This document shows positions 1 through 34,420 of a stretch of DNA of 34,420 bases, in pieces (the stretch's first letter is position 1; every line of letters begins with the position of its first letter). A model generated the notes under the pieces. The model was given only the letters and a program-made list of their open reading frames with translations. It did no database searches and was not told the origin of the DNA. Source of the stretch: Thermoplasmata archaeon (GTDB taxonomy: Archaea > Thermoplasmatota > Thermoplasmata > Halarchaeoplasmatales > Halarchaeoplasmataceae); contig PUNG01000136.1 in the NCBI GenBank assembly GCA_003551675.1, positions 1-34,420 on the forward strand. Direction: 5' to 3'. Position numbers and translations under genes: made by a program.

Positions 1-36
1 AACTGAGAGTTTTGGTAGCTTCATGATCACCCGAAA

Positions 37-45
37 TTTTAATAT
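37..45 (+). promoter_or_regulatory. TATA-like box for the RFC gene
   Basis: The AT-rich box TTTTAATAT is centred 28 bases before the ATG at 69. This is the spacing expected for a leaderless archaeal transcript and it favours that ATG over the one at 54. Confidence 0.45.
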
Positions 46-68
46 CTCCAGTCATGATGACCTCTTCG

Positions 69-1025
69 ATGGATGAATTGTGGACGGAAAAATACCGACC
101 GAATACATTGGATGATATCCTGGGTCAGGAAGAGATCATCGAAAAGCTGAAGGTGTATATAGATAAGGGCAGCATGCCGCATCTTCTTTTTTCGGGCGAT
201 CCCGGAGTCGGCAAGACTTCCACGGCTCTAGCCCTTGCCAACGAGATATACGGAGACGATAAAAAAGCGAATTTTGTTGAGCTCACAGAGAGCAAAGAAA
301 GGGGTATAAACGCCATACGGGGTACTGTAAAAGAAGAAGCCAGGTCTAAAACCCTGACTGAAAAGAACTTCAAGATAATATACATGGACCAGGCGGACGA
401 CCTGACTGAAGCTGCTCAGTCCGCCTTCCGTAGAACCATGGAAAATTTTTCTGAAAACGTGAGATTCATACTATCGTGCAGCAGTTCTTCAAAGATCATA
501 GACCCTATCCAGTCCAGGTGTGCTACTTTTCGTTTTCGTCCCCTGAGTAAAGAGATGGTAAAAAGATGGATAAGAATGATAGAGGATCAGGAGGAATTCC
601 AGATAGATGAGAACGCTGTCAACATATTGATCAGGGTTTCGAAAGGAGACATGAGAAAGCTGACCAACCTTTTACAAGTAGCGAACTCCATGGATCCCGT
701 CATAACTGAAAATATCATAAAGAATGCGGTGAAAAAGACGAAAACGGCGGATATAAAAGGACTTATACTGAAAGCACGCAAGAGAAAGTTCGGCGATGTG
801 AGAGAAGAACTGTTCGACCTTCTGATAGAGGAGGGATATACTGCCGAAGAAGTCCTCAAGATGGTCAACCAAGAGGTTCATAACATCCCTCTTAGCAAAG
901 ATAAGAGAAAGGAAGTCATCTCCGAGATAGGAAAGGTGGACTTCGACCTGGCCCGGGGGTCCAGAGGCGAGATACATCTGCAAAAATTGCTGGCGTTCTT
1001 CGCAGCCCTGGGAGACGATCACTGA
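69..1025 (+). CDS. Replication factor C small subunit (clamp loader), ATPase-altered paralogue
   Basis: This is a clamp-loader AAA+ subunit that, with the large subunit, loads PCNA on primed DNA. It opens with the family motif WTEKYRP, and the Walker A motif GDPGVGKT is at residues 43-50. The arginine finger motif SRC is at 149-151, the sensor 2 region follows as GDMRK, and a C-terminal collar domain completes the usual length of about 320 aa. Two catalytic positions differ from the family: the Walker B box reads DQAD (107-110) instead of DEAD, and the sensor 1 asparagine of the SCNYSSKI motif is serine (138). I infer a weak or inactive ATPase that may still supply an arginine finger to its neighbour. 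The ATG at 54 is also in frame, but the TATA spacing and family N-terminus favour 69. Confidence 0.93.
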   Translation: MDELWTEKYRPNTLDDILGQEEIIEKLKVYIDKGSMPHLLFSGDPGVGKTSTALALANEIYGDDKKANFVELTESKERGINAIRGTVKEEARSKTLTEKNFKIIYMDQADDLTEAAQSAFRRTMENFSENVRFILSCSSSSKIIDPIQSRCATFRFRPLSKEMVKRWIRMIEDQEEFQIDENAVNILIRVSKGDMRKLTNLLQVANSMDPVITENIIKNAVKKTKTADIKGLILKARKRKFGDVREELFDLLIEEGYTAEEVLKMVNQEVHNIPLSKDKRKEVISEIGKVDFDLARGSRGEIHLQKLLAFFAALGDDH

Positions 1026-1138
1026 TCATAACTCTGCTCGTGTTCGTCTGGATGGGGATGCGGAGTGACGAGAAGACGGTTGATAATCTTGAGGAGGAGG
1101 AAGAGGACAAGTAGCTCACTGAGGCGCAGGCAGAAAAA

Positions 1139-1147
1139 TTATAAATA
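1139..1147 (+). promoter_or_regulatory. TATA box for rpl10e
   Basis: TTATAAATA is centred about 31 bases before the ATG at 1174. There is no ribosome-binding site, so the transcript is probably leaderless or nearly so. Confidence 0.6.
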
Positions 1148-1173
1148 GGTAGTGTTTATGCAAGTTTGATACC

Positions 1174-1677
1174 ATGCCACAAAAACCAGGCAGTATGTAC
1201 AGAGAAGTCAAAGGCCAACCTTATACCCGTAAAGAATACATAGGAGGTGTACCCCACGTTAGAGTAGGGCAGTTCACCATGGGTAACAGAGAAGGAGATT
1301 TTGATTTCGTGGTGACCCTAGTTGCGGAAGAGAAGTGTCAGATAAAAGACGTTGCGTTGGAAGCCGCTAGAGTTACCCTCACAAGAGTATTGACCAAAAA
1401 TCTGGGTGAAAACAACTTCAAGGCCAAAATCCTCGTATATCCGCATCATGTTTTGAGAGAGAATAAACAGGCTACCGGTGCGGGAGCAGATAGGTTGTCC
1501 GAAGGTATGAGAAGGTCGTTCGGTAAAAAAGTGGGTAACGCCGCCAGAGTGAACGAAAACCAAGAGATCATAAAGATATGGATCAACGAGAACGGTGTGG
1601 ACGTGGCTAAAGATGCGGCCAGGAAAGCATCTATGAAGCTTCCTACACCGTGTAGGAAGAAGACGAAGAAAAACTGA
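1174..1677 (+). CDS. rpl10e: Large-subunit ribosomal protein L10e (uL16)
   Basis: This is a large-subunit protein near the peptidyl-transferase centre and the A-site tRNA. The N-terminus (MPQKPGSMYRE, then RKEYIGGVP) and the KQATGAGADRLSEGMR segment are typical of archaeal and eukaryotic L10e, and 167 aa is close to the normal family length. The lysine-rich C-terminal tail (KKTKKN) is ordinary for a ribosomal protein. It is a single-gene unit with its own TATA box, and it ends two bases before the stop of the convergent stress-protein gene. Confidence 0.97.
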   Translation: MPQKPGSMYREVKGQPYTRKEYIGGVPHVRVGQFTMGNREGDFDFVVTLVAEEKCQIKDVALEAARVTLTRVLTKNLGENNFKAKILVYPHHVLRENKQATGAGADRLSEGMRRSFGKKVGNAARVNENQEIIKIWINENGVDVAKDAARKASMKLPTPCRKKTKKN

Positions 1678-1679
1678 AT

Positions 1680-2105
1680 CTATCTTCCTCTTACCACTGC
1701 GACGGTACTTTTAGTGTTTTTCAAGACCCTTTCAGTGGTACTTCCCAAAAACAGATGACTAAAACCCGAGAACCCGTGAGTACTTATGTATATTATATCG
1801 TTTCTTTCAGCCACTCCGTTTATCTCTTTATAAGGCACGCCCTTGAGGACCTTGGTTTTTAGATCTACACCTCTTTTATCAGCGGCCTCTTTCACACTTC
1901 TAAGAGCGTCTTTACCTCTTTTTTTGAAACCACGCATAGCCGAACGCTTTATGCTTTCATGATGAAGCCCTTCATATTCACCCCTATCTATAACATAGAC
2001 TGCCACGGCTTCTATACCAAGGTCTTTAGCCATATCCAAACCTTCCACCACACCTTTCATCGCACATCTAGAACCGTCGGTCGGTATTATCACTCTCTCA
2101 TACAT
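1680..2105 (-). CDS. Universal stress protein, UspA family
   Basis: This is a single-domain universal stress protein of 141 aa, the usual length. The N-terminal strand and loop read VIIPTDGS. The nucleotide-binding signature is near the C-terminus: STHGFSG, a short spacer ending in LGSTTERV, and then a final strand VAVVR. The glycines and the GS pair are those of the ATP-binding type, so ATP binding is likely. Its physiological role cannot be read from sequence. It is convergent with rpl10e and has a TATA-like box centred about 26 bases upstream of the ATG. Confidence 0.93.
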   Translation of the reverse strand: MYERVIIPTDGSRCAMKGVVEGLDMAKDLGIEAVAVYVIDRGEYEGLHHESIKRSAMRGFKKRGKDALRSVKEAADKRGVDLKTKVLKGVPYKEINGVAERNDIIYISTHGFSGFSHLFLGSTTERVLKNTKSTVAVVRGR

Positions 2106-2125
2106 GGTCTACGTATGGACCGTTA

Positions 2126-2136
2126 CATATAAAAAA
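2126..2136 (-). promoter_or_regulatory. TATA-like box for the universal stress protein
   Basis: On the minus strand this reads TTTTTTATATG, centred about 26 bases upstream of the ATG at 2105. The spacing indicates a leaderless start. Confidence 0.5.
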
Positions 2137-2167
2137 TCTATGGGTATCATCGAGTCCGACCAATATC

Positions 2168-2176
2168 TTTTTAAAC
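2168..2176 (+). promoter_or_regulatory. TATA-like box for aIF2-beta
   Basis: TTTTTAAAC is centred 28 bases before the ATG at 2200. It decides that start over the upstream in-frame ATG at 2104, which lies upstream of the promoter and overlaps the 5' end of the divergent stress-protein gene. Confidence 0.5.
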
Positions 2177-2199
2177 CCTTCTCAGTTTTATGTACAATT

Positions 2200-2856
2200 A
2201 TGTCTAACGAGTCAGAGCAAGAAGAGGTCAGTTCATACAACGATTATGAAAGTCTTCTAAAGAAAGCTAGGAATAATCTGCCCGAGGAGATCTCACACCA
2301 CGACAGGTTTCAGGTACCTGAGATAGATATACTCCAGGAGGGTAACACCACCATATTCAAAAATTTCACAGATGTTGCGGACAAGATAAACCGTTCACCG
2401 GAGAAGGTATTGAAGTTCCTACTGCGTGAGCTGGGAACCGCCGGCGAAGATGAGAACGGCAGGGTCGTTTTCAAAGGTAGGATCAGCACTGAGAAGATAA
2501 AGAATAAGATGGAGGATTACATAGAAAAATACGTACTCTGTTCAGAGTGCGGCAGACCTGATACCAGGCTGATGAAAGAGAACCGTATAGATATAATCAG
2601 GTGCGACGCCTGCGGTGCTCACAGACCCATCCGTGGAAGGCAGGCGAAAGCCAGTGCAGCTAAAGACACTGACAAACTCGAGGAAGGAGAGATATACGAG
2701 TTGATGATTCAGGACATAGGGAGAGAAGGCGACGGAGTGGCAAAAAGGGCCGGTTACACCATATACGTTCCAGGTACTACAAAGGGCGACAAAGTCAAAG
2801 TGAGGATAAACAACAAAACAGGTAACCTTGCCTTCGGCAGCGTGGTCGGAGGTTAA
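2200..2856 (+). CDS. Translation initiation factor aIF2 subunit beta with C-terminal TRAM domain
   Basis: This is the beta subunit of archaeal initiation factor 2, which delivers initiator tRNA to the small ribosomal subunit. Residues 1-145 carry the aIF2-beta core, including NTTIFKNFTDVADKINRSPE and a zinc ribbon of the form CSEC-x18-CDAC. After a short linker of about 15 residues there is a TRAM domain (about 160-218: YELMIQDIGREGDGVAKR, then IYVPGTTKGDKVKV), an RNA-binding beta-barrel also found in tRNA-modifying enzymes. The extension makes the protein 218 aa, compared with about 140 for the plain factor. I recall TRAM-extended versions in some euryarchaea, so this is unusual but not unique. 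A presenilin-like gene follows 14 bases later. Confidence 0.93.
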   Translation: MSNESEQEEVSSYNDYESLLKKARNNLPEEISHHDRFQVPEIDILQEGNTTIFKNFTDVADKINRSPEKVLKFLLRELGTAGEDENGRVVFKGRISTEKIKNKMEDYIEKYVLCSECGRPDTRLMKENRIDIIRCDACGAHRPIRGRQAKASAAKDTDKLEEGEIYELMIQDIGREGDGVAKRAGYTIYVPGTTKGDKVKVRINNKTGNLAFGSVVGG

Positions 2857-2870
2857 GAAAATCGGATAAT

Positions 2871-3851
2871 ATGATAGAGATAGAAAGAAAGCACCTTCCA
2901 TCCATAGCCATAATCTGTATGCTCGTCTTAGTGCATATGATAGCTCTCAACGTGGTTCATACCTATCCCCAGGAGTATCAGGCGTTCGGGGAGGAGGGCG
3001 CCGAAGATCCTTTGACTCCGCTAATTTACGTGGGATTTATCTTGGTATTCACCGCCGGCATGCTGCTTTTGTTCAAATACGGAAAAGGTAATATCATACA
3101 GTATCTGATACTGGGCGTGGTAGGATTGACCCTGTTCTACGTTTTCTATCCTGTGTTATTTGCCGCTGGACGCAGGTTGGGTATCCTGCCCTTCGACTGG
3201 CCTTTCTTTGCGGCGATAGGACTCGGCGTCTCCCTTACTTATCTCCTCTACAAAAAACCCGAATGGTACGTGGTCAACGGTCTCGGTATAATAATGGGCG
3301 CAGGTATTATAGGTATATTCGGCATGAGTTTCAGCATACTCCCGGTCTTTATCCTGCTGATAGCTTTAGCCGCCTACGACTTCATCTCGGTTTACAAGAC
3401 CAAGCACATGCTATCCCTGGCTTCAGGCGTTATGGAATTGAAAACCCCCATCATGATGGTGGTTCCTGAGAAAAGGGATTACTCTTATGCGGATAAAAAA
3501 AACGTCATGAAGGACATCAAAAAGAAGAAGAAGGGCAAGGGAGATGGAGAAAGGAGAAGGGAAGCCATGTTCATCGGTTTGGGCGATATAATCATACCGG
3601 GTATACTTCCTGTATCCGCGAGCATCTATCTTGATCCGTTATGGGTAGGAAGTCATTATGGTCCTCTTCTAGTAGCCATGGGAAGCATGATCGGGGCGGT
3701 CTGTGGTATGATAGTGCTCACCCGATTAGTTCTGAAGGGTAAACCACATGCAGGACTGCCTCTCCTCAATTCAGGGGCTATCTTGGGTTACATGATCAGC
3801 TACTTCATCATATACCAAGACTTGACCTTCGGTATGACCATACCCTGGTGA
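2871..3851 (+). CDS. Presenilin/signal-peptide-peptidase-like intramembrane aspartyl protease
   Basis: This is a polytopic membrane protein of 326 aa and belongs to the archaeal presenilin homologues (GxGD aspartyl proteases). The three hallmark motifs are present: YD in a transmembrane helix (Asp170), GLGD (Asp239), and the PAL-like GLPLL at 295-299. About nine hydrophobic segments flank a basic cytosolic loop (residues 200-230, rich in KKKK and RRR). These enzymes cut transmembrane segments within the bilayer. Its substrate is unknown. It follows aIF2-beta closely with no promoter visible in the gap, so the two are probably co-transcribed. The functional link to translation is not evident. 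Confidence 0.93.
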   Translation: MIEIERKHLPSIAIICMLVLVHMIALNVVHTYPQEYQAFGEEGAEDPLTPLIYVGFILVFTAGMLLLFKYGKGNIIQYLILGVVGLTLFYVFYPVLFAAGRRLGILPFDWPFFAAIGLGVSLTYLLYKKPEWYVVNGLGIIMGAGIIGIFGMSFSILPVFILLIALAAYDFISVYKTKHMLSLASGVMELKTPIMMVVPEKRDYSYADKKNVMKDIKKKKKGKGDGERRREAMFIGLGDIIIPGILPVSASIYLDPLWVGSHYGPLLVAMGSMIGAVCGMIVLTRLVLKGKPHAGLPLLNSGAILGYMISYFIIYQDLTFGMTIPW

Positions 3852-3861
3852 TAGGACACAG

Positions 3862-3869
3862 TTTAAATA
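3862..3869 (+). promoter_or_regulatory. TATA box for the methyltransferase gene
   Basis: TTTAAATA is centred 27 bases before the ATG at 3893, and there is no ribosome-binding site. A leaderless start is likely. Confidence 0.5.
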
Positions 3870-3892
3870 ACTTGACTCCGTTTTTCTTTTAA

Positions 3893-4543
3893 ATGAACCG
3901 TGATAAAGAGAAGGTCTCGGATAGGTACGATATCTGGACTCCTTTTTACGACGCTGTAGACAATTTTCCATTGGTATCCTCATCTCAAAAGAGGTGGAAA
4001 AAAAACGCCGTAGAGCATCTCGATCTATCCCAAGGCGAAAGGGTATTGGATATAGGCACCGGAACGGGTCAAATACTTCCATGGATCGCCGAATATATGG
4101 AGGAAGGTCTGATCATAGGGTCTGACATAAGCCAGGGTATGATCGATAAGTCAAAGAAGAAGATACGGAGGATGAAAAACGTTCCCGACGACCTCACCTT
4201 GAAAGTCGTGAAGGACGATATCGAATCCTCCAAATTTCCTGACGATCACTTCGATAAGATAATAGCAACTTTTACCTTTACAACCATACCGAACGTGGAG
4301 AAAGCCGTCTCCGAGTGTGCCAGGATCTTGAGCTCGGAAGGCGTGATGATAGTGTTGGACACCGGTGAACCGGAGGATCGTCATGGGTATCTGCTTTTTT
4401 ATCCCATGATGATATCCGCGAAGGTATTTGGCAGAACCCACATGGACAGGGACGTAGAAAAAAAACTATCAAAAAGATTCCGGACCAGGAAAATAGAAAA
4501 AAATATGCTCGGGATGGTATATACCTTAAAATGTACCCTATAG
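3893..4543 (+). CDS. Class I SAM-dependent methyltransferase (UbiE/COQ5-like)
   Basis: This is a 216-aa soluble Rossmann-fold methyltransferase. Motif I is VLDIGTGTGQILPW (about residues 50-63), the acidic ribose-binding residue is in GSDISQGM, and a motif III-like stretch is FDKIIATFTFTTIP. The overall pattern resembles UbiE and Methyltransf_11 enzymes, but the substrate cannot be named. There is no membrane segment. Its 3' end overlaps by six bases the 3' end of the convergent gene at 4538. Confidence 0.88.
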   Translation: MNRDKEKVSDRYDIWTPFYDAVDNFPLVSSSQKRWKKNAVEHLDLSQGERVLDIGTGTGQILPWIAEYMEEGLIIGSDISQGMIDKSKKKIRRMKNVPDDLTLKVVKDDIESSKFPDDHFDKIIATFTFTTIPNVEKAVSECARILSSEGVMIVLDTGEPEDRHGYLLFYPMMISAKVFGRTHMDRDVEKKLSKRFRTRKIEKNMLGMVYTLKCTL

Positions 4544-5095
4544 CTTGTACCTTATCTCCTTGGGCAGTTTTCTATCTTCTCCTTCTTCCGAATAGATCTG
4601 TAGAACGTTGTATATGTCGGGTTTATACAGCATATTTTTCTTTATCTCGCATCTCTTTTTTATCAACCTTCCAACCCTCATGACATCTTTTTGGTCCATG
4701 TAGTTGGGAGTGTAAACACGGATCATATGTTCGTCCATATCTTTCTTTTCTCTTAACCATCGCGTGCTGACTTGGCCGCCCCATATCTTGTATTCGTGGA
4801 TCAACTCTTTTATCGATATCCATATGTCGTCTACCTTTTTAGGAGATATGGCCAACTCCCATTTTCCACTCAGATAACCGTCATCTATGGCTCTCTTGTC
4901 TATCTTTTTTACCTTTGGATCCACAACTTCTGAAAAGTGTTCCTCCTCTTCATCCGCCTTTTTTGGAAATCTGACATCGTTGATATCGAGGTAATCTTCC
5001 AGCCTTTCTTCGCTCTTTTTCAACCCACAAAGGATCCAACCTTTACCTTCTTCATCCGCTTGGGAAGGTAGAGGATCGCGGTTCTTGCTCTTCAT
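4538..5095 (-). CDS. Bles03/DUF1917-like protein (putative phosphothreonine lyase domain)
   Basis: This is a 185-aa soluble protein. The central and C-terminal parts match what I recall of the Bles03/DUF1917 family: SGKWELAI, a helix with IWISIKELI, then VSTRWLRE, IRVYTPNYMDQKDVMRVG and YKPDIYNVLQIY. The family is often labelled putative phosphothreonine lyase domain, but no activity is established to my knowledge. The N-terminal 70 residues are acidic and less characteristic. It stands alone behind its own TATA-like box and overlaps the convergent methyltransferase end by six bases. Confidence 0.65.
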   Translation of the reverse strand: MKSKNRDPLPSQADEEGKGWILCGLKKSEERLEDYLDINDVRFPKKADEEEEHFSEVVDPKVKKIDKRAIDDGYLSGKWELAISPKKVDDIWISIKELIHEYKIWGGQVSTRWLREKKDMDEHMIRVYTPNYMDQKDVMRVGRLIKKRCEIKKNMLYKPDIYNVLQIYSEEGEDRKLPKEIRYKL

Positions 5096-5113
5096 GTTAT
5101 ATAGTGATATGAG

Positions 5114-5123
5114 CTTATAAACT
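5114..5123 (-). promoter_or_regulatory. TATA-like box for the DUF1917-like gene
   Basis: On the minus strand this reads AGTTTATAAG, centred about 23 bases upstream of the ATG at 5095. Confidence 0.45.
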
Positions 5124-5149
5124 AATAAAATTTTCTAAGCGGATACATC

Positions 5150-5163
5150 AAAAAAAAGAAAAA
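5150..5163 (-). terminator. T-rich terminator behind the GYD gene
   Basis: On the minus strand the region just after the GYD stop reads CCTTTTTCTTTTTTTT. Such T-runs are sufficient for termination by archaeal RNA polymerase. Confidence 0.45.
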
Positions 5164-5183
5164 GGTTTTTTGTATGGCGCACT

Positions 5184-5471
5184 CTACTCTTTCATCTTTT
5201 CTATCAGTTCGTTTACATCCATGGCACTCAACGTCGTTGTCTCTATAGCTCCCCTGGATGTTACTTCGCTCACCGTTCTGTATATGTCTCCTTTAGAGGG
5301 CGCGTCGACGATGGTTATGAAGTCGTACTCTCCCAAAAGCGCGTACTGCGTTAGTATCTTCGCTCCCTTGTTTTCCAACTCCTTGTTCACTTCCTTGATC
5401 CTTTCAGGATTTTCCAATATAGTCTTTCTACCCTCGTCGGTCAGTTTCGATAATATCACGTATTCGGACAT
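5184..5471 (-). CDS. GYD-domain protein
   Basis: This is a 95-aa protein of the GYD family, small alpha/beta-barrel-like proteins of unknown function found widely in bacteria and archaea. The diagnostic region is ALLGEYDFITIVDAPS in the middle, preceded by a helix (ERIKEVNKELENKGAK). A good ribosome-binding site (GAGGTG) lies six bases before the ATG. An unusually symmetric TATA box, ATATTTAAATAT at 5504-5515, lies upstream. It is probably a monocistronic gene with a T-run terminator behind it. Confidence 0.85.
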   Translation of the reverse strand: MSEYVILSKLTDEGRKTILENPERIKEVNKELENKGAKILTQYALLGEYDFITIVDAPSKGDIYRTVSEVTSRGAIETTTLSAMDVNELIEKMKE

Positions 5472-5503
5472 TTTTTCACCTCGCTCACATCAACACTCGA
5501 AAG

Positions 5504-5515
5504 ATATTTAAATAT
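5504..5515 (-). promoter_or_regulatory. Palindromic TATA box for the GYD gene
   Basis: ATATTTAAATAT reads the same on both strands. It is about 38 bases upstream of the GYD ATG, which leaves a short leader carrying the GAGGTG ribosome-binding site. Confidence 0.45.
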
Positions 5516-5524
5516 TTTTAACGA

Positions 5525-7723
5525 CTAATCTTCCTCGTCCCACCATGTGTCGAATTCTTCTTGGGTTAAATCCTCGTAACTATCTTCTTCATAGGCATCT
5601 TCCTCGTATACCGTATCTCTATCTTTCAAACGCCGTAGAAAAACCAAGGAGGCTAATATACCCAAGAGGATGACTGCAAAAGTAAATATCAACATGGGCC
5701 ATAACCAACGTGATATCTTTCCTTCACCGCCTTCTTTTTCCATCTCGATAACGCCTATATCTATCTCTTCACCCGGTCCCGTTTCTACGTTCACTTCTTT
5801 TTCAAAATATCCTTCCCTGTTTATCACGAGAGTACTCTCACCATATTCTAACTTCATCTCGAAGGTTCCCGTGGAATCAGTGATGTTGTGGCCGCCGCTT
5901 TCAGATACTATCACGGCACCCTCTATTGGTTCGCCGTCGGCGGAGATGATCTTTCCGCGTACCGTGGCTGCGGATGTAGTGGTGAATGTCCAATACATGC
6001 TCCCTCCCTCCAGCCTGTTTCTGGCCGTGTCTTTACCCCTCACTTCGACTCGATAGGTTTCTCCATAGTTCAGATCCCCTTCAGGTTCGAAGTGATAAGT
6101 GGAACCTCCGCCGGTAAGGTTTCCGGAGACTCCTTTTACGGAGATGTTGACCGTATCTTCCAGCATATCCTCTGAGAATATTACCGTGATGGTAGAGTCC
6201 ACTGCCACTTCCTCTCCCTTGGGCGAATATTCTACCACTCTAGGAAGTGTCCCGTCGGGCCTCACCCGTACAAGAGGGCTTAGAAAGCTGGAATTTATCT
6301 GGTTAGATGCTATTAGACCATAATGATATGTTTCGTCGTTGCTCACGTTTTCATCCACGATGCCCCTGGTTTCTGCGCCCGTCTCTTTGTATAGAGATAC
6401 GTTATCTTCCTCCGATCCTCTGTATATCTTTACGTGGCTGAACGGTTCGAAGATAGAATATCTGGGTTCGCTCCAGTTCAATATGACGGCACCGTCCCTG
6501 GGCTGAACGGATATATCTACAGGCGGTCCTATCATGGACGAGAGAGGATGATGATCCTTAGCGCCCTGCTCTATCTCGTACGCTTCGGTCATCACGCCGC
6601 TTCTATCCCTGGCGGTTGTATTCCACGGGCTCCAATGGTTTCCGAAGTGAGTGGAGTTCCACCTGATGGATGAAGACCTCTCGTCTTCTTTTGCCTGGCT
6701 GGGAAACGATCCAGAACGGACATAAGAATCCATCCGGTTCCACCTCAGCGCATTGAGGTAGATGCCAACGTCGATGCTCTCTTCTATGGTTATACCGTAA
6801 CCACCCGATCTTTCTATCAAGTTATCCGTTATGGTGATGTTTTTTGAAGAGTATACGTTCAAACCGTCACCGTGGTTTTCCGCGATCCTGGAGCTTTCTA
6901 CGCTTACGTTTTTTACCCCCCTTAGATACATCCCGGCTTTGGTCTGTCCTTCTATGGTCACGTTTTTTACAGAGATATTCTCTGAGTGTATAACGGTCAA
7001 ACCGATACTACCCTTGGGTATGACAGCATTTTCAACTTCTATGGAAGAGGAATCGGCGATCATCAATTGTCCTATTTTTTCTGCAGTAAAAACTTCTTCG
7101 TCCTCCCCTTTGAGATAATGTATAGGTTCTCCGCCTATGGTGTTGTTGACAGGTATGTATTGAGATCCTACGCTGCTTTCTCTCACATTAAGATATATAC
7201 CGCGGCTTTCAAAACTGTTCTCGTAGAATGAGTTATGCATACTTGAACCTTTTATCTCCACGCCTATATTCTGAACATCTGAAAAGTCGTTGGAAAAAAA
7301 GTGATTATCATGAGAATCTTCTATGAACAATCCCGTTCCTACATCCTTTATGTCGTTATCCTCCATGGTCAGATTTGAGACCTGAAAAAGAAATATCCCG
7401 TGGGCCGATGAGTTGTGTATCTTGCAGTTCTTCACGAGAAGATGCAGCTCGATATCGGAAAGATAAATGCCCGGGTTATTCCCACCTCCGTCTAGCTCCC
7501 AGTCAGATAAGACATAAGGGTCGTCTTCGGTTCCGGCACCGTCCAACCCCTGTTCCTGTGCGAGATCTTTCAGTTCCTGATCACTATTGATCTCTAAGTA
7601 TGTTTCTTTTTCCGGATCTTGTTCCGTGTACTCTATCAGATGGCTGGAGCTCACTTGAAGGGTGCCGAAGAAGAGCAGAACTATGATAAAGGTCACGTAT
7701 ATTTTTTTCTCAACCATCTTCAT
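5525..7723 (-). CDS. Secreted, membrane-anchored right-handed beta-helix (NosD-like) multidomain protein
   Basis: This is a 732-aa surface protein. Residues 1-27 form a signal peptide. Residues 75-335 contain repeated parallel beta-helix rungs of the NosD/PbH1 type, with patterns such as NLTMEDNDIKDV and NITITDNLIERS. Residues 400-488 look like a fibronectin type III domain, 493-582 like a bacterial Ig domain of the Big_5 type (VVEYSPKGEEVAVDSTITV), and 588-650 like a carboxypeptidase regulatory-like beta-sandwich. A transmembrane helix spans about 673-696 and is followed by an acidic cytoplasmic tail. Many N-x-S/T sites fit extracellular exposure. Such proteins may bind or process polysaccharides, but no catalytic residues can be assigned. 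It appears to be a single-gene unit. Confidence 0.85.
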   Translation of the reverse strand: MKMVEKKIYVTFIIVLLFFGTLQVSSSHLIEYTEQDPEKETYLEINSDQELKDLAQEQGLDGAGTEDDPYVLSDWELDGGGNNPGIYLSDIELHLLVKNCKIHNSSAHGIFLFQVSNLTMEDNDIKDVGTGLFIEDSHDNHFFSNDFSDVQNIGVEIKGSSMHNSFYENSFESRGIYLNVRESSVGSQYIPVNNTIGGEPIHYLKGEDEEVFTAEKIGQLMIADSSSIEVENAVIPKGSIGLTVIHSENISVKNVTIEGQTKAGMYLRGVKNVSVESSRIAENHGDGLNVYSSKNITITDNLIERSGGYGITIEESIDVGIYLNALRWNRMDSYVRSGSFPSQAKEDERSSSIRWNSTHFGNHWSPWNTTARDRSGVMTEAYEIEQGAKDHHPLSSMIGPPVDISVQPRDGAVILNWSEPRYSIFEPFSHVKIYRGSEEDNVSLYKETGAETRGIVDENVSNDETYHYGLIASNQINSSFLSPLVRVRPDGTLPRVVEYSPKGEEVAVDSTITVIFSEDMLEDTVNISVKGVSGNLTGGGSTYHFEPEGDLNYGETYRVEVRGKDTARNRLEGGSMYWTFTTTSAATVRGKIISADGEPIEGAVIVSESGGHNITDSTGTFEMKLEYGESTLVINREGYFEKEVNVETGPGEEIDIGVIEMEKEGGEGKISRWLWPMLIFTFAVILLGILASLVFLRRLKDRDTVYEEDAYEEDSYEDLTQEEFDTWWDEED

Positions 7724-7844
7724 ATAATATTAAGAACAAATAATCCTACTTTAATGTTACTACCTCCTCTTTTAGTTTAGAGGCAAAAGATAATTAATTC
7801 CCTCTTTCATAGAGTTTTACCATAGAACAAGGAAGGTGTTAAGA

Positions 7845-8264
7845 TTGCCTCTAAAAGATCTTGATAGATACGTACATACAACAAAATTCATGAAGCCTAT
7901 ATTGGCCTTTTTAGTCATAGTAGGAGTTGTTTTTGCAGCCCTAGGGATAAACGGCCCCGACCGGTTCAATTATCACATCCTTACCGCCTTGGGCGTTTCT
8001 CTGGTGGTCGGGACCGTCTTCGGCTCCTGGTCCGGATCAAAACTTGGCTGGCCCATGGGACTCTGGCTCGGTCTAGTGCTAGCTCTGATATTCGCACCAC
8101 TCATATCTGGAAGATTGAAGGGTTCCTTTTCATCTTATTTCGCTTCTTTCCTGGGCCCCATGGTGGGAGCGATCATAGGAGGATGGACCGAGTTGAAGGA
8201 TAAAAAAGAGCAGATAAAAGAACGGTCTTCCGGGGTCGGTTTGAGAACTTTAAAAAAGAAGTGA
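7845..8264 (+). CDS. Small integral membrane protein, unknown function
   Basis: This protein of about 139 aa has four predicted transmembrane helices, a short N-terminal cytosolic stretch and a basic, lysine-rich C-terminal tail. Glycine-rich helix faces (GSWSGSKLGWPMGLWLG, and GPMVGAIIGGW) suggest tight helix packing. I chose the TTG at 7845 because GGTG lies six bases before it, in the same context as the rpl7ae and RHH-gene starts (GGTG followed by TTAAG). The in-frame GTG at 7836 lies within that ribosome-binding site. I do not recognise a family. The divergent-FtsZ gene follows behind its own promoter. Confidence 0.75.
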   Translation: MPLKDLDRYVHTTKFMKPILAFLVIVGVVFAALGINGPDRFNYHILTALGVSLVVGTVFGSWSGSKLGWPMGLWLGLVLALIFAPLISGRLKGSFSSYFASFLGPMVGAIIGGWTELKDKKEQIKERSSGVGLRTLKKK

Positions 8265-8273
8265 AAAGGAATA

Positions 8274-8285
8274 GTTTTTATTTTA
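8274..8285 (+). promoter_or_regulatory. TATA-like box for the FtsZ-like gene
   Basis: GTTTTTATTTTA is centred 27 bases before the ATG at 8306. Its T-rich strand may also help to terminate the upstream gene. Confidence 0.45.
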
Positions 8286-8305
8286 CCGAACGATAGAGGG
8301 ATAAT

Positions 8306-9238
8306 ATGACGTCCGTAAAAAGATTCGGCGCCGAAGTCGCAGATACAGAGGAAAGGCCTTCCACCATAGCTTTGGGCATAGGCGGGGCAGGTCGAAATAT
8401 CATCTCGGATATAGACTCTAAGTCTCTGACCAATATAAGGATGTATGAAGTGGGTACCACGGAGCGGGAGCCGGACATATCCTTCATAAAGATATCAAAA
8501 GAGGACATGCACGAAGTCTATCAGTCGAAATACTCCGTTGGTAATAGACATCTCACCCCTTCCGAAAAAAATATAAAACGTAGGATGAGATCCGCCGATA
8601 TTTTTTACTTGGTCTCGGGTCTCGGTGGAGATACTGGTAGTTGGTCTTCTCTGGCATGTGCCGAACTCAGTAAAAAATTCAGTGCGTTCACCATGGGCTT
8701 CTTCGCCAAACCCTTTGAGAGTGAGAACATCAGGAGGAGGAGATTTGCCGATGAAGCACAAAAAAAGATACAAGAACACGTTGATGTCGCCGCCTTCTTT
8801 TCCAACAGCAGACTTTTGGATATGGATAGGAACTTGCCCATGATGGATGCTTTCCAGGTGATGAACACCATCATGAGACTGCCCATGGAGGATTTGAATG
8901 CGGTCATGACCAAAGAGGATATACCACACCTGAAAAATTTCTGTAAGGGATTGAACGAATTCAGGGTCGGCGCCGGTTATGGGAAGGGTAGAGATAGAGG
9001 TAAGAGAGCTTCTAAGGAAGCTCTCAGATCTCCTTGGTTGAAGGATTTTGAAGAATACTATACCGTATTAGCGGTGGTCACCAGTGGGAAAGGTACGGGT
9101 GAAGTGGAGGCACAATCCGCCATGGAAGAGATCCGTAAAGAATGGCCCGATTCTAAAATAATGTGGGGCCTGAGAAAGGATCCGTCCATAGATGATAGGA
9201 CCCGTGTAACGGTTCTAGCGGGTACCTCTGAGGGGTAA
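8306..9238 (+). CDS. Divergent FtsZ/tubulin-superfamily protein, GTPase-impaired by sequence
   Basis: This 310-aa protein keeps the architecture of the tubulin/FtsZ GTPase domain. A T1-like loop GIGGAGRN is at residues 24-31 and a T4 signature-like loop GLGGDTGSWSS at 105-115. The stretch LLDMDRNLPMMDAFQVMN aligns with the FtsZ segment LLEVSPEMPLDQGFGMMD, and GAGYG (223-227) lies where FtsZ has GGGGY. The tubulin signature GGGTGTG is altered. The T7 loop, NLDFND in the canonical copy at 18304, is replaced by HLKNFCKG and has no acidic residue. I infer a protein that may bind GTP but is unlikely to supply normal catalysis. It could be a regulator or scaffold of the true FtsZ. It is leaderless, with its own TATA box. 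Confidence 0.8.
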   Translation: MTSVKRFGAEVADTEERPSTIALGIGGAGRNIISDIDSKSLTNIRMYEVGTTEREPDISFIKISKEDMHEVYQSKYSVGNRHLTPSEKNIKRRMRSADIFYLVSGLGGDTGSWSSLACAELSKKFSAFTMGFFAKPFESENIRRRRFADEAQKKIQEHVDVAAFFSNSRLLDMDRNLPMMDAFQVMNTIMRLPMEDLNAVMTKEDIPHLKNFCKGLNEFRVGAGYGKGRDRGKRASKEALRSPWLKDFEEYYTVLAVVTSGKGTGEVEAQSAMEEIRKEWPDSKIMWGLRKDPSIDDRTRVTVLAGTSEG

Positions 9239-9248
9239 AAAAGTAAAC

Positions 9249-9542
9249 TTAACCGAATACGACCCCGACGCCTTCGGCGGCAGCTTCTTCTTCCTCTTTT
9301 ATCTTCTCCCTGACCTCATCTTTGTTTTCCGCCACCTTTATGCCTTCTTCTTCAAAGAGTTCCCTGGCCTTTTTTACAGCTTTTTCTTTACCTTCGACCA
9401 TCACATATGTGATATCTTTGAATCCCAGGCTTTCTCCTTCCTTAACATCGGTGTTCTGCCTGCTGATCAGATCGTCGCTCAATATATCCTCGATCACGGA
9501 TATCTTCTCTGATTCTACTTCAAATACTTCGTACATAGCCAT
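9249..9542 (-). CDS. Small acidic protein with glycine/valine C-terminal tail, unknown
   Basis: This 97-aa soluble protein has a compact alpha/beta segment (residues 1-75, including DITYVMVEGKEKAVKKAREL) that looks like a small ferredoxin-like fold. A highly charged helix (REKIKEEEEAAA) follows, and the protein ends in GVGVVFG. A short glycine-rich hydrophobic tail behind an acidic linker resembles a partner-binding peptide. I do not recognise the family. A TATA-like box (AATATTTTTATCT on the minus strand, about 9564-9576) is centred 28 bases before the ATG. The gene is convergent with the FtsZ-like gene, 10 bases apart. Confidence 0.75.
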   Translation of the reverse strand: MAMYEVFEVESEKISVIEDILSDDLISRQNTDVKEGESLGFKDITYVMVEGKEKAVKKARELFEEEGIKVAENKDEVREKIKEEEEAAAEGVGVVFG

Positions 9543-9591
9543 CGAAGGGGTAACGTAGGTTGTGAGATAAAAATATTTCTATTCGCCTCGG

Positions 9592-9768
9592 TCACTGCTG
9601 GCCCTTTTGATGAGTGAAAGGTAATATTATGAGAAATAGAGCTACTATACCTATCCCCGCCGGTATCACGTTTGGATAGTCCGAAACCAAGGACACTACG
9701 ATAGCTACGGCGAAAAAGAGGAAGCCCAGTAAGACGATGAAATACTTGGCTAAGTTATCCGTCAACAT
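9592..9768 (-). CDS. 58-aa two-helix membrane protein, unknown
   Basis: This short reading frame runs from the ATG at 9768 to the TGA at 9592-9594. The protein starts MLTDNLAKYF. It has two strongly hydrophobic segments (about residues 9-28 and 34-51) separated by a short turn with SDYPN, and ends in a polar tail THQKGQQ. The hydrophobic pattern and an AT-rich box about 25 bases upstream support a real gene. It occupies the otherwise empty gap between two minus-strand genes. Function is unknown. Confidence 0.6.
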   Translation of the reverse strand: MLTDNLAKYFIVLLGFLFFAVAIVVSLVSDYPNVIPAGIGIVALFLIILPFTHQKGQQ

Positions 9769-9819
9769 GTTTTCTCTTGTAAATAATAAAGGATCCAGAT
9801 ATTTAATATTTTCTAAACA

Positions 9820-11022
9820 CTATTCTTTGACCTTAGTTTTTAGAAACATCAACAAAGAGATCTGTTCCTTTTCCCAAGGAGTGATCTCACACAATTTTTT
9901 TTCTTCTCCTCTCCTCAAGAGTTTCAACAGCAAGGGAGAACCCTTTGTGAACATCATGATCCTATCCAGAGCTTCCTGCTCGATTTCGTCACCCAGTATC
10001 TTTTGAGCGTCCTCTTGGTCCAGAGGCGAGATGTTGAGTTCCTTTACCAATTTTTTTTCGATATGTTCATGCAGGTAGAATCTTTTGTAAAATGGAGTGC
10101 CTTCTCTGCCGGTGATCATGACTTTCAGGGAGAAGCTATCCTCGGACGCTTCAAACTTCTCCAAGAGTCGGGTCAAAAAATATACTACTTCGTCATCTAC
10201 TTCGTGGTAGTCGTCAAATACTAGAAGAGCTTCTTTGTACAAAAACGGGGAGATGATATCTTGAGAGTTCTCGCTTTTTTCATCCTTACTTTTACCCTCT
10301 GCACTTTTGATCTTTTCTAAAAAGGAGGATAACCTCTCTTTTAGGTCTTTTAAAGATAGTTTTTTCAGGTCTACCCAGAGTATGTGCTTTCTTTCCAGGT
10401 CGCTGATGAATTTCGACGCCAAGCTGGTCGCACCGTGCCCTCTACCTCCCAAGAGTGCCATGAAAGGAGTACCTCCCTCTATCCAGTTTCTCATCTTTCT
10501 GAGTTCCTCTTCTCGCCCATAGAGTTCTTCCACCTCGGGAACGTCCCTGATAGATCTGACGAATTCTCTAGGACCCAATTCCTCGAGATCTATGGTAAGG
10601 TCTTCAGAATCCTCGAGAAAAGAGATGGCTCTCAATATATCGATGCCGCCGTCGGTCTTTTTTTCGATCCGAGATAGAGCACATACTTTTTCTTCACCGT
10701 TGTCGATGATCTTTACCTTTACCTGAGATAGGTCCGAAAGCAGCTCTTCAATTTTTTTGAAGCCTTTGGAAGTGAGATAGTACGTTTTCAATCTTTTCTG
10801 ATGCCCCTTCACGTGGGCTCTTTTTTCTTTGAGCGCCCCCTCCTCTGTCAGTTTTTTTACTATCCTGGAAACGTGGGTCCTTGATATGTCTAAATTTTCT
10901 TCGATGCCCTTCTGGGTTATGCCCTCCGGTCTTTCTTTATCACCATCACTCTCTAGACCTTTGAATCTATCCAAGTAAAGTAGAATTTTTTCCTTGTATG
11001 TTATGGACGAGGGCTTTATCAT
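9820..11022 (-). CDS. Winged-helix DNA-binding protein fused to a P-loop (STAND/AAA-like) ATPase domain
   Basis: This is a 400-aa predicted regulator. Residues 8-95 form a winged helix of the MarR type (ITQKGIEENLDISRTHVSRIV, then a wing with YYLTSKG). After a linker, residues 165-380 resemble the NTPase domain of archaeal HTH-ATPase regulators: YGREEELRKM, a P-loop GGRGHGATS at 192-200, Walker B LLVFDDYHEV, ITGREG, and the GSPLLLKLL motif near the end. The P-loop lysine is replaced by alanine (198), so ATP hydrolysis is doubtful. Relatives I know of usually continue into a long TPR region. This one stops right after the ATPase domain and may be a short form. Its effector and target genes are unknown. 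Confidence 0.8.
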   Translation of the reverse strand: MIKPSSITYKEKILLYLDRFKGLESDGDKERPEGITQKGIEENLDISRTHVSRIVKKLTEEGALKEKRAHVKGHQKRLKTYYLTSKGFKKIEELLSDLSQVKVKIIDNGEEKVCALSRIEKKTDGGIDILRAISFLEDSEDLTIDLEELGPREFVRSIRDVPEVEELYGREEELRKMRNWIEGGTPFMALLGGRGHGATSLASKFISDLERKHILWVDLKKLSLKDLKERLSSFLEKIKSAEGKSKDEKSENSQDIISPFLYKEALLVFDDYHEVDDEVVYFLTRLLEKFEASEDSFSLKVMITGREGTPFYKRFYLHEHIEKKLVKELNISPLDQEDAQKILGDEIEQEALDRIMMFTKGSPLLLKLLRRGEEKKLCEITPWEKEQISLLMFLKTKVKE

Positions 11023-11077
11023 GTTGTTCTAGATACGTTAAAGCCCTCTTGAATTTTAACTTTTTCTTCCTGTCCTG

Positions 11078-11695
11078 TCAATGGTCGTTAAGTCTTATCT
11101 TACACTGCCGGTTGACGTATCCTTCACTTTCTGGGCCTAAAATATCTTCGAGATAAGATTCCCTGTTGCTCATGTATTCTTCCCTCAACAGGTCGAACAT
11201 CAACCAGTCTATCCTTTTACCGAAAACATACCCGCTTTTTCGAGCTCTTCCGCTGTTCTGAAATCCAACGCTCTCGAGCACTTTGTGGCTCCTCTTGTTA
11301 AAGCTGGAACTCCAGGCGCTCAAACGGTCAAAATTTTTGTGAAAAAACAGGACCTCGCACAATCCCAACGCGATCTCTTTTCCTATACTTTGGTTCCAAT
11401 AATCTTGTTCTCCTATGTAGGTGCCTATATCGGCGTTTTTTACCTTGCTGCCTCTTTCTTTGTAGGTGGCTACACCTATATTTTTACCGTTTTCCTTCAT
11501 CTCTATCATAAAACGATGCCTGTCTTCATCTTCTAGTGTTTCCTGAAATTGTCTTTCTATATCCTCCGTGCTCTTGAAGACCAGGGGGTCGCCTCTTGAA
11601 TAAAGTGTTACTTCACGAGAGTTCTCCCATTTTTCCAGATATGAAAGATCATTTTTTACGAAAGCTCTGAACCGTATCCTGCCTATCTCGAACAT
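11078..11695 (-). CDS. GNAT acetyltransferase, RimJ/RimL-like
   Basis: This is a 205-aa N-acetyltransferase of the RimJ/RimL type. It has RFRAFVKNDL at the start, a central strand IGVATYKERG followed by YIGEQDYWNQSIGKEI (acetyl-CoA binding region), and SFNKRSHKVLESVGF as the conserved motif B. Substrates in this family range from ribosomal protein N-termini to small amines. The ATG at 11695 is chosen because GGTGG lies seven bases upstream. The longer in-frame start at 11734 would overlap the upstream TFS gene. It is the last gene of a TPR-TFS-GNAT operon. Confidence 0.85.
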   Translation of the reverse strand: MFEIGRIRFRAFVKNDLSYLEKWENSREVTLYSRGDPLVFKSTEDIERQFQETLEDEDRHRFMIEMKENGKNIGVATYKERGSKVKNADIGTYIGEQDYWNQSIGKEIALGLCEVLFFHKNFDRLSAWSSSFNKRSHKVLESVGFQNSGRARKSGYVFGKRIDWLMFDLLREEYMSNRESYLEDILGPESEGYVNRQCKIRLNDH

Positions 11696-11718
11696 ATACA
11701 AACCACCTTTAGAGGGTC

Positions 11719-12024
11719 TTAATACTCTCTCCACCTATGGTCACATTTGGTACAGCGGTATATCCTTGTTTCGGGCTCGTCCGCGGCCCTGGTCTGTTCT
11801 AGACGCCAGTATGCTTCGTTATGGTCGCATTTAGGACATCTAACTTTGGTCTTGGGCTGAGTACTGACTTCTTTCTCTATCACGACCATCTCTTTTTCTT
11901 CTTCCTTTTGGGATGTGATCTTATCTTGATCGCTTTCGCTCCTTTCTTTTTCGGCTCCACACCTCTTGCAGATCCATCGTCCTTCAGAGGGTTTCATCAA
12001 AGCACCACATTCTGGGCAGAACAT
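11719..12024 (-). CDS. Transcription factor S (TFIIS-like RNA polymerase cleavage factor)
   Basis: This archaeal TFS stimulates cleavage of backtracked RNA by RNA polymerase. An N-terminal zinc ribbon (CPECG, then CKRCG) resembles Rpb9. A linker of about 40 residues follows. The C-terminal TFIIS-type zinc ribbon has CPKCDH, the catalytic acidic pair in TRAADEPETR and the final CTKCDHRWREY. Length (101 aa) is typical. The ATG at 12024 has GGTGA five bases upstream, and the in-frame GTG at 12033 is part of that site. It lies between a TPR gene and a GNAT gene in one operon. Confidence 0.95.
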   Translation of the reverse strand: MFCPECGALMKPSEGRWICKRCGAEKERSESDQDKITSQKEEEKEMVVIEKEVSTQPKTKVRCPKCDHNEAYWRLEQTRAADEPETRIYRCTKCDHRWREY

Positions 12025-12045
12025 CTTGGTCACCTATATCATGAG

Positions 12046-12543
12046 TCACTGCAGGAGTTCTTTGGCCTTTTCTCTTTCTATATCTAGTGCCTCTAACATG
12101 TAATTCAAAGATTTTCTCAGGATTATGTCATCGCCTACCTGTTCAACAAACTCTTCCATCATCACCGGAGCCTTGTACCTGTATCCTACCGCAAGATCAG
12201 AAAGATAATGATGTTTGTTTTCTGGATCCAACTCCGCAGCTTTTCGGTAGTGTTCCTCAGCCTGTTCAAATTTGCCTATATCTATACAGAAACCGGCTGC
12301 GGCTTGACGATAGAAAGGATCATCTTCGATCTCTATAGCCTTTTCGTAATCTTCCAATATGTCTTCGATCTCTATCTCGTTTATACCCAAGGCGGATTCG
12401 GCTCTTCCAAAATGAGCTCTTGCCTCGAGTTTTTCATCTATATCCTTTTCGAGCAGCTGAGAAAATTTTTCGTATGAATCCTCGTACTCGAACCTGTTCA
12501 GGTGTTTTTCTGCTTCTTCCAACAGACTATCAACGTCAGCCAT
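12046..12543 (-). CDS. Tetratricopeptide-repeat protein
   Basis: This is a 165-aa all-helical acidic protein with about three TPR motifs. The clearest are DSYEKFSQLLEKDIDEKLEA and GKFEQAEEHYRKAAELDPEN. A C-terminal helical pair (SLNYMLEALDIEREKAKELL) may cap the solenoid. TPR proteins act as protein-binding scaffolds, and the partner here is unknown. It is first in a minus-strand operon with TFS and a GNAT enzyme (gaps of about 21 and 23 bases), so a link with transcription is possible but not shown. Confidence 0.85.
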   Translation of the reverse strand: MADVDSLLEEAEKHLNRFEYEDSYEKFSQLLEKDIDEKLEARAHFGRAESALGINEIEIEDILEDYEKAIEIEDDPFYRQAAAGFCIDIGKFEQAEEHYRKAAELDPENKHHYLSDLAVGYRYKAPVMMEEFVEQVGDDIILRKSLNYMLEALDIEREKAKELLQ

Positions 12544-12588
12544 GATTTGTCCTCGTACCTTGTAAGAAGAGCGTCCAAATAAATCTTT

Positions 12589-13008
12589 CTACGAAAGGTA
12601 TTTTTCCATCTTCCTTATAGCGGTCTTTTTCTTCGAAGGATAGCTTTCGACTCTTGCTCTGACCCTTATGCTGTTACCTCCCTCAGTGAGGACCAACTCG
12701 TTTTGGTAAGCTCTGCTCTTATCCACTCTAAAAAAGAAATTGCACCTATCGTCGGTCCGTTTCTTCAGGTCTTTCAGCAGTTCCGCTTTGAACTCTTTGG
12801 GCAAACGTTCGAAGAAGTCATCCATCTCTCTGTTCCGTTCTATCTTCCCCTCTAGTATCCGGATAGGATTGCCGTAGTAACCCTCCGCTTCTGCGACCTC
12901 CATCTCCAACTCTTGTCCAACCAGGTTTTCCACCGCATCTTTCACTTTTTCCAAGCTCTCCGTGGCGTGGCAGTGAGTTTTGAATTCGATGTAGTGGAAC
13001 GTCACCAT
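12589..13008 (-). CDS. COG1325-type RNA-binding protein (predicted exosome-associated)
   Basis: This 139-aa protein matches the archaeal COG1325/DUF54 family: an opening FHYIEFKTHCHATE, a central YYGNPIRILE that is typical of the family, FFFRVDKSRAYQNEL, and an RVRARVESYPSKK end. The family is predicted to bind RNA and has been linked to the archaeal exosome by gene neighbourhood, not by firm biochemistry that I know of. Its start overlaps the end of the aldolase gene by seven bases, so translation is probably coupled. Confidence 0.8.
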   Translation of the reverse strand: MVTFHYIEFKTHCHATESLEKVKDAVENLVGQELEMEVAEAEGYYGNPIRILEGKIERNREMDDFFERLPKEFKAELLKDLKKRTDDRCNFFFRVDKSRAYQNELVLTEGGNSIRVRARVESYPSKKKTAIRKMEKYLS

Positions 13009-13592
13009 CCTCCCTCCTTCAGGGTTTCTCCACCGAGGTTCTCCACCAGATAGATGACTTTACAGATACTTTCCACCACGGTTATCCAGTTGTAAGCTTC
13101 TTCGAGGTTTTCACCGTGAGCGAAGGTGCCGTGACCTTTCACTATCGCCGCATTGTAGTCTCGCAGGATTTCAGGCAGTTCTTTTTCTACATTTTTAGAA
13201 CCTATGGACTCCTCTACATCTAACACTGGAACCTTTTTGAGGTGGTACTCTCCCTCGTCATCTATGGGCACTATCTCGTCTCTGACTATGGACAAAGATA
13301 TCGCATAAGGTGTGTGGGCGTGTATAACTGCCAAGGCTGAAGTGTTTTGATAGATGGCTCTATGTACACCGACTTCCGTGGAGGCGATGATGACGCCGCT
13401 GTCATCTTCCTCTACTCGGGTCTCCACTACATCTTGCTCTTTTAAGGCACCCATCATGGCCCCTCTCCTCTTTATGTAAAGGCAGTCACCTCTCCTCACG
13501 CTCATGTTGCCGCTGTGAGATGAAAGGTTCAGACCTCTGTTTTCTAAGAATCTTCCGTACATGCACATATCTTCGTAGATATCTTGATCCAT
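13002..13592 (-). CDS. Class II aldolase/adducin family protein (fuculose-phosphate-aldolase-like)
   Basis: This 196-aa zinc-dependent class II aldolase-type enzyme carries the expected metal and catalytic positions: Glu73 in STEVGVHRAIY, the HAH pair (91 and 93) in VIHAHTPYA, and His154 in VKGHGTFAHG. The phosphate-binding region SSHSGNMSVRRG is near the N-terminus. Archaeal relatives cleave or form sugar phosphates around dihydroxyacetone phosphate and lactaldehyde. The exact substrate cannot be read here. It is the first gene of a two-gene operon with the COG1325 protein, overlapping by seven bases. Confidence 0.88.
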   Translation of the reverse strand: MDQDIYEDMCMYGRFLENRGLNLSSHSGNMSVRRGDCLYIKRRGAMMGALKEQDVVETRVEEDDSGVIIASTEVGVHRAIYQNTSALAVIHAHTPYAISLSIVRDEIVPIDDEGEYHLKKVPVLDVEESIGSKNVEKELPEILRDYNAAIVKGHGTFAHGENLEEAYNWITVVESICKVIYLVENLGGETLKEGGW

Positions 13593-13696
13593 CCTTTCAG
13601 CCTCTTATCTTCTCTGTTCCGTTGAAAGGTATGGGTGTAATAATACTTTTTGAAGTATCCTCTGCCGGTCAACAGAGCCCGTCTATCATGAGCCTG

Positions 13697-13707
13697 AAAA
13701 AGTTTAC
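13697..13707 (+). promoter_or_regulatory. TATA-like box for the HDAC-like gene
   Basis: AAAAGTTTACA is centred about 30 bases before the ATG at 13733. No ribosome-binding site is present. Confidence 0.4.
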
Positions 13708-13732
13708 ATCCCACCGGTGCATTTAGGAAAAC

Positions 13733-14500
13733 ATGAACATAATCTATGATCCCAAGTTCAAAGATCCAAACTACTCTTCGGACCCCGCCGCCTCTCAGGG
13801 AAGGATAGAGTGTATAATAAAGGAATTAAAAGACCAGGGCGACCTAAATTTTATGAAAGGCGATCCCGCTTCAACTTCTGATCTACTGCGTGTACACACC
13901 ACCGAACATCTACAGAGCATCAAAAAAAGGAATGAAAAGGCTTACTTCATGGGAGCTCTAGCCGCAGGCTCCTCGTTGTTAGCCGGTGGATCCGCCTTTC
14001 AAGGCGTGCCCGCTTTTGCGGTGGTGAGACCCCCGGGCCATCACGCTTCGCCGAATTCTTGCTGGGGTTTCTGCTACTTCAACAACATGTCCGTGGCCCT
14101 AGAAGGTTTGAGAGAACAGGGTAAGATAGAAAGCGCCTTCATCTTGGACTTTGATCTGCATATCGGTGACGGTAACATCAACTGTTTGGGGGACGATCCC
14201 CACATCACCATAATGAATCCCCGCTCCGGTGACAGGGAGACGTATCTAAAAGAGGTCAAAAAAAGGTTAGCTAGGGAAAAGAGCTACGACATGGTCGGAG
14301 TCTCCGCGGGCTTCGACGAGCACGTTGAAGACTGGGGTGGAAAATTGAGGACCGAGGATTATCGTTGGTTGGGAAAAGTACTCAAAGAATTCTCCGAAGA
14401 TAAGTGCTGTGGAAGAAGGTTCGCCCTGTTGGAAGGAGGTTACAATCACCACGTTCTGGGAAAAAATGTAAAAGCATTCGTAGACGGATTCAGGGATTGA
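13733..14500 (+). CDS. Histone-deacetylase-family (acetoin utilization/acetylpolyamine) deacylase
   Basis: This is a zinc-dependent deacylase of the arginase-like HDAC fold. The motif RPPGHHA (99-105) supplies the active-site histidine pair. DFDLHIGDG (139-147) gives zinc ligands Asp141 and His143, and SAGFDEH gives the third ligand, Asp195. EGGYN lies near the C-terminus at the catalytic tyrosine position. At 255 aa it is shorter than class I HDACs and close to compact archaeal versions. The usual second histidine of the DxDxHHG motif is isoleucine (144), which is not a zinc ligand. Substrates could be acetylated protein lysines or polyamines. It ends six bases before the convergent AOR stop. 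Confidence 0.92.
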   Translation: MNIIYDPKFKDPNYSSDPAASQGRIECIIKELKDQGDLNFMKGDPASTSDLLRVHTTEHLQSIKKRNEKAYFMGALAAGSSLLAGGSAFQGVPAFAVVRPPGHHASPNSCWGFCYFNNMSVALEGLREQGKIESAFILDFDLHIGDGNINCLGDDPHITIMNPRSGDRETYLKEVKKRLAREKSYDMVGVSAGFDEHVEDWGGKLRTEDYRWLGKVLKEFSEDKCCGRRFALLEGGYNHHVLGKNVKAFVDGFRD

Positions 14501-14506
14501 ACCATC

Positions 14507-16255
14507 TCAGATATCGGGGATATCCAGTCTTTCCAGCGTCTCCTTTTTCGGTTCACCTTTTTCGTTCCATCCCATGACTTCATAGTAATCGTCCAGCATC
14601 TTCTGCATATCGAAAACGTTGTCCGAAGAGGCTCCTTTTTTCAACGGCTCACAGAATCTTTTAGGGAGTTCGTCGTCTTCTCTATCGAAGCCGGCTTTGA
14701 CGTTGAACCACCTCTCCATATCGTATATCCTTTCGCCCACCAGATGAAGGTCGGCCACAGTATATCTTTCACCGGTAACGCTGGTCAAAAAGCGTGAATA
14801 GAACTCTTCATCCAGTGCGAAAGCTCCGAACTTGCACATGACCAACGAGTCTAGATACGCGTTCCTTTCCTGCGACCTTTTTACCAATTGAGCTTTACCG
14901 CCGGTCTTGAACCTATCGAAGAGTTTCGGAACTCCGAATATCTCCTCGCCTATCATGTATCCTCTGAGGTGGCATCCCCCTCTATTCGAAGTCGCGAAGG
15001 AAAGGGCCTGCCCCGCGGCACCTCTGGGATCGTAGGCCGGAAGTTCCATACCCTTAACGCTCATGGAAAGATCGCAGCCGTACTTTTCACAGAGACGCTT
15101 GGACCCCTCCGCCAATTTTTCTCCTATGCCTTCACGATGAGCTATCTTATCCAATAAACCGGTGACGTCGCTTCCGAAACCTCCCAATTCATCCCATAGT
15201 CCCTCTTCCTTCATCTCCATGGCACAGGCTAAAGTGCCTCCCGTCGAGATGGTATCCAATCCCAATTCGTTGCAGCGGTAGTTCAATTCCGTGGTCTTCT
15301 CAAGATCGAATATACCTATATTAGAGCCTAAGGCCCAGACGCTCTCGTATTCCGGCCCCTTCCCGCTCTTTTTTTTAGTCTTAGTCTTCAATCCGCACCT
15401 TATAGGGCAGGAATAACACCCTTCGTGCTTCTGAACTATCTTTTCTCTCATCTTCTCTCCGGAGAGGTTGTCGGCTTCTTCTTCGCTCGCTGCTTCCCTA
15501 AAATTGTGTTTGGAGAACATCCCAAGCCACGTGAGCAAGTTGACTAATATGGGCGTACCGAACTTTTTCAGACCCCTGGAAGTGACGGGAGAGGAATCCA
15601 ACTTGGAAGCGGCCTTTCTAACGTGATCCTTCAATGCTTTTTCGTCTTCCACCGGCACTCTTTTTGAACCGCTCACGGTGATCGCCTTCAACTTTTTACT
15701 CCCCATGATTGCTCCCAAACCCCCTCTTCCGAAGACCCTGTAACCACGTGTCATTATGGATGCGTATCTGACCTGATTTTCCCCTGCGGGGCCGATCAAA
15801 GCGCTCTCTTTCTCCAACTCTGAAAAACACTCGCCCGTCTCCAGACCCCATAGGTCGGTTTTTTTTATCTGTATACGCTCTTCCGTTATATCTATCATGA
15901 CGGGTTCTTGGGCTTTTCCTTCTATCACCAGGGCGTCCAAACCCGCTCTTTTGAATTCGCTGCCCAAGGACCCTCCTACGTTGGAATCCATGATGGTCTC
16001 GGTGAGAGGCGACTTACTGGAAAGAGAGAAGCGGCCCGAAGTCGGTACGAAGGTTCCGGTAAGAGGTCCCGCGGCGAATATCAATACGTTCTCTTCCAGC
16101 GGATCCACTTTGGGGTCTATCTCATCCAACAAAAGCCTGGCACCCAGACCTCTACCCCCTACGTGATCTTTTAGTAACTGCTTGCCTATCTCGTGGTATC
16201 TCACCTTTCGGGAGGAAAGATCCACTCTGGCTAGCCTGTTCCACCAACCTTTCAT
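14507..16255 (-). CDS. Aldehyde ferredoxin oxidoreductase (tungsten-pterin)
   Basis: This is a 582-aa AOR-family enzyme, a cytoplasmic tungstopterin and [4Fe-4S] protein that oxidises aldehydes to acids with ferredoxin as acceptor. The N-terminal domain has VGGRGLGARLLLDE and AAGPLTGTFVPTSGRFS (pterin binding). Three cluster cysteines are in CYSCPIRCG (about 282-289) and the fourth is in LDSLVMCKFGAF. Other family stretches are AYDPRGAAGQALSFATSNRG and GRGGLGAIMGSKKLKAI. The ATG at 16255 is preferred over the upstream in-frame ATG because a TATA-like box is centred 24 bases before it. Which aldehyde it uses is unknown. Amino-acid fermentation is typical of the family. Confidence 0.95.
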   Translation of the reverse strand: MKGWWNRLARVDLSSRKVRYHEIGKQLLKDHVGGRGLGARLLLDEIDPKVDPLEENVLIFAAGPLTGTFVPTSGRFSLSSKSPLTETIMDSNVGGSLGSEFKRAGLDALVIEGKAQEPVMIDITEERIQIKKTDLWGLETGECFSELEKESALIGPAGENQVRYASIMTRGYRVFGRGGLGAIMGSKKLKAITVSGSKRVPVEDEKALKDHVRKAASKLDSSPVTSRGLKKFGTPILVNLLTWLGMFSKHNFREAASEEEADNLSGEKMREKIVQKHEGCYSCPIRCGLKTKTKKKSGKGPEYESVWALGSNIGIFDLEKTTELNYRCNELGLDTISTGGTLACAMEMKEEGLWDELGGFGSDVTGLLDKIAHREGIGEKLAEGSKRLCEKYGCDLSMSVKGMELPAYDPRGAAGQALSFATSNRGGCHLRGYMIGEEIFGVPKLFDRFKTGGKAQLVKRSQERNAYLDSLVMCKFGAFALDEEFYSRFLTSVTGERYTVADLHLVGERIYDMERWFNVKAGFDREDDELPKRFCEPLKKGASSDNVFDMQKMLDDYYEVMGWNEKGEPKKETLERLDIPDI

Positions 16256-16273
16256 AACAAGGCTTAACGAAAG

Positions 16274-16283
16274 AAAATATAAT
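16274..16283 (-). promoter_or_regulatory. TATA-like box for AOR
   Basis: On the minus strand this reads ATTATATTTT, centred about 24 bases upstream of the ATG at 16255. It supports a leaderless start there. Confidence 0.45.
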
Positions 16284-16322
16284 TGTTTTGTGGGTTGAAG
16301 ATCGTAAAGACGGAGCAAAAAC

Positions 16323-16414
16323 TTTTTTATACCACACCTCAAGTAGGATTGTCACACTGAAAACCGATGAAATGTGTGGACAGGTATTTCTGTCCGAAAT
16401 GAGGTGTTTAAGAT
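16323..16414 (+). promoter_or_regulatory. Promoter and structured leader of the rpl7ae operon
   Basis: A TATA box (TTTTTATA, 16324-16331) implies a leader of about 60 bases, unusual in a window where many genes are leaderless. The leader contains two inverted repeats: CACAC (16353-16357) with GTGTG (16374-16378), and GGACAG (16378-16383) with CTGTCC (16390-16395). CTGA at 16357-16360 and GATGA at 16366-16370 resemble box D and box C. The ribosome-binding site GAGGTG (16401-16406) follows the second hairpin. L7Ae is known to bind kink-turns and to repress its own mRNA in some archaea, so this is a candidate autoregulatory element. Confidence 0.5.
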
Positions 16415-16783
16415 ATGGCAAATAAAGTATACGTAAACTTTGAGGTCCCCGACGAGCTAGTGGATAAGACATACGAGGCAGTAGAGATAGCTAGAGATAC
16501 CGGTGAAGTTAGAAAAGGCACGAACGAAGTGACTAAATTCATAGAACGAGGCGAGGCGGTTCTCACGGTTTTGGCGGAAGACGTCAATCCGCCTGAGATA
16601 TTGGCTCATATGCCCTTGCTGTGCGAGGAAAAGGATGTCGCCTATTCCTACGTACCGTCTAGGAAAGAACTCGGAGCTGCGGCGGGTATCGACGCACCGT
16701 CGGCATCCATCGCTATAGTGGATCCCGGCGACGGAGAACAGATGCTCGAGGACCTGAAAAAGAAATTAGAAGGCCTTAAATAG
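16415..16783 (+). CDS. rpl7ae: Ribosomal protein L7Ae (eL8), kink-turn-binding protein
   Basis: This protein binds kink-turns in 23S rRNA, in box C/D and H/ACA guide RNAs and in archaeal RNase P. At 122 aa it is of normal length. The RNA-contacting segment is [16 protein letters not shown], followed by [29 protein letters not shown] in two adjoining pieces, and the hydrophobic loop [16 protein letters not shown] site lies eight bases before the ATG. It heads an operon with rps28e, rpl24e and ndk. Confidence 0.97.
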
Positions 16784-16823
16784 GCTTTGAGTTAAATTTC
16801 AAATCAAAAAAGAGGAGTCTAAA

Positions 16824-17036
16824 ATGGCTTCAGATAATAGTATCCCAGGAGAAGTTGTCGAGATCGTTGGCAGGACAGGCATGACCGGCGAGGCTACACA
16901 GGTCAAGGTAAGAGTTCTAAAAGGAGAGGACGAAGGAAGGATAATCACCCGTAACGTTATGGGTCCTATCCAGAAAGGTGATCTCCTGATGCTCCGAGAG
17001 ACCGCGAGAGAAGCTAAAGAGATAGGCGTGAGGTGA
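16824..17036 (+). CDS. rps28e: Ribosomal protein S28e
   Basis: This 70-aa small-subunit protein has an OB fold. It shows the family pattern: [20 protein letters not shown], then [15 protein letters not shown], then [20 protein letters not shown] ribosome-binding site lies just upstream. It is the second gene of the L7Ae operon, and its stop codon lies within the GAGGTGAT ribosome-binding region of rpl24e. Confidence 0.97.
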
Positions 17037-17043
17037 TGATGAT

Positions 17044-17307
17044 ATGCCCGAAAAGAGAGAATGTACGTTCTGTGGAAACCCCATCGAACCCGGTACCGGG
17101 ACGATACACATCAAAAATAACGGTCATGTCCTTCACCTATGCAACAGTAAATGTAAGAGGAACATAATAGACCTAGGTAGAAAAGCCAGGGAGACCGAAT
17201 GGACGAAGAATTACGCCCAGGAAAAGGCCATCAAGACCTACCGTAAAAAAGACAAGAAGAAAGGTAAGAAGAAAGGCAAGAAAAAGGTCATAAAAAAGAA
17301 AAAGTGA
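17044..17307 (+). CDS. rpl24e: Ribosomal protein L24e
   Basis: This is a zinc-ribbon protein of the large subunit. The four cysteines are in CTFCGNPIEPGTG and LCNSKCKRN, and the segment GRKARETEWTKNY is conserved in the family. A lysine-rich tail of about 20 residues (KKDKKKGKKKGKKK and more) extends beyond the usual archaeal length of about 65 residues and probably contacts rRNA. The preceding gene overlaps its ribosome-binding site, so the two are translationally linked. Confidence 0.96.
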   Translation: MPEKRECTFCGNPIEPGTGTIHIKNNGHVLHLCNSKCKRNIIDLGRKARETEWTKNYAQEKAIKTYRKKDKKKGKKKGKKKVIKKKK

Positions 17308-17322
17308 AGGAGGTCCGTTATA

Positions 17323-17772
17323 TTGCAGAGAAGTTTTTTGATGGTGAAGCCAGACGGCGTACAAAGAGGCTTGGTCGGCGAAGTAGTTTCCCGCCTGGAG
17401 GACAGAGGATTGCGCATCGTTGCGCTGAAGATGATGCAGTTGGATAGAGGAACGGCGGAAGAGCACTATAAAGAGCATAAAGGTAAAAATTTCTACGAAC
17501 CTCTATTAGAGTATATAACCTCAGGCCCCGTAGTGGCCATGGCCGTGGAAGGGAAGTCCACCGTATCTCTTGTAAGGAACATGGTGGGCGAAACTGATCC
17601 ACACGATGCCTCGCCCGGAACCATCAGAGGAGATCACGGCATAGACATAGGGAGAAATATAGTACATGCGGCCGACTCTAAAGAAAGTGCAGAACGTGAA
17701 CTGAACATATTCTTCGATAGCTCGGATTATCAAGATTACCGTAAAGTGGAAGAAGACTGGATATACGAGTGA
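17323..17772 (+). CDS. ndk: Nucleoside diphosphate kinase
   Basis: This enzyme transfers the terminal phosphate from ATP to nucleoside diphosphates through a phosphohistidine. The active site is [16 protein letters not shown], with the catalytic histidine in IVHAA. Other family motifs are [16 protein letters not shown] at the N-terminus and GTIRGDHG. Length (149 aa) is standard. It starts with TTG, supported by GGAGGT eight bases upstream. It is last in the L7Ae-S28e-L24e operon, a gene order I know from other archaea. Confidence 0.97.
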
Positions 17773-17783
17773 ACGGCGAACCG

Positions 17784-17809
17784 TTTCTTTTTTTACTTTT
17801 TTTTGATTT
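17784..17809 (+). terminator. T-rich terminator of the rpl7ae-ndk operon
   Basis: Downstream of the ndk stop there are two runs of eight Ts within about 25 bases, interrupted by one AC pair. This is the strongest T-tract in the window and fits intrinsic archaeal termination. Confidence 0.6.
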
Positions 17810-17811
17810 CT

Positions 17812-17923
17812 GTTAGACATCTTCCGAAAATTTTATAAATAAAAACAGCACTTACACTATTGTCTGACGTATAACGTATAAATGTCGGACTAAATAAAAA
17901 AAGGTGGCTTAAGGTGTCGGACA
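17812..17923 (+). promoter_or_regulatory. Promoter with repeated TGTCnnAC operator-like sites before the RHH gene
   Basis: Four copies of an octamer related to TGTCGGAC surround the promoter: GTTAGACA (17812-17819, inverted), TGTCTGAC (17861-17868), TGTCGGAC (17883-17890) and TGTCGGAC (17915-17922), the last reaching into the GTG start codon. The plus-oriented copies are spaced 22 and 32 bases apart, close to whole helical turns. Two TATA-like boxes lie among them (TTTTATAAATA at 17831-17841 and CGTATAAAT at 17875-17883), as does a direct repeat ACGTATA. I infer autoregulation by the adjacent RHH protein. Confidence 0.5.
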
Positions 17924-18228
17924 CAAAACGTATAACCGTCAGAATACCCGTTGAGATGGCTGGTGAGCTTGACGAATTGGTAGAGAAAGGTGACTACTCT
18001 TCTACTTCTGAAGCAATCAGGACCGCGATAGACGACCTAATAAAGAACAAGAACGCTCCCGAGCACATATCTAAAGTTACGGTCGATCTACCAAAAAAGA
18101 AAGTGGGTGAGATCGAAAATCTCATAGAAAGGGGTGATTCAGTGAATGTGGACGATGCCATCAGGACCGCGGTGCGGGAATACGTGCGAGAGAGGATAAA
18201 GGAGTATAAAAGAGATATCAAAGAATAG
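17914..18228 (+). CDS. Tandem ribbon-helix-helix DNA-binding protein, CdrS-like position
   Basis: This 104-aa protein is made of two ribbon-helix-helix (CopG/MetJ-type) domains in tandem. The first spans about residues 5-47 (ITVRIPVEMAGELDELVEKG, then SEAIRTAIDDLI), and the second about 54-97 (VTVDLPKKKVGEIENLIERG, then DDAIRTAVREYV). One chain may therefore form a pseudo-dimer. The GTG start has GGTG seven bases upstream. Its place directly before ftsZ recalls haloarchaeal CdrS, a short RHH regulator of cell division linked to ftsZ2. That assignment is by analogy, since CdrS has a single RHH domain. Confidence 0.88.
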   Translation: MSDTKRITVRIPVEMAGELDELVEKGDYSSTSEAIRTAIDDLIKNKNAPEHISKVTVDLPKKKVGEIENLIERGDSVNVDDAIRTAVREYVRERIKEYKRDIKE

Positions 18229-18270
18229 TTTTTCCAACCTGTATACGCTGGATCTCTTCACCGAAACCGT

Positions 18271-18278
18271 CTTAAATC
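18271..18278 (+). promoter_or_regulatory. TATA-like box for ftsZ
   Basis: CTTAAATC is centred 29 bases before the GTG at 18304 and 32 before the adjoining ATG at 18307. ftsZ may have its own leaderless transcript in addition to read-through from the RHH gene. Confidence 0.4.
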
Positions 18279-18303
18279 AGCATAATCCACTATCCGTGCC
18301 GCC

Positions 18304-19341
18304 GTGATGAATTCCGCAGGGTTGTTTGATATGAAAAGAAGGAATGATAGAAGGAGGAAAAAGAATACAGCCTCAGGTCTGAACATATACGTAGTAGGAG
18401 TAGGAGGAGGAGGGAACAACAGCGTTGACAGATTGAGCAGGATAGGTGTTTACGGAGCGACAACCATCTCCGTGAATACCGACGAAGTGCACCTTAGGAG
18501 TAAAAAGGCGGACAAAAAGATGCTCATCGGTCGTAGGATGAACAAGGGCATGGGTGCAGGAGGTAATCCTTCTGTAGGGAGAGAATGCGGTGAATCGGCC
18601 TCCGACGGATTCAAAAAGATGTTCTCCGACGCGGACCTGGTTTTCTTAACCACGGGTCTAGGCGGAGGTACCGGCACAGGAGCCGCACCCTTGATAGCCG
18701 AGATAGCTCGAAGGAGTGGAGCCATGGTGATAGGCATCGTAACACTTCCTTTTTCGGTGGAAGGTAACAGAAGAAGACTCGCATGGCAGGGCGTACAGCA
18801 GATAGAATCATACGCCAACTCCACCATAACTCTAGATAACGATAAACTTCTGGAAGTGAGTCCCGAGATGCCGCTGGACCAGGGATTTGGTATGATGGAT
18901 TCCGTTATATCCAACCTGGTAAAAGGCGTCACCGAGACCCTCACCAGGCAGTCTTTGATAAATCTGGATTTCAACGATCTTCGTACCGTACTCGGAGGAG
19001 GAGGATATTCGACCTTGTTGACCGGCGAAGCCCCCTCGGAAGATCCGAAACAGGTGGTGAAGGACGCCGAATGCAATCCATTCTTGGACGCGGATTATGA
19101 AGGAGCTAAGAGGGCATTGATACACCTGTCTGGAGACTCTAACGGCCTATTGGTCAAAAAGACACACGACATCGTGGGCATGGTCACTTCTAAACTTGAC
19201 AAGGACGCGTCGGTCATAGTCGGAGCTAGGATCGACCACAAGTGCAAGAACAAGATAAAGATGATGACCGTACTGACCGGTTTGAAAAAACGGAACATAA
19301 GCCCGACCATAGAGAAAAGCAGTTTTCCAGAGATACACTGA
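18304..19341 (+). CDS. ftsZ: Cell division protein FtsZ
   Basis: This is the tubulin-like GTPase that assembles the division ring. The nucleotide-binding loops are intact: GVGGGGNN (32-39) and the signature GLGGGTGTG (118-126). The catalytic T7 loop NLDFND (220-225) and the following GGGGYSTL are present. The 345-aa chain has a basic N-terminal extension (MKRRNDRRRKKN) and a short C-terminus, without an obvious long linker. The start is the GTG at 18304 or the ATG at 18307, three bases apart. It follows the tandem RHH gene by 75 bases. Confidence 0.97.
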   Translation: MMNSAGLFDMKRRNDRRRKKNTASGLNIYVVGVGGGGNNSVDRLSRIGVYGATTISVNTDEVHLRSKKADKKMLIGRRMNKGMGAGGNPSVGRECGESASDGFKKMFSDADLVFLTTGLGGGTGTGAAPLIAEIARRSGAMVIGIVTLPFSVEGNRRRLAWQGVQQIESYANSTITLDNDKLLEVSPEMPLDQGFGMMDSVISNLVKGVTETLTRQSLINLDFNDLRTVLGGGGYSTLLTGEAPSEDPKQVVKDAECNPFLDADYEGAKRALIHLSGDSNGLLVKKTHDIVGMVTSKLDKDASVIVGARIDHKCKNKIKMMTVLTGLKKRNISPTIEKSSFPEIH

Positions 19342-19362
19342 ACGTCTTTTTCTTAGCGAAAA

Positions 19363-19373
19363 GATTTTAACTT
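19363..19373 (+). promoter_or_regulatory. TATA-like box for the DUF167 gene
   Basis: GATTTTAACTT is centred about 30 bases before the ATG at 19398, which supports that ATG over the in-frame TTG at 19392. Confidence 0.4.
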
Positions 19374-19397
19374 TAGCGTACACTACAGCCTTTGAAG

Positions 19398-19730
19398 ATG
19401 TCCGTAAAAGAAAAGTATGAACTGTCCGACGTGATAGAAGAAGGCGGTGGAGGTGTTTACCTAGACGTAGTTGTAAACCCTGGAGCCTCTAACCGTGAGA
19501 TGAAAGGCGTTGATCCGTGGCGAGGCGAACTGAAGGTATCCGTGGAAGAAAGGCCAGAAGGAGGAAAGGCAAACAAAGCCGTGGTGGAACTTTTTTCGCA
19601 GATACTGGGAGCGAAAGATATCAGGCTCGTCAAGGGGAGAAAAGCAAAACGTAAAAGGATATTCGTTCCGGACGTCGAAGCCGCAGAGCTCGAGGCGAAG
19701 CTTATGAAAGGGCTAGAGGAAGCACCATGA
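19398..19730 (+). CDS. DUF167 (YggU-type) protein
   Basis: This 110-aa protein of the DUF167 family is widespread and without assigned function. Diagnostic stretches are DVVVNPGASNREMKGV, LKVSVEERPEGGKANKAVVE and RLVKGRKAKRKRIFV. The stop codon overlaps the ATG of the Toprim gene (ATGA), so the two are translationally coupled. An N-terminal extension of about 20 residues precedes the domain. Confidence 0.9.
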   Translation: MSVKEKYELSDVIEEGGGGVYLDVVVNPGASNREMKGVDPWRGELKVSVEERPEGGKANKAVVELFSQILGAKDIRLVKGRKAKRKRIFVPDVEAAELEAKLMKGLEEAP

Positions 19731-20140
19731 GGCTGAAAGAAGAACTAGAGGGCCTTTTGGAGGTCCTAGAGAGGATCCGATCCGAAAAAAAAGATATCCC
19801 CGTGATAGTCGAGGGTAAAAAAGACGTGGATGCTCTTCGAGGCCTGGGCCTGGAACGAAGGATAATAACCATAAATAGTGGAAAATCCATATTCCGTACC
19901 GTGGAGGAGTTGAGAGGAAAACACGATAAAGTGATAATATTGACGGATTGGGACTCTTTTGGAGGAAAGCTGTGCTACAAGATAAAAAAGGCCTGTGAAT
20001 CCAATATGATCGAATACGACGTAGAGTACAGAAAAACTTTGATCAAGTTTTTGAAAAAGGAAGTCAAAGACGTAGAAAGCATACCTTCGTTTATAGAAAG
20101 AGCGAAGAGAGAATTAGGGGTAAACATAGGAAAATATTAA
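19727..20140 (+). CDS. Toprim-domain protein (archaeal UPF0292/COG1658-like)
   Basis: This 137-aa protein consists mainly of a Toprim fold. The conserved glutamate is in PVIVEGKKDVDAL and the acidic pair is in ILTDWDSFGGKL. Such small Toprim proteins resemble primase or RNase M5 catalytic domains. The metal-binding residues are present, so nuclease or nucleotidyl activity is plausible but untested here. Its ATG overlaps the stop of the DUF167 gene by four bases. Confidence 0.85.
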   Translation: MRLKEELEGLLEVLERIRSEKKDIPVIVEGKKDVDALRGLGLERRIITINSGKSIFRTVEELRGKHDKVIILTDWDSFGGKLCYKIKKACESNMIEYDVEYRKTLIKFLKKEVKDVESIPSFIERAKRELGVNIGKY

Positions 20141-20142
20141 AT

Positions 20143-20151
20143 TTTATAAAT
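20143..20151 (+). promoter_or_regulatory. TATA box for the ArsR-like regulator
   Basis: TTTATAAAT is centred 26 bases before the ATG at 20173. This supports that start over the in-frame GTG or TTG-type codons upstream. Confidence 0.5.
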
Positions 20152-20172
20152 CAATTGGGGGTTAGAATAACG

Positions 20173-20673
20173 ATGAGTCGAGTAAAAGTTATAAAGGACG
20201 TAACGGAGCTAGTTCCGATACTAAGAGCAGTCAGTACGAAGACTAAAAGAGACGTTTATACCGACCTAGCCAGTGATTGGAAGACCGAAGAAGAGATAGA
20301 GGAGGAGTATGGAGAGGAGGGAAAAAATGCGGTGAAACTCTTCGACAAGATGAAATTGGTCGAAACAAGATGGCAGCATACCGGTAGAGAGACCCGTAAA
20401 GCTTACCACACATACTATTCGGAGGTACATATAGATGCATCAGTGGCCATAGATATGATCAGCGACGTGCTCTATGCCGCCATGATCGAAGAGGATGAAT
20501 TCCTAGAGTTAGAAAAGCAGATCTTAGAATCGGTGAGAGAAGGAGATACTTTTGCCAACGATATAGGTAAAAAGATAGGCCACAGCCCTACGACTCTCAA
20601 AAGTCTAGTGAAAAGGTCCGTCAAGCTCAACTACAAAGGTCATAGAGTAGAAGAGGTAAAAGAAGAGGTATAG
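20173..20673 (+). CDS. ArsR-like archaeal transcriptional regulator (COG1777-like)
   Basis: This 166-aa protein resembles an archaeal winged-helix family that opens with a stretch like VKVIKDVTELVPILRAVSTK, then has a helix-turn-helix (DVYTDLASDWKTEEEIEEEYG) and a wing with VETRWQ and YHTYYSEV. A C-terminal helix-turn-helix-like part (HSPTTLKSLVKRS) completes it. The target is unknown. It is two bases from the following membrane-protein gene, and the Trm56-HD gene overlaps that one, so the three form an operon. Confidence 0.75.
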   Translation: MSRVKVIKDVTELVPILRAVSTKTKRDVYTDLASDWKTEEEIEEEYGEEGKNAVKLFDKMKLVETRWQHTGRETRKAYHTYYSEVHIDASVAIDMISDVLYAAMIEEDEFLELEKQILESVREGDTFANDIGKKIGHSPTTLKSLVKRSVKLNYKGHRVEEVKEEV

Positions 20674-20675
20674 AT

Positions 20676-21218
20676 ATGGGCCTGGAAAAGATAGATGAAG
20701 TCCTTTCCGATATGTCTGAAGGGATCCTTGCACTGGTATCGGGTATAGCTATAATAATCACGATAACCTTTATCATCTACGAAGTCGGGCCTCTTTTGGA
20801 TGATAAGAGCGGCATATTCGCTTTTTCTCTCATATCCCTTTTGGTCTGCGTGGTCTCCTCCATATCTTTCTATCTGTCCGACATTACATTGCTACCGGAC
20901 GTAGTGGGAAAATTGATCACGGGTCTGACGCTGGCACTCTTCGGCGTGATACTGTTCCACGTTGGAAATACCTACGGTGCATCGGAACTACCAGTGGTGA
21001 TCTTGACCGGTTCCCTGGGTTTTGCATCCTCACTCCCGCTGGTCAAAGGAGTGTTGATCCCTGTCTTCGGTGACGAGGCGTACCTGGATACGGAAGAAGA
21101 TGAAAGCTTCGAGACCGACTTTGAAACCGGCCTGGAAGAGGACATTGAAGAGGACGTTGAAAAGGACGTTGAAAAACCTGTTGAGAGATCCTTTGAAGAA
21201 GATGAAGGTCCATGGTGA
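20676..21218 (+). CDS. Four-helix membrane protein with acidic repetitive tail, unknown
   Basis: This 180-aa protein has about four transmembrane segments between residues 13 and 130 and a very acidic cytosolic tail. The tail contains a degenerate repeat (EEDIEEDVEKDVEKPVE) encoded by near-identical 12-15-base units at about 21136-21185. I do not recognise the family. It is sandwiched between an ArsR-like regulator (two-base gap) and the Trm56-HD gene, whose ATG lies inside its last codons. Confidence 0.75.
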   Translation: MGLEKIDEVLSDMSEGILALVSGIAIIITITFIIYEVGPLLDDKSGIFAFSLISLLVCVVSSISFYLSDITLLPDVVGKLITGLTLALFGVILFHVGNTYGASELPVVILTGSLGFASSLPLVKGVLIPVFGDEAYLDTEEDESFETDFETGLEEDIEEDVEKDVEKPVERSFEEDEGPW

Positions 21219-22213
21219 GAGCGTTGCCGTCGGTACTGCGATTGGGACACAGACAGGACAGAGACAAGAGGATGACCACCCATGTAGGCTTGACGGCTAG
21301 AGCCTTCGGCTCGAAAAATATGTACCTCCCGAAGATGGACTCCAAAGTCAGGGATACATTAAAAGACGTTACAAAAAGGTTCGGCGGCGATTTTGAAGTC
21401 AAAGAGACTAAAAACTGGAAAAGATTGATCAAAGAGTGGAACGGCGACGTGGTCCATCTCACCATGTACGGTTCCGATATCCATGAGTTCTTTTCTGAGC
21501 ATGATTTAGAGGAACCTCTCATGGTGGTCGGTTCGCAAAAAGTACCCAGTGCCGTTTATGAACTCTCGGACCATAATGTATCGGTCGGTAATCAACCACA
21601 CTCGGAAGTGGCCGCACTGGCTGTATTCTTGGACCGGTACAACGACAGGTCCATCCCCGACAGACCTTCCGGAGAATTGGGTATATTACCGTCCCGGGAA
21701 AAAAAGCGAGTTGTCGATTATTCCAAAGTACCTTCCGCAAGTGAGTGTTTCGAGTTCGCACGTAAAAGGAACATGAGCCCCGAGTTGATGGAACACTCCA
21801 TAGCCGTATTGGATAGGGCTCTACATCTTCAAAAGAGGCACGGCGGAGACCTACGGTTGATCATCGCCGGTGCACTTTTACACGACATAGGCCGGACGGT
21901 CACCCATGGCGTCGAGCACGGTGTGGAAGGCTCGAGCATGATACAAGAAAAAGGCTGGTCGGACGAACTGCGGAAGATAGTAGAAAGACACATAGGCGGC
22001 GGCATAACCAAGGAAGAGGCGAAGGAGGCAGGACTTCCTTCTAGGAGTTATATACCCGAAACCCTGGAGGAAAAACTCATCTGCCATGCTGACAACACCG
22101 CCGGTGGCGAAGAAAGGTTTTCGGACCTGATCAAAAGAGTGAAAAGAGCGGGTCACGAAGAGAGTGCGGAAAGGATGCGCAGCTTGGCGAAAGAGTTCGA
22201 AGAAATTTTATAG
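21212..22213 (+). CDS. tRNA (cytidine-56)-2'-O-methyltransferase Trm56 fused to an HD domain
   Basis: Residues 7-150 form the archaeal SPOUT enzyme Trm56, which methylates C56 of the tRNA T-loop: LRLGHRQDRDKRMTTHVGLT, WNGDVVHLTMYG, then VGNQPHSEVAALAVFLDR. Residues 175-333 form a separate HD domain close to the TIGR00295 type: MEHSIAVLDRA, GALLHDIGR (HD at 224-225), THGVEHGVEG, VERHIGGGITKEEAKEAG. HD domains are metal phosphohydrolases, but the function of this subgroup is unknown. The fusion suggests the two act together. The ATG overlaps the end of the preceding gene by seven bases. Confidence 0.92.
   Translation: MVRALPSVLRLGHRQDRDKRMTTHVGLTARAFGSKNMYLPKMDSKVRDTLKDVTKRFGGDFEVKETKNWKRLIKEWNGDVVHLTMYGSDIHEFFSEHDLEEPLMVVGSQKVPSAVYELSDHNVSVGNQPHSEVAALAVFLDRYNDRSIPDRPSGELGILPSREKKRVVDYSKVPSASECFEFARKRNMSPELMEHSIAVLDRALHLQKRHGGDLRLIIAGALLHDIGRTVTHGVEHGVEGSSMIQEKGWSDELRKIVERHIGGGITKEEAKEAGLPSRSYIPETLEEKLICHADNTAGGEERFSDLIKRVKRAGHEESAERMRSLAKEFEEIL
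22206..22213 (+). promoter_or_regulatory. TATA-like box for the LURP-one gene
   Basis: TTTTATAG is centred 25 bases before the GTG at 22235 and overlaps the end of the Trm56-HD gene. Confidence 0.4.
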
Positions 22214-22234
22214 TTCTTTTCTATATCTGTTATC

Positions 22235-22876
22235 GTGACTGAACTGTCTTCAAAAGAGCAAGGAAAAAAGAACGTTGAAAAAAAACCCTCCCATATAGAT
22301 GGAGATGAATTCGTGGTACGTCAAAAGCTATTCTCTTTGGGTAAGAAGTACTTTGTGAGAGACCACGAGAGAAGACTCATAGCTTACTGTGAAAAAGAGT
22401 CGTTCTTCAAAGGAGGTCTCAAGGTATACGGCGACCAAAGTAAAGAAGAAGAACTTTTCAGTATAAAACAGAAGAGTTTGACCAAGTTCACGGGACTGTT
22501 TGAAGTTTCTGATACCGATGAAGAGGTCATAGGTTATCTGAGGAGAGAGGGCATCAGATCCTTGGTGAAGGACGAATGGTCCATATTGGATTCTGATCAT
22601 AAAAAAATAGGGTCCGCCAAAAGTGATTATCTCTTGAAAGATATCGCCAGGATGAAGTACTTGAAGAAGATCCCATACAGGTACGAGTTATATCACCATG
22701 GGGAGAAGATCGGTATCTACAAGCAGCGTTTGACCCTGCTCGGTAGATCTTACAAGCTGCAGGTCAAGGACGCTCAGGAGCAAAAGATGGACAGGAGACT
22801 GCTGTTTTCTTTGAGCATATGTTTAGATTCGGTGGAAGAAAAATATAGAAAAATAAAATATAGAAAGGTGGTTTGA
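22235..22876 (+). CDS. LURP-one-related/scramblase-like protein
   Basis: This 213-aa protein has a 12-stranded-barrel type sequence typical of the LURP-one-related (YxjI) family: FVVRQKLFSLGKKYFVRD near residue 26, LIAYCEKESFF, and later GRSYKLQVKD. The family is related to phospholipid scramblases, and its function in archaea is not known. The N-terminal 22 residues are charged and poorly conserved. It starts with a leaderless GTG. Its stop is four bases from the stop of the convergent DUF1015 gene. Confidence 0.78.
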   Translation: MTELSSKEQGKKNVEKKPSHIDGDEFVVRQKLFSLGKKYFVRDHERRLIAYCEKESFFKGGLKVYGDQSKEEELFSIKQKSLTKFTGLFEVSDTDEEVIGYLRREGIRSLVKDEWSILDSDHKKIGSAKSDYLLKDIARMKYLKKIPYRYELYHHGEKIGIYKQRLTLLGRSYKLQVKDAQEQKMDRRLLFSLSICLDSVEEKYRKIKYRKVV

Positions 22877-22880
22877 CCTT

Positions 22881-24161
22881 TCACTCCAGAACTTCACCGG
22901 CGCTTATGTCCATCATGACGAACCCAGAATTTGCCTTTGGGTAGAAATCAGTGGACTTCTGGGGCATCCGTTCTCCGTTCTTGGCCACTTTCAATACTTC
23001 CTCCGGCTTGGTCGCGTTCACCAGAAAAGCCACGGTACCCTTTCCTTTTTCTACCTTATCTACGGCGTCTTCGGACCAGCGTTCATAAGAGATATCGTCA
23101 TGGATGTGAAGTTCTTCCAATCCCATGATCTCCCTGAATATCACGTCTCTTAGGATTACCACGTCCAACCGCTTGTAATCCTCCGAATAATCGTCGGACA
23201 TGAACTTTTCTATGGTGCCTCTGTCTTTTAATCGAAGACCCAAGGTCCTTTCTTCGTCGAAAAGCACAAAAGAAGTGGTGTCAACGTTGTTTTTCAAGTA
23301 TCCATCGAACTCTTTGTCCGAAAGTTCACTGATCTCGAAGTATTTCTCCAATTCGTCCATATGTTCTTTTTTCACTTTTTCGTTCAGGAGTAACCGGTGC
23401 CCCGGTAATATCTTCAATCCAGGGTCCTCTACAGGTACCATGTAAGTCATACGCCAGTTGAAGGCCTCTCTCTCTTGGTAATCGGGATTTTTTTCCCTCA
23501 TCTCGTTCCTATAAGTCACAGCGGTCTCGTACCTGTGGTGCCCGTCTGCGATCACAACCTGTTCGTTTTCCAGGACCTTCTTTACCTTTTCTATCTTGTC
23601 CCGGTCTTGGATCTTCCATACTCTGCTGTGTACTCCCAGATCGTCTGTAGCCTCATAGAGCGGCTCTTCCTCCGCTATCTCGTCGAACAGATGGATGGTT
23701 TCTTCTTTTGGATCACTGTATAACATAAAACCGGCTTCTAGGTTCTTTTCCGTCGTCCTCAGCATGTTCAGCCTGTCTATCTTTGGACCTTTATGGGTTT
23801 CTTCGTGGGGAAGAACGACCTCTTCTTCGAAGGGGTGGAGTTTTGCCGCCGAGATGAAACCTTTCCTCGTATAACTTTCTCCCAGCACTTCGAAGTCCTG
23901 ATAGTAAACGTATATACCCGCCTCGTCTTCTCTTTTCAATATCTCTTCATCTATCCACTCTTTTAAACGTTCAGATGCCGCTTGGTACCTGTTCTCTTCC
24001 TTGGGCAGGATCAGCCTGCAGTAGTTGTGTTCGCTCCTCTTGTAATATTCATCCTGCATCTCTTCTGAGATCTTGTCGTAGGGCTGCGTGATGATATCCT
24101 CCATGTCCTCTGTCTTTTCTTTGTTGTACTTGATCCCTTGGAAAGGTAGTATCTCTACCAT
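22881..24161 (-). CDS. DUF1015 family protein
   Basis: This 426-aa protein has the family features IITQPYDKISEEMQ near the N-terminus, YYQDFEVLGESYTRKGFISA, VLPHEETHKGPKIDRL, and VIADGHHRYETAVTYRNE as the most conserved block. In many bacteria and archaea DUF1015 genes sit beside serine-biosynthesis genes. Here it follows an aminotransferase and a phosphoglycerate dehydrogenase in one operon, which suggests a role in the serine branch. A GAGGTC site lies five bases upstream of the ATG. Confidence 0.92.
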   Translation of the reverse strand: MVEILPFQGIKYNKEKTEDMEDIITQPYDKISEEMQDEYYKRSEHNYCRLILPKEENRYQAASERLKEWIDEEILKREDEAGIYVYYQDFEVLGESYTRKGFISAAKLHPFEEEVVLPHEETHKGPKIDRLNMLRTTEKNLEAGFMLYSDPKEETIHLFDEIAEEEPLYEATDDLGVHSRVWKIQDRDKIEKVKKVLENEQVVIADGHHRYETAVTYRNEMREKNPDYQEREAFNWRMTYMVPVEDPGLKILPGHRLLLNEKVKKEHMDELEKYFEISELSDKEFDGYLKNNVDTTSFVLFDEERTLGLRLKDRGTIEKFMSDDYSEDYKRLDVVILRDVIFREIMGLEELHIHDDISYERWSEDAVDKVEKGKGTVAFLVNATKPEEVLKVAKNGERMPQKSTDFYPKANSGFVMMDISAGEVLE

Positions 24162-24170
24162 GTTTTGACC

Positions 24171-25076
24171 TCACTTCAGTTCTTCTATTATCTTTTCGGC
24201 GGCCTGCGTACCCGCTCTTATCTGCCCTTCTTCCGTCTGTGCACCTATATGAGGAGTGGCGTGGAAGTTGTCCAGCTCGAAAAGCGGGATCTCTCCCGGT
24301 GGTTCTTCTTCGAATACGTCTTTGGCGGCGAACCTTATCTTGTTATCTTTCAGCGCTTCGTAAAGAGCCTCTTCATGGATAACTCCTCCCCGAGCGCAGT
24401 CCACTATCACCGCGTCATCTTTCATCTTCTCGAATTCTTCATGGCTCAACATATGGTGTGTCGCTTCCATATGAGGAACGTGCAGCGTCATCACGTCGCT
24501 CTCTTTCAAAAGTGTGTCCATATCCACCATGGTCGCAGGTTCCGGATCCTCTATATCGACCACGTCGAAAGCTATAATGTCCATACCGAAAGCGTGGGCT
24601 CTTTCAGCAACAGCTCGGCCTATGTTGCCGTAGCCGATGACACCCAATGTTTTACCGTATATCTCGTTACTTTTCAGTTCGCTTTTTATCCATCCGCCTT
24701 CTCTTAAACTGTTGGTACCGGCCACAACGTCCCTGAAGCAGGCCAAGATATGCGTCATGGCAAGTTCCGCTACGGATATGGTGGTGGCGGTGGGTGTGTT
24801 GTGTACCGCGATGCCCTTCTCCCGGGCGTGCTCCACATCGATGTTGTCCAGACCTATACCGGGTCTTCCTATAACTTTTAGATTTTCAGCCGCATCCAGG
24901 GTAGGTTTTCTCACCTTGGTAGAGCTCCTAACTATCATGGCCTCGTAGGGCGGCACCTTCTCCGTCAATTCCTCCTGGGACATGCCGAATTCTTCGTGGA
25001 CTTCGAAGCCCGCATCCTTCAACATATCTATGGCTTCTTCCGCGACGGGGTTACAGACGAGAACTTTTTCTGCCAT
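24171..25076 (-). CDS. serA: D-3-phosphoglycerate dehydrogenase-like D-isomer 2-hydroxyacid dehydrogenase
   Basis: This 301-aa NAD-dependent enzyme is likely to oxidise 3-phosphoglycerate to 3-phosphohydroxypyruvate. The Rossmann motif is GVIGYGNIGRAVAERA. Catalytic residues are in CARGGVIHEEAL (arginine), DVFEEEPP (glutamate) and ATPHIGAQT (histidine). It is the short form, without the ACT or ASB regulatory domains of bacterial SerA, so direct serine feedback by an ACT domain is not expected. The ATG at 25076 sits just after the aminotransferase stop. An in-frame GTG at 25085 would overlap it and is the alternative. Confidence 0.9.
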   Translation of the reverse strand: MAEKVLVCNPVAEEAIDMLKDAGFEVHEEFGMSQEELTEKVPPYEAMIVRSSTKVRKPTLDAAENLKVIGRPGIGLDNIDVEHAREKGIAVHNTPTATTISVAELAMTHILACFRDVVAGTNSLREGGWIKSELKSNEIYGKTLGVIGYGNIGRAVAERAHAFGMDIIAFDVVDIEDPEPATMVDMDTLLKESDVMTLHVPHMEATHHMLSHEEFEKMKDDAVIVDCARGGVIHEEALYEALKDNKIRFAAKDVFEEEPPGEIPLFELDNFHATPHIGAQTEEGQIRAGTQAAEKIIEELK

Positions 25077-25081
25077 CTGTA

Positions 25082-26158
25082 TCACAGCCCCGCAACGTCT
25101 TCTATCGCATCCGTTAACTCTTTGATGTCCTCCACTGTGTGTTCTCCCATATGACCGATACGGAACGTTTTTTCTTTCAATTTTGAGCCGTAGCCGTTGG
25201 CGAAGGCGAGATCATACTTTTCGTTGACTTTTTGGATGGTTCCCGCCACATCGATCTCTTGTGTATTTTTTATGGTGCTAACGGTCTGTGACATGTAACC
25301 TTTTTCCGGGAACATGTCGAAGTGTTCGTAAGCCCAATCTCTTGTATATTCTGCCATATCTTTATGCCGTTTGTCCCTTTCCTTATGGCCTTCTTCCAGC
25401 ATGTATTTCATCTGTTTTCTATAGGCGAGCATCAAGGAGAGTGCGGGGGTCGAATGAGTCTGTCCTTTCTTCTTGTAGTAATCTATGTTCCTTTGGAAAC
25501 CGCCGTACCATGAAGCCGACTCCTTCTCCTTTTCATGCTGGTAAGCACTATCGTCTACCACGCAGACCGCTAGGCCCGGAGGCATGGCAAAGGCTTTCTG
25601 TACCGATGTGAATATAACGTCTATATTGCTGCCGTCTATGTCTATGTAGTCCCCGCCCAGTGCCGAGATGGCATCTACGACGAAGAATGTGTCGGGATGG
25701 TCTTCCATCACCTCTCCTATCTCTTCCAAAGGATTTCTGATCCCCGTAGAAGTTTCATTCATCACACAAGTGAAGACGTCGTAATCGTCCTTTTCTAAAT
25801 GCTCTCTCACGTCTTCGGGTTTGACGGCCTTTCCCCATTCGTACTCTATCCTTGTAACGTCCTTCCCGAGTCTATCGGCTATGTTAGCTTGTCTTTCACT
25901 AAAACTCCCGCAGGTAGCACAGAGAACTTTTTTATCCACAAGGTTCATCATCGAGGTCTCCATGAACTCCGTTCCGGAAGCTGTCAGTATTATAACGTGT
26001 TTGTCAGTACCTAAAAATTTCTTGGTATCTTCAACCATAGTAGTGAATAGTTCTGTCATCTTTTCCATCCGGTGGCCAAACATCGGCTCATCCATCGCTT
26101 TTATAACTTCATCTCTTACCTGCGTGGGTCCTGGAATATATAATTTTTTATCTTTCAT
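25082..26158 (-). CDS. Class V aminotransferase (serine/alanine-glyoxylate or phosphoserine type)
   Basis: This 358-aa PLP enzyme is of the class V small-subunit type. It opens with LYIPGPTQVRDEV, has TASGTEFMETSMMN, the PLP-anchoring aspartate in FFVVDAISALGG, and the Schiff-base lysine Lys188 in TSVQKAFAMPPGL. GHRMEKM near residue 28 is typical of alanine-glyoxylate-like members. Adjacent to phosphoglycerate dehydrogenase, it probably makes phosphoserine or serine from the ketoacid. The ATG at 26158 has GGTGG five bases upstream, and the in-frame GTG at 26167 is part of that site. It is first in the operon. Confidence 0.93.
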   Translation of the reverse strand: MKDKKLYIPGPTQVRDEVIKAMDEPMFGHRMEKMTELFTTMVEDTKKFLGTDKHVIILTASGTEFMETSMMNLVDKKVLCATCGSFSERQANIADRLGKDVTRIEYEWGKAVKPEDVREHLEKDDYDVFTCVMNETSTGIRNPLEEIGEVMEDHPDTFFVVDAISALGGDYIDIDGSNIDVIFTSVQKAFAMPPGLAVCVVDDSAYQHEKEKESASWYGGFQRNIDYYKKKGQTHSTPALSLMLAYRKQMKYMLEEGHKERDKRHKDMAEYTRDWAYEHFDMFPEKGYMSQTVSTIKNTQEIDVAGTIQKVNEKYDLAFANGYGSKLKEKTFRIGHMGEHTVEDIKELTDAIEDVAGL

Positions 26159-26241
26159 ACAAACCACCTGATTGCCGCATGGGTGATAGAGTATTTAATG
26201 GTTATGATGAGGCGTTTCACAGTCCAAAACAAAAACAATAT

Positions 26242-26251
26242 CTTTTTATAG
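26242..26251 (+). promoter_or_regulatory. TATA-like box for the cis-prenyltransferase gene
   Basis: CTTTTTATAG is centred 29-30 bases before a GTG at 26276. By the spacing seen at other leaderless genes here, that GTG is the expected start, although it is out of frame with the rest of the gene. Confidence 0.45.
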
Positions 26252-26275
26252 TGTTTCTTTCTCATAGTTAGTTTG

Positions 26276-27068
26276 GTGACTCCCCATCAGTGAGATATCC
26301 AAGACTATCTCCGACACGGCATATCAAGCTTACGAGAAGAAACTTATAAAGGAGATAAAGAAGAAGGGCGATCTTCCGATTCACCTGGCCGTCATAATGG
26401 ACGGTAACCGCAGGTTCGCTAAACAACTAGGGCTGGACGAAGGCTCGGGTCATGAAAAGGGAAGGGAGAAACTAGAGGAGATGTTGGAGTGGTGCACCGA
26501 TATAGATATAGAGATCTTGACCGTTTATGCTTTTTCCACTGAAAATTTTAAAAGAGATTCAAAGGAAGTCAGGGATCTCATGGACCTTTTCAAGGAGAAT
26601 TTTAAAAAGGCGGCCCAGGACGAAAGGGTGCATGAAAGAAAGATAAGGATAAGAGCCATAGGTAACATCGAAGAACTGCCCGAAGACGTTAAAGAGGCCA
26701 TAGCCTATGCCGAGGAGAGAACAAAGGATTACGATGAGTATTTTTTCAATATAGCGGTGGGCTACGGAGGACGAGAGGAAATAGTGCAGGCTATACGGAA
26801 AGTAGCCGAAGAGGTGAAAAGAGGGGAGATACGAGTCGAAGATATCGACGAAAGAGTGTTATCCGACAGGCTCTACACTTCCGATTTTCCCGACCCGGAC
26901 CTTATATTGAGAACCAGTGGGGAAGAAAGGATATCTAACTTTTTACTCTGGCAGGCCGCTTACTCGGAGCTCTACTTCACCGATGTTTACTGGCCCGGCT
27001 TCCGTAAGATAGATTTCCTACGAGCGGTACGCTCTTATCAGGATAGAAAGAGAAGGAAGGGAAAGTGA
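26276..27068 (+). CDS. Cis-prenyltransferase (undecaprenyl/polyprenyl diphosphate synthase, UppS family), frame-shifted start
   Basis: This enzyme makes long cis-polyprenyl diphosphates, used as lipid carriers for glycan assembly. The catalytic motif MDGNRRFA begins at the ATG at 26397. Other motifs are LTVYAFSTENFKR, FNIAVGYGGREEI, DPDLILRTSGEERISNFLLWQ and SELYFTDVYWP. The conserved N-terminal part (from about ISEISKTI through HLAVI) is encoded upstream in the same frame from 26286, but that frame has no ATG, GTG or TTG before 26397. Removing one base in the CCCC run at 26282-26285 joins the leaderless GTG at 26276 to it and gives about 264 aa, a normal length. I infer a sequencing indel, a real frameshift or recoding. 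Confidence 0.88.
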
Positions 27069-27072
27069 AATA

Positions 27073-28587
27073 TCACATCTTTCTCCACAATTTAATGAGT
27101 TTTTTTATCTTTTTAAAAGGTCCCGATCCTCCATGTTTCACAAGTGTCAAGTCCTTGATATCTTGGTACATCTCTTCAGTGTAGGGAAACCAGTTGATCT
27201 CGGCACCTTTATTTTTGTTTATCATCACCGATTTCGGCTCGGTGAATGATCTAAGACCTTCCGGACCGTGGTAGTGACCTATACCACTGTTTTTAACTCC
27301 TCCGAAGGGCAGGTGAGGATCACCTATATTTTTCACAACGTCGTTGATGTAACAGTTCCCTGTCTCCAATCTTGCCGCCACTCTTTCAGCCTTTTTCTTA
27401 TCCTCCGTCCAAACACTGGAGTTGAGTCCATAATCACTATCGTTGGCCAGCTTTACCGCCTCTCCTTCTCCCTGGAACGACATCACCGGTAGGACAGGAC
27501 CAAAAGTTTCTTCCTTCATCACCTTCATACCGTGGTCCACGTTGACCAATATCTGAGGGTAAAGGTACATGTCGTCCTTCTCGAACTCGGTGAGCAGAAC
27601 GGCACCTTTTTTAACCGCGTCGTCTATGTGTTCTTCTACAGTGTCTATCTGGCCTTCGTGGATCATGGGCCCCATCTCGGCTTCTTCATGGTTTCCTACT
27701 TTAACTTTATGGACTTCGTCCTTCAATCTACTGACGAAAGATTTTTGGACGTTTTTTTCGATGTATAGTCTCTCCACGGATACGCACATCTGACCGGCGT
27801 TGGTAAAGGAACCGTAGACGGCGCCTTTCGCGGCCCTTTCCAGCTCTGCATCTTCGAATACGATCATTGGATCCTTCCCACCCAGTTCTAGTTCTACAGG
27901 TATCAGGTGTTCTGCAGCTTTTTTCATCACCTTTTTACCCGTTTCAGTCCCTCCTGTGAAGAACAGTTTGTCGGGTTCGTTTTCGATGATCTTCTGGCCC
28001 ACTTCACCGTCACCCTGTATCACCTGGAAGACCCCTTTAGGAAGACCGGCTTTAGCTGTTATACTCTTTATCTTTTCACCCGTGATAGGAGTAATCTCGG
28101 AAGGTTTCAGTATCACGGTGTTACCGGCTGCCAACGCCGTAACCGCGGGAACCAAAGAGAGCTGGAAGGGATAGTTCCAAGGTGAGATCACCGCAACAAC
28201 ACCTAACGGCTGAAATTCTACATAGGCTGTATTCTTGTAAAATTCCAAGGAGGTTTTTCTTTTCTCTCTTTTCAAGATCTTCTTAGAGTTTTTCTCGTAA
28301 TATTTTATAAAATTTAAAGTCCCAAAGATATCGGTCATCAGGGCTTCCGTGTCCGGTTTACCCGTATCCCTCTTTATGACTTCTACGATGTTGTGGAGAT
28401 CATCGACTATCTTTTCTCTCATGTTCCCTAAATATCTGCATCTTCTCTCCACAGGAGTGTTCTTCCATTTAACGAAAGCCTCTCTAGACCTTTCAAATCT
28501 GTTCGATATCTCTTCATCCGTGGCCATCTTATACGATCTTACGACCTCTCCGGTGGCGGGATCTTCAGCTTGGATAATCTTCGGCAT
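27073..28587 (-). CDS. NAD(P)-dependent aldehyde dehydrogenase
   Basis: This 504-aa ALDH superfamily enzyme oxidises aldehydes to acids. The active site is complete: ISPWNYPFQ (Asn138), the general base in VELELGGKDP (Glu234) and the nucleophile in TNAGQMCVSVER (Cys268). FTGGTETGKKV is the cofactor-binding loop, and LPFGGVKNSGIGHYHGPEGL lies near the C-terminus. The overall pattern is close to succinate-semialdehyde and related dehydrogenases, but the substrate is not assignable. The ATG at 28587 is chosen because a TATA box is centred 28 bases upstream. The longer in-frame ATG at 28611 abuts that box. Confidence 0.94.
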   Translation of the reverse strand: MPKIIQAEDPATGEVVRSYKMATDEEISNRFERSREAFVKWKNTPVERRCRYLGNMREKIVDDLHNIVEVIKRDTGKPDTEALMTDIFGTLNFIKYYEKNSKKILKREKRKTSLEFYKNTAYVEFQPLGVVAVISPWNYPFQLSLVPAVTALAAGNTVILKPSEITPITGEKIKSITAKAGLPKGVFQVIQGDGEVGQKIIENEPDKLFFTGGTETGKKVMKKAAEHLIPVELELGGKDPMIVFEDAELERAAKGAVYGSFTNAGQMCVSVERLYIEKNVQKSFVSRLKDEVHKVKVGNHEEAEMGPMIHEGQIDTVEEHIDDAVKKGAVLLTEFEKDDMYLYPQILVNVDHGMKVMKEETFGPVLPVMSFQGEGEAVKLANDSDYGLNSSVWTEDKKKAERVAARLETGNCYINDVVKNIGDPHLPFGGVKNSGIGHYHGPEGLRSFTEPKSVMINKNKGAEINWFPYTEEMYQDIKDLTLVKHGGSGPFKKIKKLIKLWRKM

Positions 28588-28610
28588 GAAGAGATTTATG
28601 TTGCTACGCA

Positions 28611-28620
28611 CTATTTAACC
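28611..28620 (-). promoter_or_regulatory. TATA box for the aldehyde dehydrogenase gene
   Basis: On the minus strand this reads GGTTAAATAG, centred 28 bases upstream of the ATG at 28587. Confidence 0.5.
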
Positions 28621-28633
28621 GTTTTCAAAAAAC

Positions 28634-29443
28634 CTATGATCTTTTTACGAAGGTCTTGTTCAGCCTATCGGATAAGACCAAATTATCCAATATCAGACTC
28701 GATAGGTCATGGACGTCACACTTTTTTTCTAATCCTATCCAATAGTGCCCATCCATGTAACTTATCTCTCCTTTTTTGAGGCCCGATCTTGAATCCATAA
28801 AATCCAGGTCTAGATGCAGCCCGGTCAGTTGTGGTCTCCCTATGGTTTCGGATGTTTCAGAAGATATGTAGATGTCGTTGGGATCGTTGAGGCCGAGTTC
28901 CAGTGCGTACTCCTCTTCAGGATAATAGTATGAATTGCAGACGTAACCCGACGATATCTCTATAAGGTCTTCTACGTCTAATAAAAAGTCTGAGATATCC
29001 TTGAGTTTTTGATCTATATCTTCGAAGGTTTTCTGGTTGGTGCTTTCTTTAGGTAGGGACATATCTACACGTACGAAGATATTCTTGTAGTTCCTGCACT
29101 GTTTTGAGAGGTGTTGGGTCCTTATCTTTTCCAACAGATCGTCACTCCAATCCTCGTCTATCTTCTCTAGGAATCGGATGAAATCCTTTACCTTCTTTTC
29201 TTCTTTTGAAAGGTTCGCGTTGAAATGACAAGTGAATCCTTGCTCATCCGAGTTATACTTGGAACACATCATCTGAAAAGGTATGTCTCCTACATCGTCC
29301 GTGGGGATCTCGTCAGGTACTCTTTGTTCTATCTGTCCTCCTGAAAAATCCTTTATCTTGTCCTTTATCTTTGCAAAATCCTTTTCTCCCACGGCACCCC
29401 CGAGACACATACATATCCTAGCTCGTTCTTTTTCTTTTTCCAT
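28634..29443 (-). CDS. Hypothetical protein, unknown family
   Basis: This is a 269-aa soluble, acidic protein with no transmembrane segment. It starts with charged residues and a RICMCLGGAVGEKD stretch with a C-x-C pair. A few further cysteines (MMCSKYN, FTCHFN, QCRNY, YVCNSYYY, KKCDVHD) could bind metal but form no standard motif. The C-terminal half has alternating strands (LTGLHLDLDFMDSRSG, YMDGHYWIGLEKK). I do not recognise a family. It stands between a convergent-type neighbour and a divergent surface-protein gene, so it may be transcribed alone. Confidence 0.7.
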   Translation of the reverse strand: MEKEKERARICMCLGGAVGEKDFAKIKDKIKDFSGGQIEQRVPDEIPTDDVGDIPFQMMCSKYNSDEQGFTCHFNANLSKEEKKVKDFIRFLEKIDEDWSDDLLEKIRTQHLSKQCRNYKNIFVRVDMSLPKESTNQKTFEDIDQKLKDISDFLLDVEDLIEISSGYVCNSYYYPEEEYALELGLNDPNDIYISSETSETIGRPQLTGLHLDLDFMDSRSGLKKGEISYMDGHYWIGLEKKCDVHDLSSLILDNLVLSDRLNKTFVKRS

Positions 29444-29538
29444 GGTACCTTATATAGCGAGAGAGATGCCATGTTATATATTTTTTATCTTCTCTACGGC
29501 TCCAAATCCTAGAAGAGCGACTCATTGACAAGAAATAG

Positions 29539-29549
29539 ATTTAAATATG
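29539..29549 (+). promoter_or_regulatory. TATA box for the propeller/HhH membrane protein
   Basis: ATTTAAATATG is centred about 50 bases before the GTG at 29594. This gives a short leader with GGAGG at 29581-29585. Confidence 0.45.
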
Positions 29550-29593
29550 CTTTCGCTGATAGGGTTTTCGTTAAGGGCACGGAGGAAAATACC

Positions 29594-31888
29594 GTGGTAA
29601 TCAAATCCAAATTGGTAGTAGTCGTCCTGACGCTTTTCATGGTTAGTTTACTCGCTTCCGGCTCAGCGGTAAATGTAGTGGAGAGCGATACGGGCGATTT
29701 AGAAGTGAACATAATCCATCATGATGACGAGGTGGTCCAAGGCGAAGAGGTCTCGGTGGAGTACGAGGTGAGTCACCATGTGTATCTTCAGGAGACAAAA
29801 ACCATCGAATTAGCGGTCAACGGTGAGTTAAAAGACAGCCAGGAGGTCACCTTGGGAACGGACTACCTTCTATGGCGCCATGACGAACACAACGGCCAGG
29901 CTCTATCAGTGTTTTACGGCGACGGAGTGGTCTACTCTGGGGGAGTAGACGGTTCCGTGGTAGCCTTCGACGTAGAGGATGAAGAGAAGCTCTGGATGCA
30001 CAAAGAGCATAATGGTCAAGTTAGATCGCTGTTTTACAACGACGGAGTGATCTATTCAGGTGGAGTAGCCGGTTCCGTGGCAGCCTTCGACGTAGAGGAC
30101 GAAGAGAAGCTCTGGACACACAACGAGCACAAGAGTTCCGTTCACTCGGTTTTTTATGCTGATGGAGTGATCTACTCTGGGGGAGACGGTTCCGTGGTGG
30201 CCTTCGACGTAGAGGACGAAGAGAAGCTCTGGACGCATAACGAGCACAAGGGTTCCGTTAACTCAGTTTATTATGCCGAGGGAGTGATCTACTCAGGTGG
30301 GGTAGACGGTTCCGTGGTGGCTTTCGACGTAGAGGACGAAGAGAAGATCTGGACGCATAACGAGCATGACGGTGACGTTAACTCGCTGTTTTACAACGAC
30401 GGAGTAATCTACTCTGGAGGTAAGGACGCTACGGTGATGGCATACCACGTAGAGAACGAAGAGAAGATCTGGATACATAACGAGCATGATGGCGACGTTA
30501 ACTCGCTGTTTTACAACGACGGGGTGGTCTACTCTGGGGGTAAGGACGCTACGGTGATGGCATACCACGTAGAGGACGAAGAGATATCGTGGATGCATAG
30601 GGAGCATGATGGTGAAGTTAACTCGCTGTTTTACAACGACGGGGTGGTCTACTCTAGTGGAGACGGTTCGGTGATGGCTGTTCGGTATAGTCCGGCAGCA
30701 GAAGAGACATACATAGGTGAGTTTTTAGTGGATACCGGCGGTATGGAGCCAGGGGAATACGAACTCGAAGTCGGCATCGATAACTTACGGGACAAAGCTG
30801 TCGTGACTATCCTGGAGAGGCCTTCCTTGGAGATAGAGCTAACTTCGATCCATGAAGGAGAAGAACTCAAACGGGGAGACAGGGCCGTGATAGCTTTCGA
30901 AGTCACCAATCCCGGCGCCATCCAGGACGAAGTGGATCTCGAATTTCTGGTGAACGGAGAGGTGGTCAGCAAAGAAGAAAATTTTACCGTAGGTCCTGGT
31001 GAAACCAGGGAAGGATTTTTCATCTGGGATGTGGACGAAACCGACGATCTCGATCTGGAGATCAGATGTGTGGATAACCAGGAGGTCAGGGGGAGCACGT
31101 CGGACCTGACCATCACCGTTAGTGATGAGAGTCTCTTGTTACCGTGGTGGGTCACACTGTTGCTCCTAGTGTTCATAGCTCTTGTATTCGGCGTGTTGTT
31201 TGCCTTGGGAAGAGATAAGGGTACGAGCAAAGAACCGACCATGATGGTTAAAAAAGAGTACGGGATAGAAGAAAAGAAAAAAGCTAAAAAAGAGCTCGAA
31301 GAGGAGATCGAATCATTGAAAAAAGAAAGGGACTTGATGGAAAATAATACCGCTAAATATTTTTACCAGATCTCTGACTTGAAAGAGAAAAAGGACGAAT
31401 TGGAGAAAGAGATAAATGAGCTCGAAGAGGAAAAAAAATCCGATGAAGCACCAAAGGAAGATGCTATAGGAGATACGCATGAAGAGGATAGTGGTCAGGA
31501 ATTCGAAGACACTGTAGAAGATACGTATGAAAAAGAGAGTGGTCAGGACTTCGAAGACACAGTAGAAGATACGTATGAAGAGGATATTGATCAGGAATTC
31601 GAATATACAGTAGAAGATACGTATGAAGAGGAGAGAGGTCAGGACTTCGAAGACACTGTAGAAGATACGCATGAAGAGGAAGAAGGGGATATGTACAAGG
31701 AAGATGCTATAGAAGGATTGAAGCGATTGAAAGGGGTGGGCACCTCCAAAGCCGAGCTTTTATACGAAAACGGTTATAGATCGATCCAAGACCTACAAGG
31801 GGTTTCCCAGGAGGAACTATGCCGCCTCAACGGTATCGGCCCTTCTCTATCCGAGAGCATACTGGAGTCGTTGAAAGAGTTGGAGTGA
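29594..31888 (+). CDS. Membrane protein with external seven-repeat beta-propeller and internal coiled coil plus helix-hairpin-helix domain
   Basis: This 764-aa protein has a signal peptide (about residues 1-25), then seven 39-40-residue repeats at about 94-366 of the type HNEHDGDVNSLFYNDGVIYS. They resemble WD40/PQQ-like propeller blades. An Ig-like (CARDB-type) domain follows at about 406-509. A transmembrane helix (about 516-538) leads to a cytoplasmic coiled coil (555-616), an acidic four-fold 16-residue repeat (626-689) and a C-terminal helix-hairpin-helix domain with LKGVGTSKAELLYENG and LNGIGPSLSESILESL. The GTG at 29594 has GGAGG eight bases upstream. An in-frame TTG at 29525 lies before the TATA box and is unlikely. 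I infer a sensor or adhesin that may touch DNA inside the cell. Confidence 0.82.
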   Translation: MVIKSKLVVVVLTLFMVSLLASGSAVNVVESDTGDLEVNIIHHDDEVVQGEEVSVEYEVSHHVYLQETKTIELAVNGELKDSQEVTLGTDYLLWRHDEHNGQALSVFYGDGVVYSGGVDGSVVAFDVEDEEKLWMHKEHNGQVRSLFYNDGVIYSGGVAGSVAAFDVEDEEKLWTHNEHKSSVHSVFYADGVIYSGGDGSVVAFDVEDEEKLWTHNEHKGSVNSVYYAEGVIYSGGVDGSVVAFDVEDEEKIWTHNEHDGDVNSLFYNDGVIYSGGKDATVMAYHVENEEKIWIHNEHDGDVNSLFYNDGVVYSGGKDATVMAYHVEDEEISWMHREHDGEVNSLFYNDGVVYSSGDGSVMAVRYSPAAEETYIGEFLVDTGGMEPGEYELEVGIDNLRDKAVVTILERPSLEIELTSIHEGEELKRGDRAVIAFEVTNPGAIQDEVDLEFLVNGEVVSKEENFTVGPGETREGFFIWDVDETDDLDLEIRCVDNQEVRGSTSDLTITVSDESLLLPWWVTLLLLVFIALVFGVLFALGRDKGTSKEPTMMVKKEYGIEEKKKAKKELEEEIESLKKERDLMENNTAKYFYQISDLKEKKDELEKEINELEEEKKSDEAPKEDAIGDTHEEDSGQEFEDTVEDTYEKESGQDFEDTVEDTYEEDIDQEFEYTVEDTYEEERGQDFEDTVEDTHEEEEGDMYKEDAIEGLKRLKGVGTSKAELLYENGYRSIQDLQGVSQEELCRLNGIGPSLSESILESLKELE
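29873..30690 (+). repeat. Seven tandem 120-bp in-frame repeats (propeller blades)
   Basis: The units begin at 29873, 29993, 30113, 30230, 30350, 30470 and 30590, so the period is 120 bases, once 117. Copies 5 to 7 are nearly identical at DNA level, as are 1 to 4 in their GTAGAGGA-GAAGAGAAG segments. This points to recent duplication or gene conversion within the coding sequence. Confidence 0.9.
31469..31660 (+). repeat. Four tandem 48-bp in-frame repeats encoding an acidic tail
   Basis: Units of 48 bases start at 31469, 31517, 31565 and 31613, followed by a partial copy. Each encodes 16 residues of the type EDTYEEESGQDFEDTV. They lie between the coiled coil and the HhH domain. Confidence 0.85.
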
Positions 31889-32017
31889 CATCATCACGAT
31901 CGGGATGATACAAGAAGGTGAATAAGCGATATCGATATAGATGACATACTCTACGATGGGAGGCCTACACTGTTTTAGGTAAAAAATCAGGTAGTTTTTC
32001 CTGTAACTCGGACCTTA

Positions 32018-34012
32018 TCAGTCGTCTTCGGAAGTATCGATCTTCTTTCTCCGTCTGATGATCAATACGACGGTACCCAGAGCCGCTATCACCAAGATGA
32101 TATAGATCAACCATACGTATGGGAACGACCACGTTCGATTCATACGTCCGGAACTATCTGCATAGTATTCCGGTATGGACGGTATTCCATCTTTTTCTGG
32201 CTGAGAAGCCGCATGTTCTACAACGGTTTCCCACACCTTCAACTCTGTGTCGTCCTCCCGATGCACGGTGAGCAGGTCAAAATCGTCGGGATGTACTCTC
32301 TCACCTTCTCGGTTTTTAGGTCGGACTTCTAAACTGGAGACCATATCTCCTATGACGGGTAAAAATGAGAGTACATGTGAATCGGTGACCACGTGATACA
32401 ATCTCTCGTCTCCCTTTTCCAACTCTGTGTATTCCTCGCTATCTTGGATACCTTCGCCGGTATACAGTTCGGCCTCGGTGACCGCACGTCCAGTGGGTAT
32501 GGGCAGGTCCATGAAAGGTACCGTGAAAAGCACCGCGTTGTCCGGAGCGTATTCGTAGCGCACTCCGGAGAACTGTAAAAAATAGGAGTTGCTCATAAGC
32601 TCTTCCAGTAAGACCGCCACCTCGAGAACCCTTCTGACCTCTTCCCCGGTCAGATAAAGAGAGACAACTGGATAACCCGCATAACCGTCGTCTCCATATC
32701 CCAGACCCACGGTCTCCACTATGTCGTAGAACGTGAGAGCTCCCCGCGGCATGCTCCCAGGCACTATATCTCCTCTTATGTTGCCGTTGGCCTGGATAGC
32801 CACGTCCACTCTCTCACCTGTAACGTTTCCGGTCACCGACCGCATGGCGTCTGTGACGAAGTTTCCCATGGGAGTTTCCTCCATGGGTGGATCCCTAGTG
32901 ATCGTAAAATCCGAGCGAGCTACGACTTCCATAACATCCTGGTATCTGCCATGGGTTTTTTCACTCACCAGTTCATTCAATCCTTTTTTGTGACCGTTTA
33001 TACTTTGGGATATGTCCGGGTCCGGCTGGAAGCGACCGTCTATCTTTGTAAGAAAGTCTCTGCCGTTCTCTTGGTTGAGGACCCTCAAGTTTCCAGTCTC
33101 CGTATCGTAGGCCAAATCGAGACTGCCCAGGTACTCCAAACGAGACCTGGCCTGAACGATAACGGTATCGCTTTCTTTTATGGGTTCGTACAGCGGTGTG
33201 TGACAGTGTCCTCCGACTATTATGTCGATACCGGGAACTTCCCGGGCGAGCTCCTTGTCCTCGTCGACCCCGGAATGAGTGATCGCAACGACTATATCCG
33301 CTCCCTTTTCTTCAAGTTTGTTTACCATCCTGTCCGCGGTCTCGTGTTGAGAGGTGAACTCTACGTCGTCGGTGAAAGCAGAAACTTCCACCGCATCTTT
33401 TCCTATGAGACCGAAGGTGCCCAGGGTGATACCTCCATCCAATTCAAAAAGAGCCGTGTCCCTGTAAAGATCTTTTTGGGCCAACGGATGTTCCGCCGGC
33501 GCCTCGGTATTAGAAGCCAGAACCGTCGTATCTTCATGTTTTTCGGGATAACCTGCATCTATCAGATAATCGGCCAGTACGTCGGTTCCATAATCGTATT
33601 CGTGATTGCCTATTATCACTGCGTCGTACCCCATCTCCTGCATCAACTGCAGTTCCACGGCGTACCCTTCTTCAGGTGCGAGCCATCCGAAAGCGCTTCC
33701 ACCCAAGAAATCCCCCGCGTTGAACAGCAGCACGTTTTCGTCTCTTTCTTCCCGCGCCTCCCTCACGGCGGTGGCAAGACGGGCGGATCCGCCTATAGTG
33801 GGATCTTCGGCATCTCCGGGATCGTGATCCACGGCGGGCGAGTGAGGTATGAGCGCAGAATGCTCGTCGTTGGTATGCAGTATGGTAAATTCTACATCGT
33901 TTTCTCCCGCCTCGACATGTCCTGAAAAACCCACGGCCGCCACGGATACCATCAAGATGGAAATTGTCAGTATAGAAAGGATACGGCTTCTTTTATTATC
34001 CGAGGAGGTCAT
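32018..34012 (-). CDS. Membrane-anchored 5'-nucleotidase/UshA-family metallophosphoesterase
   Basis: This 664-aa extracytoplasmic enzyme releases phosphate from nucleotides or related esters. A signal peptide (1-35) is followed by the metallophosphoesterase domain with LHTNDEHS, FNAGDFLGGS, IGNHEYDYG, THSGVDEDKE and VGGHCHTPLYE, which supply the dimetal ligands. The C-terminal nucleotidase domain has MGNFVTDAMRSVTG, QANGNIRGDIVPG and LTGEEVRRVLEV. A transmembrane helix (about 633-654) and a basic end anchor it to the outer face. It is monocistronic with a TATA box upstream. Behind its stop is a 129-base gap in which I see no gene. Confidence 0.95.
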   Translation of the reverse strand: MTSSDNKRSRILSILTISILMVSVAAVGFSGHVEAGENDVEFTILHTNDEHSALIPHSPAVDHDPGDAEDPTIGGSARLATAVREAREERDENVLLFNAGDFLGGSAFGWLAPEEGYAVELQLMQEMGYDAVIIGNHEYDYGTDVLADYLIDAGYPEKHEDTTVLASNTEAPAEHPLAQKDLYRDTALFELDGGITLGTFGLIGKDAVEVSAFTDDVEFTSQHETADRMVNKLEEKGADIVVAITHSGVDEDKELAREVPGIDIIVGGHCHTPLYEPIKESDTVIVQARSRLEYLGSLDLAYDTETGNLRVLNQENGRDFLTKIDGRFQPDPDISQSINGHKKGLNELVSEKTHGRYQDVMEVVARSDFTITRDPPMEETPMGNFVTDAMRSVTGNVTGERVDVAIQANGNIRGDIVPGSMPRGALTFYDIVETVGLGYGDDGYAGYPVVSLYLTGEEVRRVLEVAVLLEELMSNSYFLQFSGVRYEYAPDNAVLFTVPFMDLPIPTGRAVTEAELYTGEGIQDSEEYTELEKGDERLYHVVTDSHVLSFLPVIGDMVSSLEVRPKNREGERVHPDDFDLLTVHREDDTELKVWETVVEHAASQPEKDGIPSIPEYYADSSGRMNRTWSFPYVWLIYIILVIAALGTVVLIIRRRKKIDTSEDD

Positions 34013-34030
34013 ATATTCCCTTTGAACGGA

Positions 34031-34043
34031 TCGATATATTTAG
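34031..34043 (-). promoter_or_regulatory. TATA box for the 5'-nucleotidase gene
   Basis: On the minus strand this reads CTAAATATATCGA, centred about 25 bases upstream of the ATG at 34012. The start is leaderless. Confidence 0.5.
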
Positions 34044-34064
34044 TAATTTTGTTCCAGCACGGAT

Positions 34065-34337
34065 TCACTTGTAATCGGGTATATCTCCAACGAAGGGCTC
34101 CTCGAGGAACCAGCTCGGCTCGAACCTGAGTTGGTCTCCGATCTCATCCGTGGGTATCTCAAAAACCACCCAAAATGTGTAGTTCGCACCCGCTATCAAT
34201 TTGTTTGGAGCACCGCTCAGCTTGGAATCGGTGTACACACCACCTTGTTCGGTCACCAGTTCAAAGAACCAAGCACGAAGCACAAGGTCTTCCTCTTCGG
34301 TGAGTACTCCCCAGGCTAAAGCCTGGGGCATCCTCAC
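34065..34337 (-). CDS. C-terminal fragment of a secreted beta-sandwich protein (DUF4352-like), interrupted upstream
   Basis: The frame gives 90 aa, but only the part from about TEEEDLVLRAWFFELV onward looks like a natural protein. Its end (YTFWVVFEIPTDE, then LRFEPSWF) resembles the last strands of DUF4352-type immunoglobulin-like lipoprotein domains. The first 12 residues, MRMPQALAWGVL, are encoded by the perfect hairpin at 34309-34328, so they are probably not part of the original gene. No signal peptide or first half of the domain is present. I infer that an insertion cut the gene and that the N-terminal half, if kept, lies beyond the right edge. The family label is tentative. Confidence 0.4.
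   Translation of the reverse strand: MRMPQALAWGVLTEEEDLVLRAWFFELVTEQGGVYTDSKLSGAPNKLIAGANYTFWVVFEIPTDEIGDQLRFEPSWFLEEPFVGDIPDYK
34300..34337 (-). repeat. Imperfect hairpin resembling a subterminal end of an IS200/IS605-type element
   Basis: A perfect inverted repeat, CCCCAGGCT (34309-34317) and AGCCTGGGG (34320-34328) with a two-base loop, is flanked by a second pair, GTGAG (34300-34304) and CTCAC (34333-34337). Such stem-loops mark the ends of single-strand transposons and the 3' end of TnpB guide RNAs. The remaining 83 bases to the window edge contain no recognisable transposase frame, only another 7-base inverted repeat, TGATTCA (34392-34398) and TGAATCA (34413-34419). The element, if real, lies mostly outside the window. 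Confidence 0.45.
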
Positions 34338-34420
34338 TTATTGACCAGCAAAGTCTTGTAAAGATGTTTGAGGAGTCCCCGAGGAATGGTTTGATTCATT
34401 TTGTATAGCCATTGAATCAT

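Follow-up and report, generated by a model that had tools for sequence, protein, structure and literature searches.

The DNA analyzed here (the window) is a stretch of 34,420 nucleotides from a Thermoplasmata archaeon, in which a gene for a 104-residue protein with two ribbon-helix-helix (RHH) domains, hereafter rhh, lies directly upstream of ftsZ on the same strand (Table 1). The preliminary description, made from the letters alone, had proposed a fused two-RHH protein encoded 75 bases before ftsZ, and both points were confirmed: Pfam finds RHH_1 in two stretches of the 104-residue protein (E 5.7e-16; 58.3 bits against a gathering score of 20.5), and the gene that follows after a gap of 75 bp encodes a clear FtsZ (PF00091, 5.7e-38; TIGR00065 with a score exceeding its cut-off), whose homology with relatives starts at about residue 22–30. 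The regulator protein is matched in 58 of 61 related genomes, and in most of the 52 oriented loci its gene is followed by an FtsZ match, the few exceptions being mostly contig ends; the order of tandem RHH gene and ftsZ, which the preliminary description had suggested examining in relatives, is class-wide. Comparison of the orthologous loci revealed no conserved promoter or site in the gap between the two genes, and co-transcription of ftsZ with the upstream rhh gene is favored for this reason.

Identity of the regulator as a type II antitoxin (ParD/VapB-like RHH) was rejected, since the partner gene in the oriented loci is ftsZ and no toxin gene adjoins it. A PDB search with the regulator returned weak antitoxin-type matches only, and the search for viral homologues gave one weak match and no convincing case. 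The genome to which the window belongs contains eight FtsZ-family matches. A diverged FtsZ-family protein is encoded in the window itself at 8306-9238, with 24% identity to the window's FtsZ and with GGDTGS replacing the usual GGGTGTG loop; elsewhere in the genome (contig C154, 3379-4478) a second RHH gene adjoins an FtsZ-like gene, and one GTCTGAC lies nearby.

Table 1. Features of the rhh-ftsZ locus, in coordinates of the window.
Feature	Position	Strand	Remarks
Upstream octamer TGTCTAAC (GTTAGACA on +)	17812-17819	-	probably no conserved operator
BRE-like CCGAAA of rhh promoter	17824-17829	+	position conserved across family and class
TATA box TTTATAAA of rhh promoter	17832-17839 (promoter element 17824-17841)	+	position conserved across family and class
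Operator site 1, GTCTGAC	17862-17868	symmetric	near expected transcription start; half of class-conserved 22-bp pair; octamer at 17861-17868 (+)
Second TATA-like box	17877-17882	+	not conserved; missing in genus relatives L002 and L003
Operator site 2, GTCGGAC	17884-17890	symmetric	22 bp after site 1; octamer at 17883-17890 (+)
Probable Shine-Dalgarno of rhh, AAAGGTGG	17900-17907	+	from sequence
Operator site 3, GTCGGAC	17916-17922	symmetric	overlaps start codon; family-specific; octamer at 17915-17922 (+)/17916-17923 (-)
Tandem RHH regulator, 104 aa	17914-18228	+	two RHH_1 stretches (Pfam)
ftsZ	18304-19341	+	PF00091, TIGR00065; start codon uncertain

Paired sites at rhh promoters

Four copies of an octamer, TGTCnnAC, had been described around the rhh promoter, one of them covering the start codon, and all four are present as described, the last overlapping the start codon of the gene, which begins at 17914. 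The window as a whole shows no enrichment of the octamer, with 17 copies against 13.25 expected; the evidence therefore lies in the clustering and conservation of the sites rather than in their count. While the sites are real, the octamer is not the conserved unit, which is instead a 7-bp palindrome, GTCnGAC. The upstream octamer is not conserved and probably does not belong to the operator array as had been supposed, being complete in only three of five genus members, with the rest of the family keeping the GACA half alone. Likewise, of the two TATA-like boxes noted originally, the one at 17832-17839 is conserved and the one at 17877-17882 is not.

Paired GTCnGAC sites, 21, 22 or 33 bp apart, occur in 37 of 52 orthologous rhh promoters and in 12 of the 20 families of the class, as compared with none of 5200 shuffled rhh promoters; the lack of conservation upstream of orthologues that would have spoken against the preliminary description is thus not what is observed. 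In most orthologues 29–31 bp separate the first base of the TATA box from that of the first operator. Spacings of 22 and 32 bp had been predicted for pairs elsewhere; the former, seen in the pair at 17862 and 17884, is conserved across the class, whereas the latter (33 bp in relatives) holds within the family only. The site at the start codon (17916) is kept in all 14 loci of the family and is absent outside it. Within the family the first codons at this site differ (GTG-TCG, ATG-GCG-TCG, ATG-TCG-TCC), and its Asp codon is always GAC, which elsewhere in the rhh genes accounts for 51 of 136 Asp codons, the 14 loci being related and not independent.

Variation among families takes several forms. 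Two rhh promoters of family f8 keep the 22-bp pair with one mismatch, family f10 has a 12-bp pair at its rhh promoter, and families f6, f13, f17 and f21 have the RHH gene but no pair at its promoter, which weighs against the mechanism proposed below. In two metagenome-assembled genomes (MAGs) named Thermoplasmata a single-RHH homologue precedes ftsZ, and GTCnGAC sites are found at that gene too.

Genome-wide distribution of pairs and predicted targets

Genome scans were performed by pattern in 61 genomes, with the reversed pattern as control. The 22-bp pair gives 52 matches versus 3 for its reversed control, and the 11/12-bp pair gives 105 versus 23. In the genome of the window all four matches to GTCnGAC-N4..27-GTCnGAC (11–34 bp apart) are located at rhh-ftsZ, smc and a membrane-protein gene; in two other genomes (G003, G007) every pair match lies at a named target, as do all but one in each of three more (G002, G009, G011), and some pair matches elsewhere fall within genes. 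The conservation, position, spacing and genome-wide specificity of the sites can be read directly from these sequences.

The search for spaced pairs near other division genes, proposed in the preliminary description, located paired sites at smc and at a second ftsZ. A pair (11, 12, 21, 22 or 33 bp) is present at the smc promoter in 28 of 45 genomes, where none is expected, and mostly begins about 30 bp (28–32 bp) after the TATA box; these 45 promoters were retrieved independently of the pattern, though a few came from the first pattern matches. In the genome of the window the smc operator consists of three units 11 bp apart (GTCCGAC, GTCCGAT and GTCTGAC). The second ftsZ is divergent from a gene resembling deoxyhypusine synthase, and its sites are paired in much of the family but single in the genome of the window (L155); the upstream stretches of that genome's other ftsZ paralogues (L317-L320) contain no paired sites.

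In the family of the window, 15 of 16 genomes have an 11/12-bp pair at the membrane-protein gene and several have one at a KaiC-like ATPase gene; members of families f2, f6, f8, f14, f18 and f20 likewise have the pair at the membrane-protein gene. Both targets were found via the pattern, and their share is hence biased upward. The membrane protein matches no Pfam family. Its structural model, which is of low confidence, shows roughly four long helices plus a disordered tail, whose end in the family of the window reads DDWE[IL].

Several further features were seen next to operators. A leader element, GGGATGGGATGC, follows the operator at smc and at the membrane gene across the class, in many genomes; at the membrane gene it reads GGGATAGGATGC and runs into the start codon. 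As read by eye, a short open reading frame, ATGCACTCA..., may be present in the smc leader in the genome of the window (contig C127); it would span about 23 codons and terminate within the start of smc. A CheB-like response regulator has a 12-bp pair upstream in two genus members, and small uncharacterised proteins in f9 (WSLKKIVE motif) and f8 (MSDDMPEEGLNHY) begin at or just after an 11-bp pair, with GTCnGAC partly encoding their MSD start.

Proposed mechanism and alternatives

As judged from sequence, the tandem RHH protein is probably related to CdrS and probably represses, via GTCnGAC pairs, both its own gene and a regulon for division and segregation; we infer both that this protein is the binder and that the effect of its binding is repression. 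The protein would bind pairs whose starts are 11/12, 21/22 or 33 bp apart, and since these spacings amount to whole helical turns (one to three) the sites would lie on one face of the DNA. The predicted pairs are located at or just after the transcription start, a position that suggests repression by blocking of polymerase. Binding to the pair at its own promoter would result in self-repression and, through co-transcription, in repression of ftsZ, and the common operator would tie smc, the second ftsZ (in the family of the window) and the membrane protein into one division and chromosome-segregation regulon, whose genes would be freed jointly whenever the regulator is scarce or inactive. This reading keeps the outline of the preliminary description, which was too narrow in its targets: the sites at smc, the second ftsZ, the membrane gene and the KaiC-like gene are additional to it. 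The broader proposal, of a class-wide archaeal cell-cycle regulon in which an autoregulated tandem-RHH repressor binds helically phased pairs of GTCnGAC where transcription starts and thereby controls the Z-ring, SMC and an unrecognised membrane protein of the divisome together, has in our estimation roughly an even chance of being correct. If it is, archaea possess an operator code that couples FtsZ-based division to the organisation of the chromosome. For the timing of division relative to chromosome segregation in FtsZ archaea, a short and highly specific operator common to ftsZ, smc and the conserved membrane gene would provide a concrete wiring diagram, and the finding yields a candidate new division protein together with a motif that is open to scanning or mutation.

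The preliminary description had envisaged a pseudo-dimer; in this alternative one tandem chain folds intramolecularly and reads one GTCnGAC, as its two RHH domains could make one RHH unit. However, the first RHH strand has the form R-x-T-x-R, with R10 invariant and at least 90% conservation of R6 and T8, and although the 7-mer is symmetric, an acidic residue mostly occupies the position equivalent to R10 in the second domain. For this reason two chains, each contributing its first domain, would presumably read such a 7-mer more easily than a single pseudo-dimer. The AlphaFold model of a single chain (pLDDT 73; pTM 0.40, which is low) contains no strands and no strand pairing, a result that does not decide between the two modes of pairing. 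The palindromic 7-mers and the acidic residue of the second domain fit inter-chain pairing at least equally well, leaving the pseudo-dimer unsupported, and we regard it as possible but doubtful.

A different regulator might instead bind the operators, as CdrL does in haloarchaea, with the tandem RHH gene being merely one of its targets and the encoded protein acting elsewhere. The sole reproducible ChIP peak of CdrL lies upstream of cdrS-ftsZ2 (PMC7439475), and in ten of ten haloarchaeal genomes we find a palindrome, GTAAGAC-GTCTTAC, exactly once per genome, with direct reading placing it at the cdrS promoter in nine; this palindrome is a candidate CdrL site, since its single copy agrees with the single ChIP peak. 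The genome of the window also encodes further RHH proteins that could serve as binders. This explanation nevertheless appears unlikely: whereas CdrL has a single site, several division genes here carry the operator, to which the tandem RHH protein alone among regulators is linked across the class, and the two MAGs with a single-RHH gene before ftsZ also carry GTCnGAC there. It is likewise improbable that the tandem RHH protein binds the operators but activates transcription, in the manner of haloarchaeal CdrS, which positively affects ftsZ2 and ftsZ1 (PMC7439475, PMC8406309): the sites here begin some 30 bp past the TATA box and extend downstream, where a bound protein is expected to block polymerase, whereas most H. 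volcanii CdrS sites are located 41–110 nt upstream of the start. A functionless chance arrangement of octamers, with which the unenriched octamer count and the intragenic pair matches would agree, is refuted for practical purposes by conservation at the rhh and smc promoters, by the absence of pairs from shuffled promoters, by spacings and TATA distances that are fixed across families, and by the far lower counts of the reversed-pattern controls.

Comparison with known regulators

The repressor proposed here shares aspects with several RHH systems. NikR, in which a pair of RHH units contacts two half-sites spaced by about 22 bp, has a geometry similar to that of the pair described here; it has, however, no second RHH domain and the regulator here has no metal-binding domain, and NikR profiles give weak matches to the RHH part of the regulator only. 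The aCcr1 protein of Sulfolobales (PMC12796447, PMC7617429) is likewise an RHH repressor of cell-division genes that controls further cell-cycle genes, but it acts on the ESCRT/Cdv system (cdvA), and its profile (NCBIfam NF053762) matches the regulator weakly, at 23.7 bits versus a cut-off of 60. The linkage of RHH_1 genes to archaeal ftsZ2 contexts has already been reported (PMC9871819), in a study that is not known to describe an operator, a regulon or a tandem architecture. The linkage of RHH genes with ftsZ and haloarchaeal CdrS are thus already known, whereas novelty appears to lie in the operator, in where it is placed and in which genes it serves; a literature search returned no paper describing a regulon of this kind in the lineage.

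The closest counterpart is haloarchaeal CdrS, as the preliminary description had recognized in calling the circuit related to it yet different in architecture. CdrS (NF058555) is the best NCBIfam match of the regulator, with both domains matching, at 75.5 bits and thus below the cut-off of 100. In both lineages an RHH gene stands directly upstream of an FtsZ gene, and cdrS-ftsZ2 has been reported across archaeal clades except DPANN (PMC7439475). The affected genes overlap as well: knock-down of cdrS-ftsZ2 in H. volcanii lowers ftsZ1, ftsZ2, sepF, an smc homologue and HVO_0739 (PMC8406309), and the targets predicted here from common sites comprise ftsZ, smc and a membrane protein. A profile of the membrane target, applied to 10 haloarchaeal genomes in search of a counterpart such as HVO_0739, gave no convincing match there.

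However, haloarchaeal CdrS is a single RHH protein of about 60 residues, as are the haloarchaeal CdrS genes recovered in this analysis single-RHH, whereas the regulator here is a tandem protein of 104. CdrS is chiefly an activator that works from upstream (PMC8406309), its mapped sites lying mostly upstream of starts whereas those described here lie at the start, and its own promoter is not among the 18 listed CdrS sites whereas the regulator's own promoter is included here. At the haloarchaeal cdrS-ftsZ2 promoter the bound protein is CdrL, a different RHH protein whose gene precedes cdrS and occurs in halophiles only (PMC7439475). CdrL resembles the regulator here in that it belongs to the RHH family and acts at the promoter of an rhh-ftsZ operon, and differs from it in having one genomic site and, if the palindrome is correctly assigned to it, a different recognition sequence. 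Since one operator here serves both the regulator's own promoter and its targets, whereas the haloarchaeal cdrS promoter has a separate and unique palindrome, the comparison suggests that a CdrS-type circuit has been wired differently in the two lineages.
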